A stretch of DNA of 64,000 bases from Rhodanobacter sp. LX-99 (GTDB lineage: Bacteria; Pseudomonadota; Gammaproteobacteria; Xanthomonadales; Rhodanobacteraceae): positions 124,001 to 188,000 of the forward strand of contig NZ_JAHFVL010000002.1 in assembly GCF_018599185.1 (NCBI RefSeq), read 5' to 3'. The notes below the pieces were generated by a model. That model saw nothing but the letters and a program-made list of their open reading frames with translations. It made no database searches and was not told where the DNA came from. Position 1 is the first letter of the stretch. Every line of letters begins with the position of its first letter. The position numbers were made by a program, and so were the translations under genes. Below are positions 1-64,000 of the stretch, in pieces.

Positions 1-1868
1 AGCGCGCTGGCCTTGCGGCTGTCGAGTAGTGCCGCAGCGCTGTCGCCGCCGAAATATTCGCCGCCGGCGCGCAGGTCGAGCAAGCGGGCCTGCATGTAGC
101 GGTTGTCCTGCGCGGCGGCCAGTTGCACGCTGGCGTCGACGACCGGACTGATCTCGCGGTACACGCCGGTATCGTAGAGCAGGCTGGCCAGCAGGTTGCC
201 GGCGGCTACCTGCAAGGTGCCATCGTGTTGCCGGCCGGCCCGGTTCCAAGTGCGGACCAGCAGCGGCAGCGCTTCCGGCGTCCGCCAGTTGGATGACAGC
301 GCGTAGGCGAGGTTGAAGCTGGCGATGTTGCTGCCGCGCGCGTTGCCGAGCGCTTCGTCGGCGTCCAGTTCGGCGCGGGCGGCGGTGATGCCGGCGGCGG
401 CGTCGCCTTTCGCGTTGGCGATGTACGCCATGGCGTTGTGGAGTTCTGGCTGCAGCGCGCGGATCGGTGTCTTTTCGATCAGTGCGCGCGCCTGCTCATA
501 CTGTTGTCGCGCGAGGCCGGTGTGCGCGGTGCGTGCGTTGATCCTGGCCGCCGACAGCAGCACGCTGGCAGTGATGCGCGGATCGCCAGCGGCCCTGGCC
601 GCGTTCAGCGCCTGCGTGGCGAGGGTCAGTGCCTGAGCATCCTGGTGCCGGTGGTCGGCCTGGCCGAGCTGGTCGTCCAGTATTCGCGCCACCATGTGGC
701 CCCGGCCCTGGCGGCGGGCGTCCGCCAGCAGCGCAGCGTAGCCGGCGTCGGCATCGTGTTGCTGATCGGTGTCCGCCTGTGCACGGGCCAGCAGGTAGCG
801 GGCCTGCAACAGTTCGGGTTGACCCTTGGTCACCAACACGAAGTATGGCCGCGCACCCAGCCAGTCGCCGTGCATCGCCAGATCGATGCCGCGGGCGAAG
901 GTTTCCGCAAGGTAGGCGTCTCGCGGCCGTTCGTTGAACGGCGAGGTTGCCGGGAGATCCAACGCCAGCGCGCGGCGCAGTTGCGACACGGCGTTGACAC
1001 CGAGCGTGCCTGGGGAACTGCCGCTGAGGACGAGGTCGGAGCCGTGGCCCTGTCCGGGGTCGAGGTGCAGGGTCAGTTCGTAGATGTCGCCGGGCAGCTT
1101 GGCCAGCCTGCCCCCGACCAGGATGTCGGCGCCGGTGACATAGCGGGTGTGCTCGGCTTGGCTGCGGCCCTTGGGCGGAGTGAAGCCCCACACCCGTGCC
1201 ACCTGCAGCGGGTCGATCACGTTCAGGTCGGGACTGTCGCCCAGCAAGCCGGCGATCAGGCCGGGCAGGCCGCGCACGGTCCAGTTCAGCGCCGCATTGC
1301 CGGTCGCGTTGTCGATCGGCAGCAGTGCCATGCGCCGTGGCGGCGGCACGGGCGGAGCCCAGCCGCGCGGGACGATCCACGCGCTCAGCGCGGCGATCAG
1401 GGCCAGGGCCGCGCCCGCACCGAGCCACCAGCGGCGGCGTGGTGCGGGCGTGGGCGCGGGTGGCGCCGCGTTGCCCGGTATCGGGATTCCAGCGGGAGCC
1501 GTGGAAGTTTCGGCGGCCGTTGATGGCGCGCCGCCGTCGGCCATGCCGATCGCCGCCACCCACTGCAAACCGCGGCCGTACACGGTGCGGATCACCGCCT
1601 GGCGTTCGCCGTCGTCGTCGAGCGCCCGCCGCGCCTTGTACAGCAGCTGGCTGAGCGCGGCGTCGGTGATCGGCCGGTTGCCCCACAGCGAGGTGATCAC
1701 TTCCTGCTTGCCGAGTGCGCGCTCGCGGTTCTCGACCAGCAGCAGGATCAGGTCGAAAACCTTGGCCTCGATGTCGACCCGCTGCCCGTCGCGCAGCAGT
1801 CGCCGCGTGGCGGGCGAAATGGTGTGCGCCCCGCACCGGTAGTCGCCGGCGTGTCCGTCTTTCTGCAT
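1..1868 (-). CDS. CadC-like winged-helix membrane regulator with TPR-like C-terminus (partial)
   Basis: The 3' end lies beyond the left edge. The start ATG at 1868 follows a strong Shine-Dalgarno (GGAGG), and the frame stays open for about 620 codons. Residues 5-100 look like an OmpR/CadC-type winged-helix DNA-binding domain (RTVYGRGLQW is the typical wing end). A Pro/Ala-rich linker follows, then one membrane segment around residues 146-163, then a long presumably periplasmic region of short helical repeats (for example QYEQARALIEK, YMQARLLDLR) resembling TPRs. No receiver domain is visible, so by family it should be a one-component membrane-bound transcription regulator. The signal it senses cannot be told from sequence, and no obvious target lies next to it. 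Confidence 0.8.
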   Translation of the reverse strand, partial: MQKDGHAGDYRCGAHTISPATRRLLRDGQRVDIEAKVFDLILLLVENRERALGKQEVITSLWGNRPITDAALSQLLYKARRALDDDGERQAVIRTVYGRGLQWVAAIGMADGGAPSTAAETSTAPAGIPIPGNAAPPAPTPAPRRRWWLGAGAALALIAALSAWIVPRGWAPPVPPPRRMALLPIDNATGNAALNWTVRGLPGLIAGLLGDSPDLNVIDPLQVARVWGFTPPKGRSQAEHTRYVTGADILVGGRLAKLPGDIYELTLHLDPGQGHGSDLVLSGSSPGTLGVNAVSQLRRALALDLPATSPFNERPRDAYLAETFARGIDLAMHGDWLGARPYFVLVTKGQPELLQARYLLARAQADTDQQHDADAGYAALLADARRQGRGHMVARILDDQLGQADHRHQDAQALTLATQALNAARAAGDPRITASVLLSAARINARTAHTGLARQQYEQARALIEKTPIRALQPELHNAMAYIANAKGDAAAGITAARAELDADEALGNARGSNIASFNLAYALSSNWRTPEALPLLVRTWNRAGRQHDGTLQVAAGNLLASLLYDTGVYREISPVVDASVQLAAAQDNRYMQARLLDLRAGGEYFGGDSAAALLDSRKASA

Positions 1869-1981
1869 CTTCCCTCCGCCCGATCCCCTCGCCGCCACTG
1901 CGGCGCTCCGTGCTTCCCTGCCGCAAGCCCTGGAATATCTAGCACGAACGCGGCGCGGATGGTCAAGCCGCGGCAGCGGTT

Positions 1982-3100
1982 TCAGCGCGGCACGCGGTAG
2001 CCGCCGGGCACGCCGTGCGGGCTCAGGGTGATCTGCCACAGCTGGTCGCGGCGGCTGCGGAACACCGCGGCGGAGACGGCGAGGTAGTAGCGCCACATGC
2101 GCCGGAAGCGTTCGTCGTAGCTCGCCGGCAGGCTGGGCCAGGCGGCTTCCACGTTGGCGCGCCAGGCGGTCAGGGTGCGGTCGTAGTCGGCGCCGAAGTT
2201 GTGCCAGTCCTCGATCACGAACAGGTCTTCCAGCGCCACCGCGATCTGGCTGGCGGCGGGGATCATCGAGTTCGGGAAGATGTACTTCTCGATCCACGGG
2301 TCGGTCTGCGCCGGTGCGCTGTTGCTGCCGATGCAATGCAGCAGCGAGAGGCCGTCGTCCTTCAGGCAGCGGCGCACGGTTTCGAAATAGGCGCGGTAGT
2401 TCTTGCCGCCGACGTGTTCGAACATGCCCAGCGAGTACACCGCGTCGAAATGGTCCTCGACGTCGTGGTAGTCCTGCAGGCGGATCTCGATCGGCAGCCC
2501 GGCGCACAGTTCGCGCGCGTACTCGGCCTGCTCCTGCGACACGGTGATGCCGACGCCCTCGATGCCGTAGTGCTCGGCCGCGTACTTCAGCGCCTCGCCC
2601 CAGCCGCAGCCGATGTCGAGCACGCGCTGGCCGGTCTTCAGCTGCAGCTTGCGGCAGACCAGGTCGAGCTTGGCGGCCTGCGCGTCGTCGAGGTTGCCGG
2701 CCTTGGCCCAGTAGCCGCAGGAATACACCATGCGTTTGCCCAGCATGGCGTGGAACAGGTCGTTGCCGAGGTCGTAGTGGGCCTTGCCGATCTCGAACGC
2801 GCGCTCGCCGCGCTGCAGGTTGATGAAGCGCGCCTTGAGGTGGGCGAGCAGGGTGTCGAGCGTCTTCAGTTCCTGGTCCAGCCCGGCGGTGAGCAGGCGG
2901 GTGCACAGGCCGGGCAGATCGTCGGCGTCCCACCAGCCGTCCATGTAGGCTTCGCCCAGGCCCAGCGAGCCATGCGCGAACACGCGCGCGTACAGGCGCT
3001 CGTCGTGCACGTGCAGGTCGATCGGCGCATCGCCGTCGATATGGATGCCTGCCTGCTCGAGCAGTTCGCTGGCGCGGTTCTTCAGGTCGTCCTGGCTCAT
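1982..3100 (-). CDS. cfa: Cyclopropane-fatty-acyl-phospholipid synthase
   Basis: A 372-residue SAM-dependent enzyme that methylenates cis double bonds of membrane phospholipid acyl chains at the inner membrane. The SAM-binding motif VLDIGCGWGEALKYAAE is clear, preceded by the family's Y-x-CGYW block and followed by SLGMFEHVGGKNY. Length fits the family. The ATG at 3100 (MSQDDLKNRA) has GAGG just upstream; a longer open frame upstream overlaps the preceding gene and is not needed. It lies 31 bp behind the DUF190 gene and in the same direction as crcB, so it may be the last gene of a fluoride-riboswitch operon. An own promoter in the short gap is not excluded. Confidence 0.93.
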   Translation of the reverse strand: MSQDDLKNRASELLEQAGIHIDGDAPIDLHVHDERLYARVFAHGSLGLGEAYMDGWWDADDLPGLCTRLLTAGLDQELKTLDTLLAHLKARFINLQRGERAFEIGKAHYDLGNDLFHAMLGKRMVYSCGYWAKAGNLDDAQAAKLDLVCRKLQLKTGQRVLDIGCGWGEALKYAAEHYGIEGVGITVSQEQAEYARELCAGLPIEIRLQDYHDVEDHFDAVYSLGMFEHVGGKNYRAYFETVRRCLKDDGLSLLHCIGSNSAPAQTDPWIEKYIFPNSMIPAASQIAVALEDLFVIEDWHNFGADYDRTLTAWRANVEAAWPSLPASYDERFRRMWRYYLAVSAAVFRSRRDQLWQITLSPHGVPGGYRVPR

Positions 3101-3131
3101 GCGTTGCCTCGCGATGCGCGGTTCGTGATGA

Positions 3132-3470
3132 TCAATGCTTGCCGAGTACCGCGAAGCTTGCCGGCGAACGTGCATACGTCGCGTCGATGCCGGCGCTGCG
3201 CACCAGCTGCAGCAGCAGTTCGGCCTGTTCCTCGCGCAGCAGGAACTCGACCTTCACCGGCAGGTCGTCGGCGAGTTCGAAGAACTGTTCCTCGTGCAGC
3301 ACGCCGTGCCGGCCGAAGCCGGCGATCGCGCGGAACACCGAACCGCCGCCCAGGCCGTGCGCCTTGGCCTGTTCCAGCAGCCACTCCGACAGCAGCATGC
3401 CGCCATGCTTCGCGCGCGAGTGGCAGTAGAAATACAGGTGCACGCCGTGTTGCAGGGTTTCCTGGTTCAT
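3132..3470 (-). CDS. DUF190 family protein
   Basis: A 112-residue cytosolic protein of the DUF190 family, small alpha/beta proteins with a ferredoxin-like (PII-like) fold and no proven biochemical role. Recognisable features are the strand HLYFYC near the start, the helix LLSEWLLEQAKAHGL, and the family-typical RAIAGFGRHGVLHEE followed by DLPVKVEFL. DUF190 genes are often found beside crcB in other bacteria; here it sits 14 bp behind crcB. The ATG at 3470 is preceded by a GGGAGCAGC ribosome site. A role accessory to fluoride export is inferred from context only. Confidence 0.85.
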   Translation of the reverse strand: MNQETLQHGVHLYFYCHSRAKHGGMLLSEWLLEQAKAHGLGGGSVFRAIAGFGRHGVLHEEQFFELADDLPVKVEFLLREEQAELLLQLVRSAGIDATYARSPASFAVLGKH

Positions 3471-3484
3471 GCGCTGCTCCCGGT

Positions 3485-3871
3485 TCAGTGGCGCAAGAGG
3501 CTGCGGGTGAGGGCGATGCCGAGCACGGTCATCGCCAGCGAGCCGATCACGTGCATCGCCACGTGGCCGCTGAACCACAGGTATTGCTGGCGCAGCAGCA
3601 GGGTGGCGGATTCGGCCGAGAAGGTGGAGAACGTGGTCAGCCCGCCGAGAAAGCCGGTGAACACGAACAGCCGCAGCGCCGGCGACAGTGCCTGGAAGTG
3701 ATCGAACAGGCCCATCACGCAACCCATCAGCAGGCCGCCGGCGAGGTTCGCCGCCAGCGTGCCGAGCGGCAGGGTGGGGAAGACGGGATTGAGCAGTACG
3801 CCCAGCCCCCAGCGCAGCCAGCATCCCAGGGCGCCACCGACGCCGATCGCCACAAATCCGTTCCAGCCCAC
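3485..3871 (-). CDS. crcB: Fluoride efflux channel CrcB (Fluc)
   Basis: A 128-residue, four-helix membrane protein that forms dual-topology dimeric fluoride channels and exports F-. Family signatures are present: GGALGCWLRW, PLGTLAANLAGGLLMG (the conserved Asn of the pore) and the TGFLGGLTTFSTFSAE motif that carries the Phe box and the sodium site. A GTG start at 3871 is chosen because AGGAGG lies seven bases upstream and no suitable ATG exists in frame. The leader carries a fluoride riboswitch, so expression should be induced by fluoride. First gene of a probable crcB-DUF190-cfa operon. Confidence 0.92.
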   Translation of the reverse strand: MGWNGFVAIGVGGALGCWLRWGLGVLLNPVFPTLPLGTLAANLAGGLLMGCVMGLFDHFQALSPALRLFVFTGFLGGLTTFSTFSAESATLLLRQQYLWFSGHVAMHVIGSLAMTVLGIALTRSLLRH

Positions 3872-3943
3872 GTGCGTGCCTCCTGACAGTGAAAGTGTCC
3901 GGTCGCCGCGGCGGCAGGCACGCCTGCGCCGCCGGAAGCCGGG

Positions 3944-4038
3944 GGTGCAGGCATCATCAACTTCAACGCGGGGATCACGAGAAGCGGTTTGTCCCGGTGT
4001 GCGAGAGGGTTCCGGAACGGGAGGCATGCCATCTCCGA
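3944..4038 (-). promoter_or_regulatory. Fluoride riboswitch (crcB motif)
   Basis: Read on the minus strand, the leader begins with GGAGATGGCATGCCTCC, the hallmark first stem and GAUGG of the crcB motif. It then has CAAACCGC and ends with TTGATGATGCCTGCA. The GGCAT of the first block can pair with ATGCC of the last, as in the known pseudoknotted fold. A variable hairpin (TCCGG...CCGGGA) is inserted between the first stem and the AACCGC segment, where the family tolerates insertions. The motif ends about 75 bases before the GTG of crcB. Fluoride binding should switch the downstream gene on; the expression platform was not resolved. Confidence 0.88.
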
Positions 4039-4121
4039 GGGGCCATCCTAGTCGATCCGGCGGCCCCGCCGTCAAGCGCCGCCGTCTATACTGCGCGACC
4101 CGTCGACATCCCCGTGCCGCC

Positions 4122-5390
4122 ATGAACCCAGCACCTCGCACCGTGCGCCGCAGCCTGCCCTGGCTGCTGGCCGCGCTGTCGATGATCGGCCCGTTCTCGA
4201 TCGATGCGGTGTTCCCGGCGTTCCCGCTGGTCGGTGTCCGCTTCCAGGTTGACGACGCGGCGCTGCAGCAACTGGTCAGCGTGTACCTGATCACCTATGC
4301 GGCGATGAGCCTGTTTCATGGCGCGATCTCCGACGCGATCGGGCGCAAGCCGGTGATCGTCGCCGGCATGCTGGTCTACGCGCTGGCCTCGGTGGGCGCG
4401 GCGACGTCCACCTCGTTCGCGATGCTGCTGGCCTGCCGTGGCCTGCAGGGCGTGTGCGCCGGCGCCGGGCTGGTGGTGGGACGCGCGGTGATCCGCGACA
4501 GCCTGGAAGGGCCGGCCGCGCAACGACTGATGTCACAGGTGATGATGATCTTCGGGGTGGCGCCGGTGATCGCGCCGATGGTCGGTGCGCTGCTGCTGCC
4601 GCTCGGCGGCTGGCACGGCATCTTCTGGCTGCTGGCCGGGTTCACCTTGCTGCTGGCGCTGGCCCTGCAACTGTTCCTGGACGAGACCCATCCGCCGGCA
4701 CAGCGCACGCGGTTTGCGCCGCGGCCGCTGCTGGCCGGCTACGCTTCCTTCGGCCGCGACCGGCTGTTCTGGCCGCTGCTGGTTTCCAGTTCGGTCAATT
4801 TCGCCGGGCTGTTTTTGTACATCGCCTCGGCGCCGCGCATCGTGCGCGAGCTGCTGCAGCTGTCGGCGCAGGGCTTTCCGTGGCTGTTCCTGCCGGTGGT
4901 GACCGGCCTGATCGGTGGCGCCTGGCTGTCCGGTCGGATGGCCGAACGGCGCAGCGCGAAGTTCACGGTGAGCCTGGGTTACGCGGTGATGCTGCTGGCG
5001 TGTGCGGCGCACTTGCTGCTGGCGCTGGCGCTGCCCGCGCCGCGGCTGCCGTGGTCGATGCTGCCGTTGATCCTGCACGGCATCGGCGTGCAGCTGGCGT
5101 TCCCCACTCTCACGCTGCTGCTGCTGGATCGTTTCCCGCACCAACGCGGCGGGATTTCCTCGGTGCAGGCGTTTGCCAGCCTGCTGCTGTGCAGCTTCGT
5201 GGCCGGGGTGATGTCGCCGCTGCTGTCGACCAACATGCTGCATCTGGCGCTGGGCGCGTCGGGGTTGACCCTGGCCGGCGTGCTGGCGTGGTGGCGCTAT
5301 CACCGCATCACGCGCCAGCCGCTGGATCAGCCACTGGCCGGCGCCGATACGGCGGTGGCGATGCAGGCGGAGATTGCCGAGCCGCGCTGA
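4122..5390 (+). CDS. Bcr/CflA family multidrug efflux MFS transporter
   Basis: A 422-residue inner-membrane protein with about twelve hydrophobic segments. The early SIDAVFPAFP (the family's D-x-Y/F-LPA-like helix 1), ISDAIGRKPVIVAG (the MFS loop 2-3 motif) and GAGLVVGRAVIRD (the drug-proton antiporter motif with its conserved Arg) place it in the DHA1 Bcr/CflA group. These pumps export bicyclomycin, chloramphenicol, dipeptides or cysteine; the substrate cannot be predicted here. The ATG at 4122 is taken; upstream in-frame codons would run into the crcB regulatory region. It diverges from crcB with only about 85 bp to the riboswitch. Confidence 0.88.
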   Translation: MNPAPRTVRRSLPWLLAALSMIGPFSIDAVFPAFPLVGVRFQVDDAALQQLVSVYLITYAAMSLFHGAISDAIGRKPVIVAGMLVYALASVGAATSTSFAMLLACRGLQGVCAGAGLVVGRAVIRDSLEGPAAQRLMSQVMMIFGVAPVIAPMVGALLLPLGGWHGIFWLLAGFTLLLALALQLFLDETHPPAQRTRFAPRPLLAGYASFGRDRLFWPLLVSSSVNFAGLFLYIASAPRIVRELLQLSAQGFPWLFLPVVTGLIGGAWLSGRMAERRSAKFTVSLGYAVMLLACAAHLLLALALPAPRLPWSMLPLILHGIGVQLAFPTLTLLLLDRFPHQRGGISSVQAFASLLLCSFVAGVMSPLLSTNMLHLALGASGLTLAGVLAWWRYHRITRQPLDQPLAGADTAVAMQAEIAEPR

Positions 5391-5407
5391 AGCGGCGGCG
5401 GACCCGG

Positions 5408-6541
5408 CTAAGCCGAAGGGGTCGCCGGGGCGCGTACCACGGCATCCGCCGATATGAGCGCGCTGGCGTCGGCCAGTGCCCTGACCAGCGAAGGCGAGCG
5501 GTAGCCGGGGTCGGCGAGCCAGCGTTGCCACACCGAGTCGTCGATCCTCTCGTTGACGCCGGTGCCGAGCATGCGATCGAACGGCGGCTTGAACTCCTTG
5601 TAGAGGCCGCCCATGAACTCCGCGTACGAATTGCGCGGCACGCCGGTGTCGGCATCGGCCTCCGGCATGAACGGCGCGTCGCAGGCTAGGCCGGCGGCGA
5701 TGGCCTTGCGCTGCAGCCATGCCAGCGACAGTTCGGGCAGCGGGTCGGGCTGGCGCCCGGCGCCATCGCAGTCGTTGCCGCCGCCGACGTCGGAGTGCGA
5801 GCCGATGAACCAGCGCTGCTCGATCTCGATCTGCTCGGCCTTCTTCGAGGTCAGCGTCTCGCCGGGCTTCACCGTGTACGGGTTGCGCGTCCACACCGTG
5901 GGCACGAAGTCGGCGCGGTGCTCGTCCAGCGCCAGCGCCTGGTAGGCGTACCTGACGATCTTGCTGAGTTCGGTGTCGTGGAACCGGTAGCGCTTGCGCG
6001 CATAGGGGAACCACGAGGCGGTGTCCGGGATGCCAAGCGAGCCGACGGTATCCCACACGCCGATGAAGTGGATGTCGATCACGATCGAATGGCCGGCGCG
6101 GAACGCCACCGCGGCCGGGTCGTCGGGCCTGCTGTGGATATCGCGATAGAAATCGTACGCGGCGGCAGCGTCGGCCCTGGCCACGCTGCCGTCGGTGTCG
6201 CAGCGGAGCAGGCCGCATTTGCGGATCATGCCGCCGAGGCTGCGCGCGGTATAGGCGCCGCGGCTGAAACCGAACAGGTAGAGCAGGTCGCCGGGCTGCC
6301 AGGTCTCGCACAGCCAGAGGTAGCCATCGAGCACGTGGTCGGACAGGCCATAGCCGAACGCGCCGCCGAGCAGGTGGGCGATGCCGCGCTTCACGCCCAC
6401 GCCCGGGATGTAGTTGACCAGTTGCGGGTTGCCGTCCGCATCGCGCGGCGCGACCAGCCGGCGCAGGCGTTCCACGTTGGTGTTCGACTCGGGCTTGTTC
6501 CAGGTGCCGTCGAACAGCAGTACGAGCCGGCGTGCGGCCAT
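5408..6541 (-). CDS. DUF2235 domain alpha/beta hydrolase
   Basis: A 377-residue protein of the DUF2235 family, alpha/beta hydrolases that include type VI secretion phospholipase effectors (Tle1) and eukaryotic relatives. It starts with the family hallmark LVLLFDGTWN, has the nucleophile elbow LFGFSRGAYTAR (GFSRG) around residue 80, and HSDVGGGN further on. The start at 6541 (MAARRLVLL) has GGAGGG six bases upstream; earlier in-frame ATGs lack this. No VgrG, PAAR or immunity-like partner lies nearby and there is no signal peptide, so a housekeeping hydrolase is as likely as a secreted effector. Convergent with the MFS gene (17 bp gap). Confidence 0.82.
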   Translation of the reverse strand: MAARRLVLLFDGTWNKPESNTNVERLRRLVAPRDADGNPQLVNYIPGVGVKRGIAHLLGGAFGYGLSDHVLDGYLWLCETWQPGDLLYLFGFSRGAYTARSLGGMIRKCGLLRCDTDGSVARADAAAAYDFYRDIHSRPDDPAAVAFRAGHSIVIDIHFIGVWDTVGSLGIPDTASWFPYARKRYRFHDTELSKIVRYAYQALALDEHRADFVPTVWTRNPYTVKPGETLTSKKAEQIEIEQRWFIGSHSDVGGGNDCDGAGRQPDPLPELSLAWLQRKAIAAGLACDAPFMPEADADTGVPRNSYAEFMGGLYKEFKPPFDRMLGTGVNERIDDSVWQRWLADPGYRSPSLVRALADASALISADAVVRAPATPSA

Positions 6542-6667
6542 GGTGCCCTCCAGCATGATGCGTTCGGGATCGCCCGCAGCCATTCTGCGCTCTGGCGATC
6601 GGCGGGACGGGGCCAGGGCGGCGTATCCTGTGTGCTTCTACATCGTCAGCGAGCGGGCACGACGAAG

Positions 6668-7507
6668 ATGGACATGCAGGGCCAGATTAACAAGGCACAG
6701 GCGTTGCGCAAGATGCATGACCGCAGCACGATCCTGCTGCTGCCGAACGCGTGGGATGCGGGCAGTGCGCGGCTGTTCGCGCAGCGCGGTTTTGCGGCGG
6801 TCGCCACCACCAGCGCCGGCGTGGCCTGGTCGCTCGGCTACGCCGACGGCGAGCAGGCGCCGCTGGCCGACGTGCTGGCGGCGATTGCGCGGATCACGCG
6901 GGTGGTCGGGCTGCCGGTGACGGCGGATATCGAGACCGGCTACGGCGAGACGCCGGCGGACGTGGCCGCCACTGTGCGCGCGGTGATCGCGGCCGGCGCG
7001 GTGGGCATCAACCTGGAAGACGGTCGCCCCGGGCACGGCCCGCTGCGGCCCGTCGTGGAGGCCGCTGCGCGGATCCGAGCCGCACGCGAGGCGGCCGATG
7101 CGGCTGGCGTACCGATCGTGATCAACGCGCGGGTGGACAACTGGATGCAGCACGATGCCACCGCTCCGGCCGAACGCCTTGCCGACGCCGTGCAGCGTGC
7201 GCAGGCTTATCTGGCGGCCGGTGCGGACTGCATCTATCCCATCGGCCTCGATGACCGCGCCACGCTGGCCGCGTTGGTGCAGGCCATCGACGCCCCGGTG
7301 AACGTCGCTGCCGGGCCGGGCGTGCCGGGCCTGGCCGAGCTGGCACGTCTCGGGGTGGCCCGCGTGAGCACGGCTACGCGTCTTGCCGCACTGGCACTGG
7401 CCGCGGTCGACCAGGCGGCAGGCGCCATGCTTGAAAGCGGCCGCTTCGACAGCCTGGCCGCCGACTTCACCTATGCGGACGTGCAACGGATGTTCGCGCA
7501 TGCCTGA
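6668..7507 (+). CDS. Isocitrate lyase/PEP mutase family protein
   Basis: A 279-residue TIM-barrel enzyme of the isocitrate lyase/phosphoenolpyruvate mutase superfamily, probably soluble. Visible motifs are LLPNAWDAGSARLF, the metal site DIETGYG, GINLEDG and VINARVD, all standard positions in the oxaloacetate decarboxylase/methylisocitrate-lyase-like branch. The loop that carries the catalytic Cys in true isocitrate lyases (KKCGH) is not seen, so lyase on isocitrate is unlikely and the substrate is open. The second ATG at 6674 is an alternative start. The stop overlaps the start of the next gene by 8 bp, implying co-translation with the DNA glycosylase. Confidence 0.85.
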   Translation: MDMQGQINKAQALRKMHDRSTILLLPNAWDAGSARLFAQRGFAAVATTSAGVAWSLGYADGEQAPLADVLAAIARITRVVGLPVTADIETGYGETPADVAATVRAVIAAGAVGINLEDGRPGHGPLRPVVEAAARIRAAREAADAAGVPIVINARVDNWMQHDATAPAERLADAVQRAQAYLAAGADCIYPIGLDDRATLAALVQAIDAPVNVAAGPGVPGLAELARLGVARVSTATRLAALALAAVDQAAGAMLESGRFDSLAADFTYADVQRMFAHA

Positions 7508-8090
7508 TCGCCCCGTGGTGCTGGACCGCGCGTTCTACCGGCGCGATCCGCGCGAGGTTGCCCCCGACCTGCTGAACAAGATCCTGCTGAGCGCGGACGG
7601 CCGCAGCGGTCGCATCGTGGAAACCGAGGCCTACTGCGGGCCGATGGATCCGGCCGCGCACTCCTGGCGCGGCCGCACCGCACGCAATGCGACGATGTTC
7701 GGTGCACCGGGGTTGCTCTATGTGTACTTCACCTATGGCATGCACTGGTGCTGCAACCCGGTGTGCGGCGAGGAGGGCGAAGGCGTCGCGGTGTTGTTGC
7801 GCGCGCTGGCGCCGCTGGACGGACTGGCCGCGATGCGCACGGCGCGGGCGAGTTGCCGCAGCGATCGCGACTTGTGCCGCGGGCCGGCGCGACTGTGCCA
7901 GGCCATGGGCATCGACCGCACGCAGGACGGCATCGACCTGGTCGGCGGCGCCGGCGGGTTCAGCATCGTCGACGACGGCATGCCGCCGCCCGCGGCACCC
8001 GTGGCGACGACGCGCGTGGGCATCACCCGCGCGGCCGACGAACCCTGGCGCTGGTACGTGCCGGGCGACCCGCACGTCTCGCGCCGCTGA
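7500..8090 (+). CDS. 3-methyladenine DNA glycosylase (AAG/MPG type)
   Basis: A 196-residue protein of the AAG/MPG family that excises alkylated purines in base-excision repair. It shows LLNKILL, GRIVETEAYCGPMDPAAHSWRGRTARN (the catalytic Glu and base-intercalating region) and GLLYVYFTYGMHWCCNPVC, the canonical tyrosine-rich core. The C-terminal RVGITRAADEPWRWYVPG matches the family ending that positions the damaged base. Length is usual for bacterial members. The ATG at 7500 overlaps the end of the upstream lyase gene by eight bases, so it is probably translated by coupling. Confidence 0.92.
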   Translation: MPDRPVVLDRAFYRRDPREVAPDLLNKILLSADGRSGRIVETEAYCGPMDPAAHSWRGRTARNATMFGAPGLLYVYFTYGMHWCCNPVCGEEGEGVAVLLRALAPLDGLAAMRTARASCRSDRDLCRGPARLCQAMGIDRTQDGIDLVGGAGGFSIVDDGMPPPAAPVATTRVGITRAADEPWRWYVPGDPHVSRR

Positions 8091-8196
8091 ACGGAGCGTC
8101 ACCGTTACCGCGGCGGCAACGTGAAGTTGACGACGGCTTGATCGTGCAGGGCACACGGTAGCGGCACGCCATTCCTCCAGCTGCGGGGCCCGAGCC

Positions 8197-8424
8197 ATGC
8201 CGTATGCATCCATCAGCGAGCTGCCCGATGCCGTGCGCGACCACGTGCCGGAACACGCGCAGGAAATCTACAAGGAGGCGTTCAACAGCGCCTGGGACGA
8301 GTACGCCGACAAGGACGAGCGCCGCGGCGACGAATCGCGCGAAGAGGCCGCGCACAAGGTGGCCTGGGCGGCGGTGAAGAAGAAGTACCGCAAGGGTGCC
8401 GACGGCGACTGGCACGCGAAGTAG
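8197..8424 (+). CDS. ChaB family protein
   Basis: A 75-residue soluble, charged protein matching the ChaB fold: it begins MPYASISELPDAVRDHVPEHAQEIYKEAFNSAW, with the typical LP-x-x-V and EIYxxAFNxA blocks, and ends in a basic AWAAVKKKYRKG helix. In E. coli ChaB was named as a regulator of the ChaA Na+(Ca2+)/H+ antiporter, but no antiporter is near here. Many bacteria carry ChaB as a small stress-associated protein of unknown role. A 106-bp gap separates it from the glycosylase gene. Confidence 0.85.
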   Translation: MPYASISELPDAVRDHVPEHAQEIYKEAFNSAWDEYADKDERRGDESREEAAHKVAWAAVKKKYRKGADGDWHAK

Positions 8425-8441
8425 CCGGGGATCGGGAATCG

Positions 8442-8945
8442 TCAGGGCGTACCGTGAGGCAGGCCGCGCGCCGTGAGGAATGCCCTGGCGTTGTCCGCGT
8501 CGTGCTCGAACCACGCGCGGGCCGAGCCGAGCCGGAACGTATAGCCCCACGCATCCATGTCGGTCATCAGGCGCTCGCGTCCCACGCCGGGCAGTTCGTC
8601 CGCCAGCACGATCTGCAGGTAGCAGGTGGCGTCTTCTTCCTCGATCGAGTCGGTGGCGTCGGTATGGACGTCTGGACGTCTTTCCGGCGGCAGCACGATC
8701 AGGTGGCCGGCTTCGTGCAGCAGGGAGTGCACCGGGGTGTCGTCGCGGGCGTAGACGGTGGTGCCGATGATGCCGGCCTCCTCGTCGCCCCAGAAGCTGC
8801 CGGGGATCGGTTCGCCCGCCGCCACGCGTTGGAGCTGCAGGCCGAAACGGTCGAGCAGGGCGGCCGGTGCGTCGAATCCGATCTGGCCCACGCGCATCAC
8901 GCTGCTGGCCGGATCGCCGGGAAGTGGGGGAGCGTCGGGGTGCAT
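8442..8945 (-). CDS. Predicted zincin-like protein with HEAGH motif
   Basis: A 167-residue protein with no signal peptide. Residues 77-81 read HEAGH within SLLHEAGHLIVLP, the zinc-binding HExxH helix of zincin metallopeptidases, and an acidic stretch IEEEDATCYLQIVLA about 20 residues on could supply the third ligand, as in minigluzincins. The remainder (VGQIGF, GTTVYARDDTPVHSLL, MDAWGYTFRLGSAR) is typical of a small proteobacterial family I know only as hypothetical. Catalytic activity is inferred from the motif alone. It converges on the ChaB-like gene with a 17-bp gap. Confidence 0.65.
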   Translation of the reverse strand: MHPDAPPLPGDPASSVMRVGQIGFDAPAALLDRFGLQLQRVAAGEPIPGSFWGDEEAGIIGTTVYARDDTPVHSLLHEAGHLIVLPPERRPDVHTDATDSIEEEDATCYLQIVLADELPGVGRERLMTDMDAWGYTFRLGSARAWFEHDADNARAFLTARGLPHGTP

Positions 8946-8986
8946 GGGCGTGCGCGCCGGGCGCAGGTGACTTCGATGGAGGGGAA

Positions 8987-9013
8987 CCGGGCGACGCGGG
9001 GTCGGTCGCCCGG
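8987..9013 (-). terminator. Hairpin downstream of minE (possible terminator)
   Basis: CCGGGCGAC and GTCGCCCGG form a perfect 9-bp stem with a 9-base loop, 24 bases past the minE stop. No T-tract follows in the direction of minE, so it is a weak intrinsic terminator or an mRNA 3'-end stabiliser. Confidence 0.35.
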
Positions 9014-9037
9014 CGGACAGGCACAGGCGGCAGGGAC

Positions 9038-9334
9038 TCAGCCGGTCTTGGCCTCGCCCTTGGGTTCGCTCTTGGCCGCTTGCTTGCCTTCCGGCAGGGT
9101 AACCGAGAGTTCGAGTATCTCGTGGCCGCTGTCGCGCTCGAAATTGATGTTGATCGCATCGAGGTCGACATGGACGTATTTCTTGATCACTTCGAGCAAT
9201 TCGTTGCGCATCATCGGCAGGTAGTCCGGTGCGCCGCGGGTGGAGCGCTCCTGCGCCACGATGATGCGCAGGCGCTCGCGCGCCACCGTGGCGGTGGCTT
9301 CAGGCTTGCGCTTCAGGAAATCGAGAATGCCCAT
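9038..9334 (-). CDS. minE: Cell division topological specificity factor MinE
   Basis: A 98-residue protein. The N-terminal MGILDFLKRK amphipathic membrane-targeting helix is followed by ATVARERLRIIVAQER, the MinD-contacting/anti-MinCD segment, and then the dimerisation domain (MMRNELLEVIKKYVHVD, ILELSVTLP). It stimulates MinD ATPase and drives pole-to-pole oscillation that places the Z ring at midcell. It lies 5 bp behind minD as last gene of the min operon. The C-terminal tail after residue 85 is charged and variable as in relatives. Confidence 0.95.
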   Translation of the reverse strand: MGILDFLKRKPEATATVARERLRIIVAQERSTRGAPDYLPMMRNELLEVIKKYVHVDLDAININFERDSGHEILELSVTLPEGKQAAKSEPKGEAKTG

Positions 9335-9339
9335 CGTGA

Positions 9340-10155
9340 TCAACCTCCGAACACGCGCTGGAGAAAGCCCTTCTTGGGCACGTCGATGAAGCGCAACGGG
9401 CGCTCTTCGCCGAGGATGCGGGCCACGGTGTCGCTGTAGGCCTGGCCGGCCTGCGAAGCGGCGTCGACGATCACCGGGATGCCGTTGTTGGAGGCGGTCA
9501 GCACGTTCTCCGATTCGGGGATCACGCCGACCACCTCGATGCCGAGGATCTCCTCGACGTCCTTGACGCTGAGCATTTCGCCGATCGCCACGCGCGCCGG
9601 GTTGTAGCGGGTCAGCAGCAGGTGCTGGGTGACCGGGCTTTCGCCCTTCTCCGCGCGCCGGGTCTTGCTGGCGAGCAGGCCGAGGATGCGGTCGGAATCG
9701 CGCACCGAGGACACTTCCGGGTTGACCACCACGACCGCGTGGTCGGCGAAGTACATCGCCAGGTGCGCGCCTTTCTCGATGCCGGCCGGCGAGTCGCACA
9801 CGACGTAGTCGAAACCGTCCTCGGACAGGCCGTCGAGCACCTTCTCGACGCCTTCCTGGGTCAGCGCGTCCTTGTCGCGGGTCTGGCTGGCGGCCAGCAC
9901 GTAGAGGTTGTCGTGGCGCTTGTCCTTGATCAGCGACTGCTTCAGCGTGGCTTCGCCGTGCACGACGTTGACGAAGTCGTACACCACGCGCCGTTCGCAG
10001 CCCATGATCAGGTCGAGATTGCGCAGGCCGACGTCGAAGTCGATGACGGCGGTTTTCTTGCCGGCCATGGCCAGGCCGGTGGCGAGCGAGGCGCTGGTCG
10101 TCGTCTTGCCGACGCCGCCTTTGCCGGAGGTGACAACGATAATCTCAGCAGTCAA
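9340..10155 (-). CDS. minD: Septum site-determining protein MinD
   Basis: A 271-residue ParA-type ATPase that binds membrane in its ATP form and recruits MinC. The deviant Walker A GKGGVGKTTT is at residues 11-20, switch I/II are evident (DFDVGLRNLDLIMG, CDSPAGIE), and the C-terminal FIDVPKKGFLQRVFGG is the amphipathic membrane-targeting helix. The start codon is TTG at 10155: the sequence MTAEIIVVTSGKG begins exactly there, GGAG lies about eight bases upstream, and no ATG/GTG is available in frame. The rare start may hold MinD output down relative to MinC. Gaps: 37 bp to minC, 5 bp to minE. Confidence 0.96.
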   Translation of the reverse strand: MTAEIIVVTSGKGGVGKTTTSASLATGLAMAGKKTAVIDFDVGLRNLDLIMGCERRVVYDFVNVVHGEATLKQSLIKDKRHDNLYVLAASQTRDKDALTQEGVEKVLDGLSEDGFDYVVCDSPAGIEKGAHLAMYFADHAVVVVNPEVSSVRDSDRILGLLASKTRRAEKGESPVTQHLLLTRYNPARVAIGEMLSVKDVEEILGIEVVGVIPESENVLTASNNGIPVIVDAASQAGQAYSDTVARILGEERPLRFIDVPKKGFLQRVFGG

Positions 10156-10192
10156 GGGCCCATCTCCGCATGTTTGTTTTTGTTGTAGGTGG

Positions 10193-10963
10193 TTACAGCT
10201 TGGCGATCAACAGCTTGTCGCCTTCGAGCCAGCATTGCACGGACTGGCCCTCGAGGTCGTCAGGAATCTGTTCGAACACGCGATATTGCCCGGCGATCGC
10301 CACCAGCTCGGCGCGGAAGTCGGAGACGAAGATGCGCGCCTTTGCGTCGCCTTGCGCACCGGCCATGGCGCGGCCGCGCAGGCCGCCGTAGATATGGATG
10401 TTGCCGTCGGCGATCACCTCGGCGCCGTTGGCGACGGCGCCGGTGACGATGAGGTCACGGTCGCGCGCGTAGATCTGCTGGCCCGAGCGCACCGAACCGG
10501 CATGGTGCTGCGCGCCCTGCACGCTGCCGGGCGGCGGCGCGGACAGAATCGGCTCGCGCTGCACCGCCGGGGCGGGCTCGGCGCGCGTGGCCGGTTCGGC
10601 GGCGGGCGCGCTGCCCTGGGCCGGCTCGTAGGCGGCGCGGAACTTGGCGATCAGCGGCAGGCCCATGCGCTTGGCCAGCGCCTCGGTCTCGCTGGTGCCG
10701 TAGGCCAGGCCCACGGGCAGCATGCCGGCGCTGCGCACCGCTTCGAGCAGGGCATCGACGGCGCCGTCGTCGGGCAGGTTGAGCAGGTGGCTCAGGTCCA
10801 GCACCACGGCGGCGCGGGCAAACATCTGCGGGGCGGCGCGCACGCGGCGTTCGAGTTCGTCGCACAGCGCGGCGGCGTCGACCCGGCGCACGCGCACGCA
10901 GGCAATGCCGACCTGGCCGAAACGCAGGTCGCAGGCATCGGCGACATCCGTTTTTGCACTCAT
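10193..10963 (-). CDS. minC: Septum site-determining protein MinC
   Basis: A 256-residue division inhibitor. The N-terminal domain (to about residue 110, VVLDLSHLL) acts on FtsZ, an Ala/Pro-rich linker spans about 112-150, and the C-terminal beta-helix (VRSGQQIYARDRDLIVTGAVANGAEVIADGNIHIYG) carries the RSGQ motif that binds MinD. The ATG overlaps the stop of the upstream acetyltransferase gene by 4 bp (ATGA), so translation is probably coupled. Order minC-minD-minE is standard. Confidence 0.95.
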   Translation of the reverse strand: MSAKTDVADACDLRFGQVGIACVRVRRVDAAALCDELERRVRAAPQMFARAAVVLDLSHLLNLPDDGAVDALLEAVRSAGMLPVGLAYGTSETEALAKRMGLPLIAKFRAAYEPAQGSAPAAEPATRAEPAPAVQREPILSAPPPGSVQGAQHHAGSVRSGQQIYARDRDLIVTGAVANGAEVIADGNIHIYGGLRGRAMAGAQGDAKARIFVSDFRAELVAIAGQYRVFEQIPDDLEGQSVQCWLEGDKLLIAKL

Positions 10964-11580
10964 GGGCGCCGCTCTCCGGCGAGGCGGCGCGGGGTGGACT
11001 GGTGCAGGGCGGGACGCTCGCGCTCGGCCAGCCACGGTACGTCGGGCAGGCCGCCGTGTTCGAGCCAGGTATCGCGGACGTAAGCGTAGCTGGGCAGGTC
11101 GCGGGCCAGCAGGCTGACCTGCGGGCCGTGCTCGCCCATGCGCTGCTGGCCCACTTCCTGGAAGCCGTAGGTGCCGTGGAACAGCACCACCACGTCGTCG
11201 CGCGGCTCCAGAAACACCTCGCAGGTGAGCAGCGGCACGCGTACCTCGGCGTAGCTGTGCACGTCGCAATAGAAGATGCGGCCCAGGCCGTGGCGGCGGT
11301 AGGCGTTCGCGATCACGATGCGGTCGATGTAGACGAACTGCGGGTAGTGTTCGGCGAACCAGCGGTAGTTCGGGCTGTCGTAGTCGCTGCCTTCGCGCAG
11401 CGCGATCAGGAACCCGGCCAGGTGGCCGTCGATCTCGGCCACGCGGAAATACTCGGCGTGCTCGTGGAAGTAGCGCAACTGGGCTGTATCGAGGGCGAGG
11501 ATGGAGCGACCGGCGGCGTTGTTGAGCGCCAGTACGGCATCCAGGTCGTGCTCGCGCACGTCGCGGATGGCAAGGGCCAT
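10960..11580 (-). CDS. GNAT family N-acetyltransferase heading the min operon
   Basis: A 206-residue soluble protein with a GNAT fold: VREHDLDAVLALNN at the N-terminus, AGFLIALREG, and the acyl-CoA-binding segment YIDRIVIANAYRRHGLGR (R/Q-x-x-G-x-G/A type), followed by the GTYGFQEVGQQRM strand typical of the C-terminal half. Acceptor unknown. It is first in the transcript and overlaps minC by ATGA, so the two are co-expressed. Whether it acetylates a division protein or is only a genomic neighbour cannot be decided from sequence. Confidence 0.85.
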   Translation of the reverse strand: MALAIRDVREHDLDAVLALNNAAGRSILALDTAQLRYFHEHAEYFRVAEIDGHLAGFLIALREGSDYDSPNYRWFAEHYPQFVYIDRIVIANAYRRHGLGRIFYCDVHSYAEVRVPLLTCEVFLEPRDDVVVLFHGTYGFQEVGQQRMGEHGPQVSLLARDLPSYAYVRDTWLEHGGLPDVPWLAERERPALHQSTPRRLAGERRP

Positions 11581-11665
11581 TCGTTGCTCCGCAATGTATG
11601 GAATCGGGGACGAGGTCGGGCAGCAGCCTCGCGCAATGGCCCATTATGACATGCGGCCGTGGCCC

Positions 11666-11690
11666 TTACATCTCGCAAGGGCACATGTAA
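11666..11690. promoter_or_regulatory. Inverted repeat in the GNAT-min / histidine kinase divergent region
   Basis: TTACAT and ATGTAA face each other across 13 bases, between a CATAAT -10-like box for the leftward operon (11642-11647) and the rightward kinase gene. The 198-bp intergenic region must hold both promoters. Binding by the neighbouring NarL-type regulator is a guess; arms are only 6 bp. Confidence 0.25.
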
Positions 11691-11778
11691 AAGCTTCGTA
11701 AAGCGGTGACCGGGGCGCGCGCCCGGCCATGACTTCTCGCGCATTGCGCGAAACCCCCGCACGTCCAATGATGCGGGG

Positions 11779-13002
11779 ATGCGCTGGCCCTTCTTCAATC
11801 ATATCCGCCTGCTCCGCTATGCGGGCTTCTTCACCTACCTGTCGGCAGGCACGCCGCTGGTCACGAACTGGGCTGCCGAACGTCTCGACCAGTTGCACCG
11901 TCCGAATTTCTCGCTGCTGCTGTGGACGCTGTGCTACCTGATCTTCGGCCTGATGTACTGGCTGCTGACCAGCAACCTCGGCTCGCGCCGCTATCCGGTG
12001 CTGAAGCTGCTGGGGCTGGCCCTGATGACGGCGGCGGCGGTGGCGGTGGGCTGGTACAGCCACAGCGGCCTGTCGGCGATGCTGATGGTGGTCGCCTCGC
12101 TGGTGCTGCCGTGGCTGCTGCCGTTCTGGCTCGCCGCGTTCTGGCTGGTGCTCCAGCACCTGAGCCTGGTGGCGGTTTTCGCGGGCTGGCCCGAATACGA
12201 CCACAGCATCGCGGTGGGCTTCATCCAGGCCAGCATCTACCTGGGCATCTCGGTGCTGGTGTTCGTGACCTCGACGGTGGCCAGCCAGCAGGCCGAACAG
12301 CGCGAGGTGCAGCGCCGGCTGAATTCCGAACTGCGTGCCACCCGCGCCCTGCTGGCCGAGTCCAGCCGGATCGCCGAGCGCATGCGCATCGCGCGCGACC
12401 TGCACGACCTGATCGGCCATCACCTGACCGCGCTGAGCCTGAACCTGGAGGTGGCCAGCCACCTCTCCAGCGAGCCCGCGGGCGCACACGTGCGCAAGGC
12501 GCAGAGCACGGCCAAGCTGCTGCTGGCCGACGTGCGCGAGGTGGTCAGCGAGTTGCGCCAGGACGATGCGATCGACCTGACCCAGGCGCTGCGCAGCCTC
12601 ACCGAGGGCGTGCCCGGCCTGAGCGTGCACGTGGTCATGCCGCCGCGCTTCAGCGTGGAGGACCCGCGCCGCGCCCAGGTGCTGCTGCGTTGCGCCCAGG
12701 AGATCATCACCAATACCGCCAAGCACGCCGGCGCGCGCAACCTGTGGCTGAACTTCGCCTATGCCGGGGAAAACCTGCTTGGCCTGCACGCGCGCGACGA
12801 CGGTCGCGGCGCCGAGAACGTCGAGCCGGGCAATGGCCTGTCCGGCATGCGCGAGCGGCTGGCCGAATTCGGCGGCAGCGTGACGCTGGATACCGGCCTG
12901 AGCCAGGGCTTTGCGCTGACCGTGCGGCTGCCGCTGGGCGAGCACACCGCGCTGGCGCACGCGCCGACGCGGTTTGAGCCGCCGGCGCTGAATGTGTCGT
13001 AA
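11779..13002 (+). CDS. Sensor histidine kinase (DesK/NarX, HisKA_3 type)
   Basis: A 407-residue membrane kinase. Residues 12-165 contain about five hydrophobic segments with no large periplasmic domain, so it likely senses something in or at the membrane. A coiled linker (QQAEQREVQRRLNSELRATR) leads to the phosphoacceptor block RMRIARDLHDLIGHHLTALS, with His209. The HATPase domain follows, with N box CAQEIITNTAKHA and G box GNGLSGMRERL. This is the architecture of DesK-like thermosensor/membrane-stress kinases. Its partner is the response regulator 106 bp downstream. Confidence 0.93.
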   Translation: MRWPFFNHIRLLRYAGFFTYLSAGTPLVTNWAAERLDQLHRPNFSLLLWTLCYLIFGLMYWLLTSNLGSRRYPVLKLLGLALMTAAAVAVGWYSHSGLSAMLMVVASLVLPWLLPFWLAAFWLVLQHLSLVAVFAGWPEYDHSIAVGFIQASIYLGISVLVFVTSTVASQQAEQREVQRRLNSELRATRALLAESSRIAERMRIARDLHDLIGHHLTALSLNLEVASHLSSEPAGAHVRKAQSTAKLLLADVREVVSELRQDDAIDLTQALRSLTEGVPGLSVHVVMPPRFSVEDPRRAQVLLRCAQEIITNTAKHAGARNLWLNFAYAGENLLGLHARDDGRGAENVEPGNGLSGMRERLAEFGGSVTLDTGLSQGFALTVRLPLGEHTALAHAPTRFEPPALNVS

Positions 13003-13108
13003 TCTTGGCGGCCCGCGCAGCGGCGTGAAGTGCGTCGGTGTTGGCAACGGCCCGGACCGCCAGCTGCCACCATCACTTTCTTGAGTCATGTTTGTCCGAG
13101 GATCCGCG

Positions 13109-13750
13109 ATGATTTCCGTTTGTCTCGTCGACGACCAGAATCTGGTGCGCCAGGGCGTTCGCTCGCTGCTGGACCTGGCTGAAGATATCCGCGTGGTGGC
13201 CGAGTGCGCCGATGGCGCCCAGGCGGTGCAGGACATCCCGCGGGTCAAGCCCGACGTGGTGCTGCTGGACCTGCGCATGCCGAACATGAGCGGGCTGGAA
13301 GTGCTGCAGGCGCTGTCCGCCCGCAACGAATTGCCGCCGACCATCATCCTGACCACCTTCGACGACGACCAACTGGTGCTGCAGGGCCTCAAGGCCGGCG
13401 CGCGCGGCTACCTGTTGAAGGACGTCTCGCTGGAACAACTGGTCGAGGCGGTGCGCACCGTGGCCGGCGGCGGCTCGCTGGTGGCGCCGATGGTCACCCA
13501 GCGCCTGATGGCCGGGGTGGCGCGGATGCAGAACCATTTCACCAGCCTGGAGCAGCCCGATCCGCTGACCGAGCGCGAGACCGAGATCCTGCGGCTGCTC
13601 TCCGGCGGCTACAGCAACAAGGAGATCGCCAACTCGCTGAAGGTGGCCGAGGGCACGGTGAAGAACCACGTTTCCAACATCCTGTCCAAGCTCGGCGTGC
13701 GCGACCGCACCCGCGCCGTGCTGAAAGCGCTGGAAATGGGCATCGTCTGA
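13109..13750 (+). CDS. NarL/FixJ family response regulator
   Basis: A 213-residue two-domain regulator. The receiver (residues 1-120) has the acidic pair D8/D9, phospho-acceptor D54 in VLLDLRMPNMSG, the T in ILTTFDDD and K106 in YLLKDVS. The LuxR-type helix-turn-helix lies at about 150-210 (LTERETEILRLLSGGYSNKEIA ... VKNHVSNILSKLGVRDRT). The ATG at 13109 follows GAGGATCCGCG and gives the usual start; an ATG 21 bases earlier would add an atypical extension. Paired with the kinase upstream. Confidence 0.94.
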   Translation: MISVCLVDDQNLVRQGVRSLLDLAEDIRVVAECADGAQAVQDIPRVKPDVVLLDLRMPNMSGLEVLQALSARNELPPTIILTTFDDDQLVLQGLKAGARGYLLKDVSLEQLVEAVRTVAGGGSLVAPMVTQRLMAGVARMQNHFTSLEQPDPLTERETEILRLLSGGYSNKEIANSLKVAEGTVKNHVSNILSKLGVRDRTRAVLKALEMGIV

Positions 13751-13978
13751 AACGGCCCGGGAGCCGGCGCTGGCGGCCATGTCGCGGCCCGCTTTTGGCC
13801 TTCCGGATGGGGCGACGCCGACGATAGCGTTCCAGCCCGTGAGCAAGTAACATCCGTAGCTTCGGCGTTTGCCGACCCCCTGCCATGGCCCTCGGAGTGA
13901 ACCCTCGGGCGGGCCCGCGCGGACGGCTGGGGCAACACTATCTAGGTATGGCGTAAAGACGCTTCGGAGAACTCTGGA

Positions 13979-15346
13979 ATGATGCGTGTCTTTGAATTTC
14001 TTGTTGCCCTGGTCATCGTTGCGATCATCGGTGTCCTGGCGGCTGTGGTCATGCCCGGCAGCGGTCATGTGGAACGCCAGCTGGTCATCGGCAAGGACAT
14101 GCGGCAGGTCTACGACGTGCTCGACAACTATCGCCGGTTGCCGGACTACTCCGTGCTGCGCTCGTTCGATCCGAACATCCAGTTCAACTTCTCCGGCAAG
14201 GCCTATGGCCCGGGTGCCGAAGTCAGCTGGACCAGCACCGACCCCAAGGTCGGCAACGGCGGCCTGACCATCGCCAGCGCCACGCCGGAATTCGACAAGA
14301 TCGACAGCAACACCAAGACCGCCAGCATCATCTGGAACCTGGACAACAGCTGGCGCGGCATGGACAAGCACTTCACGCTGGACCTGGAGCGCCAGGGCAG
14401 CCGCGGGCAGCTGACCCAGGTGACCTGGTCGTATGACGTCTCCTACGGCTGGAACCTGGTCAACCGCTTCGCCAACCTGTACATCCATGGCGATCCCGAC
14501 TCGTTCATCCAGTTCAGCCTGAACAACCTGCAGAACGTACTGGCCGGCGTGCCGAACATCGACTACAGCCAGCTGATCCCGTACATCGAGCAGACCCAGC
14601 CGACCCCGGTGCTGCTGGTGTCCACCTCGATCCAGCGCAAGGACGGCATGGAGGCCGTGGAAGACGCCATCGCCAAGGCAAACACCGAGGTCCAGGCCGC
14701 CGCCAAGAAGCTCGGCGTGAACGTCACCGGTTCGCGGATCCTGATCACCACCAACTATGGCGACCAGACCTACAGCTTCGACGTGGCGTTCCCGATCGAC
14801 TCCAGCACGCTGACCATCAACGGCCAGAGCGAGCAGCTGACCGCGGCGGCCCCGCCGTCGCTGGATGCCGCCGGCGCGCCGGCCGAAGCGAGCAGCGCGG
14901 CCGCCGCCGCGGACGCCAGCGTCGCTGCCGGCAGCCGCGACCGCTATGGTCGCCTGGTGATTGACGGCAACGTGCGCGCCACGCTGGCCTTCGGCGGCGC
15001 GGCGTTGAAGGGCGTGTGGAACGGCACCTTTGCCGGCGTACCGCAGACCCGCGACATGCTCAAGGCCTATGCGCAGACCCACGGCTACAAGTACGACGAC
15101 GTGGTCAACCGCGCCTACGACGTGATCGCGACGCCGGAAGTGAAGGATGCCGGCGGCAACATCACCACCTACGCGAAGTACAACGTGTTCCTGCCGATCA
15201 GCAACGCGCCGGAGCAGACCCCGGAGCAGGAAGCCGGCTTGCAGCCGCCGACGCTGGACGAAGCGGCGCCGGCCGCCGCGGGTTCGGCACCGGCACCGGC
15301 CGGCAGCGCGGCCGCACCGGCCGAGGCAGCCAGCGCCGGCGAGTAA
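13979..15346 (+). CDS. Membrane-anchored SRPBCC protein with GyrI-like halves
   Basis: A 455-residue protein with one N-terminal membrane segment (residues 6-24) and the rest presumably outside the cytoplasm. Residues about 30-185 look like an SRPBCC/polyketide-cyclase domain (VERQLVIGKDMRQVYDVLDNY, GPGAEVSWTS). Two segments, about 205-285 and 325-420, each show the beta-alpha-beta-beta pattern of the SHS2 repeats in GyrI/AraC effector-binding domains (for example MEAVEDAIAKANTEVQAAAKKLG then YSFDVAFPI; and DMLKAYAQTHGYKYDDVVNRAYDV then AKYNVFLPI). They are split by an Ala-rich linker, and the C-terminus is Ala/Pro-rich. The function is unknown; both domain types bind small hydrophobic ligands. 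Domain calls are by eye. Confidence 0.7.
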   Translation: MMRVFEFLVALVIVAIIGVLAAVVMPGSGHVERQLVIGKDMRQVYDVLDNYRRLPDYSVLRSFDPNIQFNFSGKAYGPGAEVSWTSTDPKVGNGGLTIASATPEFDKIDSNTKTASIIWNLDNSWRGMDKHFTLDLERQGSRGQLTQVTWSYDVSYGWNLVNRFANLYIHGDPDSFIQFSLNNLQNVLAGVPNIDYSQLIPYIEQTQPTPVLLVSTSIQRKDGMEAVEDAIAKANTEVQAAAKKLGVNVTGSRILITTNYGDQTYSFDVAFPIDSSTLTINGQSEQLTAAAPPSLDAAGAPAEASSAAAAADASVAAGSRDRYGRLVIDGNVRATLAFGGAALKGVWNGTFAGVPQTRDMLKAYAQTHGYKYDDVVNRAYDVIATPEVKDAGGNITTYAKYNVFLPISNAPEQTPEQEAGLQPPTLDEAAPAAAGSAPAPAGSAAAPAEAASAGE

Positions 15347-15370
15347 GCCAAGCAACGCTGCAGCACACCC

Positions 15371-15406
15371 AGAGGCCCTTCCATCCGGAAGGGCCTCTCC
15401 GTTTTC
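15371..15406 (+). terminator. Intrinsic terminator after the SRPBCC gene
   Basis: AGAGGCCCTTCC pairs perfectly with GGAAGGGCCTCT around an ATCC loop and is followed by CCGTTTTC, about 25 bp past the stop codon. Confidence 0.85.
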
Positions 15407-15513
15407 AGGCCGCGCGCCGGTGTCTTTGCGGTACATTGCAGGGCGAGCCGCGGGGCCGATCAGCGGACCCGCCCGCGCTCGACGCCACACCCCGCCACAG
15501 CCCACCGCCGGAC

Positions 15514-16458
15514 ATGATCGAGACCGACCAGCTCACCCGATGCTATGGCAACCTGACCGCAGTGGACGCGCTGAGCATTCGTGTCGAACCCGGCCAGGTG
15601 CTTGGCCTGCTCGGGCCCAATGGCGCCGGCAAGTCCACCGCGATGCGCATGATCGCCGGGTTCCTGGTGCCCACGTCGGGCACCGCGCGGGTTTGCGGCC
15701 ATGACGTCGTCCGCGAGCCGCTGAAGGCGAAGCGCGCGCTCGGCTACTTGCCCGAGGGCGCACCCAGCTACGGCGAGATGACGGTGCGCGAGTTCCTGCA
15801 GTTCATCGTGCGCATGCGCGGGCTCAAGGCCGAGGCCGGCTACCGGCAGTTCGACGCGGTGGTGCAGCAACTGCAGCTGGAGGAAGTGCTCGGGCTGTGC
15901 ATCGACACGCTGTCGAAGGGCCTGCGCCGGCGCGTCGGGCTGGCCCAGGCGATCCTGCACGATCCGCCGGTGCTGATGCTGGACGAACCCACCGACGGCC
16001 TCGATCCGAACCAGAAGCATGCGGTGCGCCAGCTGATCGACATGATGGCGCGCGACCGCACGATCCTGATCTCCACCCATCTGCTGGAAGAAGTGCACGC
16101 GCTGTGCAACCGGGTGGTGATCATCGCCCACGGCAAGCTGCTGGCCGACGCCACGCCGGCCGAGCTGGAGGCGCGCTCGCGCTATCACGGCGCGGTGTCG
16201 TTCAGCGCCCCGGGCAGCGGCATGTCGCAGGAGATGCTGGGCCGCCTGCCGCAGGTGGCTGCAATCGAGGTCGATCCGCTGGACGGCCGCATCACGGTGT
16301 TCCCGAAGCCGGGCGAGCGGATCCTGGAGCCGGTCGAGACGCTGCTGCGTGAACAGGGACTGGAGGTGTCGGAGATCCAGCTCGAGCGCGGCCGGCTGGA
16401 CGAGGTGTTCCGCCATATCACCACCAGTGACGGCGATGCCGCCGGAGGCCACGCGTGA
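15514..16458 (+). CDS. ABC transporter ATP-binding protein (GldA-like)
   Basis: A 314-residue ATPase. Walker A is GPNGAGKST (about 34-42), the signature LSKGLRRRVGLAQA is a GldA-type variant of LSGGQ, Walker B is VLMLDEPTDGLDP, and the H-loop is ISTHLLEE. A C-terminal extension of about 90 residues follows the core, as in drug/gliding-type ABC-2 ATPases. The ATG at 15514 starts MIETDQLTRCYG; its ribosome site is weak. It overlaps the permease start by 4 bp, and the three genes 15514-19110 form one unit. Confidence 0.93.
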   Translation: MIETDQLTRCYGNLTAVDALSIRVEPGQVLGLLGPNGAGKSTAMRMIAGFLVPTSGTARVCGHDVVREPLKAKRALGYLPEGAPSYGEMTVREFLQFIVRMRGLKAEAGYRQFDAVVQQLQLEEVLGLCIDTLSKGLRRRVGLAQAILHDPPVLMLDEPTDGLDPNQKHAVRQLIDMMARDRTILISTHLLEEVHALCNRVVIIAHGKLLADATPAELEARSRYHGAVSFSAPGSGMSQEMLGRLPQVAAIEVDPLDGRITVFPKPGERILEPVETLLREQGLEVSEIQLERGRLDEVFRHITTSDGDAAGGHA

Positions 16459-17189
16459 GTCCGGTCAACGCCGTGCTGCGGCGCGAACTGCGCAGCTATT
16501 TCGTGACGCCGGTGGCGTACGTGTTCCTGGTGATCTTCCTGGTGCTGGCCGGCATCCTCACGTTCTACGCCGGCGACTTCTACGAGCGCGGCCAGGCCGA
16601 CCTGCAACCGTTCTTCATGATGCACCCGTGGCTGTACCTGATCCTGGTGCCGGCCATCACCATGCGCATGTGGGCGGAGGAGGCCAAGGGCGGCACGCTG
16701 GAACTGCTGCTGACCCTGCCGCTGACCTTGTGGCAGGCGATGCTGGGGAAGTTCTTCGCGGCGTGGCTGTTCATCGGGTTGGCGCTGGTGTTGACGTTCC
16801 CGATCTGGATCACCGTCAACTACCTGGGCTCGCCGGACAACGGCGTGATCCTGGCCGGCTACCTGGGCAGTTGGCTGATGGCCGGCAGCTTCATCGCGAT
16901 CGGCGCCTGCCTGTCCGCGCTGACCCGCAGCCAGGTGGTGGCGTTCATCCTCACCGCACTGGTGTGCGTGCTGCTGATCCTGGTCGGCCAGCCGCAGGTG
17001 CTGGATTTCTTCTCCGGCACCTTGCCGCGCAAGCTGATCAACGCGGTGGCGCACTTGTCCATGCTGCGGCACTTCGAGGCGATCGCCCGCGGCGTGCTGG
17101 ACACCCGCGACCTGATGTATTTCCTGCTCAGCACGATCGGCTGGCTGGTCGCCGGCGTACTTCTGCTCGACCTGAAACGGACGCGCTGA
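16455..17189 (+). CDS. ABC-2 type permease (GldF-like)
   Basis: A 244-residue inner-membrane protein with six predicted helices. It begins NAVLRRELRSYFVTPVAYVFLVIFL, the typical start of gliding-type (GldF) and nitrous-oxide-type ABC-2 permeases, and has RMWAEEAKGGTLELLLTLPLT, the conserved coupling segment. The start is GTG at 16455, inside the stop of the ATPase gene (GTGA). In gliding Bacteroidetes the GldA-GldF-GldG set supports motility; in proteobacteria its substrate is not known. Confidence 0.9.
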   Translation: MSPVNAVLRRELRSYFVTPVAYVFLVIFLVLAGILTFYAGDFYERGQADLQPFFMMHPWLYLILVPAITMRMWAEEAKGGTLELLLTLPLTLWQAMLGKFFAAWLFIGLALVLTFPIWITVNYLGSPDNGVILAGYLGSWLMAGSFIAIGACLSALTRSQVVAFILTALVCVLLILVGQPQVLDFFSGTLPRKLINAVAHLSMLRHFEAIARGVLDTRDLMYFLLSTIGWLVAGVLLLDLKRTR

Positions 17190-17193
17190 CGCC

Positions 17194-19110
17194 ATGCCCC
17201 GCTCGCGCCTGCATCACCTGTTCACCAGGCCACTGCAACTGACCCGGCGCGGCGTGCTGTATGGCGCGCTGGTGCTGCTGGTGCTGCTGTTCGTGCCGTT
17301 GATCGTGGCCAGCAGCCGCTGGCTGCATGCGTCGCGGGTCGACCTCACCACCGACAAGCTGTATACCCTGACGCCGGGCACGCTGCACATCGTCGATACG
17401 CTGCAGCGGCCGCTGCGGCTGACCCTGTATTTCTCCGAGCACGCCACCCGCGACCTGCCGCAGCTGCGCAGCTACGAACAGCGCGTGCGCGAGATGCTGC
17501 AGGAAATGGTGGCGCGCTCGCACGGCCATATCCGCCTGCAGATCATCGACCCGGTGCCGTATTCCGACGACGAGGCCAGCGCCGAAGGCAACGGCCTGAC
17601 CGCGGCGAACGGCGGCAGCAACGGCGAGCGGGTGTTCTTCGGCCTGGCCGGCAGCGCCATGTCCGGCGGCCTCGAGAGCGAAGGCGCCGACGACCGCGTG
17701 CCGGAAAAGACACTGGCGATCGCGTTCTTCGATCCGGCCCGCGAGGCCTTCCTGGAATACGACATCGCCAAGCTGCTGTACGAGTTGAACCAGGCCAGCA
17801 AGCCGCCGATCGGGGTGATCAGTTCGCTGCCGGTCGAAGGCAACCCGATGCTCAGCGAGCAGCCGTGGACGGTGCTGCAGCAACTCGGCCAGCTGTTCGA
17901 CGTGAGGACGCTGGATGCGTCGACACTGCAGAAGGTCGACGACAGCATCAGGGTGCTGCTGCTGATCCACCCCAAGCGGTTGCCGCCCGATGCGCAGTAC
18001 GCGATCGACCAGTACGTGCTGCGCGGCGGCCACCTGGCGGTGTTCGTCGACCCCGATGCGGAACTGGACACCTCGCCGTATGGGCCGGACAGCATCACCT
18101 TCCCCGATCACGGTTCGGACCTGCCGCGGCTGTTCAGGGCCTGGGGCGTGAGTTACGACCCGCACAAGGTGGTGCTGGACCGCGCGCGCGCGCTGCAGAT
18201 CGAGCTGGCCGGCAGCAGCCTCAACCATCCGGCGATGCTCGACCTGGGCGCGCAGGAACTGAACCGCGACGACGTGGTCACCGCCAGCCTGCAGCGCATC
18301 AACGTGTCCACCGCGGGCTACTTCGACCTGGCCGCGGATGCGCGCACGCGGCTGGTGCCGCTGCTGCAGAGCAGTGCCGAAGCCGAGACGGTGGCGACCC
18401 AGCGGGTGCTGGATGCGAGCAGCGACCCCACGACCTTGTTGCAGGATTACAAGCCGGACGGCACGCACTACGTGCTGGCGGCGCGCCTGCGCGGCACCTT
18501 CGAGAGCGCATTCCCCGAGCGGGCCGGCGTGGCGGGTCATCGGGCCAGGTCGGCGCCGAATGCCGAGGTGATCCTGGTGGCCGACACCGACCTGCTCAGC
18601 GACCGGCTGTGGGTGGAGCCGCAGACCATCCTGGGCCAGACCATGATGCGGATTTTCGCCAACAACGGGGATTTCGTCACCAACCTGGTGGACAACCTCA
18701 GCGGTTCTTCGGCGCTGCTGTCGATCCGCGGCCGCTCCACCTCGCAGCGGCCGTTCACGCGGGTGCAGGCGCTGCGCAATGTGGCCGACCAGAAATTCCT
18801 GCAGAAGGAGCAGGAGCTAGAGAAGGAACTGGCCGACACCCGGCGCCGGCTGGACGAGCTGCAGCCGGCCAAGGGTGCCCACGCCAGCACGGCCACCGCC
18901 GAACAGCGCCGCGAGATCGAGCAGTTCCGCCAGCGCCAGCTGGCGATCAACAAGGAATTGCGCGACGTGCAGCACCAGCTCAACGCCGAGATCGACGCGC
19001 TCGGCCTGCGCCTGAAGTTCATCAACATCGTGCTGGTGCCGGCGCTGGTGGTTCTGCTCGGCCTGCTGTACGGCTGGCGGCGCACCCGCTACAGCCGCCA
19101 GCGGCGTTGA
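17194..19110 (+). CDS. GldG-like ABC accessory membrane protein
   Basis: A 638-residue protein with one membrane helix near the N-terminus (residues 24-44) and one at the C-terminus (about 610-630), with a large extracytoplasmic middle. The start VDLTTDKLYTLTPGTLHIVDTLQRPLRLTLYFSE matches the GldG/ABC_transp_aux family; ADTDLLSDRLW and NGDFVTNLVDNLSGS near residue 470-500 are family landmarks. A charged coiled coil lies at about 535-600 (KEQELEKELADTRRRLDELQ). It follows the permease by 4 bp. The DUF4340 gene that often ends this operon in proteobacteria is absent here. Confidence 0.88.
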   Translation: MPRSRLHHLFTRPLQLTRRGVLYGALVLLVLLFVPLIVASSRWLHASRVDLTTDKLYTLTPGTLHIVDTLQRPLRLTLYFSEHATRDLPQLRSYEQRVREMLQEMVARSHGHIRLQIIDPVPYSDDEASAEGNGLTAANGGSNGERVFFGLAGSAMSGGLESEGADDRVPEKTLAIAFFDPAREAFLEYDIAKLLYELNQASKPPIGVISSLPVEGNPMLSEQPWTVLQQLGQLFDVRTLDASTLQKVDDSIRVLLLIHPKRLPPDAQYAIDQYVLRGGHLAVFVDPDAELDTSPYGPDSITFPDHGSDLPRLFRAWGVSYDPHKVVLDRARALQIELAGSSLNHPAMLDLGAQELNRDDVVTASLQRINVSTAGYFDLAADARTRLVPLLQSSAEAETVATQRVLDASSDPTTLLQDYKPDGTHYVLAARLRGTFESAFPERAGVAGHRARSAPNAEVILVADTDLLSDRLWVEPQTILGQTMMRIFANNGDFVTNLVDNLSGSSALLSIRGRSTSQRPFTRVQALRNVADQKFLQKEQELEKELADTRRRLDELQPAKGAHASTATAEQRREIEQFRQRQLAINKELRDVQHQLNAEIDALGLRLKFINIVLVPALVVLLGLLYGWRRTRYSRQRR

Positions 19111-19232
19111 ACAGGCTCTGAAGCGGCAATCTGTCGCAAGCCCGCGGCACCGCTGCGGCTGACTCTGCCGGCGCGCGGCATTATGCTGGGAGGTCGCCGG
19201 CCGTTGCCGGCGCAGACAGAAGTGCCGGTGCA

Positions 19233-20114
19233 GTGACCGCAACCTTGTTGAAATGGATCGTGCCGTGGGAGTTCTCGTGGGTCTTGCTCGCGTGCTTCGT
19301 GTCGGCCGGCGTGCTGTACCTGCGCGGCAGCCGCCGCCTGTCGGTGAGCTTCGGCCGCAAGCTGGCGTTCTGGATCGGCATGGCGATCATCTACCTGTCG
19401 CTGCATACCTACCTGGATTACTACGCCGAGCATGAGTTCTTCATGCACCGCATCCAGCAGTTGCTGCTGCATCACCTGGCGCCGCTGCTGATCGTCACCG
19501 CGTATCCGGCCACGGTATTGCGCGCCGGCCTGCCGCTGGCCTGGCGGGTACGCCTGCTGCGGCCGCTGCAGCGTTCATGGCCGTGGCGGCTGACCGCCGG
19601 GGTGCTGCTGAATCCCACCGTGGCGACGCTGCTGTTCATCGCCTTCATCTTGGTCTGGCTGATCCCGTCCATGCAGACGCTGGCGATGCTGGACTGGCGC
19701 ATCTACCGCTTCATGAACTGGAGCATGTTGATCAGCGGCTTCGCCTACTGGTCGCTGGTGCTGGACCACCGGCCGCATCCGCCGGGGCGGATGACCGCCG
19801 GGCTGCGCGTGCTGTCGCCGGCGATCACCATGACGCCGCAGATCATCGCCGGCGCGATCATCACGTTCTCCAAGACCGACCTGTACCCGATCTTCGAGAT
19901 CTGCGGCCGCGCGTTCACCTTCAACGTGCTGACCGGGCAGCTGATCGGCGGCGTGATCATCTGGGTGCCGTCGGCGCTGGTGGAATCCATCGGCGGCCTG
20001 ATGGCGCTGCGCATGTGGCTGCGGCTGTCGCGCAACGGCCGCTTGCCGCGCAAGCCGCTGCATCGGCCCGCGGCGCGGCGCGCGGCCGTGGTCGATACGG
20101 TCGTGCCGGACTGA
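19233..20114 (+). CDS. ctaG: Cytochrome c oxidase assembly factor CtaG (caa3 type)
   Basis: A 293-residue polytopic membrane protein of the caa3_CtaG family needed for CuB insertion/assembly of cytochrome oxidase in Bacillus; this is a different family from the Cox11-type CtaG. Conserved histidines occur in membrane context: YLSLHTYLDYYAEHEFFMHRIQQLLLHHLAPLL, and LVLDHRPHPPG. The GTG at 19233 is the working start; there is no strong Shine-Dalgarno and a nearby GTG is possible. It faces the PCuAC and SCO genes, all linked to copper delivery to oxidase. Confidence 0.85.
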   Translation: MTATLLKWIVPWEFSWVLLACFVSAGVLYLRGSRRLSVSFGRKLAFWIGMAIIYLSLHTYLDYYAEHEFFMHRIQQLLLHHLAPLLIVTAYPATVLRAGLPLAWRVRLLRPLQRSWPWRLTAGVLLNPTVATLLFIAFILVWLIPSMQTLAMLDWRIYRFMNWSMLISGFAYWSLVLDHRPHPPGRMTAGLRVLSPAITMTPQIIAGAIITFSKTDLYPIFEICGRAFTFNVLTGQLIGGVIIWVPSALVESIGGLMALRMWLRLSRNGRLPRKPLHRPAARRAAVVDTVVPD

Positions 20115-20128
20115 GTTTCGCCGCGGGC

Positions 20129-20638
20129 TCAGTGGCCGTGCGGCATCGCGCCGTGGTCCATCGCCGGCATCGCGTGGTCGGCGTGTCCGTCGCCGGCATC
20201 CAGTGCATTTGCCGGGCGCGCGATGAAATCGGTGGCCAGCGTGCTGCCGTCGCCGAACTGCAGCGTCAGGGTGACGGTGTCGCCGGGTTTCACCGGCGCG
20301 TTCGGCTGCATCAGCATCAGGTGGTAGCCGGCCGGCGCCAGCTCCGCCTTGCCGTGCGCGGGCACGTTCACCGCGTCGACCATGCTCATGCGGCTCATGC
20401 CGCCCGCGCGCGAACTCTGGTGCAGCATCACCTCGGCGTACACCTTGCTGCCGGCGCCACGCAGCGTGACCGGCTGCTCGCCGTCGTTTTCCAGCGTGAC
20501 ATAGGCGCCGGCCGGTAGCGTGCCGGGCAGCACGCGGATCCAGGCGTGGCTGGCGCGGATGTGGTCGGCGTCGGTGGCGTGGGCGCCGCCGGCCAGCAGC
20601 AGGCCGGACAGCAGCAACGACAGCGTGGATGACTTCAT
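20129..20638 (-). CDS. Periplasmic copper chaperone PCu(A)C with His/Met tail
   Basis: A 169-residue exported protein: signal peptide at 1-21 (LLLSGLLLAGGAHA), then the PCuAC fold with the Cu(I) ligands H-x(10)-M...H-x-M recognisable in EVMLHQSSRAGGMSRM and GYHLMLM. The C-terminal tail after about residue 148 is rich in His and Met (HADHAMPAMDHGAMPHGH), a second likely copper site. These proteins load copper into the CuA centre of oxidase subunit II together with SCO. Its ATG overlaps the stop of the SCO gene (ATGA). Confidence 0.92.
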   Translation of the reverse strand: MKSSTLSLLLSGLLLAGGAHATDADHIRASHAWIRVLPGTLPAGAYVTLENDGEQPVTLRGAGSKVYAEVMLHQSSRAGGMSRMSMVDAVNVPAHGKAELAPAGYHLMLMQPNAPVKPGDTVTLTLQFGDGSTLATDFIARPANALDAGDGHADHAMPAMDHGAMPHGH

Positions 20639-21252
20639 GGGGTGGCTCCGGTGTCGAGCAGCAGGTGCAGGTCGTGCACCAGGTCGTCCTGCGAGGCGGA
20701 CGGCGTGGCCAGCACGCGGGCGCGGCCGTCGCGGTCGAACACGTAGATCGCCGAGCTGTGGCTGACTTCGTAGGCGCCGTCGGCCGAGCCGGGCTCGCGG
20801 GTGAACGCCGAGCGATAGCGCTTGCTCAGCGCTTCGACCGCGCGGGCACTGCCGGTGAGGCCGACGGCGCGCGGGTCGAACGCGTTGACGTAGGCGTGCA
20901 TGATCGCCGGGGTGTCGCGCGCCGGATCGACGCTGACGAACAGGATGCGTGCGCCGTCGGCCAGCGGCCCCAGCCGCTGCATCACGACGTGCAACTGCGC
21001 CAGGGTCAGCGGGCAGACGTCGGGACAGTGGGTGTAGCCGAAGTACAGCACCGCCACCTTGCCGCGGTAGTCGGCGCCGGTGACGGCCTTGCCGCTGTCG
21101 TCGGTGAGCTCGAAGTCGAGGTCGGGCATGTGCCCGCTGATGTTGGTCAGCCGGAACGGCAGCGGCTCGCCGCGGTGGCAGCCGCCCAGCAGCAGGCCGG
21201 CGGCAAGCAGCAGGAACAGCAGGGCGGGGCGCAGCCAGTGGCGGGGCTTCAT
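20635..21252 (-). CDS. SCO1/SenC family copper lipoprotein
   Basis: A 205-residue thioredoxin-fold protein. The N-terminus MKPRHWLRPALLFLLLAAGLLLGGC is a lipoprotein signal with Cys25 as lipidation site. The Cu/redox motif is HCPDVCPLTL (CxxxC), and the third ligand is the His of HSSAIYVFD. It reduces or metallates the CuA site of cytochrome c oxidase. The start at 21252 is chosen because it gives a correct lipoprotein signal; the ATG at 21273 would add seven residues. Co-transcribed with the PCuAC chaperone. Confidence 0.92.
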   Translation of the reverse strand: MKPRHWLRPALLFLLLAAGLLLGGCHRGEPLPFRLTNISGHMPDLDFELTDDSGKAVTGADYRGKVAVLYFGYTHCPDVCPLTLAQLHVVMQRLGPLADGARILFVSVDPARDTPAIMHAYVNAFDPRAVGLTGSARAVEALSKRYRSAFTREPGSADGAYEVSHSSAIYVFDRDGRARVLATPSASQDDLVHDLHLLLDTGATP

Positions 21253-21334
21253 GCGAGAATCCTGGATCTTCATCCGCTCAAGCATACGACACCGGCCGCG
21301 TTGCCGGGTCCGCCGACCAGGGGCTACGAACACG

Positions 21335-21712
21335 ATGCGACAAATTGTCAGTACCCGCGTCGCCTTGCTGGTCGGCATCGCCGGCGCCAGCGCGGTGCTG
21401 CTGGGCGCGTTCGGCGCGCATGCGCTGCGCGGCGTGCTCGATGCCCGTGGCGCCGAGTTGTGGCATACGGCGGTGAACTACCACGCATGGCATGCGCTGG
21501 CGCTGGCCGTGGCGGCCGGGCTGGGCTGTGGCCGCGGCAGGCGCGTCGCGATGCTGGCGTTCGTCGTCGGCATCGTGCTGTTCAGCGGCAGCCTGTACGC
21601 ATTGGCGCTGGGTGCGCCGCGCTGGGTCGGGATCATCACGCCGCTCGGCGGGCTCGCCTTCGTCGCCGGCTGGCTCGCGCTCGGGTGGGCGTTGCGCACT
21701 CGTAACGAATAG
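21335..21712 (+). CDS. DUF423 family membrane protein
   Basis: A 125-residue protein with four hydrophobic segments. LLGAFGAHALRGVLD and WHTAVNYHAWHALALAV are the DUF423 (YgdD/YwdK) hallmark, and ITPLGGLAFVAGWLALGWAL ends the protein. Function is unknown in the family. It is divergent from the SCO gene (82 bp between starts). Confidence 0.9.
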   Translation: MRQIVSTRVALLVGIAGASAVLLGAFGAHALRGVLDARGAELWHTAVNYHAWHALALAVAAGLGCGRGRRVAMLAFVVGIVLFSGSLYALALGAPRWVGIITPLGGLAFVAGWLALGWALRTRNE

Positions 21713-21761
21713 TTCTTGCGGGTGTCATCCGGTGGTCATGGCCGGTTGCGATGGTGCCGGC

Positions 21762-22169
21762 ATGAACACGCAGATCGCCCTTCGCCATCGATCCCTCGCG
21801 GCGTGGTCACCCGGCCGCATGCCCCGCCGCCTGCCTGCCATCGCGCTGCTCGCGCTGTTGTCGGCATGCCTGCTGTGGTGGTGCTGGCCGGCTGCTGATC
21901 GTACGGCGGATGAGCCTTCGATCCAGCACCTCGTGCACTGGCAGGATGCGGACCACGACTGGCTGCTGGTGGTCGATCCGGCGACCCGCGAGCTGGTGGT
22001 CTACGACGCCACCGATGGCCGTCCGCTGGAGCGGCTCGGCGCGGACGACGGCTTGCCGGACGTGCAGTCGATCGCGCAGCAGGGGCCGTGGTTGTTCGTG
22101 ACGGGCCGGCAGCACCCGAAGGTGCTGAAGCTGCCGGAGCTGCGGGCGGTTGCCGCGGGCGGCCGCTAG
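21762..22169 (+). CDS. Hypothetical membrane-anchored or lipoprotein, beta-rich C-terminus
   Basis: A 135-residue protein I do not recognise. A basic N-terminus is followed by a hydrophobic stretch (residues 26-42, IALLALLSACLLWWCW) that could be a signal anchor or a lipobox-like signal (LLSAC). The remainder (DWLLVVDPATRELVVYDATDGRPLERLGADDGLPDVQSIAQQGPWLFVTG) resembles one to two blades of a beta-propeller/WD-like repeat, too short for a whole propeller. The ATG at 21762 is the only reasonable start. Its end overlaps the stop of the opposite-strand CPBP gene by 4 bp. Confidence 0.6.
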   Translation: MNTQIALRHRSLAAWSPGRMPRRLPAIALLALLSACLLWWCWPAADRTADEPSIQHLVHWQDADHDWLLVVDPATRELVVYDATDGRPLERLGADDGLPDVQSIAQQGPWLFVTGRQHPKVLKLPELRAVAAGGR

Positions 22170-22936
22170 AAGCCGCCGGCCAGCGGCAGGGCCACGTGCA
22201 GCACTAGGTCGGCGCAGAAGTGCGCCAGCATCGCGTGCTCCAGCCCGTACTTCCAGAACAGGCCGCCGGTGACGATGCCGACCACGGCGTTGAGCAGCAC
22301 GATGCGCGCGACCAGCAGCGGCGTGCCGAGCAGGCCGGCGGCATGCGCGGTGGGCAGGTGGCCGGCGCCGAACAGCAGCGCGGCCAACGCGATCCCCAGC
22401 ACGAACATCCATGGCCGCACCACGCGCCGGTGGCAGCGCGCCAGCAGCCACACCAGCGCGCTGACCGGTAACAGTCGACACAACACTTCCTCCACGATGC
22501 CGCCGTAGAACACGGCCAGCGCACCGCGCCAGGCCTGCACGGCCGGCTCTGCATGCCTCGGGCCGAGCGCCGACAATCCGGCTACAAACAACGCCACCAG
22601 CACGCCGAGCAGGGCGGCCAGCCACCAGCGCGGGCGTCGTGCCGGATCGCGTGGCCGCCGGTACACCCAGGCGCGCAGCCAGGGCGCATCGAGGCCGTAC
22701 TGCGCGCCCAGGTACAGGCCGAGCCAGCCCAGCAGCCAGCACAGCACGCCGGTCTCCACCGCCGCCTTCAGCACGATGACCGGCAAGGGCAACGGCAATA
22801 CGGCGAATTGCTGCGGCGTCAGCGCCATCACGTACGGCATCAGCGCCAGCGTGGCCAGCGCGCCGGCGATGCCGAACAGTACGGCGAGCTTCAGGTGCGG
22901 ACCGCTGACCGACAGGATTGGCGGGTTGGCAGGCAT
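22166..22936 (-). CDS. CPBP family intramembrane metalloprotease
   Basis: A 256-residue polytopic protein of the CPBP (Abi/CAAX protease-like) group. Motif 1 is GGIVEEVLCRLL (EExxxR), motif 2 is LFGAGHLP (FxxxH-like), and the last helices contain MLAHFCADLVLH (HxxxD/N-like). These intramembrane glutamate proteases include Rce1 and bacteriocin-immunity proteins; the substrate is unknown. It is the third gene of the SPFH - ribbon-helix-helix - CPBP operon, starting 25 bp after the small regulator gene. Confidence 0.8.
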   Translation of the reverse strand: MPANPPILSVSGPHLKLAVLFGIAGALATLALMPYVMALTPQQFAVLPLPLPVIVLKAAVETGVLCWLLGWLGLYLGAQYGLDAPWLRAWVYRRPRDPARRPRWWLAALLGVLVALFVAGLSALGPRHAEPAVQAWRGALAVFYGGIVEEVLCRLLPVSALVWLLARCHRRVVRPWMFVLGIALAALLFGAGHLPTAHAAGLLGTPLLVARIVLLNAVVGIVTGGLFWKYGLEHAMLAHFCADLVLHVALPLAGGF

Positions 22937-22961
22937 GCGTGCGTACTCCCCCGTGAGCGGT

Positions 22962-23156
22962 TCAATCCGCGTCGTTGTCGTCGGCTACCGGCTTGGCCGG
23001 GCCGGCCTTCAACCGGCCGGCCTTGCGCAGCGCCTCGCGCAGCACGTATTCGATCTGTGCGTTGAGGCTGCGCAACTCGTCTTCCGACCAGCGCTGCATT
23101 GCATCCAGCACGGTGGCGCTGATGCGCAGCGGATAGGCTTTTTTCTCGACCGCCAT
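22962..23156 (-). CDS. Arc-type ribbon-helix-helix protein
   Basis: A 64-residue basic protein. [44 protein letters not shown] is a classic Arc/MetJ ribbon-helix-helix: an N-terminal strand, helix A, then [14 protein letters not shown] as helix B. It should dimerise and bind DNA. It lies between the SPFH gene (9 bp gap) and the CPBP gene and is a natural candidate to bind the palindrome in the operon promoter, but this is inference. No toxin gene resembling a TA partner is adjacent. Confidence 0.85.
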
Positions 23157-23165
23157 CGGAACGCG

Positions 23166-24044
23166 TCAGTTGTACAGCGTGCCGGTATTCAATACCGGCT
23201 GGGTGCCTCGCTCGCCGCACAGCACCACCAGCAGGTTGCTGACCATCGCCGCCTTGCGCTCCTCGTCGAGGTTCACCACGCCGCGCTGGCTGAGCTGGTC
23301 CAGCGCCATCTCGACCATGCTCACCGCGCCTTCGACGATCTTCGTGCGGGCGGCGATGATCGCGCCGGCCTGCTGTCGCTGCAGCATGGCCTGGGCGATT
23401 TCCTGGGCGTAGGCGAGGTGGCTGATGCGCGCCTCGACCACCTGCACGCCGGCCTTGCCGAGGCGGGTCTGGATCTCGTCGCGCAGGTGCGAGTTGATCA
23501 CGTCGCCGTGGCTGCGCAGCGACGGCTTGCCGTCGTCGTGGGCGTCGTACGGGTAGCTCTGCGCCATCTGCCGCAGCGCCGATTCGCTCTGGATGTGCAC
23601 GTAGTTCTCGTAGTCGTCCACGCAGAACACCGCCTCGGCCGTGTCCAGCACCTGCCACACCACCACCGCGCCGATCTCGATCGGGTTGCCGTCGTTGTCG
23701 TTGACCTTCAGCTTGCCGCTCTCGAAGTTGCGCACGCGCAGCGAGATGCGCCGGCGGCTGTAGAACGGGTTGGTCCAGCGCAGGCCTTCCTGGCGCACGG
23801 TGCCGGCGTACTTGCCGAACAATTGCAGCACCTGGCCCTCGTTCGGCGCGACCTGGAAAAAGCCTTTCAGCAGGAAACCGTCGACGGCCAGCAGGATCAC
23901 GCCGGCAGACAGCTGGGGCAGCGGCGGGGCCTCCGGATGGTTATGGATGGCCGAGGCCACCAGTGCCACACCGATGCCGGCGAGTACCAGGCACAGCCCG
24001 ATGAAAGGAATGCCGGCGACGGAAAAGCCATTGCGTTCGTTCAT
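23166..24044 (-). CDS. SPFH/Band 7 domain protein (slipin-like)
   Basis: A 292-residue protein with two N-terminal hydrophobic segments (about 10-32 and 44-62) followed by an SPFH domain: [45 protein letters not shown], then [19 protein letters not shown] and a helical region ([40 protein letters not shown]). SPFH proteins form ring-like scaffolds on membranes and often regulate membrane proteases, which makes the CPBP protease two genes on suggestive. The ATG at 24044 has GGGAG at a good distance. The promoter carries a long palindrome. Confidence 0.9.
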
Positions 24045-24068
24045 GTATCGTCTCCCTGAGGTGAGGAA

Positions 24069-24097
24069 ATTAGATATCAAATTGATATCTAATGCAA
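24069..24097 (-). promoter_or_regulatory. Promoter with 25-bp palindromic operator upstream of the SPFH operon
   Basis: At 24069-24093, ATTAGATATCAA and TTGATATCTAAT form a perfect inverted repeat around one central base, very AT-rich against a high-GC background. On the minus strand a -35 TTGCAT (24097-24092) and a -10 TCTAAT (24074-24069) are exactly 17 bases apart, so the palindrome fills the spacer and the -10 box. That is the layout of a repressor site that blocks RNA polymerase. The SPFH ATG is 25 bases downstream. Confidence 0.75.
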
Positions 24098-24183
24098 GCG
24101 AGTGGAGACGATTCCCCCGAGGGCGGCAGGTTGCGCCATACCCGGCCGCATACAATGCCGATTTGCCCTTACCGGAGAACCCG

Positions 24184-25365
24184 ATGAAGCCATTCGGCAC
24201 GCCCCATTCCGACCACGCGCTGCGCGTCCTGCTGCTTGGGGCCGGCGAGCTGGGCAAGGAGGTGGCGATCGAACTGCAGCGCTACGCCGTGGAAGTGATC
24301 GCGGTGGATCGCTATGCGAATGCGCCGGCCATGCAGGTTGCCCATCGCAGCCACGTCGTCGACATGCTCGACGGCAAGGCGCTGCGCGCGGTGATCGAAC
24401 TGGAAAAACCCGACCTGGTGGTGCCGGAGATCGAGGCGATCCACACGCCGACCCTGATCGAGCTGGAGAAGGAAGGGCAGCGGGTGATCCCGACCGCCCG
24501 CGCGGCGTGGCTGACGATGGACCGCGAAGGCATCCGCAAGCTGGCCGCCGAGGAATTGAAATTGCCGACCTCGCCGTACCGCTTCTGCGACGACGAGGCA
24601 CAGTACCGCGAGGCGGCGGCCGTGATCGGCTACCCGTTCGTGATCAAGCCGGTGATGAGTTCGTCCGGCAAGGGCCAGAGCGTGGTGCGCGGCGCCGACG
24701 AGTTGCGGCACGCGTGGGATTACGCGCAGTCCGGCGGGCGCGCCGGCAAGGGCCGGGTGATCGTCGAGGGCTTCGTCGACTTCGACTACGAGATCACCAT
24801 GCTCACCGTGCGGCACGTCGATGGCGTGAGCTTCTGCGCACCGATCGGCCATCGTCAGGAGGAGGGCGACTACCGCGAATCGTGGCAGCCGCAGCCGATG
24901 AGCGATGCCGCGCTGGCGGAGGCGCAGCGACAGGCCGCCGCGGTCACCGGCGCACTGGGCGGCTGGGGCGTGTTCGGCGTGGAGTTCTTCGTGAAGGGCG
25001 ATGCAGTGATCTTCTCCGAGGTCAGCCCGCGTCCGCACGACACCGGCCTGGTCACGCTGATCTCGCAGGAGTTCTCCGAGTTCGCCTTGCATGCGCGCGC
25101 GATCCTCGGCCTGCCGATTCCGGTGATCCACCAGTACGGACCGTCGGCCTCGTGCGCGGTGCTGGTCGAGGGCGAGGGCATGGGGCCGCGCTACCACGGC
25201 GTCGCTGCGGCGCTGGCCGAACCGGACACGCAGCTGCGCATCTTCGGCAAGCCCGAGGTGAAGGGCCGCCGGCGCATGGCGGTGACGCTGGCGCGCGCCG
25301 GGTCGCTGGAGGCGGCGGTGGGCAGGGCGGTGCGCGCGGCCGGGCATTTGCGCATCGAGTTGTGA
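24184..25365 (+). CDS. purT: Formate-dependent phosphoribosylglycinamide formyltransferase PurT
   Basis: A 393-residue ATP-grasp enzyme converting GAR, formate and ATP to FGAR in purine synthesis without folate. N-terminal [29 protein letters not shown], then [13 protein letters not shown], the ATP-grasp core [19 protein letters not shown], and [29 protein letters not shown] with Mg ligands. The ATG at 24184 is preceded by CGGAGAAC. No purine operon genes are adjacent; it stands alone as usual. Confidence 0.96.
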
Positions 25366-25468
25366 GCGCGGGCGTCAGTCCGGCTCGATGCGATAGGCTT
25401 GCGTGACGAGGTTCCTGCAAGCACGACAGGCGGTCTGTCATGGCCGCTGACTGATAGAGGGTGACGAG

Positions 25469-26995
25469 ATGGAATCGACAGGATTTGCGCACTGGCTCGT
25501 GGTGCTGGTCGAACTGGCCGCGGCCTTTGCGCTGCTGCTGCTGGCACTGGCGGTGGTGGTGCTGCTGGCAACCTGGGTGGTCGACCGCAACCAGACCGGC
25601 AATGCGGTGCTGCGCAACTTCCCGATCATCGGCCACTTCCGCTACTGGTTCCTGCACCTGGGCGAGTTCTTCCGCCAGTACCTGTATTCCAGCGACCGCG
25701 AGGAGATGCCGTTCAACCGCGCGCAGCGCACCTGGGTCTATCGCGCCGCGAAGAACGTCGACAACACCAACGCGTTCGGCTCCAGCCGCGACCTGCGTGC
25801 GGAGGGCGTGCCGTTCTTCGTCAACGCGCCGTTCCCCGACCTGGGCGTGGACCACGTCGAGCCGGTGCCGGTGACGATCGGCCCGTACGCGCGAGAGCCG
25901 TACAGCCATGCGGCGTTCTTCAACATCTCGGCAATGAGCTTCGGCGCCTTGTCGGCGCCGGCGGTGCGCGCGCTGTCGCGCGGCGCGGCGAAGGCGGGCA
26001 TCTGGATGGATACCGGCGAGGGCGGCCTGGCGCCGTACCACCTCGAAGGCGGTTGCGACATCGTCTTCGAGATCGGCACCGCCAAGTACGGCGTGCGCAC
26101 GCCCGAGGGCAAGCTCGACGACGACAAGCTGCTCGCGATCTGCGCGCACCCGCAGGTGAAGATGGTCAGCATCAAGCTCGGCCAGGGCGCCAAGCCGGGC
26201 ATGGGCGGCCTGTTGCCCGGCGCCAAGGTCACCGCGGAGATCGCGGCGATCCGCGGCATTCCGGTCGGCGAGGATTCGCAAAGCCCGAACCGCCATCTCG
26301 ACATCGGCAACGTGTCGCAGCTGATGGACGCGATCGCGCACGTCCGCGAGCTCACCGGCAAGCCGGTCGGCTTCAAGGCGGTGCTCGGCGGGGTGGAATG
26401 GATCGGCGAGCTGTGCGACGAGGTGTGGAAGCGCGGCATCGCGAGCGCGCCGGATTTCATCATCGTCGACGGCTCCGAGGGCGGCACCGGCGCGGCGCCG
26501 CAGACCTTGATGGAGGGCGTCGGCCTGCCGCTGCACGAGGCGCTGCCGGCGCTGCTCGACATGCTGATCGTCAAGGGCCTGCGCGAGCGCATCAAGGTGG
26601 TCTGCTCGGGCAAGTGCATCACCGCCTACGACGTGGCGTGGGCGCTGTCGATCGGCGCGGACTTCGTCAACTCGGCGCGCGGCTTCATGCTGGCGCTGGG
26701 CTGCATCCAGTCGCTGCAGTGCAACCGCAACACCTGCCCCACCGGCATCACCACGCAGAACCCGAAGCTGCAGCGCGGCCTGGTGGTCAGCGACAAGAGC
26801 GAGCGGGTGTTCCATTACGCGAAGAACGTGATGCACGAAGTCGGCATCATCGCGCACAGCTGCGGTGTCAGCGAGCCGCGCCAGCTCAACCGCGGGCACT
26901 GCCGCGTGGTCGGCGACGACGGGTTGTCGATCCCGCTGGAGAAGCTGTTTCCGTATCCGCAGGCGGCAACGCGGCAGGCCGCGGTCGACGCGTAG
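25469..26995 (+). CDS. Membrane-anchored FMN-binding glutamate synthase family protein
   Basis: A 508-residue protein: an N-terminal membrane segment (residues 15-36), a short linker, and a central GltB-type FMN domain: SAMSFGALSAPAVRALSRGA, MDTGEGGLAPYH, VKMVSIKLGQGAKPGMGGLLP, DGSEGGTGAAP. A cysteine cluster CIQSLQCNRNTCPTGI near residue 420 is the [3Fe-4S] site of glutamate synthase. The amidotransferase domain and a GltD partner are missing, so it cannot use glutamine by the normal route. Electron donor and substrate are unknown for this widespread stand-alone branch. Confidence 0.88.
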   Translation: MESTGFAHWLVVLVELAAAFALLLLALAVVVLLATWVVDRNQTGNAVLRNFPIIGHFRYWFLHLGEFFRQYLYSSDREEMPFNRAQRTWVYRAAKNVDNTNAFGSSRDLRAEGVPFFVNAPFPDLGVDHVEPVPVTIGPYAREPYSHAAFFNISAMSFGALSAPAVRALSRGAAKAGIWMDTGEGGLAPYHLEGGCDIVFEIGTAKYGVRTPEGKLDDDKLLAICAHPQVKMVSIKLGQGAKPGMGGLLPGAKVTAEIAAIRGIPVGEDSQSPNRHLDIGNVSQLMDAIAHVRELTGKPVGFKAVLGGVEWIGELCDEVWKRGIASAPDFIIVDGSEGGTGAAPQTLMEGVGLPLHEALPALLDMLIVKGLRERIKVVCSGKCITAYDVAWALSIGADFVNSARGFMLALGCIQSLQCNRNTCPTGITTQNPKLQRGLVVSDKSERVFHYAKNVMHEVGIIAHSCGVSEPRQLNRGHCRVVGDDGLSIPLEKLFPYPQAATRQAAVDA

Positions 26996-26996
26996 T

Positions 26997-27704
26997 TCAG
27001 GCCAGCGCCTGCCAGCCCTCGGCCGTGCGGATCTGCAGCGGCTTGAAGCGCCGCTTGTAGTCCATCTTCGGATGGCCGTCGATCCAGAAGCCCAGGTACA
27101 GCCACGGCATGCCGCGGCGGCGGGCCAGCGCCACTTGCTGCAGGATCGCGTAGGTGCCCAGGCCGCGCGCGGTTTCGTCGGGGTCGTAGAAGGTGTAGAC
27201 CGCCGAGACGCCGTTGAGGCAGACGTCGGTGACCGCCACGGCGAGCAGGCGCTCGCCCAGGCGCAGCTCCATGAACAGGGTGGGGCTCCACGGCGCGGTA
27301 AGGAAACGGCGGAAATCGCTGGCTTCCGCGTCGTCCATGCCGCCGCCGGCGTGGCGGCTCTGCAGGTAGCGCTCGTACAGCGCGTGGCGCTCGCGGTTGT
27401 AGCCGGGGATCGACTCGCTGACGGCGAGGTCGGCGTTGCGCTTCAGGCAGCGGCGCTGGGCGCGGTCCGGCTGGAAGTTCGCCACGTCGATGCGGCACGG
27501 CGTGCAAGCGTGGCACTGCGCGCAGTTCGGGAAGTACAGGTGGCCGCCGGCGCGGCGGAAGCCGCGCTCCAGCGCCGGGCCGTACAACTGGTCGAGGTTC
27601 GGCGCGGCCGGGTCCAGCACCAGGTTCTGCGCGGTGCGGTCGGCGTAGTAGCCGCACACGTGGGGCAGCGTCTGGAACAGGCGGACTTGGTCGGAGCGGC
27701 GCAT
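26997..27704 (-). CDS. bpt: Aspartate/glutamate leucyltransferase
   Basis: A 235-residue Bpt/Ate1-like aminoacyl-tRNA-protein transferase that adds Leu to N-terminal Asp/Glu, feeding the N-degron pathway to ClpS/ClpAP. Signatures are HVCGYYADRTAQNLVLDP, the cysteine motif CAQCHACTPCRIDV, RRCLKRN, and the C-terminal block YLGFWIDGHPKMDYKRRFKPLQ. Full length for the family. Convergent with the glutamate-synthase-like gene; the stops are 1 bp apart. Confidence 0.94.
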   Translation of the reverse strand: MRRSDQVRLFQTLPHVCGYYADRTAQNLVLDPAAPNLDQLYGPALERGFRRAGGHLYFPNCAQCHACTPCRIDVANFQPDRAQRRCLKRNADLAVSESIPGYNRERHALYERYLQSRHAGGGMDDAEASDFRRFLTAPWSPTLFMELRLGERLLAVAVTDVCLNGVSAVYTFYDPDETARGLGTYAILQQVALARRRGMPWLYLGFWIDGHPKMDYKRRFKPLQIRTAEGWQALA

Positions 27705-27747
27705 TCGCCGATTCTATGCCGGCGTGACGGGCGTCGCACTATCGGAC

Positions 27748-28140
27748 TCAGATCACCCGCAAATAGCGCAGCATCGCCATGGCGAAGACGGCCAGCACCG
27801 CCAGCAGCACGATGCGGCGCACGCGGGCCACCGTATGCGCGCGCCGGTCGGCCGGGGTGGGATTGCGTGCGGCGGCCAGCTCCTCGCCGTGGCGGACCAC
27901 CGGCTCGATGCCGATCTCGCGCAGCAGGGTACGCGCCTTGGTGTAGTCGTCGGCGTGGGTGATCCACACTTGCGCCCAGCTGCTGCGGTCGTCCTGCCGC
28001 TGCGAATAGCTGAAACGCTGCCAGGTCGGCCGGTTGTAGTTGGATCGATTGGCCACGGTGGCTTCGATGCCGTGTTCGGCCATCAGGGCGACCACGATGT
28101 CGATGTTTTCCTGGCGGGGCGAGGTATAGATCAGGCGCAT
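27748..28140 (-). CDS. DUF2007-like 'pathogenicity-like' membrane protein
   Basis: A 130-residue protein. The N-terminus MRLIYTSPRQENIDIVVALMAEHGIEATV is the signal-transducing-protein-like DUF2007 fold, continued by WAQVWITHADDYTKARTLLREIGI, and a single membrane helix lies at the C-terminus (RIVLLAVLAVFAMAMLRYL). Xanthomonads carry such genes annotated 'pathogenicity-like', a name without demonstrated function. It sits between bpt and tesB, all on the same strand with short gaps. Confidence 0.7.
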   Translation of the reverse strand: MRLIYTSPRQENIDIVVALMAEHGIEATVANRSNYNRPTWQRFSYSQRQDDRSSWAQVWITHADDYTKARTLLREIGIEPVVRHGEELAAARNPTPADRRAHTVARVRRIVLLAVLAVFAMAMLRYLRVI

Positions 28141-28176
28141 GGGCGCAGTTTACGCGAACGGCCCGGCAACCGGTGT

Positions 28177-29043
28177 TCAGTCGCCGCGCACGCGGATCAG
28201 GCCTTCCTGCGCGGTGGAGGCGACCAGCCGGCCGTCGCGGCTGAAAATCTGTCCGCGCGCCAGGCCGCGGCCGCCCTGGGCGGTGGGGCTGTCGAACGAG
28301 TACAGCAGCCACTCGTCGACGCGGAACGGGCGGTGGAACCACAGCGCATGGTCGAGGCTGGCCATCTGCACGTTGTGGGTGAGGTAGGAGATGCCGTGCG
28401 GCAGCGTGGCGGTGCCGATCAGATGGAAATCGGAGGCGTAGGCGAGCAGCGCGCGGTGCAGGATCGCCGAGTCGTCGATCGGCGAGGTCAGCTTGAACCA
28501 GATGTGCTGGATCGGCGGGCGTTTGGCCGGGTGGCGTTCGTCGCGCGGCCACACCTGGCGGAACTCGAATGGGCCGTCGATACCCATCCAGCGCTGCAGC
28601 TTCACCGGCAGCCGCGCCAGCTCGTCCGGCGGCAGCGGGTGCAGCGGCTCCAAGTCCTCCGGCGCGGGCACCTCCGGCATCGAGGTCTGATGTTCCACGC
28701 CGGCTTCGGGCAGCTGGAACGAGACCGAACCGTTCAGGATCGGCTGGCCGTGCTGGATCGCCAACACGCGCCGCGACGAGAACGTGCCGCCGTCGCGGGC
28801 ACGTTCCACGCTGTAGACGATCGGCGCCTCGATGTCGCCGGCACGCAGGAAGTAGGCATGCAGCGAATGCGCCTCGCGCGCCGGGTCGACGGTCTGCTGC
28901 GCCGCCGCCAGCGCCTGCCCCAGCACCTGCCCGCCGAACACGAAGCGCGTGCCGATGTCGCGACTCTGGCCGCGGAACAGGTTGTCCTCCAGCCGTTCCA
29001 GTTGCAGCAGCTCGACAAGTTCGGCAACGTGGTCTTCGCTCAT
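28177..29043 (-). CDS. tesB: Acyl-CoA thioesterase II
   Basis: A 288-residue double hot-dog thioesterase that hydrolyses medium/long-chain acyl-CoA. Family signatures are NLFRGQSRDIGTRFVFGGQVLGQAL, HSLHAYFLRAGD, YASDFHLIGTATLPHG (catalytic Asp region) and SLDHALWFHRPFRVDEWLLY near the end. The ATG at 29043 (MSEDHVAELVELL) is the conventional start. The gap to the next upstream gene is 58 bp. Confidence 0.94.
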   Translation of the reverse strand: MSEDHVAELVELLQLERLEDNLFRGQSRDIGTRFVFGGQVLGQALAAAQQTVDPAREAHSLHAYFLRAGDIEAPIVYSVERARDGGTFSSRRVLAIQHGQPILNGSVSFQLPEAGVEHQTSMPEVPAPEDLEPLHPLPPDELARLPVKLQRWMGIDGPFEFRQVWPRDERHPAKRPPIQHIWFKLTSPIDDSAILHRALLAYASDFHLIGTATLPHGISYLTHNVQMASLDHALWFHRPFRVDEWLLYSFDSPTAQGGRGLARGQIFSRDGRLVASTAQEGLIRVRGD

Positions 29044-29101
29044 GGCGTGTCCTTGCAGGGGGCCGCCAGTATAGCGGTGGCGGCGGCGCCCGAACCCGCA
29101 T

Positions 29102-30142
29102 TCAGCGGGCGCCGACCGACCCTGCGCCGGCTTCGAACACGACCGTGACCGCCGCGGGATCGAGCGCGGCCAGGAAGTCGCGTGCATCGAAGGCCTGGCC
29201 CGCGGCGAGTGCGCCGCAAGCGCGGACGCGGCCGTCGAGGATGCGCTGCAGCGCCTCGACCAGCAGTGGCGCGGTGACGGCGTAGATGTCGCATCCGCTG
29301 GCGATGGCGCGGCATGCGTGATTGCCGCGGCGCACGCGTACGTCGACCGCGAAGCGCTGCGCGGAGCGTCCGCTGTCGTCGGCGGCGACCGGCGCCGGCG
29401 TGGCCGGATCGCGCAGGTCGCGCAGCGGGGCCAGGTTCATCCACGAGTGCAGGTTGCGGCAGGCGATGTGATGAGGCACCACGACGGCCTCGGACAGCGG
29501 GAGCAGCACCGTTTCCAGCCGTCCGAACGGTGCCGGGAAATCGGTCTCGCGCACGGGCGCGGGGTCGGGCACGGTGCGGGTGCGGCCTTGCTCGATGTAC
29601 ATGCGCGGGTAATGGTTGCGCTCGCCGGTGAGGCGGGTGCCGCGCGTCGGATGCCAGCCGTCGAGCGCGACGGCGATGTCCACCGTATCCGCGTCGGGGG
29701 CGCCGTCGAGCGCGGCGCTGGCCAGCAGGTCGGCGAGGCCGCCATAAAAGGCCATCGCCGGCAGCACCGTCACGCCCGCGGCTTTCGCTTCGCCATCGCG
29801 CGCCAGGGTGTCGGTCACGGCACGCTGTTCCGCCGCCACGTCGAGGTAGTGGACGCGTGCGCGCAGCGCCGCGTCCAGTACCGGCGCGGCGGTGTCGAGA
29901 AAAGGTCCGGCGCAATGCAGAACGGCGGCGGTGCCGGCGAAGGCGGCATCCAGCGCAGCGGGGTCATCGGTGGAGGCGACGCGGACCTCGACGCCGGCGA
30001 CCGTGGCCAGTTCATGCAGCCTGGCCGCATCGCGGCCGCAGGCCACCGGCACGAAACCGCGGCGGCGCAGCTCGGCCAGCACGAAGCGGCCGGTATGGCC
30101 GTAGGCGCCGTATACCGCGATGCGAGGGGAAGGGGGCGTCAT
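29102..30142 (-). CDS. Saccharopine dehydrogenase-like NADP-binding protein
   Basis: A 346-residue protein with a Rossmann N-terminus IAVYGAYGHTGRFVLAELRRRG (GxxGxTGR), characteristic of trans-acting enoyl reductase/saccharopine dehydrogenase-like proteins. VLHCAGPFLDTAAPVLDAAL and HYLDVAAEQRAV follow the usual pattern. The reaction is unknown; relatives include lipid-modifying enoyl reductases. Its ATG overlaps the stop of the hydrolase gene upstream by 4 bp, so the two are translationally coupled. Confidence 0.85.
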   Translation of the reverse strand: MTPPSPRIAVYGAYGHTGRFVLAELRRRGFVPVACGRDAARLHELATVAGVEVRVASTDDPAALDAAFAGTAAVLHCAGPFLDTAAPVLDAALRARVHYLDVAAEQRAVTDTLARDGEAKAAGVTVLPAMAFYGGLADLLASAALDGAPDADTVDIAVALDGWHPTRGTRLTGERNHYPRMYIEQGRTRTVPDPAPVRETDFPAPFGRLETVLLPLSEAVVVPHHIACRNLHSWMNLAPLRDLRDPATPAPVAADDSGRSAQRFAVDVRVRRGNHACRAIASGCDIYAVTAPLLVEALQRILDGRVRACGALAAGQAFDARDFLAALDPAAVTVVFEAGAGSVGAR

Positions 30143-31131
30143 GCCTGGTCTCCTTGCGCGGCCCACAGCCGCCGCGCTTCTTCGGCGATCACGTCGGGGC
30201 GTTCCTCGGGCCAGAACAGCTTGCTGCCCTGGAGCCGGCGCACGCCCAGCGAGCGGCCGAAGGCGTGGTCGAGGAAGCCGGGGTTTTCTGCGGAAAAAAT
30301 CGTGTCGGCACTGCCCCACACGATGCGCACCGGCACGCGGGATCGCGCGAGCGCGGGGCCGATGCCGGCGAGCGCGTTCTTTTCCTGCGCGATGGCATAG
30401 GCGTGCGCGAAATCGCGGCTGCGTTGAGATGCCAGCAGCGGCGCGAAGTAGGTTTCGATGGCCTCGTCGGTGGGATGCGCGGGGTCGGTGTAGCACATGC
30501 CGCCGATGCCGGCGGCCGAGCGCGCGAGGGCGTGGTCGCGGCGCCAGGTGCCCAGCCATTCGTCGACGAAGCGCCCCTGCTTTGCCAGCGCGATCACCGG
30601 AAGAAGCGCCGGCGGCGGGCTGTCTTCCTCGGTGTCGCAGTTGGTCAGCAGCAGGCTGCGCACGCGTTCGGGGTGGTGTGCGACCAGCAACTGCGCGACA
30701 GCGCCGCCGCTGTCGTTGGCGACCACGTCGGCGCGCTCGACCTGCAGTGCGTCAAGCAGGGCGACGAGCATGGCGACCTGCGCGTCCGGCGCGCAGGATT
30801 GCCCGTCGGCGACTTCCGTGTAACCCATGCCGAGGAAATCGGGCGCGATGCAGCGCCGGTACGGTGCCAGCCGGTCGAGCGCACCGCGCCACTGGAAGCC
30901 GTTGAGCGGGAAGCCGTGCAGGAACAGCGCCGCCGGCCCGCTGCCGCGCTCGACGTGGGCGATGCGGCCGAACGCGGTGCGGGTGTAGCGGCGCGTGGCG
31001 TGAAAGCCCGCCGCGTCCATCGGTACCAGCACGGCGCCGGCGCGCGGCCACCGGGCACAGCCGGCGAGGCTGGCTACGCACGCGGCGGCCAGCGTGCCTG
31101 CGGACAAAGCTAGGAAGCGGCGCCGGTTCAT
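30139..31131 (-). CDS. Exported alpha/beta hydrolase with twin-arginine-like lipoprotein signal
   Basis: A 330-residue hydrolase. MNRRRFLALSAGTLAAACVASLAGC combines an RRRF twin-arginine motif with a lipobox-like LAGC, so export by Tat and lipidation are likely. The core matches haloalkane dehalogenase/epoxide hydrolase-type folds: LFLHGFPLNGFQWRGAL (oxyanion region), nucleophile elbow ANDSGGAVAQLL with Asp as nucleophile (NDSGG), IVWGSADTIF, and a weakly conserved distal His. Asp rather than Ser at the elbow points to dehalogenase/epoxide-hydrolase chemistry. The start at 31131 is chosen for the signal peptide. Confidence 0.82.
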   Translation of the reverse strand: MNRRRFLALSAGTLAAACVASLAGCARWPRAGAVLVPMDAAGFHATRRYTRTAFGRIAHVERGSGPAALFLHGFPLNGFQWRGALDRLAPYRRCIAPDFLGMGYTEVADGQSCAPDAQVAMLVALLDALQVERADVVANDSGGAVAQLLVAHHPERVRSLLLTNCDTEEDSPPPALLPVIALAKQGRFVDEWLGTWRRDHALARSAAGIGGMCYTDPAHPTDEAIETYFAPLLASQRSRDFAHAYAIAQEKNALAGIGPALARSRVPVRIVWGSADTIFSAENPGFLDHAFGRSLGVRRLQGSKLFWPEERPDVIAEEARRLWAAQGDQA

Positions 31132-31172
31132 GCCCGGCGCCGCCAGTCGTGCGGGTGATGAGGTTCCGCCGC

Positions 31173-31310
31173 TCACGACTGCGCTTCCGCCTCGCGCAGC
31201 TTCTGTGCGCACTCCTCGCAGCAGACCTCGACGGTGCGGCCGCCGATGGTGATCTTGATGGCGTTGCCGTCGAGCGGATAGTCGCAGGCGGCGCAGGTGT
31301 TCTCGTTCAT
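31173..31310 (-). CDS. Small zinc-binding protein (two Cys pairs), 45 aa
   Basis: A 45-residue protein starting MNENTCAACDYPLDGNAI and ending KLREAEAQS. It has two metal-knuckle-like pairs, CAAC at residues 6-9 and CCEEC at 31-35, separated by a short beta segment (IKITIGGRTVEV), like a miniature TRASH/zinc-ribbon. It lies 41 bp upstream of the Tat hydrolase and is probably first in that operon. The ribosome site (GGAGACACGCC before ATG) is good. I do not know a function; metal handling or assembly of a neighbour is plausible. Confidence 0.7.
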   Translation of the reverse strand: MNENTCAACDYPLDGNAIKITIGGRTVEVCCEECAQKLREAEAQS

Positions 31311-31402
31311 GGCGTGTCTCCGGTAGGGCCCGCGATCGGGCAGGTACAGGAGACCACCGGCCGCCGGCGAGGGCTGTCAGGATCTTTAGCGATTCACGAC
31401 GA

Positions 31403-31514
31403 CCTGAGAGGTTGAGACTATCAGCCTCTCAGGCCGGCCATGGGTGGCCGGCCGCGGATCGGGCACGCCAGTGCCTGATTCGCGTGAGCGAGTCCGGGCA
31501 TGTACCGGACTCGC
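31403..31514. repeat. Cluster of four adjacent inverted repeats
   Basis: Between the small zinc-protein gene and araC-like gene, successive hairpins occur without spacing: CCTGAGAGG/CCTCTCAGG (31403-31433), GGCCGGCC/GGCCGGCC with loop ATGGGT (31432-31453), a 14-bp stem with two G-U pairs around loop GCCA (31453-31484), and GCGAGTCCGG/CCGGACTCGC with loop GCATGTA (31488-31514). A fifth, the terminator at 31519-31547, follows directly. The stems differ in sequence, so this is not a tandem repeat. Confidence 0.7.
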
Positions 31515-31518
31515 GATA

Positions 31519-31547
31519 AAAGAAAACCACAGGACGTGGTTTTCTTT
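31519..31547 (-). terminator. Intrinsic terminator of the AraC-family gene
   Basis: On the minus strand AAAGAAAACCAC pairs over 12 bp with GTGGTTTTCTTT around loop GTCCT, beginning at the araC-like stop codon and ending in TTTTCTTTTATC. The stem is symmetrical and could work in both directions. Confidence 0.75.
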
Positions 31548-32382
31548 ACAGCTTCTGTGCCAGCGCGGCCTGGCGGAACGCCGTGGGCGTGCGGCCGTAG
31601 GCCTGGCGGAACGCGGCGCTGAAATGGCTGTGGCTGGAGAAGCCCAGGTCCTGCGCCAGCGCGGCGACGTCCTCGCAGTCGGCCACCAGGTCCAGCGCGC
31701 GCGCCAGGCGCAGGCGCAGGTGGTAGCGGTACAGCGGCATGCCTTCGACCTGCTGGAAGGCCTGGGTGAGGTAGACCGGCGAGCCGCCGACTTCCGCCGC
31801 GATGTCCGCCAGCGCCCAGCGCCGGGTGAGGTCGCTGGCGAGCAGCAGCTTCGCCCGGTCTACCAGCCGTTGCCGCGCACGGGACGCGCCGGGCGCATGG
31901 GTGGTGCGCGGGCCGAGGCTGCGGCACACCAGGGTCAGCACCAGGCTCTCGGCCTCCAGCGACTCGATGCCGCCGTTGCGCAGGCTGTGGCGCAGCAGCG
32001 CCACCAGCACCTGCGCGCGCTCGTCGATGCGCAGCGCCTGGTGGCGAAACACGGGCTGGTCGCGCCGTTGCAGCATCGCGACCGGCGCGAGTTCGCGCAG
32101 CAGCGGTTGCGACACCGACAGCGACAGGCAGGCGTCGCCGCCCGTCGCCGGGTGGCTGACCTGGTAGCCCTCGCCGGCGTTGAAGAACAGCACGTGGTTG
32201 GCGTCGGCCACCGATTGCGTGCCGCCGACGTGGCGCAGGAACAGCCCGCGATACGGGAACACCAGCTGGGTCGAGCCCGCGCATTCCTCGGCGCTGCGAT
32301 GGCGGCAGGCGCCGCGGCAGCACACGTCGTGCACCGCGACGGTGGTCGATTGCAGCAGCGGCTGGACGTCGAACTCCGGCAT
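31546..32382 (-). CDS. AraC family transcriptional regulator with N-terminal cysteine cluster
   Basis: A 278-residue regulator. The C-terminal two-helix-turn-helix domain is clear (RWALADIAAEVGGSPVYLTQAFQQVEG; DVAALAQDLGFSSHSHFSAAFRQAYGRTPTAFRQ). The N-terminal cupin-like sensor begins with an unusual cysteine group, C21, C22, C26 and C34 (DVCCRGACRHRSAEECAG), that could bind a metal or act as a thiol switch. TQLVFPYRGLFLRH and LFFNAGEGYQVSHP fit the AraC effector domain. It is preceded on the same strand by the amidase gene (30 bp gap). Confidence 0.9.
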   Translation of the reverse strand: MPEFDVQPLLQSTTVAVHDVCCRGACRHRSAEECAGSTQLVFPYRGLFLRHVGGTQSVADANHVLFFNAGEGYQVSHPATGGDACLSLSVSQPLLRELAPVAMLQRRDQPVFRHQALRIDERAQVLVALLRHSLRNGGIESLEAESLVLTLVCRSLGPRTTHAPGASRARQRLVDRAKLLLASDLTRRWALADIAAEVGGSPVYLTQAFQQVEGMPLYRYHLRLRLARALDLVADCEDVAALAQDLGFSSHSHFSAAFRQAYGRTPTAFRQAALAQKL

Positions 32383-32412
32383 GGATGCGGGTCGAAGGGA
32401 GGTCGACGCAGT

Positions 32413-32967
32413 CTAGCGCAGCCGCTGCAGGCCGCTGGCGGGAACCACGGCGGCCCATGGAAACAGCGGGCCAGGGTCGAGCTTGCGATGAACTTCGAGC
32501 GCGGGATCGTCGCTGGCCGGCATCAGCGCGGTATCCAGGTCTTCGTGCCCGGCGATCTGGCGCAGGTTCGGGAATGCCACGCGCAACTGCGTCAGCAGGG
32601 CACTCAGCGCGGCGATCTGCGCATCGGTGTACGGCTCGTCCATCCGTTGGTGGCGCGAATCCCACCAGTGCGGATAGCGGCCCCGGTTGACCAGTTCGAT
32701 GCCGATCGAGTTCGGATTGTGGCCGCGCACGTGGTTCGCCACGCGGGTGCCGGGCACGTAGCGGTACACCGCGCCGTCGCGGTCGACGTAGTAGTGGCCG
32801 CTGTTGCCGGCGCCGCTGGCGTGCAGCACTTTCTCGCCGTACTCGCGCGCCGTGGCCAGGTCCGGCAGCTCGGTGCAGTGGATCACCACCAGCTCGACCG
32901 CCTCGGCGGGACGCTCGGGCAGGAGGTCGACATAGGGCAGCGGCTGGTCGTGGATGCTCAGGCTCAT
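32413..32967 (-). CDS. AmpD-like N-acetylmuramoyl-L-alanine amidase (Amidase_2)
   Basis: A 184-residue zinc amidase with the three expected ligand regions: VVIHCTE near residue 30, GAGNSGHYYVDRDGAVYRYV, HVRGHNPNSIGIELVNRG, and IAGHEDLD near 145 for the last ligand. No signal peptide is visible, so it is probably cytosolic and acts on anhydro-muropeptides in peptidoglycan recycling, like AmpD. The ATG at 32967 begins MSLSIHDQPLPYVDLL; a longer open frame upstream has no support. It is divergent from the hydrolase gene at 33059. Confidence 0.87.
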   Translation of the reverse strand: MSLSIHDQPLPYVDLLPERPAEAVELVVIHCTELPDLATAREYGEKVLHASGAGNSGHYYVDRDGAVYRYVPGTRVANHVRGHNPNSIGIELVNRGRYPHWWDSRHQRMDEPYTDAQIAALSALLTQLRVAFPNLRQIAGHEDLDTALMPASDDPALEVHRKLDPGPLFPWAAVVPASGLQRLR

Positions 32968-33058
32968 GCAGGGCAGTTTCGCATGTGTCGGAGCCGCGGC
33001 GGAAACGCCGCCTGTTACCATGCCAGCCTTGCTTTCGGCACTTTTCATGGAGACCGCC

Positions 33059-33586
33059 ATGCGCGGCCAGATCATTCTTTCGCACGGCTCGGACTCCAGC
33101 CCGGACGCCACCAAGGTCAGCGCGCTGGCCGCGCTGGCCGAAGCGCTGGGCTGGCGCACGCAGCGGCCGGATTATGGCACCGACGATGCGCGCGGCCACG
33201 CCGCTTCGGTGGCGCCGCGGATCGCCCGCCTGCGCGCCACCATCGAGGCGCTGGATGGGCCGCCGCTGCTGGTCGGCTCCAGCATGGGCGCGTTCGTCTC
33301 CGGCCTGGTCTCGCTGGACGTGCCGGTGGCCGGTTTGCTGTTGCTGGCCACGCCGAGCGAGATTCCCGGCTACGCGCGCAAGTTCGACCTGCGCCCGGAC
33401 GTGCCCACGCTGCTGATCCACGGCTGGCGCGACGAGGTCTGCCCGCTGGCGGGCGTGCATGCGTTCGCCGCCCGGCGCCGCCTGCCGCTGCTGGTGCTGG
33501 ACGACGACCATCGCCTGGGCGCCAGCATGGACGCGATCGCCGCGCAGTTCCGGCTGATGCTGGACCAGCTGGCGAGCGCCGCATGA
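33059..33586 (+). CDS. Small alpha/beta hydrolase (YqiA/RBBP9-like)
   Basis: A 175-residue protein: IILSHGSDSSPDATKVSALAALAEALG, nucleophile elbow LLVGSSMGAFVSG (GSSMG), TLLIHGWRDEVCPL and LDDDHRLG supply the Ser-Asp-His triad of a minimal esterase. The start at 33059 has GGAG eight bases upstream; an ATG 12 bases earlier is possible. It overlaps rlmKL by ATGA, so the two are co-translated, though no functional link is known. Confidence 0.85.
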   Translation: MRGQIILSHGSDSSPDATKVSALAALAEALGWRTQRPDYGTDDARGHAASVAPRIARLRATIEALDGPPLLVGSSMGAFVSGLVSLDVPVAGLLLLATPSEIPGYARKFDLRPDVPTLLIHGWRDEVCPLAGVHAFAARRRLPLLVLDDDHRLGASMDAIAAQFRLMLDQLASAA

Positions 33587-35769
33587 GTCACTACTTCGCC
33601 ACCTGCCCGAAAGGCATGGAATACCTGCTGCGCGACGAACTGGTCGCGCTCGGCGCCAGCGACGTGCGCGAGGCGCTGGCCGGCGCACATTTCTCCGGTA
33701 CGCTGGAAACCGCCTACAAGGCCTGCCTGTGGTCGCGCCTGGCCAGTCGCATCCTGCTGCCGCTGGCCGAGTTCGACGCGGCCGACGACGACGCGCTGTA
33801 CCGCGGCGTGCAGGCGATCGACTGGAGCCAACACCTGGCCGCGCACGCCACCTTCGCGGTGGACGCCGGCACCGCGATGAGCAAGCTGACCCACAGCCAG
33901 TTCATCGGCCTGCGCACCAAGGACGCGGTGGTTGACCAGTTCCGCCAGCGCGACGGTTCGCGCCCGGGCATCGACACCGACGAACCCGATATCCGCATCA
34001 ACGTCCGCGTGCGCCGCGACCGCGCCACGCTGTCGCTGGACCTTGCCGGCTCGCCGCTGCACCGGCGCGGCTGGCGCGAGGAGCAGGGCGAGGCGCCGCT
34101 GAAGGAAAACCTCGCCGCCGCGATGCTGCTGCGCGCGCGCTGGCCGGAAGTGTACGCCGCCGGCGGCGCGCTGCTCGACCCGATGTGCGGCTCGGGCACC
34201 TTGCTGGTCGAAGGCGCGTTGATGGCGGCCGACGTGGCCCCCGGCCTGCGCCGCGAGTACTTCGGTTTCCTCGGCTGGCAACAGCACGACATCGCGTTGT
34301 GGCGCAGCCTGCTGGACGAAGCGAAACAGCGCGCCGAAACTGGCCTGCGCGGCCTGCGCAGCGTGTTCTTCGGCAGCGACGCCGACCCGCGCATGGTGCA
34401 GACGGCCAAACGCAACGCGCAGGCTGCGGGCGTGGCCGGTTTCTTCACCCTGGACAAGCAGGACGTGACCCATGCCGCGCCGCCGCCGGGCGTCGATTAC
34501 GGCCTGGTCATCACCAACCCGCCGTACGGCGAGCGGCTCGGCGATCACGCCGAGATGCCGAAGCTGTATCGCGCCGTGGGAGACACCTTGCGCAACCGCT
34601 TCAGCGGCTGGCGTGCCGCGGTACTGGCCGGCGACGTGGAGCTTGGGCGTGCGATGCAGTTGCATGCCGACAAGCGCTACGTGCTGTACAACGGCGCGCT
34701 GGAAACCGTGTTGCTGACGTTCGACCTGAAGCAACGCGACGAGAAGCCACGCGAGCCGAAGCCGCTGTCGGCCGGCGCGCAGATGCTGAAGAACCGGCTG
34801 GAGAAGAACGTCAAGCACCTGCGCAAACGGCTGCTGCGCGAGAATATCCACTGCTGGCGCGCCTACGACCAGGACCTGCCCGAATACGCCGCGGCGATCG
34901 ACGTCTACGGCGACACGAACGGCAACGACCACCTGCACATCCAGGAATATCGCGCACCGGCCGACATCCCGCCCGACGTGGCGCGGCTGCGCCTGCGCGA
35001 GATCGCCCGCGTCGCCGGCGAAGTGCTCGGCGTGCCGCGCGAACGCATTGCGCTGAAGACCCGCGAGCGCGGCAAGGGCGGCTCCAAGTACGGCCAGCTC
35101 GACCAGCGCAACGAGTTCATCGAAGTGGAGGAGGATGGCCTGAAGTTCCTGGTCAACCTTACCGATTACTTGGACACGGGCCTGTTCCTCGACCACCGGC
35201 TGGTGCGCGCGAAAGTGCGCGAACTGGCCGAGGGGCGCTGCTTCCTCAACCTGTTCGCCTACACCGCCACTGCCAGCGTGCACGCGGCGGCCGGCGGCGC
35301 GCTGGAAACCACCAGCGTGGATCTGTCCGCCACCTACCTGGAATGGGCTTCGCGCAATCTGGCGCTGAACGGTTTCAGCGGCGCCAGCCATCGCTTGATG
35401 CAGTTCGACGCACTGGAATTCCTGCAGCGCGACCGCGGCCATTACGGCTTGATCTTCGTCGACCCGCCTACGTTCTCCAACTCCAAGCGCGCCGAGGACT
35501 TCGACGTGCAGCGCGACCACGTGAAGCTGCTCGAGGCCTGCAACGAGCGGCTGACCCGCGACGGCGTGATCGTGTTTTCGAACAATTTCCGCCGCTTCAA
35601 GCTGGATCGCGAGGCGCTGGCGCAGCACTTCGAGATCGAGGACTGGACCACGCCCAGCATCCCGTTCGACTTCGCCCGCCGCGCCGATATCCACGGCTGC
35701 TGGCTGCTGCGCCGGCGCAAGGCTGACCCGGGGATCAACCCGTGGGATGCGGCGCGCATCAAAAGGTGA
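33583..35769 (+). CDS. rlmL: Bifunctional 23S rRNA methyltransferase RlmKL
   Basis: A 728-residue fusion enzyme that makes m2G2445 (RlmL half) and m7G2069 (RlmK half) in 23S rRNA. An N-terminal THUMP region (to about 160) leads to the first methyltransferase with LLDPMCGSGTLLVEGAL and catalytic NPPYGERLGD; the second begins about residue 400 with FLDHRLVR, CFLNLFAYTATASVHAA and DPPTFSNSKR. Length is as in E. coli RlmKL. The ATG at 33583 overlaps the hydrolase stop; MSHYFATCPKGMEYLL is the typical N-terminus. Confidence 0.96.
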   Translation: MSHYFATCPKGMEYLLRDELVALGASDVREALAGAHFSGTLETAYKACLWSRLASRILLPLAEFDAADDDALYRGVQAIDWSQHLAAHATFAVDAGTAMSKLTHSQFIGLRTKDAVVDQFRQRDGSRPGIDTDEPDIRINVRVRRDRATLSLDLAGSPLHRRGWREEQGEAPLKENLAAAMLLRARWPEVYAAGGALLDPMCGSGTLLVEGALMAADVAPGLRREYFGFLGWQQHDIALWRSLLDEAKQRAETGLRGLRSVFFGSDADPRMVQTAKRNAQAAGVAGFFTLDKQDVTHAAPPPGVDYGLVITNPPYGERLGDHAEMPKLYRAVGDTLRNRFSGWRAAVLAGDVELGRAMQLHADKRYVLYNGALETVLLTFDLKQRDEKPREPKPLSAGAQMLKNRLEKNVKHLRKRLLRENIHCWRAYDQDLPEYAAAIDVYGDTNGNDHLHIQEYRAPADIPPDVARLRLREIARVAGEVLGVPRERIALKTRERGKGGSKYGQLDQRNEFIEVEEDGLKFLVNLTDYLDTGLFLDHRLVRAKVRELAEGRCFLNLFAYTATASVHAAAGGALETTSVDLSATYLEWASRNLALNGFSGASHRLMQFDALEFLQRDRGHYGLIFVDPPTFSNSKRAEDFDVQRDHVKLLEACNERLTRDGVIVFSNNFRRFKLDREALAQHFEIEDWTTPSIPFDFARRADIHGCWLLRRRKADPGINPWDAARIKR

Positions 35770-35831
35770 ACCCTTCAGTTCACATTAAGCGTGATCCGAC
35801 GAGCATCCGCCCTGTACAACGGAGAACGATC

Positions 35832-36266
35832 ATGACCCAACGTATCAGCGGTGCAGGCAAGCTGGCAGCCATCGGTCTGGCAGTCGCAGCGGCAGTGGCG
35901 ATGCCACTGAGCGCGTCTGCGCGCGGTCATGGCTACCACGGCCACGGCGGTGGTTATTACGGCGGTTACCATGGCGGCTATCACGGTGGTTACTACGGCG
36001 GCCATGGCGGCCACTGGAGCGGCGGTCGCTGGATCGCCGGCGCGATCGTCACCGGTGCGGTGATCGGCCTGGTCGACAACGCGCTGCGCCCGGCGCCGGT
36101 GTACTACGGCGCGCCGGTGGTATACGGCCCGCCGCGCACGGTGATCTACGAGGATGCCCCGGTGGTGCGTCGTCGCGTGGTCGAGACGCGCACGGTGGTG
36201 TACGACGACCCGTACCAGACGCGCTACATCCGTGACGATGGCTACGATTACGACGACGGCGATTGA
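35832..36266 (+). CDS. Exported Gly/His/Tyr-rich protein
   Basis: A 144-residue protein with a signal peptide (AAIGLAVAAAVAMPLSASA, cleavage about residue 30). A low-complexity GYHGHGGGYYGGYHGG region follows, then one hydrophobic glycine-zipper-like segment (WIAGAIVTGAVIGLVDNAL) and a Tyr/Arg/Val-rich tail (VVRRRVVETRTVVYDD). Such proteins are common in proteobacteria and of unknown function. GGAGAACGATC precedes the ATG, and a strong terminator follows the gene, so it is monocistronic. Confidence 0.75.
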   Translation: MTQRISGAGKLAAIGLAVAAAVAMPLSASARGHGYHGHGGGYYGGYHGGYHGGYYGGHGGHWSGGRWIAGAIVTGAVIGLVDNALRPAPVYYGAPVVYGPPRTVIYEDAPVVRRRVVETRTVVYDDPYQTRYIRDDGYDYDDGD

Positions 36267-36295
36267 GTCCGGCGGTCACGCCACCACATCCGCTA

Positions 36296-36329
36296 CGAAG
36301 GGCCCGGCACGCCGGGCCCTTCGTTTTTC
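36296..36329 (+). terminator. Intrinsic terminator after the Gly-rich gene
   Basis: CGAAGGGCCCGG and CCGGGCCCTTCG form a 12-bp stem followed by TTTTTC, 30 bp past the stop. Confidence 0.9.
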
Positions 36330-36353
36330 AGTGCACCCTGACGTTGCACCCGT

Positions 36354-36800
36354 TCAATGGGCGGGCATGGCCGTCGGCTGCTCGGCGCCGCTGCCATGGC
36401 GCGTGGCGCGGGCACTGAGCTGATCGAAGCGTTCCTTGTCGATCTTGCTGACCGACTGGATCGCGCACGGCGGCTGGTAGCGTGAGTGCACGGTCTCGCC
36501 CACCTCGCCGCAGATGCGGCTGCGATTGACGACGGTATTGGACGGGTTGGCGCGGAAGATCAGCCCGGGCGGCGGAGTGCCCAGTCGCGGGCAGTCGCTC
36601 TGCAACGTCACCAGGTAGCGTTTGGGACCGGTGCGCACGATGGCGGTGCGGGCGTCCACGATGTGCCATTCGTTGATCTGGGTAGTGTCGATGCAATCAG
36701 CTGCAGGCAGCGGTGATCGGGCGGGCGCCGTCTCGGCGGCCTGCGCAGCACCGACGCCGATGGTGAGAGCGAGCAGCAGGGCGGGAAGGATCGTTTTCAT
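36354..36800 (-). CDS. DUF6491 family exported protein
   Basis: A 148-residue protein with a signal peptide (TILPALLLALTIGVGAAQA). The mature part has the pattern of a Xanthomonad-restricted family: CIDTTQINEWHIVDARTAIV, RYLVTLQSDCPRL, ICGEVGETVHSRYQPPCAI; four cysteines probably pair. Function unknown. The ATG at 36800 has GAGGTGACGCCC before it. A perfect inverted repeat CCGTGA/TCACGG (36836-36853) lies upstream and may overlap its promoter. Confidence 0.75.
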   Translation of the reverse strand: MKTILPALLLALTIGVGAAQAAETAPARSPLPAADCIDTTQINEWHIVDARTAIVRTGPKRYLVTLQSDCPRLGTPPPGLIFRANPSNTVVNRSRICGEVGETVHSRYQPPCAIQSVSKIDKERFDQLSARATRHGSGAEQPTAMPAH

Positions 36801-37036
36801 GGGCGTCACCTCGTCTGTTTCGGGTAATACGCATACCGTGAATTCAGTCACGGGGGCTGTATGCCGGCCCGCATCGGCACGGGCATGGGGGAAGCGCGCT
36901 GCAAAGTATCTGCCATCTTCATATCACAAGAAGTGAACGGTTGACGCGGCATGCTGGCTGACATGCGTTTGAGCGATAAGACACTCGATACCCACTGCAA
37001 CGCGACCGCCTTGCCGGCCGTACCAAGGGAGTCGCG

Positions 37037-38287
37037 ATGACGACCTGGCACTCGTCCGCACCTGCAGGCATCGCGACCCGATTCCTGCAGGTGCGGCAGC
37101 GGACACTGGAACTCTGTGCCGGCCTCAGCGCGGAAGACCTGCAACTGCAGTCGATGCCCGACGCCAGCCCCGGCAAGTGGCACCTGGCGCATACCAGCTG
37201 GTTCTTCGAGCAGTTCGTGCTGGGCCGCGACCCGGCCTACCGGCCGCGCGATCCGGCGTGGCATTACCTGTTCAATTCCTACTACCAGTCGGTCGGGCCG
37301 ATGCACGCACGGCCGCAACGTGGCCTGCTGTCGCGGCCGTCGCTGGACGAGGTGCGCGACTACCGGCGCTACATCGACGACGCGGTAGGTGAACTGCTCA
37401 ACCGCGCCGACGACGCGGAGCTGCCCGGGCTGGTCGAGCTGGGCCTGCAGCACGAGCAGCAGCACCAGGAACTGCTGTTGACCGACATCAAGCACGCGTT
37501 CTGGTGCAACCCGTTGCAGCCGGCCTATCGCGCACCGATCGCCGCGTCGGTAGACGCGAAAGCCGTGCCGCTGCGCTTCGTCGATGGCCGCGAGGGCATC
37601 GTCGAGATCGGCCATCGTGGCGAGGGCTTCGCGTTCGACAACGAGACCCCACGCCATCGCACCCTGCTGCAGCCGCATGCACTGGCCAATCGGTTGGTGA
37701 CCAATGCCGAATACCTGGCCTTCGTGCGCGAAGGCGGCTACCGCGAACCCGGGCTGTGGTTGTCCGACGGCTGGGCCACGCTGCAGCGCGAGGGCTGGCA
37801 GCATCCGATCTACTGGCAGGACGACCTGGCCAGCGAGTTCACCCTGGCCGGCGTGCGTGAACTCGATCCGCACGAGCCGGTCTGCCATCTCAGTTATTAC
37901 GAGGCCGAGGCGTTCGCGCGCTGGGCCGGTGCGCGGCTGCCCACCGAAGCCGAGTGGGAATCGGCGGCGCAGGGCGTCGCGATCGACGGCAACCTGCAGG
38001 ACGCGCAACGCTTCCAGCCGCATGCGGCGCGCGGCGGCGCCGGCCTGCTGCAGCTGTACGGCGACGTGTGGGAGTGGACCGCCTCGCCCTACGTCAGCTA
38101 CCCGGGCTTCCGCCCGCTGCCCGGTTCGCTGGGCGAGTACAACGGCAAATTCATGTGCGGCCAGTGGGTGTTGCGCGGCGGTTCCTGCGTCACCCCGCGC
38201 GAGCATATTCGCGCCAGTTACCGCAATTTCTTTCCACCCCAGGCCCGCTGGCAGTTTGCCGGGCTACGACTGGGACAGGACCGATGA
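37037..38287 (+). CDS. egtB: Ergothioneine biosynthesis protein EgtB
   Basis: A 416-residue non-heme iron sulfoxide synthase that joins trimethylhistidine (hercynine) to a thiol donor. The N-terminal DinB-like domain has the first iron His in KWHLAHTSWFFEQFVL and the second and third in LQHEQQHQELLLTD (HxxxH). The C-terminal FGE-sulfatase domain ends with GGSCVTPREHIRASYRNFFPP and WQFAGLRLG, the usual EgtB signature. The ATG at 37037 follows GGGAGTCGCG. It overlaps egtD by ATGA. Thiol donor (cysteine or gamma-glutamylcysteine) cannot be told; no egtA, egtC or egtE is adjacent. Confidence 0.93.
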   Translation: MTTWHSSAPAGIATRFLQVRQRTLELCAGLSAEDLQLQSMPDASPGKWHLAHTSWFFEQFVLGRDPAYRPRDPAWHYLFNSYYQSVGPMHARPQRGLLSRPSLDEVRDYRRYIDDAVGELLNRADDAELPGLVELGLQHEQQHQELLLTDIKHAFWCNPLQPAYRAPIAASVDAKAVPLRFVDGREGIVEIGHRGEGFAFDNETPRHRTLLQPHALANRLVTNAEYLAFVREGGYREPGLWLSDGWATLQREGWQHPIYWQDDLASEFTLAGVRELDPHEPVCHLSYYEAEAFARWAGARLPTEAEWESAAQGVAIDGNLQDAQRFQPHAARGGAGLLQLYGDVWEWTASPYVSYPGFRPLPGSLGEYNGKFMCGQWVLRGGSCVTPREHIRASYRNFFPPQARWQFAGLRLGQDR

Positions 38288-39273
38288 GCAGCGTGCAACC
38301 CTGTGGCATCAGCGACGACGACCGCCGCCCGCCGTCAAGCGATCTTCTGGAAGTCGTCCAGCGCGGCCTCGGCGCGAAGCCCAAGCGGCTGCCGTCGTGG
38401 CTGTTCTACGACGAGCGCGGGTCGATGCTGTTCGAACGGATCTGCGAGCAGCCGGAGTATTACCTCACGCGCTGCGAGATCGCGCTGATGGATGAACACG
38501 CGGCCAGCATCGCCGATGAACTGGGCAGCGGGGTACGCCTGGTCGAGTACGGCAGCGGCAATGCGCACAAGACCCGCATGCTGCTCGAACGCCTGCATGC
38601 GCCGGTGGCCTACGTGCCGGTGGAGATTTCGCCGGAGCCGTTGCGGCAAAGTGTCGAGCAACTGGCGGCGGCGTTCCCGCAGCTGCCGCTGCAGCCGTTG
38701 TGCGCGGATTTCAGCAAGCCGCTGCGGCTGCCGATTCCGCCACGCGCGCCGCGGCGCACCGTGCTGTACTTTCCCGGCTCCACCATCGGCAATTTCGAGA
38801 ACCGCGAAGCCGCCGTGCTGCTGCGCAAGATGCGCAACGAGATGGGCGACGCCGGCGGCATCCTGATCGGAGTGGACCTGAAGAAGGATCCGGCCGTCAT
38901 CGAAGCGGCCTACAACGACCGCGCCGGCGTCACCGTCGAGTTCACCCTGAACATGCTGGCGCGGCTGAACCGCGAGATAGGCAGCAACTTCGAGCTGTCG
39001 GCGTTCGTCCATCGCGCGCACTACAACCCGATGGCCGGGCGCATCGAGACGCACATCGTCAGCCGCCGCGAGCAGCAGGTCAAAGTCGGCCGCGTGAACG
39101 TGCCGTTCCGCGCCGACGAGGCGATCCAGGTCGAGTACAGCTGCAAGTATTCGCTGGAGGATTTCGCCGCGCTGGCTGCCCGCGCCGGGTTGGCCGTGAA
39201 GCACGTGTGGACCGACCCGCAACGGATGTTCAGCGTGCAGTACCTGGTGCGCGCCAGCACACTCGCGCGCTGA
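38284..39273 (+). CDS. egtD: L-histidine N(alpha)-methyltransferase EgtD
   Basis: A 329-residue SAM-dependent enzyme that trimethylates histidine to hercynine, the first step of ergothioneine synthesis. LFYDERGSMLFERICEQPEYYLTRCE is the hallmark N-terminus; the SAM site is LVEYGSGNAHKTRMLL; FPGSTIGNFE and GVDLKKDP follow; FVHRAHYNP and the substrate-binding EYSCKYS are present. Full family length. Translationally coupled to egtB. Confidence 0.94.
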   Translation: MSSVQPCGISDDDRRPPSSDLLEVVQRGLGAKPKRLPSWLFYDERGSMLFERICEQPEYYLTRCEIALMDEHAASIADELGSGVRLVEYGSGNAHKTRMLLERLHAPVAYVPVEISPEPLRQSVEQLAAAFPQLPLQPLCADFSKPLRLPIPPRAPRRTVLYFPGSTIGNFENREAAVLLRKMRNEMGDAGGILIGVDLKKDPAVIEAAYNDRAGVTVEFTLNMLARLNREIGSNFELSAFVHRAHYNPMAGRIETHIVSRREQQVKVGRVNVPFRADEAIQVEYSCKYSLEDFAALAARAGLAVKHVWTDPQRMFSVQYLVRASTLAR

Positions 39274-39309
39274 GCGCGAGGCGGCGCGCGCCTGCCGCCT
39301 CCACTTGCC

Positions 39310-40815
39310 TCATTTCACGCCGTACAACGCCTTCACGTCGCTGGTCAGCGCGGCCTGGCTGTCGGGGCGCGCGTAGAACATGTGGCCGCCGGGGTAGTTC
39401 TTCACCTGCACGCGGGTCGGGTCGCCCATCGCCGGCATCTGGTCGACGATCAGCACCGAAGCCATGAACGGGCAGGACAGGTCGTCCCAGCCGTGCGCGA
39501 TCAGCACGCGCAGGCCCGGATCGTTGGCGACCGCCTCGCGCAGTTGCGATACCGAGCCCTTGTTCGCGTCCTTGTCCTCGTGCCACAGCTTGTTCACCTC
39601 GTAGCTGAGCGCGTTGTAGCGGCCGTCGTATTTCCAACCCACGGTCCGGGTGACGAAGTCGACCATCGCCGTGGTGGTGGGTGCGATGATGCCGTTGAGG
39701 ATCGGGTCGCCGGTCTGCTGGTGCGGCGCGTACGGGAACGGGTCCCACGCGGTGACGTTGGAGTCGTAGCGGCTGCCAAGCTTGCCTTCGGCGCGGTACA
39801 CCTCGCGCAGGTAGGCCTGGGTTTCGATGCGTCCGCCGGAGCGCTTCACGAACAGCGGGTCGAGTCCGGTCAGCTCGGTGACTTTCTTCACTACGCGATC
39901 GGTGGCCTGCGGATCGGAGCGGCCGCGCATCAGGTCGCTGGCGTATTCGCCGCGGGTGTACTCGATGATCGGCGCCATCGCCTCGGCGCTGAGCTTGTGC
40001 TCGCGCTCCAGGTGCGCGGCGGCGATCGAAGGCAGGGTGAGCATCCACGGCAGCGGCGACACGTTCTCGTCGTCCGATGCCGCCGGGTCGAGATAGGGCG
40101 ACAGCAGCACCACGCCGTTCATCGCCACGCCGAGCCGGGTCTGCAGGTACTCGGTGATGCGCGGGCCGCGGAAGCCGCCGTAGCTTTCACCGACCAGGTA
40201 CTTGCGCGAGCTCATGCGGCCGTTCTTGACCAGCCAGTCGTAGACGATGCGCGACAGGTACTGGATGTCGCTGTCGGTGCTGTAGAACTGCTTGGTCGCT
40301 TCCTTGTCGTCGACCAGCGCGCGGCTGTAGCCGGTGCCTACGGGATCGATGAACACCAGGTCGGTGAAGCCCAGCCACGTGCCGGGGTTGTCGTGCAGCG
40401 TCGCCGGGTCGGACGGGTTGTCGCCCTCGACGCCGAAGTTCACCCTCTTCGGCCCGATCGCGCCGAGATTCAGGTACACCGACGAGGCGCCGGGGCCACC
40501 GTTGAGCGCGAACGTCACCGGCCGGTCCTTGCCGGGCATGGTGTAGGCGGTGAACACCACTTCGCCGGTGGTCTTGCCCTTGTCGTCGCGCACCGGCAGC
40601 GAGCCGACGGTGACCGTGTACTTGAGCGTGCGGCCATCCACCGTGGCCGATTGCGTTACGTGCGCATCGGCAGGCAGCGGCGGCAGCTGGAAGCCGCCGC
40701 TGCCTGCCGTATCCGGCGCCGCCGGCTTGTGGGTGTCGGCGGCGAAGGCGGGGGCGGCGTTGCAGGCGGCCAGCACGAAGGCTGCCAGCAGGACAGATCG
40801 CAGGGACTTGCGCAC
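39310..40815 (-). CDS. S10 family serine carboxypeptidase-like peptidase
   Basis: A 501-residue exported protein with an N-terminal signal (LLAAFVLAACNAAPAFA). S10 landmarks: FALNGGPGASSVYLNLGAIGP (oxyanion hole), VGTGYSRAL, nucleophile GESYGGFRGPRI, catalytic Asp in LIAHGWDDLSCPF and His in YPGGHMFYARPDSQ. A carboxypeptidase role in the periplasm is expected. A GC-rich hairpin (GAGGCGG/CCGCCTC, 39278-39301) lies between its 3' end and that of egtD. Confidence 0.9.
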   Translation of the reverse strand: MRKSLRSVLLAAFVLAACNAAPAFAADTHKPAAPDTAGSGGFQLPPLPADAHVTQSATVDGRTLKYTVTVGSLPVRDDKGKTTGEVVFTAYTMPGKDRPVTFALNGGPGASSVYLNLGAIGPKRVNFGVEGDNPSDPATLHDNPGTWLGFTDLVFIDPVGTGYSRALVDDKEATKQFYSTDSDIQYLSRIVYDWLVKNGRMSSRKYLVGESYGGFRGPRITEYLQTRLGVAMNGVVLLSPYLDPAASDDENVSPLPWMLTLPSIAAAHLEREHKLSAEAMAPIIEYTRGEYASDLMRGRSDPQATDRVVKKVTELTGLDPLFVKRSGGRIETQAYLREVYRAEGKLGSRYDSNVTAWDPFPYAPHQQTGDPILNGIIAPTTTAMVDFVTRTVGWKYDGRYNALSYEVNKLWHEDKDANKGSVSQLREAVANDPGLRVLIAHGWDDLSCPFMASVLIVDQMPAMGDPTRVQVKNYPGGHMFYARPDSQAALTSDVKALYGVK

Positions 40816-40897
40816 GGTTTTTCCTCGCGGGCGAAAGCGGCCAGCTTAACCGGCCGCGCCGTGGCGGGGGTGTGCGTAAAGGCATGGGTGATCGCGG

Positions 40898-41524
40898 TCA
40901 GCGCGCTGCCAGCGCCGCGGGTTCCAGCCTGCCGCACGACGGCGCCACGCGCTCCATCCAGCGCTCGAACGCCAGCGTGAAATTCTGCAGCGACTGCACG
41001 GTGGCCAGGTCGGTCAGCGTGCCGTCCGCATCGAAGCGGCTGGCCGCGTTCGCCACGAACAGGGTCGGGGTGGGCATCACCAGGGCACCGCAGGTGTGCA
41101 GCACCTGGCGCAGCGAGGCCTGCGCCATGCGCGTACCCCACGGACCGCTGCTGGCGCCGAGTACGCCGACGGGTTTCTCCGACAGCACGTCGCCCGCGGG
41201 GCTTTCGCGCGAGAGCCAGTCCAGCGCGTTCTTCAGCACGCCGGGCATGGCATGGTTGTACTCGGGTGTGGCGATGATCAGGCCGTCCGCGGCGGCGATC
41301 GCCGCGCGCAGCGCCCGCACGCCGGCGGGGCCGGCCGGTTCGCGCTGCTCCAGGTCCTCGTCGAACAGCGGCACGGCGGACAGCGCGTCGTAGACGTCCA
41401 GTCGCAGCGTCGCCGGCGCCTGGGCCACGGCCGCCTGCAGCAGGCGGCGGTTCCAGGAATCGCGGCGCAGGCTGCCGGCGAGGCACAGCACGCGGCGGGC
41501 GGGAGTCGTATGGAAAGCGGTCAT
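40898..41524 (-). CDS. NADPH-dependent FMN reductase family protein
   Basis: A 208-residue flavodoxin-like protein: VLCLAGSLRRDSWNRRLLQAA (phosphate-binding GS-xR-xxS-N), LIIATPEYNHAMPGVLKNALDWLSR, and GVLGASSGPWGTRMAQASLRQVL are the family core (ChrR/YieF-like quinone or chromate reductases). The ATG at 41524 follows GGAGATACCGAG; an upstream ATG is less likely. Second gene after the LysE-type exporter (25 bp gap). Confidence 0.88.
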   Translation of the reverse strand: MTAFHTTPARRVLCLAGSLRRDSWNRRLLQAAVAQAPATLRLDVYDALSAVPLFDEDLEQREPAGPAGVRALRAAIAAADGLIIATPEYNHAMPGVLKNALDWLSRESPAGDVLSEKPVGVLGASSGPWGTRMAQASLRQVLHTCGALVMPTPTLFVANAASRFDADGTLTDLATVQSLQNFTLAFERWMERVAPSCGRLEPAALAAR

Positions 41525-41549
41525 CTCGGTATCTCCGGTGAGCAAAGAA

Positions 41550-42146
41550 TCAGGGTTCGATCAGCAGCAGGAAGGCGCAGGCGACCAGCAGGGCGCCCAT
41601 CGCGATGTCGACGCCGCGGCGGACCGTGGGGCGTACCAGCCAGCGGGCCAGCCACGCGCCCAGCGCGGCCCACAGCAGCAGGCACAGGGTGGGGATCAGC
41701 ACGAACAGTCCGGCCAGCGGCAGGTAATCGCGCGGGCCGGCGGCCGGCACCGCCGCCAGCACGGTCAGCACGATCACCCAGCTTTTCGGGTTGAGGAACT
41801 GGAAGCCGATCAGGCCAAGCGTCCCGGCCGGCAAGGTTGCCGAGGTCGCGGCGGTGTGTCGTGGCGCGATGCCGGCGGCGCACAGCGATACCCCGAGCCA
41901 GACCAGGTACAGGGCGCCGATCATGCCGGTCCAGCGCCGCAGGGGCGGATGCGTGACGAACGCTGCACCGGCACCCAGCGCCATCACGGCAAGCAGCAGC
42001 AGGCCGCCGCACACGATGCCGATGATCGCCGGCATCGCGCCGCGCAGGCCGGCATGCCCTGCCGCGCGCAGCACCACCAGGTTGTTCGGGCCGGGCGTGA
42101 TCGCGGCCACGCAGAGCAGGCCGCACGCGGCGAGCAACGGATCCAT
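41550..42146 (-). CDS. LysE/RhtB family amino-acid exporter
   Basis: A 198-residue membrane protein with about six helices. ITPGPNNLVVLRAAGHAGLRGAMPAIIGI is the family signature at the first loop, followed by LYLVWLGVSL and FQFLNPKSWVIVLTVL. It exports amino acids or similar metabolites. It is transcribed away from the LysR gene, with a palindrome in the shared 92-bp region, so LysR control is likely. Confidence 0.9.
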   Translation of the reverse strand: MDPLLAACGLLCVAAITPGPNNLVVLRAAGHAGLRGAMPAIIGIVCGGLLLLAVMALGAGAAFVTHPPLRRWTGMIGALYLVWLGVSLCAAGIAPRHTAATSATLPAGTLGLIGFQFLNPKSWVIVLTVLAAVPAAGPRDYLPLAGLFVLIPTLCLLLWAALGAWLARWLVRPTVRRGVDIAMGALLVACAFLLLIEP

Positions 42147-42219
42147 GGCATGTCCTTCATCGCTAATGGTCGAATGAAGTACATACTCGGGTCTGCAGCT
42201 GGTCTGTGCCTGGCAATTT

Positions 42220-42240
42220 ATGGTCTAGAATTACGACCAT
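42220..42240. promoter_or_regulatory. Palindrome overlapping the LysR start codon (probable operator)
   Basis: ATGGTC and GACCAT flank nine bases (TAGAATTAC). The right arm includes the first two bases of the LysR-family ATG. A further ATGGTC half-site occurs at 42166-42171 close to the lysE-like start. The arrangement fits autoregulation plus control of the divergent exporter gene. Confidence 0.45.
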
Positions 42241-43144
42241 GAACGAGCTGCCGCTGAATGCCTTGCGTGCCTTCGCCATGGTCTACGCCCACGGCGGCGT
42301 GCGCGCCGCCGCGCGCGAGCTGGGCATGGCGCACTCCTCGGTAAGCCGGCATCTGGGCGAGCTGGATCGCTGGCTGGGCGTGCCGCTGCTGCGCACGGCG
42401 GCCGGGCGCGGCGCGCTGGTTTTCACGCCGCAGGGCGAGACGCTGGGCCGTGCCACGCTGTCCGGCCTGCACGAGATCGAACAGGCGGTGGCGGCGTTGC
42501 GCGAGACCCGCCCGGCACATGCGGTGACCCTGTCCGCCTCGCCGTCGTTTGCGATCCGCTGGCTGCTGCCGCGGTTGCCCGCACTGGAGAAGGCGCATCC
42601 GAAGATCGAGCTGTCGGTGCAGGTGGAGCAGCGCCTCGACGCGCTGGACGACGGCCGCATCGACCTGGCGATCCGCATGGGCAAGGGGCCGTGGCCGGCA
42701 CTGCATGCCGAGCCGCTGATGGACGACGCGCTGTATCCGGTGATGAGCCCGGCGCTGTGGCAGGCGTCCGGACGTCCATCCCAACCGGCGCAACTGGCCG
42801 GACTGCGCCTGCTGCATGACCGCGATCCGCAGGCGGCGTGGGAGTCGTGGCGGCAGGCGCACGGGCCGGCGAAGCTTTCGCTGCAGGGCGGCGCGCGCTA
42901 CACCTCGTCCGACCTGGTGCTGCGCGCGGCGATGCAGGGCCAGGGCGTGGCGCTGGCGCGGCACCGGCTGGCGGCGGACGACGTGGCGAACGGCAGCCTG
43001 CTGCGCCCGTTCGGCGAGCTCGACGTGCCGCTGGGACCGTCGTACTGGATCGTGCGGCCGCCCGCCAAACCGCGTGCGGCAGTAGCCGCGGTGATCGACT
43101 GGCTGCGCTGGCAGGCGGCAGGTACCGGCCAGCCAGCCATGTGA
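42239..43144 (+). CDS. LysR family transcriptional regulator
   Basis: A 301-residue regulator. Helix-turn-helix at residues 4-63 (LNALRAFAMVYAHGGVRAAARELGMAHSSVSRHLGELDRWLG), then the periplasmic-binding-like effector domain of the GcvA type (AVTLSASPSFAIRWLLPRLPALEKAHPKIELSVQ, IDLAIRMGKGPWP, LVLRAAMQGQGVALARHRLA). It is divergent from the LysE exporter and flavin reductase genes, which are its probable targets. The stop abuts the opposite-strand trxC stop. Confidence 0.92.
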   Translation: MNELPLNALRAFAMVYAHGGVRAAARELGMAHSSVSRHLGELDRWLGVPLLRTAAGRGALVFTPQGETLGRATLSGLHEIEQAVAALRETRPAHAVTLSASPSFAIRWLLPRLPALEKAHPKIELSVQVEQRLDALDDGRIDLAIRMGKGPWPALHAEPLMDDALYPVMSPALWQASGRPSQPAQLAGLRLLHDRDPQAAWESWRQAHGPAKLSLQGGARYTSSDLVLRAAMQGQGVALARHRLAADDVANGSLLRPFGELDVPLGPSYWIVRPPAKPRAAVAAVIDWLRWQAAGTGQPAM

Positions 43145-43588
43145 TCAGCCGCGCGCCAGCGCGCCCTCGACGAACTGCTGCAGCTGCGCCGCGTTCAGCG
43201 CGCCGGACTGCCGCGCGATCTCGCGGCCCTGCTTGAACAGGATCAGGGTGGGAATGCTGCGGATGTTGAAGCGCCCGGCCAGTTGCGGCTGCGCTTCGGT
43301 ATCCAGCTTGGCCAGCCGCAGGCGCGGTTCGAACCTGCCGGCGGCCTGCACGAACACCGGCGCGAAGCCGACGCACGGGCCGCACCATGGAGCCCAGAAA
43401 TCCACCAGCACCGGCAGGTCGCCGCGGCCGGCGATCGCGTCGAAATTCGCCGCGGTCAATTCCGCCGGGTGTCCCGCGAACAGCGCCTGCTTGCAGCGGC
43501 CGCAGTTCGGATGCTCGCCGATGCGTTCGGCCGGCACGCGGTTCAGCGCGCCGCAATGCGGACAGGGGATGGCCCGTGGTGTACTCAT
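43145..43588 (-). CDS. trxC: Thioredoxin 2 (TrxC)
   Basis: A 147-residue thioredoxin with an N-terminal zinc-finger: CPHC (residues 9-12) and CGRC (29-32), then the thioredoxin fold with active site FWAPWCGPC and cis-Pro loop SIPTLILF. TrxC works under oxidative stress in the cytosol. The N-terminus MSTPRAIPCPHCGALNRVPAERIG is typical. The start codon lies 88 bp from that of the HERAH-motif gene on the opposite strand. Confidence 0.95.
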   Translation of the reverse strand: MSTPRAIPCPHCGALNRVPAERIGEHPNCGRCKQALFAGHPAELTAANFDAIAGRGDLPVLVDFWAPWCGPCVGFAPVFVQAAGRFEPRLRLAKLDTEAQPQLAGRFNIRSIPTLILFKQGREIARQSGALNAAQLQQFVEGALARG

Positions 43589-43676
43589 GGCAGACTTACT
43601 CCGAGAACAGGTCAGACGCCGGGCGCCTACGCCGACAAGATGGCGACGGGGGTCTCCGAATCCAAGCCGAGCCGAT

Positions 43677-44135
43677 ATGCCGCAACGTGCCGACGCCTCC
43701 GCTTCACGCTGGCCGCAGCGAAGCCTGCTTGCGCTGGGCATGTTGTGGACCCTGCCGAACAGCTTGCTCGGCCTGCTGCTGGGCGTGGCCGGCGTGGCCT
43801 TCGGCGCGCGCATGCGCTGGCAGCCGCGGGAACTGGCGCTGGTGGTGCGCCGCTGGCCGTGGGGGCGCGGCGGGGCGCTGACCCTGGGCAACGTGATCGT
43901 GCATACCGGCGAGCGCCTGGACGTGCCATGCCTCACCTACGCGCATCGCGCCGGCCGCGGTATCGGTCTGCCCGTGTCGCTGGCCGACCACGAACGCGCG
44001 CACGTCTACCAGTACATGCTGCTGGGCCCGCTGTTCCTGCCGCTGTACCTGCTGTGCGGCGGGGTCAGCGCGCGCAACCCGTTCGAGCGCGCGGCCGACC
44101 GCTACGCCAGCTCGGGACGCGGCTGGTGGCCGTGA
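43677..44135 (+). CDS. Membrane protein with HERAH motif, family of unknown function
   Basis: A 152-residue protein with two hydrophobic segments (about 17-40 and 113-130). Between them are LTLGNVIVHTGERLD and SLADHERAHVYQYMLLGPLFLPLYLL, ending NPFERAADRYASSG. HERAH fits HExxH and is placed just before a membrane helix, as in some membrane metalloproteases, but a third ligand is not evident. I know the pattern only from uncharacterised bacterial proteins. The ATG at 43677 (MPQRADASAS) has no strong ribosome site. Confidence 0.65.
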   Translation: MPQRADASASRWPQRSLLALGMLWTLPNSLLGLLLGVAGVAFGARMRWQPRELALVVRRWPWGRGGALTLGNVIVHTGERLDVPCLTYAHRAGRGIGLPVSLADHERAHVYQYMLLGPLFLPLYLLCGGVSARNPFERAADRYASSGRGWWP

Positions 44136-44184
44136 CCGCGGGAAGGCCGATAAGCCGCTACCGCAATCAGGCTGCCGTCTGTGA

Positions 44185-44784
44185 TCAGGCGTGGCGTGGC
44201 ACGAAGCGCAGCGCCACCGAGTTCATGCAGTAGCGCAACCCGGTCGGCCGCGGGCCATCGTCGAAGACATGGCCGAGGTGGCTGTCGCAGCCGGCGCAGC
44301 TGATCGCGGTGCGCTGCATGCCGAACAGGTGGTCGCCGCGCTCGATCACGTTGCTCTTCGCGATCGGCTGCCAGAAGCTGGGCCAGCCGGTACCGGAATC
44401 GAACTCGGTGGCCGCGTCGTACAGCGCGGTGGCGCAAGCCGCGCAACGGAACAGGCCGGGCACGGCGGGGCGCTCGTGCTCGCCGCTGAACGCGCGCTCG
44501 GTGCCCTCGCGGCGCATCACCTCGTACGCCGCCGGCGACAGCCGCCGGCGCCATTGCGCGTCGCTCAGCACCAGCTTCGCCACCTTGCGTGCGCCGAGGT
44601 CGTGGCCGGCATCGTCGAAAATTTCCAGCAACACCTCGCCCGGCGTGCCGACCGGCGTGTTCGCCGCCGCGTACAGCCGCGGCAGCAGCAGGCCGCCGCC
44701 GACGGCCAGCAGCGCGCCACCGCCGAGCGCGGCGCGCAGGAAGCGGCGGCGATCCATCGCGAGGGCTTCATCGATGCGGGACAT
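44185..44784 (-). CDS. msrB: Exported peptide-methionine (R)-S-oxide reductase MsrB
   Basis: A 199-residue MsrB carrying a twin-arginine-type signal (DRRRFLRAALGGGALLAVGGGLLLPRLYA), so it should repair Met-R-sulfoxide in envelope proteins. Catalytic block: FDSGTGWPSFWQP, ISCAGCDSHLGHVFDDGP, and RYCMNSVALRF with the catalytic Cys; structural zinc pairs are CAAC and CAGC. The ATG at 44784 is preceded by GGAGGCTGCC. It follows dipZ by 33 bp and is probably co-transcribed, receiving electrons from DipZ. Confidence 0.93.
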   Translation of the reverse strand: MSRIDEALAMDRRRFLRAALGGGALLAVGGGLLLPRLYAAANTPVGTPGEVLLEIFDDAGHDLGARKVAKLVLSDAQWRRRLSPAAYEVMRREGTERAFSGEHERPAVPGLFRCAACATALYDAATEFDSGTGWPSFWQPIAKSNVIERGDHLFGMQRTAISCAGCDSHLGHVFDDGPRPTGLRYCMNSVALRFVPRHA

Positions 44785-44817
44785 GGCAGCCTCCGTGGAG
44801 ATGCATGCAGCGACCAA

Positions 44818-46548
44818 TCAACCGAACGTGAACGCGTATGCCTGCACGCCCGGATCCAGGAACTCGATCTCGAACAGCCGCTCGCCGCTGCCGTGGGCCT
44901 GGCGCACCAGCTGGTACAGACGCTGGCTGGTGACCGTGCCATTGCCGGAGGCGTCGGTGTCCATGCCGTGGTCGGCGCCGGGCGGCTTGCCGTCGATGCT
45001 GACGCGGTAGCGGATCGGCTTGCCGTCGGCAGCCGGGCCGAGCACCAGGTGCAGGTCGCGGCCGCGGAAGCGGTAGACGATGCGGCCGCCGGCCTGCTCC
45101 AGTTGCGCGTTTTCGTCGCGCACGGTCCAGCGGCCGTCGAGCGACCACTGGTCTGCGGCGAGCGAGGCAGGTGCGTGATAGTCGTGAGCATCGTCGCGCG
45201 CCACCCGGCCGCCGACGAAGTTCATCGCGCGGGCGTAACCGACGTAGGTTTCCGGCGAACGGGCGGGGTCGTTCGACGCGGCCGCCTCGACGCCGCGGTG
45301 GTCGTCGCTGACGTAGCCGCCGGGTAGGTTCTTCTGGCCGGCGTCGGTCAGCAACTGGCGGATCACGTCCTCGCTTTCCCGGTATTCGCCTTCGCCGAAG
45401 TGGTGATGACGGATCTGCCCCTGCGCGTCGATGAAGTAGTGCGCCGGCCAGTACTCGTTGTCGAAGCCTTTCCAGATCGCATAGTCGTTGTCCAGCGCGA
45501 CCGGGTAGTCGACGCCCAGGTCCTTGATCGCCTTTGCTACGTTGGCCGGATCCTTCTCGAACGCGAACTCCGGCGCATGCACGCCGATCACCACCAGGCC
45601 GTGGTCCTTGTACTTGTCGGCCCAGCCGCGCACGTACGGCAGCGAGCGGATGCAGTTGATGCAGGAGTAGGTCCAGAAGTCGACCAGCACCACCTTGCCG
45701 CGCAAGGACTCGGTGCTCAGCGGCGGGCTGTTCAACCACTGCGTGGCGCCGGCCAGCGACGGGAACGTGCCTTCCACCGGCAGTGGCTCGCCGGCCTTCG
45801 GCGCGGGCTGCGGCACCGGTGCCGGGCGCACGGCGTTGATCAGCTTCTGCTCGATGCCGCCGGTGCTGGCCAGCGAGACGCGGGTGAGCAGGCCGGTATC
45901 CAGGCCCAGCGCGATCGCGGCCACGCCGCACAGCACCAGCACGCCGAGCGCACGGCGCACCCACTCGCCGGCGCCGAGCGAGCGCTTCATCAGCGCGAGC
46001 ACCTTGCCGCCGATCAGCAGCGCCAGGCCCAGCGAGGTGGCCGCGCCGGCGGCGTAGGTGAGCAGCAGCAGGGTGGTCTGCACGCTGGCGCCGTTCAGTG
46101 CCGCGCCGGTCAGCAGCAGGCCAAGGATCGGCCCGGCGCAGGGCGCCCACAGCAGGCCGGTGGCGACGCCGAGGCCGGCCGCGCCCCAGATCGAATCGCC
46201 GTCGCCGGCCGAGCGCTGCGACAGCCGGTTGCCCAGCGCCACGAACGGGCGGGTGATCCATTCGGCCAGCCGGGTCGACAACAGGGTCAGGCCGAGGAAG
46301 GCCAGCACCAGCATCGCCACGTAGCGGCCGTACTGGTTCGCGTGCACCGCCCAGCCGCCGCCGAGTGCGGCCAGCGTAGCGACCACGGCGAAGGTGATCG
46401 CCATGCCCAGCAGCATCGGGAAACCATTGCGCATGAACGGCCGGTCGGAGCGGGCGAACACGAACGGCAGCACAGGCAGGATGCACGGGCTGAGGATGGT
46501 CAGTACGCCGCCGAGATAGGCGAGGATCAACACGAGCATGGGGAGCAT
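44818..46548 (-). CDS. dipZ: DipZ-like CcdA-thioredoxin fusion protein
   Basis: A 576-residue membrane protein that carries reducing power from cytosolic thioredoxin to the envelope. Residues 1-215 are a CcdA domain with redox Cys22 (LSPCILPVLP) and Cys137 (LLWAPCAGP). Residues about 265-410 form a thioredoxin-like domain with SCINC (Cys296/Cys299), and the C-terminal 150 residues are the DipZ-type carbohydrate-binding-like domain (VYRFRGRDLHLVLGP, VSIDGKPPG). The start at 46548 or the ATG at 46539 are both possible. Transcribed from a sigma-type promoter at 46570-46595, divergent from the ECF sigma gene. Confidence 0.93.
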   Translation of the reverse strand: MLPMLVLILAYLGGVLTILSPCILPVLPFVFARSDRPFMRNGFPMLLGMAITFAVVATLAALGGGWAVHANQYGRYVAMLVLAFLGLTLLSTRLAEWITRPFVALGNRLSQRSAGDGDSIWGAAGLGVATGLLWAPCAGPILGLLLTGAALNGASVQTTLLLLTYAAGAATSLGLALLIGGKVLALMKRSLGAGEWVRRALGVLVLCGVAAIALGLDTGLLTRVSLASTGGIEQKLINAVRPAPVPQPAPKAGEPLPVEGTFPSLAGATQWLNSPPLSTESLRGKVVLVDFWTYSCINCIRSLPYVRGWADKYKDHGLVVIGVHAPEFAFEKDPANVAKAIKDLGVDYPVALDNDYAIWKGFDNEYWPAHYFIDAQGQIRHHHFGEGEYRESEDVIRQLLTDAGQKNLPGGYVSDDHRGVEAAASNDPARSPETYVGYARAMNFVGGRVARDDAHDYHAPASLAADQWSLDGRWTVRDENAQLEQAGGRIVYRFRGRDLHLVLGPAADGKPIRYRVSIDGKPPGADHGMDTDASGNGTVTSQRLYQLVRQAHGSGERLFEIEFLDPGVQAYAFTFG

Positions 46549-46569
46549 CCGTGGAAGGTTGTCTGGTTA

Positions 46570-46595
46570 TTCGCCGTTGCCCTAGCGAGGGTTAC
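46570..46595 (-). promoter_or_regulatory. Predicted ECF (SigF/ECF16-like) promoter of dipZ-msrB
   Basis: On the minus strand GTAACC (46595-46590) is followed by exactly 16 bases and CGAA (46573-46570). This is the pattern I know for the Caulobacter SigF/NrsF regulon (GTAACC-N16-CGAA). The dipZ ATG is about 22 bases downstream. Confidence 0.7.
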
Positions 46596-46608
46596 GCGCA
46601 GGCACGAA

Positions 46609-46634
46609 GTAACGTTGGCGCCGGCGGCAGCGAA
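46609..46634 (+). promoter_or_regulatory. Predicted ECF promoter of the sigma/anti-sigma operon
   Basis: GTAACG (46609-46614), 16 bases, CGAA (46631-46634): one mismatch from the motif on the other strand and with the same spacing. The sigma gene ATG at 46667 lies 32 bases downstream with GGAG before it. This predicts autoregulation. Confidence 0.65.
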
Positions 46635-46666
46635 TACCTGTCAGGCGTTCCGCCGCGGAGCGAAGC

Positions 46667-47332
46667 ATGTCGCAAGTCTTGACCGCCACCGGCTTCATGG
46701 GTCTAGATAGTGGACTTTCCCTGCTGACGAGTCTCGACCGGACCGTGCCAGCCGACGTCACCATGGTGAACGACAGCGAATCGCCCGGCCAGCGCCGGGC
46801 GGCGTGGATGGCGGCTGCGCAGGCCGGCGACCGGCGTGCCTACGAGAGGCTGCTGGCCGATTCGGTGGCGCTGATCCGTGCCACCGCGCGGCGCCAGGGC
46901 GTGGCGCAGGATCATCTGGACGACGTGGTGCAGGAGACCCTGATCACCGTGCACCGGGTGCGCCACACCTACGACCCGACCCGCTCCTACGATGCGTGGC
47001 TGACTGCGATCGCCAGCCGCCGTGCGATCGACGCCCTGCGCAGCCGCGGCCGTCGCGACAGCCGCGAACTGCACGACGATTTCGCGCTCGACCAGCATCC
47101 GGATGCCGACGATGCCAGCGCGGCCACCGAAGGCGAACAGCGCGCGCAGCGCCTGCACGAGGCGATCGCCGAGTTGCCGCCGGGCCAGCGCGAGGCGGTG
47201 GAACAACTGGGCCTGCGCGAGCGTTCGCTCAGCGAGGCGGCCGAGCTGACCGGGCGCAACACCGGCGCGCTGAAAGTGAACCTGCATCGCGCGCTGAAGG
47301 CGCTGCGCGAACGCTTCCATGGAGAACCCTGA
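46667..47332 (+). CDS. ECF RNA polymerase sigma factor (SigF/ECF16-like)
   Basis: A 221-residue sigma-70-family factor. Region 2 spans about residues 47-120 (AQAGDRRAYERLLADSVALIRATARRQG; HLDDVVQETLITVHRVRHTYDPTRSYDAWLTAIASRRAID) and region 4 about 160-215 (LPPGQREAVEQLGLRERSLSEAAELTGRNTGALKVNLHRALKAL). The ATG at 46667 has GGAG and fits the predicted promoter; an in-frame ATG at 46763 would give a more typical 189-residue ECF factor, so the first 32 residues are uncertain. The following gene is an NrsF-type anti-sigma factor, which places it in that ECF group. Confidence 0.9.
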   Translation: MSQVLTATGFMGLDSGLSLLTSLDRTVPADVTMVNDSESPGQRRAAWMAAAQAGDRRAYERLLADSVALIRATARRQGVAQDHLDDVVQETLITVHRVRHTYDPTRSYDAWLTAIASRRAIDALRSRGRRDSRELHDDFALDQHPDADDASAATEGEQRAQRLHEAIAELPPGQREAVEQLGLRERSLSEAAELTGRNTGALKVNLHRALKALRERFHGEP

Positions 47333-47336
47333 CGTG

Positions 47337-47990
47337 ATGTCCGACCCGCAATCCCATGAGGCGCTGATCGACCGCCTTGGCACCGACCTGGTGCCGGTGC
47401 GGCGTCTGCTGCCGCCATGGCTGCGTACCGCCGGCTGGCTGCTGGTGGTGGTGGCGCTCGCGATCGGGTTGCTGATGCATTACGGCGCGGGCCCGATGCT
47501 GCGGCGTTGGGCCGCCACGCCGGATCTGGCCTGGGCCGGCATCGGTGCGGTGATCACCGCGATCTGCGCGGCGTGGGCCGCGTTCGCGTTGGGCGTGCCG
47601 GGGCGCCGTGCGGCGTGGGCGTGGCTGCCGCTGCCCGGGGCCCTGCTGTGGATCGGCGCCAGCGGCCTCGGCTGCCTGCGTGAATGGATCGCGCCGGGCA
47701 CCGAGATCGCCGGCATGCATCAGTCCGCCGACTGCCTGATTTTCATCATCAGCTTCTCGGTGCCGCTGTCCGCCTTGCTGATCATGCTGCTGCGCCGCGC
47801 CTGCCCGCTGCGGCCGGTGCTGACCGCGGTGCTGATCGGCCTGGCCAGCGCGGCGGCCTCGGCCAGTCTGCTGGAGATCTGCCACTCGTTCGACGCGGCG
47901 GCCACCGACCTGCTGACCCATGCGCTGGCGGTGATCGTGGTGGTGGCAGTCAATGCCGCGATGGGCGGCCGGCTGCTGTCGAGGGCCTGA
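47337..47990 (+). CDS. NrsF family (DUF1109) membrane anti-sigma factor
   Basis: A 217-residue protein with six hydrophobic segments after a short cytosolic N-terminus (LIDRLGTDLVPVRRLLPPWLR), the DUF1109/NrsF architecture. Five cysteines are present (77, 113, 133, 156, 182); positions 133 and 182 match the spacing of the two conserved cysteines reported for Caulobacter NrsF as sensors of heavy-metal/oxidant stress. It follows the sigma gene by 4 bp; GTG at 47334 is an alternative start. It should hold the sigma factor at the membrane until the thiols react. Confidence 0.88.
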   Translation: MSDPQSHEALIDRLGTDLVPVRRLLPPWLRTAGWLLVVVALAIGLLMHYGAGPMLRRWAATPDLAWAGIGAVITAICAAWAAFALGVPGRRAAWAWLPLPGALLWIGASGLGCLREWIAPGTEIAGMHQSADCLIFIISFSVPLSALLIMLLRRACPLRPVLTAVLIGLASAAASASLLEICHSFDAAATDLLTHALAVIVVVAVNAAMGGRLLSRA

Positions 47991-47992
47991 AC

Positions 47993-48475
47993 TCAGTCGC
48001 GGAAGTTGTCGAACTGTAGCGGCAGCTCGACCTCGGACTTGCGCAGCACCGCCATCGCCGCCTGCAGGTCGTCGCGCTTCTTGCCGCTGACGCGCAGCTT
48101 GTCGCCGTTGATCTGCGCCTCGACCTTGAGCTTGGCCGCCTTCAGCTCGGCCACCAGCTTCTTCGCGACCGGCTGCTCGATGCCCTGCTTCACGGTGATC
48201 TTCTGCCGCGAGCCGCCCAGGTTGGTTTCCGGATCGCCGACGTCGAGCGCGCGGATATCGATCTTCCGCGCAGTCAGCCGGCCGCGCAGGATGTCCAGCA
48301 TCTGCTGCAGCTGGAACTCGCTGGGCGCGCTCTGGGTGATCACGCCGTCATCCAGCACGTACTTCGCGTCCACGCCCTTGAAGTCGAAGCGTGTGGTCAG
48401 CTCGCGGTTGGCCTGGTCGATCGCATTGGTCAGTTCGTGCTTGTCGACTTCGGAGATCACGTCAAAGGAAGGCAT
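47993..48475 (-). CDS. yajQ: YajQ family nucleotide-binding protein
   Basis: A 160-residue YajQ protein (MPSFDVISEVDKHELTNAIDQANRELTTRFDFKG, ALDVGDPETNLGGSRQKITVKQGI, VSGKKRDDLQAAMAVLR). In Xanthomonas and Pseudomonas relatives bind cyclic di-GMP and modulate transcription factors; in general the family binds nucleotides/RNA. Standard length. It converges on nrsF (2-bp gap) and diverges from the flavoprotein gene. Confidence 0.94.
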   Translation of the reverse strand: MPSFDVISEVDKHELTNAIDQANRELTTRFDFKGVDAKYVLDDGVITQSAPSEFQLQQMLDILRGRLTARKIDIRALDVGDPETNLGGSRQKITVKQGIEQPVAKKLVAELKAAKLKVEAQINGDKLRVSGKKRDDLQAAMAVLRKSEVELPLQFDNFRD

Positions 48476-48564
48476 GGCGGCGGCTCGCTGGAAACAGGAC
48501 CAAAGTGTAAGCCATGCGGCTGGGCGATAATGCGCGACTTGTGGTGGCGCGAGGATGCCGGTTC

Positions 48565-49743
48565 GTGAAAGTGGACGTGTTGATCATCGGCGCCGGCGCC
48601 GCGGGCCTGATGTGCGCGATCCCCGCCGGCCAGCGCGGCCGCCGCGTGCTGGTGGTCGACCACGCCAACAAGGTCGGCAAGAAGATCCTGATGTCCGGCG
48701 GCGGGCGCTGCAATTTCACCAACACGGGTGCGGCGCCGGCGAACTACCTGTCGGCGAACCCGCATTTCGCCAAGTCCGCGCTGGCGCGCTACACGCCGTG
48801 GGATTTCATCGCGCTGGTGGAGAAACACCGCATCGCCTATCACGAGAAGGAACTGGGCCAGCTGTTCTGCGACGATTCGTCCAAGCAGATCGTGCGCATG
48901 CTGCTGGACGAATGCGCCGCTGCCGGCGTCACGGTGGAAGCGAACTGCGGCGTGCAGCGCGTACGCAAGACGCCGGAAGGCTTCAGCGTGCATACCGCAC
49001 GCGGCGAAGTGCATGCCGAATCGCTGGTGGTTGCCTCGGGCGGCCTGTCGATCCCCAGCATGGGCGCCAGCGGTTTCGGCTACGAACTGGCGCGCCAGTT
49101 CGGCCACGCCGTGCTGCCCACGCGCGCCGGGCTGGTGCCGCTGACCCTGAGCGGCAAGCACCAGGAGCACTACCAGGATCTCGCCGGCGTGGCGCTTCCC
49201 GTGGTGGAGACGCGTATCGGCAAGCAGTCGTTTCGCGCCGGTCTGCTGTTCACCCACCGCGGCATCAGCGGCCCGGCTATCCTGCAGGTTTCCTCGTACT
49301 GGAAACCCGGTGACGACCTGCGCATCGGCCTGTTGCCGGAGCTGGACACTGGCGCGCACCTGATCGAGCAGCGCGCGGCGCGGCCGCTGGCGGAACTGAA
49401 GACCGTGCTCGGCGACGTGTTGCCGAAGCGCCTGGCGCAGCGTCTGTGCGAGCAATGGCTCGAGAGCCGCCCGATGCGCCAGTACCGCGACGCCGAACTG
49501 AGCCAGATCGGTGCGCAACTCGACGCCTGGCCGATCACCGCCAGCGGCACCGAAGGCTATCGCACCGCCGAGGTCACCCTGGGCGGCGTCGACACCGACG
49601 GGCTGTCCTCCAGCACGATGCAATCGAAGCTGGTGCCGGGGCTGTACTTCATCGGCGAGGTGGTCGACGTCACCGGCTGGCTCGGCGGCTACAACTTCCA
49701 GTGGGCATGGGCGTCGGGGCAGGCGGCAGGGCAGGCCGTGTGA
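48565..49743 (+). CDS. BaiN/HI0933-like NAD(P)/FAD-dependent oxidoreductase
   Basis: A 392-residue flavoprotein: Rossmann motif VDVLIIGAGAAGLMCAI, the family-specific GKKILMSGGGRCNFTNTG, LVVASGGLSIPSMGASGFGYELARQFGH, and the C-terminal GLYFIGEVVDVTGWLGGYNFQWAWASGQAAG. BaiN reduces bile-acid intermediates in gut clostridia, but most members have no known substrate. The start is taken as GTG at 48565 (VKVDVLIIG) with GAGGA upstream; an ATG at 48514 would add 17 atypical residues. Confidence 0.88.
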   Translation: MKVDVLIIGAGAAGLMCAIPAGQRGRRVLVVDHANKVGKKILMSGGGRCNFTNTGAAPANYLSANPHFAKSALARYTPWDFIALVEKHRIAYHEKELGQLFCDDSSKQIVRMLLDECAAAGVTVEANCGVQRVRKTPEGFSVHTARGEVHAESLVVASGGLSIPSMGASGFGYELARQFGHAVLPTRAGLVPLTLSGKHQEHYQDLAGVALPVVETRIGKQSFRAGLLFTHRGISGPAILQVSSYWKPGDDLRIGLLPELDTGAHLIEQRAARPLAELKTVLGDVLPKRLAQRLCEQWLESRPMRQYRDAELSQIGAQLDAWPITASGTEGYRTAEVTLGGVDTDGLSSSTMQSKLVPGLYFIGEVVDVTGWLGGYNFQWAWASGQAAGQAV

Positions 49744-49827
49744 GGCTGCCCGCGCGCGGCGGATTTCGCATGGATTGAATATCCCGCGTGCTTCACTGTG
49801 CGCCGGTTTCGACATGAGGACACCTGC

Positions 49828-50712
49828 ATGAAAGTCGGATTCATCGGCCTCGGCGCGATGGGCAGCGCCATGGCCAGCAACTTGCTGGCGGCCGGCCACA
49901 CGCTGACGGTGTGGAACCGTTCCGTCGCGGCCACCGAGCCGCTGGCCTCGCTGGGCGCCAGGGTAGCGAAGACGGCCGACCGCGCCGCGCAGGGCGAGGC
50001 GCTGTGCAGCATGCTGGCGAACGACCAGGCGGTGCGCGAGGTGTTCCTCGATGGCGGCCTGCTCGACGCGATGGATCGCGGCACCGTGCACGTCAACCAC
50101 GCCACGATCTCGGTGGCGCTGGCGCAGGAGCTGGCCGCCGAACACGAGCGGCGCGGGCTGGAATACGTCGCCGCGCCGGTGTTCGGCCGTCCGGACATGG
50201 CCGCTGCGGCGAAGCTCAACATCCTGGTGGCCGGCAGGCCCGCCGCCATCGAACGCGTGCGGCCCTTGCTGGAGGCGATGGGCAGCAAACTGTGGCCATT
50301 GGGCGAAGCGCCGGAGCGCGCGAACGTGGCGAAGATCGCGGGCAACTTCATGCTGGCGGCAGCGATCGAGAGCATGGCCGAGGCGACGGCGCTGACGCGC
50401 GCCCACGGCGTCAGTGCAGCGGACTTTCTCGAAGTGATGACGAACACCTTGTTTGCGTCGCCCGCCTATCAGGGCTACGGCAAGCTGATCGCCGAGCAGC
50501 GTTTCAAGCCGGCCGGGTTCGCCTTGCCGCTGGGCTACAAGGACGTGGGGCTGGCGCTGGCCGCGGGGGAGGTGCAGCGCGTGCCGCTGCCGTTTGCCGG
50601 CGTGCTGCGCGACGCCATGCTGGAGGCGCTGGCCGCCGGCGATGCGGAACTGGACTGGTCGGCACTGGCACTGGTTGCCGCGCGCCGGGCGCATCTGGAC
50701 GAACGCGAATAG
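49828..50712 (+). CDS. NAD(P)-dependent beta-hydroxyacid dehydrogenase
   Basis: A 294-residue protein of the 3-hydroxyisobutyrate/tartronate-semialdehyde dehydrogenase family. It has MKVGFIGLGAMGSAMASNLLAAGH (dinucleotide site), VHVNHATISVALAQELA in place of the usual substrate loop, YVAAPVFGRPDMAAAAKLNILVAG, and catalytic Lys in VAKIAGNFMLAAAIE. The succinic semialdehyde/glyoxylate reductase branch is most similar by eye. GAGGACACCTGC precedes the ATG. Confidence 0.88.
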   Translation: MKVGFIGLGAMGSAMASNLLAAGHTLTVWNRSVAATEPLASLGARVAKTADRAAQGEALCSMLANDQAVREVFLDGGLLDAMDRGTVHVNHATISVALAQELAAEHERRGLEYVAAPVFGRPDMAAAAKLNILVAGRPAAIERVRPLLEAMGSKLWPLGEAPERANVAKIAGNFMLAAAIESMAEATALTRAHGVSAADFLEVMTNTLFASPAYQGYGKLIAEQRFKPAGFALPLGYKDVGLALAAGEVQRVPLPFAGVLRDAMLEALAAGDAELDWSALALVAARRAHLDERE

Positions 50713-50725
50713 CCGGTACGGGGCG

Positions 50726-51604
50726 TTACGGCGCCCACTCCAGCGTGCCGTCGATCACCGTATGGCTGCGTCCGCCGACCCAGATCGCGTTGCCGTCGAT
50801 GTGCACGATCAGTTGTGCGTCGTGGCCGATCTCGCGTCCCTGGCTGACCCGGTAGCCATGGGCCAGCGGGCCGTGCGGTTCGGCGTGCACGATATACGCG
50901 GCGATCAGTCCGTTGGCTGCGCCGGAAGCGGGGTCCTCGACGATGCCGACACCGGACGGAAACGCGCGCACCACCAGCTGGTAGCCGGGGTGACCGCTTC
51001 TCGCGAACGCGCACAGTCCCATGCTGTCGCTGGCCCGGGCCAATGCGGCGATCGCCGCGTGGTCGGGTTGCCACGCGCGCAGGCTGGCTTCGTCTGCTGT
51101 CTCGGCCAGCCACCAGCGCCGCCCGCCGTCGACCAGCGCCGGCGGCAGCACGCCCAGTTCGGTGCCGGCCAGCGTGGCCGCCAGCAACGGATGGGCGTCG
51201 CGGCCGGTATCCAGCACGCGTTCGCCGGGCGACTGCAGCAACAGTTCGCGGCCGGTGCCGTTGCCTTCGACGCGGATCGGCAGCACGCCGGCGCCGCATT
51301 CCTGCCACAACAGGCCATCGAGCGGCTGGGCCAGGCCGCATTCCAGCGCGGCGTGCGCGCTGCCGATGCTGGGATGGCCGGCAAACGGGATTTCCTTGTG
51401 CGGAGTGAAGATGCGCACGCGGTAGCTGGCCCGCGGATCGGTCGGCGGCAGCAGGAAGGTGGTCTCGACCAGCGCCGTCCAGCGCGCGAAGCGCTGCATC
51501 GCCGCGCTGCTCCAGTCGTCCGCGCCGATCACCACGCCGAGATGATTGCCGCCGCCAAGGGTGGCGGCAAAGACGTCCAGATGCAGATAGCGGAGCGAAG
51601 TCAT
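50726..51604 (-). CDS. PhzF family isomerase-like protein
   Basis: A 292-residue protein with the two-lobed PhzF/diaminopimelate-epimerase fold: LHLDVFAATLGGGNHLGVV at the N-terminus (with the family N-P/L-V pattern altered to NHLGVV), VETTFLLPP with the catalytic Glu, VRIFTPHKEIPFAGHPSIGSA, and VEDPASGAANGLIAAYIV near the C-terminus. No other phenazine genes are present, so it is a generic isomerase of unknown substrate. An ATG at 51613 is an alternative start. Confidence 0.88.
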   Translation of the reverse strand: MTSLRYLHLDVFAATLGGGNHLGVVIGADDWSSAAMQRFARWTALVETTFLLPPTDPRASYRVRIFTPHKEIPFAGHPSIGSAHAALECGLAQPLDGLLWQECGAGVLPIRVEGNGTGRELLLQSPGERVLDTGRDAHPLLAATLAGTELGVLPPALVDGGRRWWLAETADEASLRAWQPDHAAIAALARASDSMGLCAFARSGHPGYQLVVRAFPSGVGIVEDPASGAANGLIAAYIVHAEPHGPLAHGYRVSQGREIGHDAQLIVHIDGNAIWVGGRSHTVIDGTLEWAP

Positions 51605-51805
51605 GGGATCCATCGGGCGGCTGGCGGCCGCCTAAAACGCCGAATGATAGCCGCCTGCCGCGGATCCGGGCAGTGACCTTTCGGAATATCGAGGCGGCGG
51701 CGAGGCATAAGCGCCGGCAGGCTGGCAATTGCGCCGACGGAAAGTCGACAAGCTGCGGCTGCGGCGCCAAGATGTGCGTTTTTGCTGCCCGACGCGGAAT
51801 CGTCT

Positions 51806-52414
51806 ATGCCGATCACCCTGGTCATCATCGCCATCACCTGCATCGTTTCGTTCATGGCGTTCAAGAACAGCCGCCTGATGAACGACCTGATCCTGTGGCC
51901 GCCGGCGATCGCCCGCCAGCGCGAGTACCACCGGCTGGTGACCTACGGCGTGGTGCATGCGGACTTCGGCCATCTGCTGTTCAACATGTTCACGCTGTTC
52001 TTCTTCGGCCGGGTGATGGAGAGCTTCTTCACCTCGCGCATGGGGCCGTTCGGCTTCGCGCTGTTCTATATCGGCGGCCTGGTGATCTCGATCCTGCCGA
52101 CCTACCTGAAGAACCGCAACAATCCGGATTACCGCAGCCTCGGCGCCTCGGGCGCGGTGTCGGCGGTGCTGTTCGCCTTCATCCTGCTGGCGCCGTGGTC
52201 GCGGATCATCGTGCTGGTGATTCCGATGCCGGCGATCGTCTACGCGGTGCTGTACACCGGCTACTCGATCTACATGGATCGGCGCGGGCAGGGCAACGTC
52301 AACCACAGCGCGCACCTGTGGGGCGCGGCGTACGGCGTGATCTTCACCGTGCTGGCGGAGCCGCGGGTGCTGCCGCATTTCCTCAATGCGCTGATGCAGC
52401 CCAGTTTCCGATGA
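51806..52414 (+). CDS. Rhomboid family intramembrane serine protease
   Basis: A 202-residue membrane protein with six helices. Catalytic Ser115 sits in SLGASGAVSA (GxSG), the catalytic His is H170 in NHSAHLWGAAYG, and the helix-2 motif is HADFGHLLFNMFTLFFFG with the conserved His/Asn. All catalytic residues are intact, so it should be active; substrates are unknown. The ATG at 51806 gives MPITLVIIAITC. Confidence 0.92.
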   Translation: MPITLVIIAITCIVSFMAFKNSRLMNDLILWPPAIARQREYHRLVTYGVVHADFGHLLFNMFTLFFFGRVMESFFTSRMGPFGFALFYIGGLVISILPTYLKNRNNPDYRSLGASGAVSAVLFAFILLAPWSRIIVLVIPMPAIVYAVLYTGYSIYMDRRGQGNVNHSAHLWGAAYGVIFTVLAEPRVLPHFLNALMQPSFR

Positions 52415-52504
52415 TGAACGTTTCCTGCGCTGCGTAATGCCCGCCGCGGCCGGGGCGAGCATACTGGGCGAGGTTCCATCGACCCACCGCAGGAGAACGA
52501 ACGC

Positions 52505-53143
52505 ATGGCTACGACCCGCAAGTCGGCTGCGAAGAAGTCCGCGGCAAAGAGAGCAACCGCCAAAAAGGCGCCCGCCGGAAAATCAGCCGCGAAGAAGTCC
52601 GCGCCGCGCAAGGCGGCGGTGAAGAAGGCCCCGGCGAAGAAAGTCGCTGCGAAGAAGTCCGCGACCAGGAAGCCGGCCGCACGGAAACCCGCAGCCGGGA
52701 AGGCCGCGACAAAGAAGGCGGTGGCGAAGAAGACCGTGGCCAGGAAGGTCGCTGCAAAGAAGGTGGCTGCGAAGAAGCCGGTGGCGAAGCCGGTCGCAAT
52801 CCGGAAGGCCGCGGCAGCAAAACCGGTCGCGAAGAAATCGCTGGCAAAGCCTGCCGGCCGCCCCGCCGCCGCGCGAAAGCCGGCCCCGCGCAGACGCCCG
52901 CCGGTGGAAGCGCCGATCCAGCACATCAGCCAGGAAGACGCTGTGGCGAAGATCCAGGCTTTGCTGGAGGCCAAGCAGGAGCGGGTGAGACAGGGACCCA
53001 GCTGGCCGGATGCCAACCTGGCCCCGCCGGGGTCGGGAAACATGGAGCTGCGCCCGCCAATAGCCGGTTCAGGCGGCGGCGAAGGCAGCGATGCGCGCGT
53101 GCTGGCACCGGAACGTGGCGAGCAGAGCAAGCGCAAGGGTTGA
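52505..53143 (+). CDS. Histone H1-like Lys/Ala/Pro-rich DNA-binding protein
   Basis: A 212-residue protein. Residues 1-130 are a low-complexity Lys/Ala array of degenerate units such as KKSAAKK, KKAPAKK, KKVAAKK, with K making up roughly a third, like bacterial H1-like proteins (HctB, BpH1, AlgP tail). The C-terminal part (about 135-185: IQHISQEDAVAKIQALLEAKQERVRQGP) is more conserved and may fold. It should bind DNA or RNA non-specifically. GGAGAACGAACGC precedes the ATG. Repeat number can vary between strains because of its repetitive DNA. Confidence 0.85.
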   Translation: MATTRKSAAKKSAAKRATAKKAPAGKSAAKKSAPRKAAVKKAPAKKVAAKKSATRKPAARKPAAGKAATKKAVAKKTVARKVAAKKVAAKKPVAKPVAIRKAAAAKPVAKKSLAKPAGRPAAARKPAPRRRPPVEAPIQHISQEDAVAKIQALLEAKQERVRQGPSWPDANLAPPGSGNMELRPPIAGSGGGEGSDARVLAPERGEQSKRKG

Positions 53144-53290
53144 TGGCCGGTCGCAGGCTCCATGGCCGGAGCCGTGCGGCGGCGATACATGGCTGGCGGG
53201 TAAACGACGGCGGGCGGCACGCCGGAACTCAGTGCGCGTTCAAGCACCACGGCCTAGCGTGATATCGCAACTCCCCGATGGAGACGGATC

Positions 53291-53701
53291 ATGAAACGCC
53301 TGTTGCCCAGTCTCGTGCTGATCGTCGCTGCCGCGGCGTTGTCGGGCTGTTACTACGACCCGGGCTACAGCTATGTCCGCGGCTCCGGCTACAGCGGCGA
53401 CGCCTACTATGGCGACGGCGGCAGCGCCTATTACGTGGCGCCGGGTTACTACGATGGCTATCCGGGCTACTACGATGGCTATTACGGCGGCTACTACGGC
53501 TGCTGCTATGCGCCCGGCGTGAGCGTGGGCGTCAGCAGCGTGTGGTACGGCGGCTCGCGTTATCGGCATGATGGCTACCGCGGCCATCGCGACTACCGTG
53601 GCCATGCCGGCCAGTGGCGGGGCCACGGCGATGGTCGCGGCGACTATCGCCGTCACGGCCAGCGCAGCTCCCGCGGCGGCGATCGCGATCATCGCGACTG
53701 A
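53291..53701 (+). CDS. Tyr/Gly-rich lipoprotein
   Basis: A 136-residue protein with a lipoprotein signal (LLPSLVLIVAAAALSGC, Cys20). The mature part is repeats of Tyr/Gly/Asp (GYYDGYPGYYDGYYGGYYG) with a CC pair, then a basic Arg/His/Gly tail (YRGHRDYRGHAGQWRGHG). The charge shift suggests RNA- or surface-binding, but nothing is known. GGAGACGGATC is upstream of the ATG. It shares composition with the exported protein at 35832-36266, without obvious homology. Confidence 0.7.
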   Translation: MKRLLPSLVLIVAAAALSGCYYDPGYSYVRGSGYSGDAYYGDGGSAYYVAPGYYDGYPGYYDGYYGGYYGCCYAPGVSVGVSSVWYGGSRYRHDGYRGHRDYRGHAGQWRGHGDGRGDYRRHGQRSSRGGDRDHRD

Positions 53702-53722
53702 GGCTTGAGGCACAATCGGGGG

Positions 53723-54796
53723 ATGCCCGGATTCGTGCCACCACGCACCCGTATTGCAAGGCTCATCGTCATCGCGGCGGTGGGCCTTTTGCTGTGCGCC
53801 TGCGGCAGCCTGCGCTATTACGCGCAGGCGGCGCACGGGCAGGGCGAGCTGATCGTGCATCGGCGCGCGGTGAGCAAGCTGGTGCGCGACCCGGCCACCG
53901 ACCCGAAGCTCGCCGCGCGCCTGCGGCAGGCTCAGCAGGCGCGCCGCTTCGCCTCGCAGCGGCTGGCCCTGCCGGACAACCGCAGCTATACCGGTTATGT
54001 CGCGCTGGATCGGCCGTACGTGGTGTGGAACGTGTTCGCCACGCCGCGCTTTTCGGTGCAGGCCGTGCCGCAGTGCTTTCCGGTCGCCGGCTGTGTCGCC
54101 TATCGCGGCTGGTTCAGGGAAGCCGATGCGCAGGCGGATGCGGCACGCCTGCGCGCGCGCGGCGACGATGTCTGGATCGGCAGCGTGCCGGCGTATTCCA
54201 CGCTGGGATGGTTTGCCGATCCGATCCTGTCGAGCATGCTGCGCTGGGACGACGACGAACTGGACGGCACGATCTTCCACGAGCTGGCGCACCAGCTGAT
54301 CTACGTGAAGGGCGACACCGCATTCAACGAATCCTTCGCGACGTTCGTGCAGACCGAAGGCCTGCGCGAATGGCGCCGGTCGTGCGGCCTGCCGCCGCCG
54401 GACGAGCATGCCCGGGCGATGGGTGACGGCTTCACCCGGCAGGTGCTGGACCTACGCGCCCGCCTGCAAACCCTCTACGCCAGCGGCGTGGACGAGCCGG
54501 CGATGGAGGCCGGCAAGCAGCGCGAGATCGCCGCGTTTCGTACCCGCTACGCGCAATGGCGCGACCGCGACTGGCCGGACGATCATCGCTACGACGCCTG
54601 GGTCGCCATGCCGATCAACAATGCGCGGCTGTTGCCGTTCGGCCTGTACGATCGATGGACGCCGGCGTTCGCCGCGTTGTTCCAGCGTGCCGGGCGCCGC
54701 TGGCCGGCGTTCTACGCCAGCGTGCGCAAGCTGGCGCGCGAGCCGAGAGCGCAGCGCGAACGGATGCTGCAGGCGCTGCTGCAGCAACGCCCTTGA
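53723..54796 (+). CDS. Predicted zinc aminopeptidase (COG4324-like), lipoprotein
   Basis: A 357-residue protein with a lipoprotein-type signal (LIVIAAVGLLLCACGS) and the YYAQAAHGQ start of the mature part typical of the family. The zinc motif is TIFHELAHQLIYVKGDTAFNESFATFVQTEG: HELAH plus the downstream Glu of NESFA, the gluzincin pattern. Arg-rich helices follow. It probably hydrolyses peptides in the periplasm. The ATG at 53723 is chosen; a TTG at 53705 would extend by six residues. Confidence 0.85.
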   Translation: MPGFVPPRTRIARLIVIAAVGLLLCACGSLRYYAQAAHGQGELIVHRRAVSKLVRDPATDPKLAARLRQAQQARRFASQRLALPDNRSYTGYVALDRPYVVWNVFATPRFSVQAVPQCFPVAGCVAYRGWFREADAQADAARLRARGDDVWIGSVPAYSTLGWFADPILSSMLRWDDDELDGTIFHELAHQLIYVKGDTAFNESFATFVQTEGLREWRRSCGLPPPDEHARAMGDGFTRQVLDLRARLQTLYASGVDEPAMEAGKQREIAAFRTRYAQWRDRDWPDDHRYDAWVAMPINNARLLPFGLYDRWTPAFAALFQRAGRRWPAFYASVRKLAREPRAQRERMLQALLQQRP

Positions 54797-54852
54797 CCTG
54801 GCTCTCGTGACGTCGAAAGGCAGAGCGTGATCACGCGCATGGCGCCCGATGT

Positions 54853-55662
54853 TCAGTGCCCCGGCTTGCGCCCGGCCATGTGCCGCAGATAGGCCAGCAC
54901 GGCGTCGAGATCGGCGTCGGACAGCGCGTGCGTGTCGAACCCCTGCATTTTCGCCTGCGGCCATTGCCGCAGCGACTGCGGGTTGCGGATGAAGGCGCGC
55001 AACAGGTCGGCACGCAGGTATTCGGTGGGGTTGTGCGGGAGGTTCAAGTCCGGGCCGAGCTTCGAATCGCCCTCGCCGTTGAGCGTGTGGCAGGCGAAGC
55101 AGGTGCGTTGGAAAACGGCGAAACCGCGTTGCACTTCGCTGTCCGCCGGCAGCGAAGGATCGGGCAGGATCGCCGGGAAGCGTTCGGCCACGCCACTCAG
55201 CTTGCGGATACGGGCCAGCTGGTACGGCCATTGTTCCGGGCCCACGCGGGCGGCTTGCGGCCGGGTCCACACCACGTAGAACGGCCCGGCGCTGCCGCGG
55301 TTCTTGTCCAGCGCGGGCCAGGGCCGGGACGGGTCCTCGATCGCCAGCCACGCTTCGCTGCCTTGCGTATTCATCAACAAGGCGGCGGGAATCTCGGCGG
55401 CGAAGCCATCGCCCGCGACGAACTGCAGGTGATCGCCGGGACCGATGCCTTCGAGCAGGGTGGCCAGCGGCACGGCGCGGTAGTGCATCGTGCGGTGGAA
55501 CGCGACATCGCCGGGCACGCTGATCGCCTGCGCATCGCGGCGCTTGAGCAGGGTTTCGGTGCGATAGGTGATGACGCCATGGCCGAGGTCGACCTTCAGC
55601 TGCGCGGCCGTCGCGGGCAGCACCAGGCACGACACGAGCAAGCATATGGCGAACAGCTTCAT
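54853..55662 (-). CDS. Exported c-type cytochrome with sulfite-oxidase-like N-terminal region
   Basis: A 269-residue protein with a signal peptide (IAICLLVSCLVLPATAA-like, cleaved near residue 20). The heme site is CFACH (188-192) in the C-terminal domain, with a likely distal Met in QAKMQGFDTHALSDADLDAVLAYL. Residues 25-130 (VPGDVAFHRTMHYRAVPLATLLEGIG, LQFVAGDGFAAEIPAALL) resemble the fold of molybdopterin-binding sulfite-oxidase-type domains but lack the Moco cysteine. It is probably a small periplasmic electron carrier; partner unknown. Confidence 0.8.
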   Translation of the reverse strand: MKLFAICLLVSCLVLPATAAQLKVDLGHGVITYRTETLLKRRDAQAISVPGDVAFHRTMHYRAVPLATLLEGIGPGDHLQFVAGDGFAAEIPAALLMNTQGSEAWLAIEDPSRPWPALDKNRGSAGPFYVVWTRPQAARVGPEQWPYQLARIRKLSGVAERFPAILPDPSLPADSEVQRGFAVFQRTCFACHTLNGEGDSKLGPDLNLPHNPTEYLRADLLRAFIRNPQSLRQWPQAKMQGFDTHALSDADLDAVLAYLRHMAGRKPGH

Positions 55663-55804
55663 GGTCGATTCCGCATGGAAGTAAAGAAATTGTAGGTGAT
55701 GGATACCCGAACGGTTTCCGCCCGCACCGTTGCAGCAAGCCTGTCGGGAAGCTGAACAAATTTCGGCATGCACGTTGAACTCACGCGCCGCCAGCCACAC
55801 TAAC

Positions 55805-55935
55805 CATGTGTATCGCCGTGATGGCGACAGGAAGTGGCGCAATACACCGTGTCACTGAGGGGCCGGCATTTCCTCCCCTGGATGCCGCCTGACAAACTCC
55901 ATCAGTCCTCCCCTGGCTGATGGGGTTTTTTTTTT
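55805..55935 (+). ncRNA. Candidate small regulatory RNA with two CCUCCCC hairpin loops (sX13-like)
   Basis: The 336-bp gap between the cytochrome gene and pncB ends in an intrinsic terminator that serves no upstream plus-strand gene: a 12-bp stem (55894-55905 with 55917-55928) and ten Ts (55926-55935). Its loop reads TCCTCCCCTGG. Just upstream a second hairpin (CGGCAT/ATGCCG, 55864-55887) has the loop TTCCTCCCCTGG, so both loops share 11 bases. A third small stem TCGCC/GGCGA lies at 55813-55827. C-rich loops complementary to ribosome sites are the hallmark of Xanthomonad sX13-type RNAs. A -35-like TTGAAC at 55775 exists; the 5' end is a guess. Confidence 0.6.
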
Positions 55936-55998
55936 GCGCAAAACAAGCCGCACGGTTCGCGTGGATAATGCTCCATCCTGTTCCCGCACGGGTTACTG

Positions 55999-57183
55999 AT
56001 GATCATCGATTCGCTGCTCGACACCGACCTGTACAAGTTCTCGATGATGCAGGTGGTGCTGCACCAGTATCCGGCTGCCCAGGTCGAGTACCGCTTCAAG
56101 TGCCGTACGCCCGGCATCGACCTGGTGCCGTACATCGACGAGATCCGCGCCGAGCTGAGGGCTTTGTGCCAGCTGCGTTTCGCACCGGACGAGCTCGACT
56201 ACCTGCGTACCTGGCGCTTCATCAAGAGCGATTTCGTGGATTTCCTGGGGCTGTTCCAGCTCAACGAGAAATACGTGGAGATCGCGCCGGCCACAGCGGC
56301 CAACGGCGAGATCGAGATCCGCATCCGCGGGCCGTGGCTGCACACCATCCTGTTCGAGGTGCCGCTGCTGGCGATCGTCAACGAGGTGTACTTCCGCAAC
56401 ACCAGCGAGGGCCTCGACCTGGCCGAGGGACACCGGCGGTTGCAGGCGAAGATCGCGTTGCTGCGCGACACGCCGGACTACGCCGGCTGCAAGATTGCCG
56501 ACTACGGCACGCGCCGGCGCTACTCGCGGGCGTGGCAGGAAAAGGTGGTGACCGTGTTGCGCGAGGGATTGGGCGAGCAACTGGCCGGCACCAGCAACGT
56601 GTGGCTGGCGCGCAAGCTCGACCTGACTCCGCTGGGCACGCTGGCGCACGAATACCTGCAGGCGCACCAGGCGCTGGGTCCGCGCCTGCGCGACTCGCAG
56701 GTGGCGGCGCTGGAAGCGTGGTCGAAGGAGTATCGCGGCGACCTCGGCATCGCGCTGTCGGACGTGTACGGGCTGGACGCGTTCCTGCGCGATTTCGACA
56801 TGTACTTCTGCAAGCTGTTCGACGGCACCCGCCACGACTCCGGCGATCCGTTCGCCTGGGGCGAGAAGGTGCTGGCGCACTATCGCGCGAACCGGGTCGA
56901 TCCGCGCAGCAAGGTGCTGGTGTTCAGCGACGGGCTGGACATCCCCAAGGTGATGCAGCTGTACGCGCACTTCCGCGGCCGTTGCCAGCTCGCGTTCGGC
57001 GTGGGCACCAACCTCACCAACGACGTGGGGCCCGCGCCGCTCAATATCGTGATCAAGATGATCCGCTGCAACGGCCAGCCGGTGGCCAAGTTGAGCGACT
57101 CGCCGGGCAAGAACATGTGCGAGGACGGGGCCTACGTGGCGTATCTTCGCCAGGTGTTCCAGATCCCCGCAACGCAGGGGTGA
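55999..57183 (+). CDS. pncB: Nicotinate phosphoribosyltransferase
   Basis: A 394-residue enzyme of the NAD salvage pathway (nicotinate + PRPP to NaMN, ATP-stimulated). Typical blocks: [50 protein letters not shown] with His217 at the position of the autophosphorylated His of enteric Pnc[12 protein letters not shown], and GTNLTNDVG. Length is normal. It is preceded by the candidate small RNA and its terminator; the pncB transcript must start between 55936 and 55998. Confidence 0.95.
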
Positions 57184-57193
57184 GAGCGCATCG

Positions 57194-57988
57194 TCAGAAC
57201 GCCGGCAGCACGGCGCCGTGGTATTTCCGCTCGATGAACGCCTTGATCTGCGGACTGTTCAGCACCCGGGCCAGTTTCCGCACGCGCGGGTCGTTCTGGT
57301 TGTCGGGGCGGCCGACCAGGTAGTTCACGTAGGGCGAGTCCTTGCTCTCGATCAGCAACGCGTCTTTGGTGGGATTCAGTCCGGCGGCCAGCGCGTAGTT
57401 GGTGTTGATCAGCGCCAGGTCGACCTCGTCCAATGTGCGCGGCAGCATCGCCGCTTCCAGCTCGCGGAACTTCAGGTGTTTCGGATTCGCGGTGACGTCC
57501 TTCAGCGTGGCCATCTCGTCGGTTGGATCCTTTAGCGCGATCAGGCCGTGTTTCGCCAGCAGCAACAGCGCGCGGCTGTTGTTGCTGGGATCGTTCGGCA
57601 GCGTCACGCTGGCGCCGTCGGGCAGCTGATCGATGCTCTTGTACTTGTGCGAATACGCGCCGAACGGCTCGATGTGCACGCCGGTGACGATGGTGAGCCG
57701 GGTGCCGCGCTCGCGGTTGAACGCATCCAGGTAGGGCTTGGTCTGGAAGTAGTTCAGGTCGATGTTCTTTTCGGCTACCTGGGTGTTCGGCTGCACGTAG
57801 TCGGCGAACACCTTGACCTGCAGCTCCACGCCTTCCTTCGCCAGCAGCGGCTTGGCCTGCTTGAGGATTTCCGCGTGCGGCACCGCGGTGGCGGCCACGG
57901 TGAGGACGTTGTCGTCCTGCTTGCCGGAGCCGGAGCAGCCGGCAAGCAACAGCAGGGTCAGGGCGAGGGAGGCAAGCAGCAGTTTCAT
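57194..57988 (-). CDS. metQ: Methionine ABC transporter substrate-binding lipoprotein MetQ
   Basis: A 264-residue NlpA-family lipoprotein (LLASLALTLLLLAGC, lipid Cys18) that delivers methionine to MetNI. LTVAATAVPHAEILKQAKPLLAKEGVEL, VQPNTQVAEKNIDLNYFQTKPYL, VTLPNDPSNNSRALLLL and INTNYALAAG are the ligand-binding landmarks. It lies 227 bp after metI, an unusually wide gap that contains a possible own promoter and a 30-codon ORF. Confidence 0.94.
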   Translation of the reverse strand: MKLLLASLALTLLLLAGCSGSGKQDDNVLTVAATAVPHAEILKQAKPLLAKEGVELQVKVFADYVQPNTQVAEKNIDLNYFQTKPYLDAFNRERGTRLTIVTGVHIEPFGAYSHKYKSIDQLPDGASVTLPNDPSNNSRALLLLAKHGLIALKDPTDEMATLKDVTANPKHLKFRELEAAMLPRTLDEVDLALINTNYALAAGLNPTKDALLIESKDSPYVNYLVGRPDNQNDPRVRKLARVLNSPQIKAFIERKYHGAVLPAF

Positions 57989-58013
57989 GGCGGATTCACT
58001 TGTGCGGCGCACA

Positions 58014-58043
58014 ATAATAAGCCGTCTATACTGCCAAATACAA
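58014..58043 (-). promoter_or_regulatory. Possible promoter of metQ
   Basis: In an AT-rich patch the minus strand reads TTGTAT (58043-58038), 18 bases, TATTAT (58019-58014). The metQ ATG is 26 bases downstream. A separate promoter would explain the wide metI-metQ gap. Confidence 0.4.
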
Positions 58044-58071
58044 ACATGGGAAAAGTACGGCTCTCGGTGCG

Positions 58072-58164
58072 TCACGATTTCGGCGCGGCGTAGCCGGCCA
58101 GCAGGAGCAGGGCCAGGGTGGCGGCGACGGCGGCGAGCAGCAATCTCATGGCGGCGATTCTCAT
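58072..58164 (-). CDS. Possible 30-residue hydrophobic small protein between metI and metQ
   Basis: MRIAAMRLLLAAVAATLALL, then LLAGYAAPKS: a single hydrophobic helix with a basic N-terminus, between metI and metQ and on the same strand. It could be a small membrane protein, a leftover lipoprotein signal (LLLLAGY where a lipobox would have C), or not translated. No strong ribosome site is seen at 58164; the second ATG at 58149 is an alternative. Confidence 0.35.
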   Translation of the reverse strand: MRIAAMRLLLAAVAATLALLLLAGYAAPKS

Positions 58165-58215
58165 GGGCGGTCAACGAAACTAGGCCGCCCGTGCCGCCAA
58201 ACGCAAATAACCAAA

Positions 58216-58893
58216 TCAGCGTTGCTTATAACGCGTCACGATGTGGTCGCCGGCCATCTGCAACAGCTGCACCAGCACGATCAGCAGCACCACGGTGACC
58301 AGCATGTAATCGGACTTGTAGCTCAGGTAGCCGTAGCGGTAGGCCAGGTCGCCCAGGCCGCCCGAGCCGATCGCGCCGCCCATCGCGGTATAGCCGACCA
58401 GCGCGATCGCGGTGACCGTGATGCCGGCGAACAGGCCGCCGCGGGCTTCCGGCAGCAAGACGTGGCGCACGATCTGCCACAGGCTGGCGCCCATCGCCTG
58501 GCTGGCCTCGATCACGCCCTGCTGCACCTCGCGCAGCGCGGTCTCCACCAGCCGCGCGAAGAACGGCGCCGCGCCGATCACCAGCGGCGGGATCGCGCCG
58601 CGGATGCCCAGCTTGGTGCCGACCAGGGCATAGGTGACCGGCATCAGCACGATCATCAGGATGATGAACGGCACCGAGCGCAGGATGTTCACCAGCAGCG
58701 AAGTGACCGCATAGAGCTTCGGCATCGGCCGCAGCTGGCCCTTGCCGGTGAGGTACAGCAGCACGCCCAGCGGCAGGCCGATCAGCACGGTGAGCGCGAG
58801 CGAGCCGCCCAGCATCAGCAGGGTGTCGATGCAGGCGCGGCCGATCTCGCCCCAGTCGTCGATGTTCGGAAAGAGTTTCTGCAGCGGGCTCAT
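58216..58893 (-). CDS. metI: Methionine ABC transporter permease MetI
   Basis: A 225-residue inner-membrane permease with five helices. Signatures: [44 protein letters not shown], and the EAA loop [29 protein letters not shown] that contacts Met[24 protein letters not shown] closes the protein. The start codon overlaps the metN stop by 4 bp. Confidence 0.95.
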
Positions 58894-59900
58894 CGGTGCA
58901 ACTCCTCGATCTCGATGCCGGCTTCGCGCAGCGCGGCCAGCGCGGCGTCCACCCGTTCGCCCTGCATCGCCAGGGTGAGCTGGCCGTAGGGCAGGTCCTT
59001 GATGCGGTCGATGCGGCCGGCGAGGATATTGAACTCCACGCCGGTCTCGCGGGCGACGCGGCCGAGTGCCGGCGTCAGCGTGGCGTCGCCGCGGAAACTC
59101 AGGCGCAGGATGCGTCCGGGTACCCGCGCGAACGGCGCCAGCTCGCTGGCCGCTTCCTCGGGCAACGCCTCGTTGACGAAGCGCTTGGTGGTGGGATGCT
59201 GCGGGTGCAGGAACACGTCGGCCACCGCCCCGCGCTCCACGATCGCGCCGGCGTCGAGCACCGCCACGCGATCGCACACGCGGCGCACCACGTCCATCTC
59301 GTGGGTGATCAGCACGATGGTGAGTTTCAGTTCGCGGTTGATCTCGGCCAGCAGCTCCAGCACCGAGGCGGTGGTCTGCGGGTCGAGCGCGCTGGTGGCC
59401 TCGTCGCACAGCAGGATGGACGGCCGGTTGGCCAGCGCGCGCGCGATGCCGACGCGCTGCTTCTGGCCGCCGGAAAGCTGCGACGGGTACTTGTCGGCGT
59501 GCGCGCTCAACCCCACCCGCGCCAGCAGCTCGTCGACGCGTGCGCGCAATACGCCGGCATCGCGTTCGCCGGCCAGCCGCAGCGGGAATGCCACGTTGTC
59601 CGCCACCGTCTGCGAGGCGAGCAGGTTGAAGTGCTGGAAGATCATGCCGATCCGGCGCCGCTGCGCGCGCAACGCCGGTTCGGCCAGCGCGGTCATCTCG
59701 GTGTCGCCCACGAAGATGTGCCCGCCGCTGGGCCGTTCGAGCAGGTTGATCAGCCGTATAAGCGTCGATTTGCCGGCACCGGACAGGCCGATGATGCCGA
59801 ATACCTCGCCATCGGCGATGTCGAGGCTGAACGGCTGCAGCGCGGGAATGTCCCTGCCGTCGACGCGGTAGGACTTGTGGACATCGACGAAGCGGATCAC
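58890..59900 (-). CDS. metN: Methionine ABC transporter ATP-binding protein MetN
   Basis: A 336-residue ATPase. Walker [16 protein letters not shown], signature [15 protein letters not shown], Walker [15 protein letters not shown]-loop [12 protein letters not shown]-terminal NIL/ACT-like domain (about 260-336, [30 protein letters not shown]) binds methionine and causes transinhibition. First gene of metNI-metQ; no SAM riboswitch was recognised in the 100 bp upstream. Confidence 0.96.
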
Positions 59901-59999
59901 GACGGAGCCTGGCTTGCGGGTGGTGGGCCATTCTATGCCACGGACATCACGGTCGATGGCGTATGCTGCCGGATTGATCCATCAAGACGGAGTCCGTCC

Positions 60000-60485
60000 A
60001 TGTCCAGCGTCTATGATTTCACCGTTCGCGATATCGATGGCAACCAGCGCTCGCTCGCCGAATGGCGCGGCAAGACCCTGCTGATCGTCAACGTCGCTTC
60101 CAAATGCGGCTTCACCCCGCAGTATCAGGGGCTGGAGACGCTGTGGCAGGACCAGCGCGACCTGGGTCTGGTGGTGCTCGGTTTTCCGTGCGACCAGTTC
60201 GGCCACCAGGAGCCCGGCGACGAGGCCGAGATCAAGACCTTCTGCAGCACCCAGTACGACGTGACCTTCCCGATGTTCGCCAAGATCGAGGTCAACGGCG
60301 AGCACGCCGATCCGCTGTACAAATGGCTGAAGAGCGAAGGCAAGGGCATCCTCGGCAGCGAGTCGATCAAGTGGAATTTCACCAAGTTCCTGGTCGATGC
60401 GGACGGCCAGGTGGTGAAGCGCTATGCCTCCACCGACACGCCGGAGAAGATCGGCAAGGACACGCAGGCCCGGCTCGCCGGCTGA
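60000..60485 (+). CDS. Glutathione peroxidase family protein (thiol peroxidase)
   Basis: A 161-residue thioredoxin-fold peroxidase. Peroxidatic Cys36 lies in NVASKCGFTPQY, with FPCDQFGHQEPG (second Cys and Gln of the tetrad) and WNFTKFLVD (Trp/Asn). Selenocysteine is replaced by Cys, so it is probably a thioredoxin-dependent enzyme of the BtuE type that reduces organic and hydrogen peroxide. The ATG at 60000 has CGGAG upstream. It is divergent from metN with about 100 bp between starts. Confidence 0.93.
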   Translation: MSSVYDFTVRDIDGNQRSLAEWRGKTLLIVNVASKCGFTPQYQGLETLWQDQRDLGLVVLGFPCDQFGHQEPGDEAEIKTFCSTQYDVTFPMFAKIEVNGEHADPLYKWLKSEGKGILGSESIKWNFTKFLVDADGQVVKRYASTDTPEKIGKDTQARLAG

Positions 60486-60641
60486 TCCGGCCCCGTCCAA
60501 TGCTTACGGTAGTTCGCCGGCGGCACCGCCGGAGCATGCATGGCGGTGCGCGGTCTGCGGGCCGGTTTGCGCGATTCTGGTATTCTGCGCGATTCGTGTC
60601 GGCACCTGGCCGGCGGACTTGAACCTATTCGCGAGAACCTC

Positions 60642-61124
60642 ATGCAGATTGCCCAGAACTCCGTTGCCGCCTTCCACTACACGCTGACCGACGACGAAGG
60701 CCAGGTCATCGACAGCTCCGAGGGTCGCGAGCCGTTGACCTACCTGCATGGCAGCGGCCATATCGTGCCGGGCCTGGAAAAGCAGATGGAAGGCCGCGCG
60801 GTCGGCGACAAGTTCACCGCCGACGTGGCACCCGAAGAGGGCTATGGCGTGCGCCATGAAGAGCTGATGCAGGAAGTGCCGCGCGCGGCGTTCCAGGGCG
60901 TCGAGGACATCCAGCCCGGCATGCAGTTCCAGGGCAACGGCCCGGAAGGCCAGATCAACGTCACCGTGACCAAGGTCGAGAACGACGTGGTCTTCATCGA
61001 CGCCAACCACCCGCTGGCCGGTAAGACCCTGCACTTCGCCATCGAGGTGACCGACGTGCGCGGCGCCACCGCGGAAGAGCTGGAGCACGGCCACGTGCAC
61101 GGCGCCGGCGGGCATCACCACTGA
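60642..61124 (+). CDS. slyD: FKBP-type peptidyl-prolyl isomerase SlyD
   Basis: A 160-residue prolyl isomerase/chaperone: FHYTLTDDEGQVIDSSEGREPLTYLHGSGHIVPGLEKQMEGRAVGDKF is the FKBP core with the inserted-in-flap domain VEDIQPGMQFQGNG, then NHPLAGKTLHFAIEVTDVR. The C-terminal tail has seven His in a short stretch (HGHVHGAGGHHH), shorter than in E. coli but still a nickel-binding candidate. A terminator follows at 61164-61199. Confidence 0.93.
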   Translation: MQIAQNSVAAFHYTLTDDEGQVIDSSEGREPLTYLHGSGHIVPGLEKQMEGRAVGDKFTADVAPEEGYGVRHEELMQEVPRAAFQGVEDIQPGMQFQGNGPEGQINVTVTKVENDVVFIDANHPLAGKTLHFAIEVTDVRGATAEELEHGHVHGAGGHHH

Positions 61125-61163
61125 TCGATCGCCGGCGCGGCCAGGCCGCGATCCGTCGATACG

Positions 61164-61199
61164 CGAAGGCCCGGTATTTGCACCGGGCCTTCGTCGTTT
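61164..61199. terminator. Bidirectional terminator between slyD and pldA
   Basis: CGAAGGCCCGGT and ACCGGGCCTTCG pair over 12 bp around ATTTGC, followed by TCGTCGTTT on the plus strand. It lies between two convergent genes. Confidence 0.8.
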
Positions 61200-61209
61200 G
61201 CGACCCGGC

Positions 61210-62307
61210 TTAATACCAGTCGAGCAGCGACACGCCCAGGCCCAGGTAGGTGGCGTTGTGGTTGTAGTCGATCAGGCTTTCGCCGTAGCCCTTGAACACT
61301 TCCATGTAGCCGCGCAGGTTGCCGGCCATCGGGAAGCTCCAGCTGAAGCGCGCCGAGCCGTGGCTGCGGCTGCCGCCGCGCAGGGAGTGGCGCAGCAGCA
61401 TGCCGAATTCCTGGCCGCGCCACTCGTGCACGACCTGCATTTCGGCGCGGCCCATGTAGTTGCCGATGTCGGGGTTGTTGTCGTCGCTGCGTGCTTCCGG
61501 GACACGCCACCACGGGCGCAGCATCAAGGTCCAGCCGTCGCGCTCGAAGCCGACGTTGGCGATCACCCGGTTCCAGCTGCGCGACAGTGGATCGCTGCGG
61601 CCGTTGGACTGGTGGTTGAGGCCGATGCCGAGCATCCGCCCATCCCAGCCCAATACCTGATAGTGGGTGTTGAACACCAGCATCGCCTCGGGCTCGTAAT
61701 CGGTTTCACGGAACGGGCGCGACAGCTGCGAGTTGTAGACCTGCCAGCGCGAGGACTGGGTGTAGCTCACCCACAGGTCGCCGGCGTCGCCGAATACGCC
61801 CTGCCACACCTTGGCCTTCAGGCTGAGCTGGAATTTCGCCTCGACGTTGTCCAACTGCTCGCCCCGGTCCGTCACCGTATTGTTCGGGTTCGGGCTGTGC
61901 GGCTGGTTGTTCTGGTTGCTGGTGAGGAAGGCCGGCAGCACGTACACCGGCTTGTAGCCGCGGATGTTGTAGGTGCCGAGCTTGCTTTCCGGCGACAGTT
62001 CCCAGCGGCTGTCGAGCAGCGACAGCGGCGTGGCCACTTCGCTGTTGGGTTCCACGCCGGCACTGGACGTCTTCTGGCGGTCGCGGCTGAAGATGCTCGG
62101 CGTGGTGGTCGTCTCGTCCACCCGCTTCTGCGCGATCGGCAGGTTGACCCGGCCGGTCGCATGGTCGTAGCAGGCCAGCCGTTGGGCGTCGCTCTCGATG
62201 GCGGTGCAGGCGCGGATGTCGGTGGGGTCCGGGTTCTGCGCGTGCGCGGCGGTGGCCAGGGTGCCGGCGGACAAGGCCAGGAGGACGGCCGCAGTCGATC
62301 GCTTCAT
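61210..62307 (-). CDS. pldA: Outer-membrane phospholipase A (PldA)
   Basis: A 365-residue outer-membrane beta-barrel enzyme with a signal peptide (VLLALSAGTLATAAHA). The active-site segment is IGLNHQSNGRSDPLSRSWNR, giving His and Ser of the OMPLA HxSNG motif and the downstream Asn. Calcium-site residues lie near DNNPDIGNYMGRAE. The first 110 residues after the signal form a Cys-containing extension typical of Xanthomonad PldA. It hydrolyses phospholipids that reach the outer leaflet. The final residue pattern SLLDWY fits an OMP C-terminus. Confidence 0.9.
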   Translation of the reverse strand: MKRSTAAVLLALSAGTLATAAHAQNPDPTDIRACTAIESDAQRLACYDHATGRVNLPIAQKRVDETTTTPSIFSRDRQKTSSAGVEPNSEVATPLSLLDSRWELSPESKLGTYNIRGYKPVYVLPAFLTSNQNNQPHSPNPNNTVTDRGEQLDNVEAKFQLSLKAKVWQGVFGDAGDLWVSYTQSSRWQVYNSQLSRPFRETDYEPEAMLVFNTHYQVLGWDGRMLGIGLNHQSNGRSDPLSRSWNRVIANVGFERDGWTLMLRPWWRVPEARSDDNNPDIGNYMGRAEMQVVHEWRGQEFGMLLRHSLRGGSRSHGSARFSWSFPMAGNLRGYMEVFKGYGESLIDYNHNATYLGLGVSLLDWY

Positions 62308-62378
62308 GGGGAAAAGTTTCTGGCAGGGCGGCGGGCCAGTCTAGCGGAGCGGTCATGGGCGACGCTGACTGGCGCGTG

Positions 62379-62410
62379 AAAACGCCGGCCGCATGTGCGG
62401 CCGGCGTTTT
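62379..62410. terminator. Strong hairpin terminator upstream of pldA
   Basis: AAAACGCCGGCCGC and GCGGCCGGCGTTTT are perfectly complementary over 14 bp with loop ATGT. It follows the EF-hand gene on the minus strand (13 bp past its stop) and should end that transcript before pldA. Confidence 0.85.
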
Positions 62411-62423
62411 GCTGCGCGCGGAC

Positions 62424-62909
62424 CTATTTGCCTGCGGTCCAGCGCGCGTACTCGCTCTTGCTGATCCGGCCGTCGCGGTTGTGATCGGCATAGATGAAGT
62501 CGTTGGCGAGCAGTGGATAGGCCGAAGCTTGGTCCTCGGTGATGTATTTTCCGCCGCCGGACAACTGCTCGAAAGCGGGCGCCGGACCGGCCGGCGGAGG
62601 CGGCGGCATGCTCGAGCGCACGCTGAGTTCGCCTGCCGGCGTGTTCATCTCGACCTGGCCGGTCGGCGGTGCGGCCGCCGTGCTGGCTGACGGCGGAACT
62701 GGCGGCGTCGTCGCCGGCATGTCCGATTGCGCCGGTGCCGGTGATGCCGGAGGTGTTTGCGGGACTGGTTGTGGTTGCGGCTGCGGTGCCGTGTCCGTGG
62801 GGGGAGCAGGAGTCTGCGGCGGCATGTCCTGCTGCGCGATCAGGCTGCCGGCGAACAGCAAGGTGCCGGCGGCTAGGACGGTCAATAGCGGCTTGCGGGA
62901 TTTCATCAT
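62424..62909 (-). CDS. Exported Pro-rich protein with a single EF-hand
   Basis: A 161-residue protein with a signal peptide (LLTVLAAGTLLFAGSLIA). Residues 27-110 are a Pro/Ala/Thr-rich low-complexity linker (PPQTPAPPTDTAPQPQPQP); the C-terminal part holds one canonical calcium loop DHNRDGRISKSE (about 145-156) preceded by an EDQA helix. Single EF-hands usually pair, so it may dimerise. The function is unknown; Ca2+ binding outside the cytoplasm is expected. The ATG at 62909 has GGAG five bases upstream. Confidence 0.78.
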   Translation of the reverse strand: MMKSRKPLLTVLAAGTLLFAGSLIAQQDMPPQTPAPPTDTAPQPQPQPVPQTPPASPAPAQSDMPATTPPVPPSASTAAAPPTGQVEMNTPAGELSVRSSMPPPPPAGPAPAFEQLSGGGKYITEDQASAYPLLANDFIYADHNRDGRISKSEYARWTAGK

Positions 62910-63091
62910 GGGTACTCCATGCCAGAATGATCGGTGAGGTTGTGCGGATGTCTGCACGCCATCGGGCGGGCCCCCGTCCGACCCAACTCGGCTTTCACGC
63001 TAGCAGGGACTTTGTAAATGCCGGCTCAAGATCCAGGTCATGGCGTTGTGAAGATGCACCGCCATTGGGCGCCGCTTCAGGTGATGGCCGC

Positions 63092-64000
63092 GTGTTGAGC
63101 CTGGCGCAGGCGCGGGCATTGCAACTGTCCGCGCAAGGCCTGCTGCAACCGCCGCGGCGACGGCCGCGGCGCGGCGACGTAGTGGCCGCGGTCGAGCGCA
63201 TGCGCCTGCTGCAGATCGACACCATCCACGTGGTGGCGCGCAGCCCCTACCTGGTGCTGCATTCGCGCCTGGGCGACTACCCGATGAGCTGGCTGGACGA
63301 GGCGCTGGCGCAGGGCCGGCTGGCCGAATGCTGGGCGCACGAGGCGTGCTTCGTCAGCGCCACCGATGTCGCCTGGCATCGCGGCGGACACGGTCATCGC
63401 ACGCATCACTGGGCGCATCGGAATGCGGCGCGGATGCATCGCGAACAGCGTACCGAGATGGATGCGCTGCTGGAGGCGGTTCGTGCATCCGGCCCGGTGC
63501 GGGCGGCGGATTTCGCGCGCAGGGACGGCGCCGGCAAGCCGGGTTGGTGGGAGTGGAAACCGGAGAAACGCTGGCTGGAGGCGTGGTTTGCGCTGGGCGA
63601 ACTGATGGTGGCGCGGCGCGACAACTTCCAGCGGGTGTATGACCTGGCCGAGAACGTGCTGGCCCGGCTCGACCCGCCGTTCGATCCCGCCGCCGCGCCT
63701 TCGGCGGCGCAGCTGCGCCAGCGTTTCATCGTCGACAGCGTGCGCGCGCTGGGGGTGACCCAGGCCGGCTGGATCGCCGACTATTTCCGCCTGAAGCCGA
63801 AAGTGAGCGATCGCGAACTGGCCCCGCTGCTGGCCAGCGGCGAACTGCTGGCGGTGCCGGTACAGGGCTGGAGCACGCCCGGCTATGTGCACCGCGACCA
63901 CGCCGAAGCGCTGGACAAGGCGCTGGCCGGCCGCCTGCGCGCCACCCGTACCGCGCTGCTGTCGCCGTTCGATCCGCTGGTATGGGATCGCGCGCGGGCG
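63092..64000 (+). CDS. YcaQ/AlkX-type DNA glycosylase (partial)
   Basis: A winged-helix (HTH_42) protein cut by the right edge after about 303 residues. LSLAQARALQLSAQGLL, VVAAVERMRLLQIDTIHVVARSPYLVLHSRLGDY, CWAHEACFVSATDVAWHR and LLSPFDPLVWDRAR are the family landmarks. The LQID segment (Q41-I-D43) corresponds to the QxD catalytic motif of the AlkX/YcaQ branch, which unhooks interstrand crosslinks and excises N7-alkylpurines. The start is GTG at 63092 or TTG at 63095 with AGGTGATGG upstream; ATG at 63084 is out of frame. Confidence 0.85.
   Translation, partial: MLSLAQARALQLSAQGLLQPPRRRPRRGDVVAAVERMRLLQIDTIHVVARSPYLVLHSRLGDYPMSWLDEALAQGRLAECWAHEACFVSATDVAWHRGGHGHRTHHWAHRNAARMHREQRTEMDALLEAVRASGPVRAADFARRDGAGKPGWWEWKPEKRWLEAWFALGELMVARRDNFQRVYDLAENVLARLDPPFDPAAAPSAAQLRQRFIVDSVRALGVTQAGWIADYFRLKPKVSDRELAPLLASGELLAVPVQGWSTPGYVHRDHAEALDKALAGRLRATRTALLSPFDPLVWDRARA

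Follow-up and report, generated by a model that had tools for sequence, protein, structure and literature searches.

The 118-bp gap (46549-46666) between dipZ and an ECF sigma factor gene of Rhodanobacter sp. LX-99 raises the question of whether one sigma/anti-sigma pair controls both its own operon and the repair of oxidized proteins in the cell envelope. The gap is located within a stretch of 64,000 nucleotides, referred to as the window, and is accompanied by the following features:

44185..44784, minus strand: msrB, with a twin-arginine signal (DRRRFLRAA); SelR 150.7 bits, TIGR00357 above cut-off
44818..46548, minus strand: dipZ; DsbD/CcdA-type transmembrane domain, thioredoxin-like domain (CINC) and C-terminal Thioredoxin_10
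46570..46595, minus strand: predicted promoter element of dipZ-msrB; exact GTAACC-N16-CGAA match
46609..46634, plus strand: predicted promoter element of sigma-nrsF; exact GTAACG-N16-CGAA match
46667..47332, plus strand: SigF-like ECF sigma factor, 221 aa; Sigma70_r2 and r4_2 above cut-off
47319..47990, plus strand: NrsF-family six-helix membrane anti-sigma factor; PF06532 67.8 bits (cut-off 26.8)

Directly seen are the genes, the element, how far it is conserved and that it occurs together with NrsF. On these sequence grounds a SigF/NrsF-like pair, related to ECF16 and carrying a divergent sensor, very probably (about 0.87) controls its own operon together with genes for exported oxidant-repair proteins. 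A sigma/NrsF regulon for envelope methionine repair is proposed because the element is conserved upstream of Msr and oxidant-related genes, and because its site at msrA tracks NrsF.

The sigma factor contains regions 2 and 4 (Sigma70_r2 44.2 bits, r4_2 39.9 bits) and its gene is followed by one of the NrsF/DUF1109 family (PF06532), as in SigF/NrsF (ECF16) systems. In most same-genus loci the tblastn alignments of the sigma factor open at residue 1. For nrsF, the alignment consensus probably favours a start at 47337 over 47319; residues are numbered here from 47319, and the start at 47337 turns Cys139/Cys188 into the Cys133/Cys182 of the earlier sequence-only reading. The AlphaFold2 model of NrsF (pLDDT 84.7) has six long helices, predicted at residues 33-55, 68-90, 105-124, 133-159, 166-188 and 195-220 and consistent with six membrane passages. 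Solved relatives of NrsF were found neither by sequence at E<=0.1 nor by fold at E<=0.001.

On the other side of the gap, DipZ matches the Pfam families DsbD_TM, Redoxin and Thioredoxin_10, an order of transmembrane, thioredoxin-like and Thioredoxin_10 domains which is presumably the definition of DipZ, and its Cys22, 137, 296 and 299 are found in 25/25 full-length sequences, window included. The msrB gene, which most likely starts at 44784, the first Met before the twin-arginine stretch, and not at 44817, follows dipZ at 33 nt on the same strand, with one element in front of both. Tat export of MsrB, as put forward from the sequence alone, is predicted by a twin-arginine motif present in all 31 aligned sequences, window included; the catalytic and zinc cysteines of the SelR domain are equally well kept (Cys125/128/174/177 in 31/31 and Cys197 in 30/31, in the numbering of the 210-aa ORF).

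The two back-to-back elements, GTAACC-N16-CGAA and GTAACG-N16-CGAA, were confirmed as exact. Toward dipZ-msrB, the -35 box GTAACC occupies 46590-46595 and the -10 box CGAA 46570-46573, 21 nt from the dipZ ATG; toward sigma-nrsF, the boxes GTAACG (46609-46614) and CGAA (46631-46634) lie 32 nt from the sigma ATG, and the two -35 boxes are separated by 13 bp. Sigma gene and targets are thus preceded by the GTAACc-N16-CGAA consensus of SigF/NrsF (ECF16) systems, with G instead of C at the sixth -35 position of the sigma-nrsF site. In the whole window, the GTAAC-type pattern matches only at these two sites, and dinucleotide shuffles of the window gave on average 0.05 matches, none reaching 2. A sigma-70 consensus scan of 44000-48200 detected no promoter-like site, and a search for RNA families in 46400-46900 gave no match at E<=1.

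Conservation was evaluated at 57 comparable loci, defined as those encoding both window-type proteins. Both elements are exact in 55 of them, a count not made up of independent events, because same-genus loci are related; two loci, L012 (G093) and L069 (G050), have neither site. Absence of the motif from close relatives, which would count against the proposed circuit, was looked for and is not the case. The divergent gene behind the element is dipZ in 49 loci, at 20-27 nt from the element in 48 of the 49, and msrB in the other 6 of 55, so that DipZ is not obligatory. Spacers vary among the 55 loci, and so does the distance between -35 boxes, which is 13 bp in 20 loci, 14 in 8 and elsewhere 12 to 294 bp; mutual exclusion of the two closely packed promoters, considered as a functional feature, is unsupported given this range.

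The short pattern is not informative by number. It matches 10 times in the own genome versus 9 for the pattern written backwards; a looser form matches 10 times versus 19, and three other genomes yield 27 matches versus 48. Being not clearly above the control, plain genome-wide matching was dropped as proof in favour of conservation tests, and the specificity of the element is argued from its conservation across loci, not from match numbers. Six of the ten own-genome matches precede the sigma gene and redox genes, and among unselected matches in four genomes 22/37 precede sigma, oxidant-repair or, once, DoxX genes; in relative G033 the gene behind the element is DoxX. A tblastn search with seven proteins of the window genome, the peptide excluded, found none behind the 19 backwards-pattern matches. 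Three own-genome matches were taken as chance: those of L001 and L002 fall in frames resembling, on inspection by eye, a cytidylate kinase and an MnmA-like gene, and that of L005 falls in a further reading frame. Long reading frames overlap accepted sites too, and the verdict on these three is one of judgement. A GGDEF gene (L006) was discarded as a target, its element being exact in only 2/19 loci, own included; the conservation test is therefore able to reject.

The genome-wide search suggested by the sequence-only reading revealed that the element also precedes four more genes for exported proteins of oxidant defence, namely MsrA, a methionine-rich MxKDx peptide, a peroxidase of catalase-like type and a peroxiredoxin, export being read from signal-like N-termini. 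The peptide (L004; TIGR02953 67.5 bits, cut-off 41) is a short, predictedly secreted protein with MXKDX repeats, of the MrpX/BcrX-like type; its signal peptide was judged by eye, as were the corresponding peptides of relatives. When same-genus orthologs were required to carry an exact element within 300 nt upstream, own locus included, the site was found in 29/30 loci for msrA, 28/30 for the mrpX-like peptide gene and 21/26 for the srpA-like (catalase-like) peroxidase. For the peroxiredoxin it was found in 10/30, corresponding to 10/21 close orthologs and 0/9 paralogs near 50% identity. Letter-shuffled motifs (about 500 per set; msrA, mrpX-like and srpA-like) gave mean values of at most 0.074 matches, none reaching the real count, in a test inflated by the relatedness of the sequences, since one shuffled motif reached 18/30 at msrA and even the GGDEF set (2/19) passes. 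Elsewhere in the family, outside the genus, 13/15 genomes with NrsF carry the msrA site, and 0/9 without NrsF do (Fisher p 4e-5). The msrA genes of NrsF-less genomes are also more distant. G054 and G055 have a canonical-type NrsF and lack the exact msrA site, and the genus genomes G036 and G043 (86 and 91% complete) have the site with no NrsF found.

Two alternatives concern the element itself. That its matches are due to chance would agree with the genome-wide numbers, which exceed those of the backwards pattern by no more than one, but has a vanishing probability in view of the paired conservation (55/57 loci) and the ortholog counts; for the sites at dipZ, sigma, msrA, the peptide and the peroxidase it is regarded as refuted, and less strongly so for the peroxiredoxin site. 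The boxes could also be kept for another sigma factor or DNA-binding protein and not be read by this sigma. For this clade, data on binding or expression did not turn up, and Rhodanobacter species also carry a ChrR-type ECF pair; the element nevertheless fits the mapped group-16 consensus and its msrA site tracks NrsF presence, which makes a different reader very unlikely. A SigF/NrsF-type, probably autoregulated circuit driving dipZ-msrB, as first read from the window, is thus favoured by the conserved elements.

The predicted sensor of this circuit differs from the one initially proposed. Its candidate residues are encoded at:

47673..47675, plus strand: NrsF Cys119 codon; predicted periplasmic end of helix 3
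47733..47735, plus strand: NrsF Cys139 codon (earlier Cys133); counterpart of OsrA Cys129 and NrsF Cys131
47880..47885, plus strand: NrsF Cys188-His189 codons; His189 aligns with the canonical second cysteine
47919..47921, plus strand: NrsF His201 codon; predicted periplasmic start of helix 6

Counts were taken over 56 relatives' loci and the best 120 of 1117 database proteins. Cys139 and His189 are invariant in both sets (56/56 and 120/120), His201 is found in 56/56 and 119/120, and Cys188 in 51/56 and 119/120. Cys119, present in 55/56 loci and in all of the best 120 of 1117 proteins, is missing from the three canonical NrsF that were aligned. The earlier proposal of Cys133/Cys182 hence stands for its first cysteine; the second (Cys188) lies off the canonical position, held by His189, and the conserved Cys119 was overlooked. 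Two conserved cysteines 50 residues apart, as in 131/181 or 129/179, were not found, the residue 50 positions after Cys139 being the invariant His189; NrsF is therefore classed as a divergent relative and not as a canonical ECF16 system. Cys119, Cys139, His189 and His201 all map to the periplasmic face predicted by the model. Tentatively, this clade may have swapped the two-cysteine sensor for a metal-holding (Zn or Cu) Cys2His2 cluster, a metal-loaded redox switch from which HOCl oxidation or displacement by a thiophilic metal would free sigma. If so, one sensor type would run methionine repair in Rhodanobacteraceae and adjoin copper-bufferin genes in a sister family.

Sigma binding, NrsF inhibition, the identity of the signal and the electron path are modelled on characterised relatives. 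At rest, sigma would be held at the inner membrane by NrsF; an oxidant or thiophilic metal acting on the periplasmic face of NrsF would release it, and RNA polymerase with the freed sigma would read GTAAC-N17-CGAA promoters. The targets would be sigma-nrsF, dipZ-msrB, exported MsrA, the exported MxKDx peptide, the catalase-like peroxidase and, less surely, the exported peroxiredoxin. The peptide would act as a sacrificial methionine sink, with MsrA and MsrB reducing the S- and R-sulfoxides of the peptide and of envelope proteins, and DipZ would pass electrons from cytoplasmic thioredoxin through Cys22/Cys137 and the CINC site to the Msr enzymes.

That a thiophilic metal (copper, cadmium, chromate), and not an oxidant, provides the signal, methionine repair then countering metal-driven damage, is doubtful and would be compatible with the regulon. 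In Caulobacter, chromium and cadmium elicit a SigF/NrsF response, a Cys2His2 cluster could plausibly bind metal, and the same residues (Cys119, Cys139, His189, His201) occur in all six proteins of a different family in the order, with bufferin-type MNIO genes near such NrsF in L330 and L331, the two of these six loci Pfam-scanned for neighbours; bufferins chelate copper, and in L023 msrB and DUF2282/MNIO genes both lie behind the element at one NrsF locus. However, MNIO genes do not single out the Cys2His2 sensor, since they adjoin canonical NrsF too (L071); no metal-efflux or bufferin gene was recognised behind the ten own-genome matches among the reading frames read, and the combination of MxKDx peptide and Msr resembles the HOCl-responsive Brucella operon. 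DsbD-type proteins have several clients, and DipZ might mainly serve disulfide isomerisation or cytochrome c maturation, MsrB drawing its electrons from elsewhere. The 6/55 loci where dipZ is missing beside msrB would agree with this, but it is improbable given that the two genes follow each other at 33 nt on the same strand and share an element; moreover, in the NCBIfam model PRK14018 of fused MsrA/MsrB, the N-terminal part, presumably a thioredoxin domain, is matched by the thioredoxin domain of DipZ (residues 283-402, E 1.2e-7, far below the whole-protein cut-off), and in Streptococcus the redox partners of MsrAB reportedly include Etrx thioredoxins.

In the regulon favoured here, which belongs to culturable soil bacteria, one promoter element is common to the methionine sink, the two stereospecific sulfoxide reductases and the electron supplier across the membrane. 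Because natural variants differ at the sensor positions, the stimulus of NrsF-type anti-sigma factors (oxidation of cysteine, oxidation of methionine, or metal) becomes testable, and so does the question of how one sigma system met copper bufferins in certain lineages, methionine repair in others, and both at the one locus L023.

Regulation of this general kind has been described in other bacteria; the Rhodanobacter version, with its altered sensor, looks undescribed. Among the papers listed on DipZ with ECF sigma, on DipZ with methionine sulfoxide reductase and thioredoxin, and on Rhodanobacter with ECF sigma, in a literature set thin in subscription papers, none concerns the circuit, and the ECF paper naming Rhodanobacter describes a ChrR-type system different from the present pair (PMC5507510). 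The sequence-only reading took the link of DipZ to this sigma group as an apparent extension of the known regulon, but in principle a DsbD-type/Msr link had a precedent: under Bradyrhizobium EcfF/OsrA (ECF16, DUF1109) stand three Msr genes together with those for a thioredoxin and a DsbD-core protein, and the same electron path was proposed for them in 2012 (PMC3420878). The systems share a six-helix NrsF/DUF1109 anti-sigma factor and autoregulation, predicted in the present case, and EcfF promoters read GTAAC(g,a)-N14-15-(c,t)CG(t,a). In Bradyrhizobium, separate genes away from the sigma locus encode the DsbD core and the thioredoxin, whereas Rhodanobacter has a fused dipZ beside sigma; OsrA has only two cysteines (129, 179), whereas Rhodanobacter NrsF has His189 at the second position and an additional Cys119; and the part of that account covered here names no MxKDx peptide or catalase-like protein (PMC3420878).

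Brucella BcrS/AbcS-BcrXQP is similar in its back-to-back (T/C)GTAAC-N17-CGAA promoters and in its MXKDX methionine-rich peptide and Msr, which are driven by HOCl-inducible, autoregulated BcrS; its repair relies on an MsrPQ homolog (quinone electrons in E. coli), in contrast to the MsrA/MsrB with DipZ of Rhodanobacter (PMC8315932). Caulobacter shares the sigma/NrsF pair, the GTAACC-N16-CGAA motif and DoxX, found in the SigF regulon and in G033; under chromate and cadmium stress its regulon consists of DUF2282/DUF692/DUF2063/DoxX operons and YedY, and msrA expression was unchanged on microarrays (PMC3511200). In Streptococcus and Neisseria the Msr domains are fused, whereas Rhodanobacter msrA and msrB are separate loci. 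The Streptococcus Etrx-MsrAB pathway reportedly includes a CcdA step. The Streptococcus CcdA-Etrx-MsrAB system (PMC3914529) and the Neisseria-type Trx-MsrA-MsrB system are reportedly alike in sending thiol electrons to extracytoplasmic MsrA/MsrB, and neisserial Msr is likewise under an ECF sigma/anti-sigma pair.

The 118-bp region between dipZ and the ECF sigma gene carries two outward-pointing GTAAC-N17-CGAA elements, each a putative promoter with GTAAC as the -35 and CGAA as the -10 box. The back-to-back arrangement proposed in the sequence-only reading was confirmed: the two elements are the sole matches in the window, against 0.05 expected from shuffles. The locus is composed as follows.

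44784, likely start of msrB, just ahead of a twin-arginine stretch; SelR (Pfam)
44818-46548, minus strand, dipZ; DsbD_TM, Redoxin and Thioredoxin_10 (Pfam)
46570-46595, minus strand, element facing dipZ; motif match
46609-46634, plus strand, element facing the sigma gene; motif match
46667-47332, plus strand, ECF sigma gene; ECF sigma regions 2 and 4 (Pfam)
47319, start used for numbering NrsF, the membrane anti-sigma factor; PF06532 match (Pfam)

Given the msrB start at 44784, 33 nt separate dipZ from msrB; the RR motif is found in 31/31 aligned MsrB sequences, window included. Cys22, 137, 296 and 299 of DipZ are kept in 25/25 sequences, and its thioredoxin domain shows similarity to the N-terminal portion of a model of fused MsrA/MsrB proteins. 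The named records closest to NrsF are from Rhodanobacter sp. Soil772 (94%) in one search and R. soli (94%) in another. A TrxC-type thioredoxin with a zinc ribbon, encoded at 43145-43573 on the msrB strand, downstream of msrB, could be the electron feeder of DipZ; a TrxC-type gene lies near msrB in the loci of six relatives, the flank being too short to judge at many loci.

PF06532 was matched in 62 of 120 genomes (60 above cut-off) and, within the genus, in 41 of 45, own included. The loci inspected were 63 (L009-L071); L009 and L071, which overlap, and L010, L011, L067 and L068 were excluded from the count, both window-type proteins not being recovered there by tblastn. The motif pair, as the sequence-only reading had led to expect, is kept upstream in relatives: both elements are exact in 55 of the 57 comparable loci, own included (41 in the genus, 14 in other genera of the family), and neither is present at L012 and L069. 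Spacer sequences differ among loci; none of the nine box positions varies, nor does the spacing. Directly behind the divergent element stands dipZ at 49 loci, starting 20-27 nt away in 48 of them (186 nt at L047), and msrB at 6. In these six (L017, L023, L027, L038, L062, L065) msrB lies right behind the element without dipZ. At 11/57 loci a third element follows close behind nrsF; it precedes methionine-rich peptides at 9 (by eye), a peroxidase at L037, and DUF2282 and MNIO genes at L023.

Genome-wide, the short pattern is not above chance: 10 matches were counted in the own genome versus 9 for the backwards pattern, 10 versus 19 with a looser form, and 27 versus 48 in three relatives. Since these counts are no better than the backwards control, conservation was tested. 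The ten own-genome matches were all inspected singly: two are those of the window, and a further three (L001, L002, L005) fall within frames regarded as genes. The genome-wide search suggested in the sequence-only reading yielded four further candidate targets (MsrA, MxKDx peptide, peroxidase, peroxiredoxin). Their orthologs, and those of a GGDEF gene, were sought in 45 genus genomes, the best-matching loci being used, 30 at most per gene, own included.

Exported MsrA (PF01625; export judged by eye from the N-terminus), element 44 nt before; exact element at most 300 nt upstream in 29/30 loci, the best 30 of 45 places
MxKDx methionine-rich peptide, secreted as judged by eye from the N-terminus (TIGR02953, 67.5 bits, cut-off 41), element 54 nt before; exact element at most 300 nt upstream in 28/30 loci, the best 30 of 37 places, or 27/29 after merging two loci with one site
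Catalase-like peroxidase (PF00199), element 74 nt before; exact element at most 300 nt upstream in 21/26 loci, from 26 places
Exported AhpC/TSA-family peroxiredoxin (export judged by eye from the N-terminus), element 113 nt before; exact element at most 300 nt upstream in 10/30 loci, the best 30 of 51 places
GGDEF gene (L006), exact element at C1:1629295-1629320, 29 nt before; exact element at most 300 nt upstream in 2/19 loci, from 19 places

The peroxiredoxin element is found in 10/21 loci of at least 73% identity and in 0/9 near 50%. Letter-shuffled motifs, about 500 per gene set, served as baseline and never equalled the real counts (means at most 0.074). One shuffled motif reached 18/30 at msrA and the GGDEF set passed the shuffle test; what discriminates is therefore the share of loci in which the element is kept. 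The GGDEF gene was rejected as a target: in near relatives the boxes decay while the spacer is mostly kept, so the match is probably due to chance. A control search with seven proteins of the own genome (sigma, NrsF, DipZ, MsrB, MsrA, peroxiredoxin and peroxidase, the peptide being left out) was run around the 19 backwards matches, none of which stands in front of a gene for any of them; one lies inside msrB, adjoining dipZ, and another about 500 nt from a distant ECF gene (29% identity).

Among the 27 unselected matches of three more genomes, those at sigma, dipZ and msrA recur in every genome and those at peroxidase and peptide in two each, while peroxiredoxin, an additional MsrB (SelR) and DoxX are each represented in one; in the four genomes together, 22/37 matches stand before sigma, oxidant-repair or DoxX genes. 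In one relative (L198, G033, 1009-1452) a second MsrB, lacking an obvious export signal, is preceded by the element at a distance of 48 nt; in that relative the regulon may therefore extend to the cytoplasm. In another (L193, G025, 1501-2527) an element lies about 128-137 nt before a sigma-70-family gene resembling RpoH by eye.

The presence of NrsF was compared with the msrA element, msrA being searched in 30 genomes, a set without the NrsF-bearing G071. In other genera of the family, with NrsF above cut-off and 400 nt upstream of the best msrA considered, the exact element occurs in 13/15 genomes with NrsF and 0/9 without (Fisher p 4e-5); the msrA of NrsF-lacking genomes is also more distant, so this test is partly confounded. 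The NrsF genomes lacking the element, G054 and G055, both have the canonical, two-cysteine NrsF type; G058 gave no msrA match, and G050 has NrsF below cut-off and no msrA element. Within the genus, G036 and G043 (completeness 86 and 91%) are exceptions, with the element and no NrsF found, and G012 and G037 have neither.

Published accounts of NrsF and OsrA give each a conserved cysteine pair with a separation of 50 residues (131/181 and 129/179; PMC3511200, PMC3420878), OsrA having no other cysteines. In the NrsF of the window's clade, Cys139 is invariant and the position 50 residues on is an invariant His189. Additional residues are Cys119 (55/56 loci; 120/120 closest proteins, here and below the best 120 of 1117) and His201 (56/56; 119/120); Cys188 is found in 51/56 loci and 119/120 proteins. 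Cys119, Cys139, His189 and His201, without Cys188, are common to six proteins of another family in the order and one of a third family; three canonical proteins have Cys at position 189 and lack Cys119 and His201, and the G050 NrsF has Met at 119. In an AlphaFold2 model (pLDDT 84.7) the four residues are placed within about 6 residues of the same helix ends, at the predicted periplasmic face if the N-terminus is assumed cytoplasmic, with Cys162 on the opposite side, so that a Cys2His2 site is possible.

A metal may be the signal. Bufferin-type MNIO genes lie near this sensor type in L330 and L331, the two Pfam-scanned among six loci of that other family, and near the canonical type in L071. 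One NrsF locus (L023, G067, 2212-3402) has msrB behind the divergent element and DUF2282/MNIO behind the third, and is possibly intermediate between copper and methionine-repair regulons. In L337 (G050, 3017-4904) a sigma/NrsF pair without element lies directly downstream of a DsbD_TM-thioredoxin gene; a peroxiredoxin-like gene adjoins (43% to that of the own genome), giving the same partners in a different layout.

The genes, the element and its conservation are observed; in the circuit that we infer by analogy with characterised relatives, NrsF would bind and inhibit sigma, and an envelope stress signal would free it. DipZ would provide the electron path across the membrane, MsrA and MsrB would each take one sulfoxide stereoisomer, the methionine-rich peptide may act as a methionine sink, and peroxide removal would complete a target set that is judged coherent.

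The sigma-repair combination in Rhodanobacteraceae and the altered sensor were not found described in the literature searched. The sequence-only interpretation is largely right and was extended to further candidate targets, but the DipZ link, which it held to be a possible extension of the known regulon, is not new in principle. The comparison set included CcdA-Etrx-MsrAB (PMC3914529). Among the closest systems are EcfF/OsrA, combining a DsbD core, thioredoxin and Msr (PMC3420878), BcrS/AbcS, with an MXKDX peptide and MsrPQ and responding to HOCl (PMC8315932), and SigF/NrsF (PMC3511200); these being known, the DipZ link is an instance of a proposed principle.
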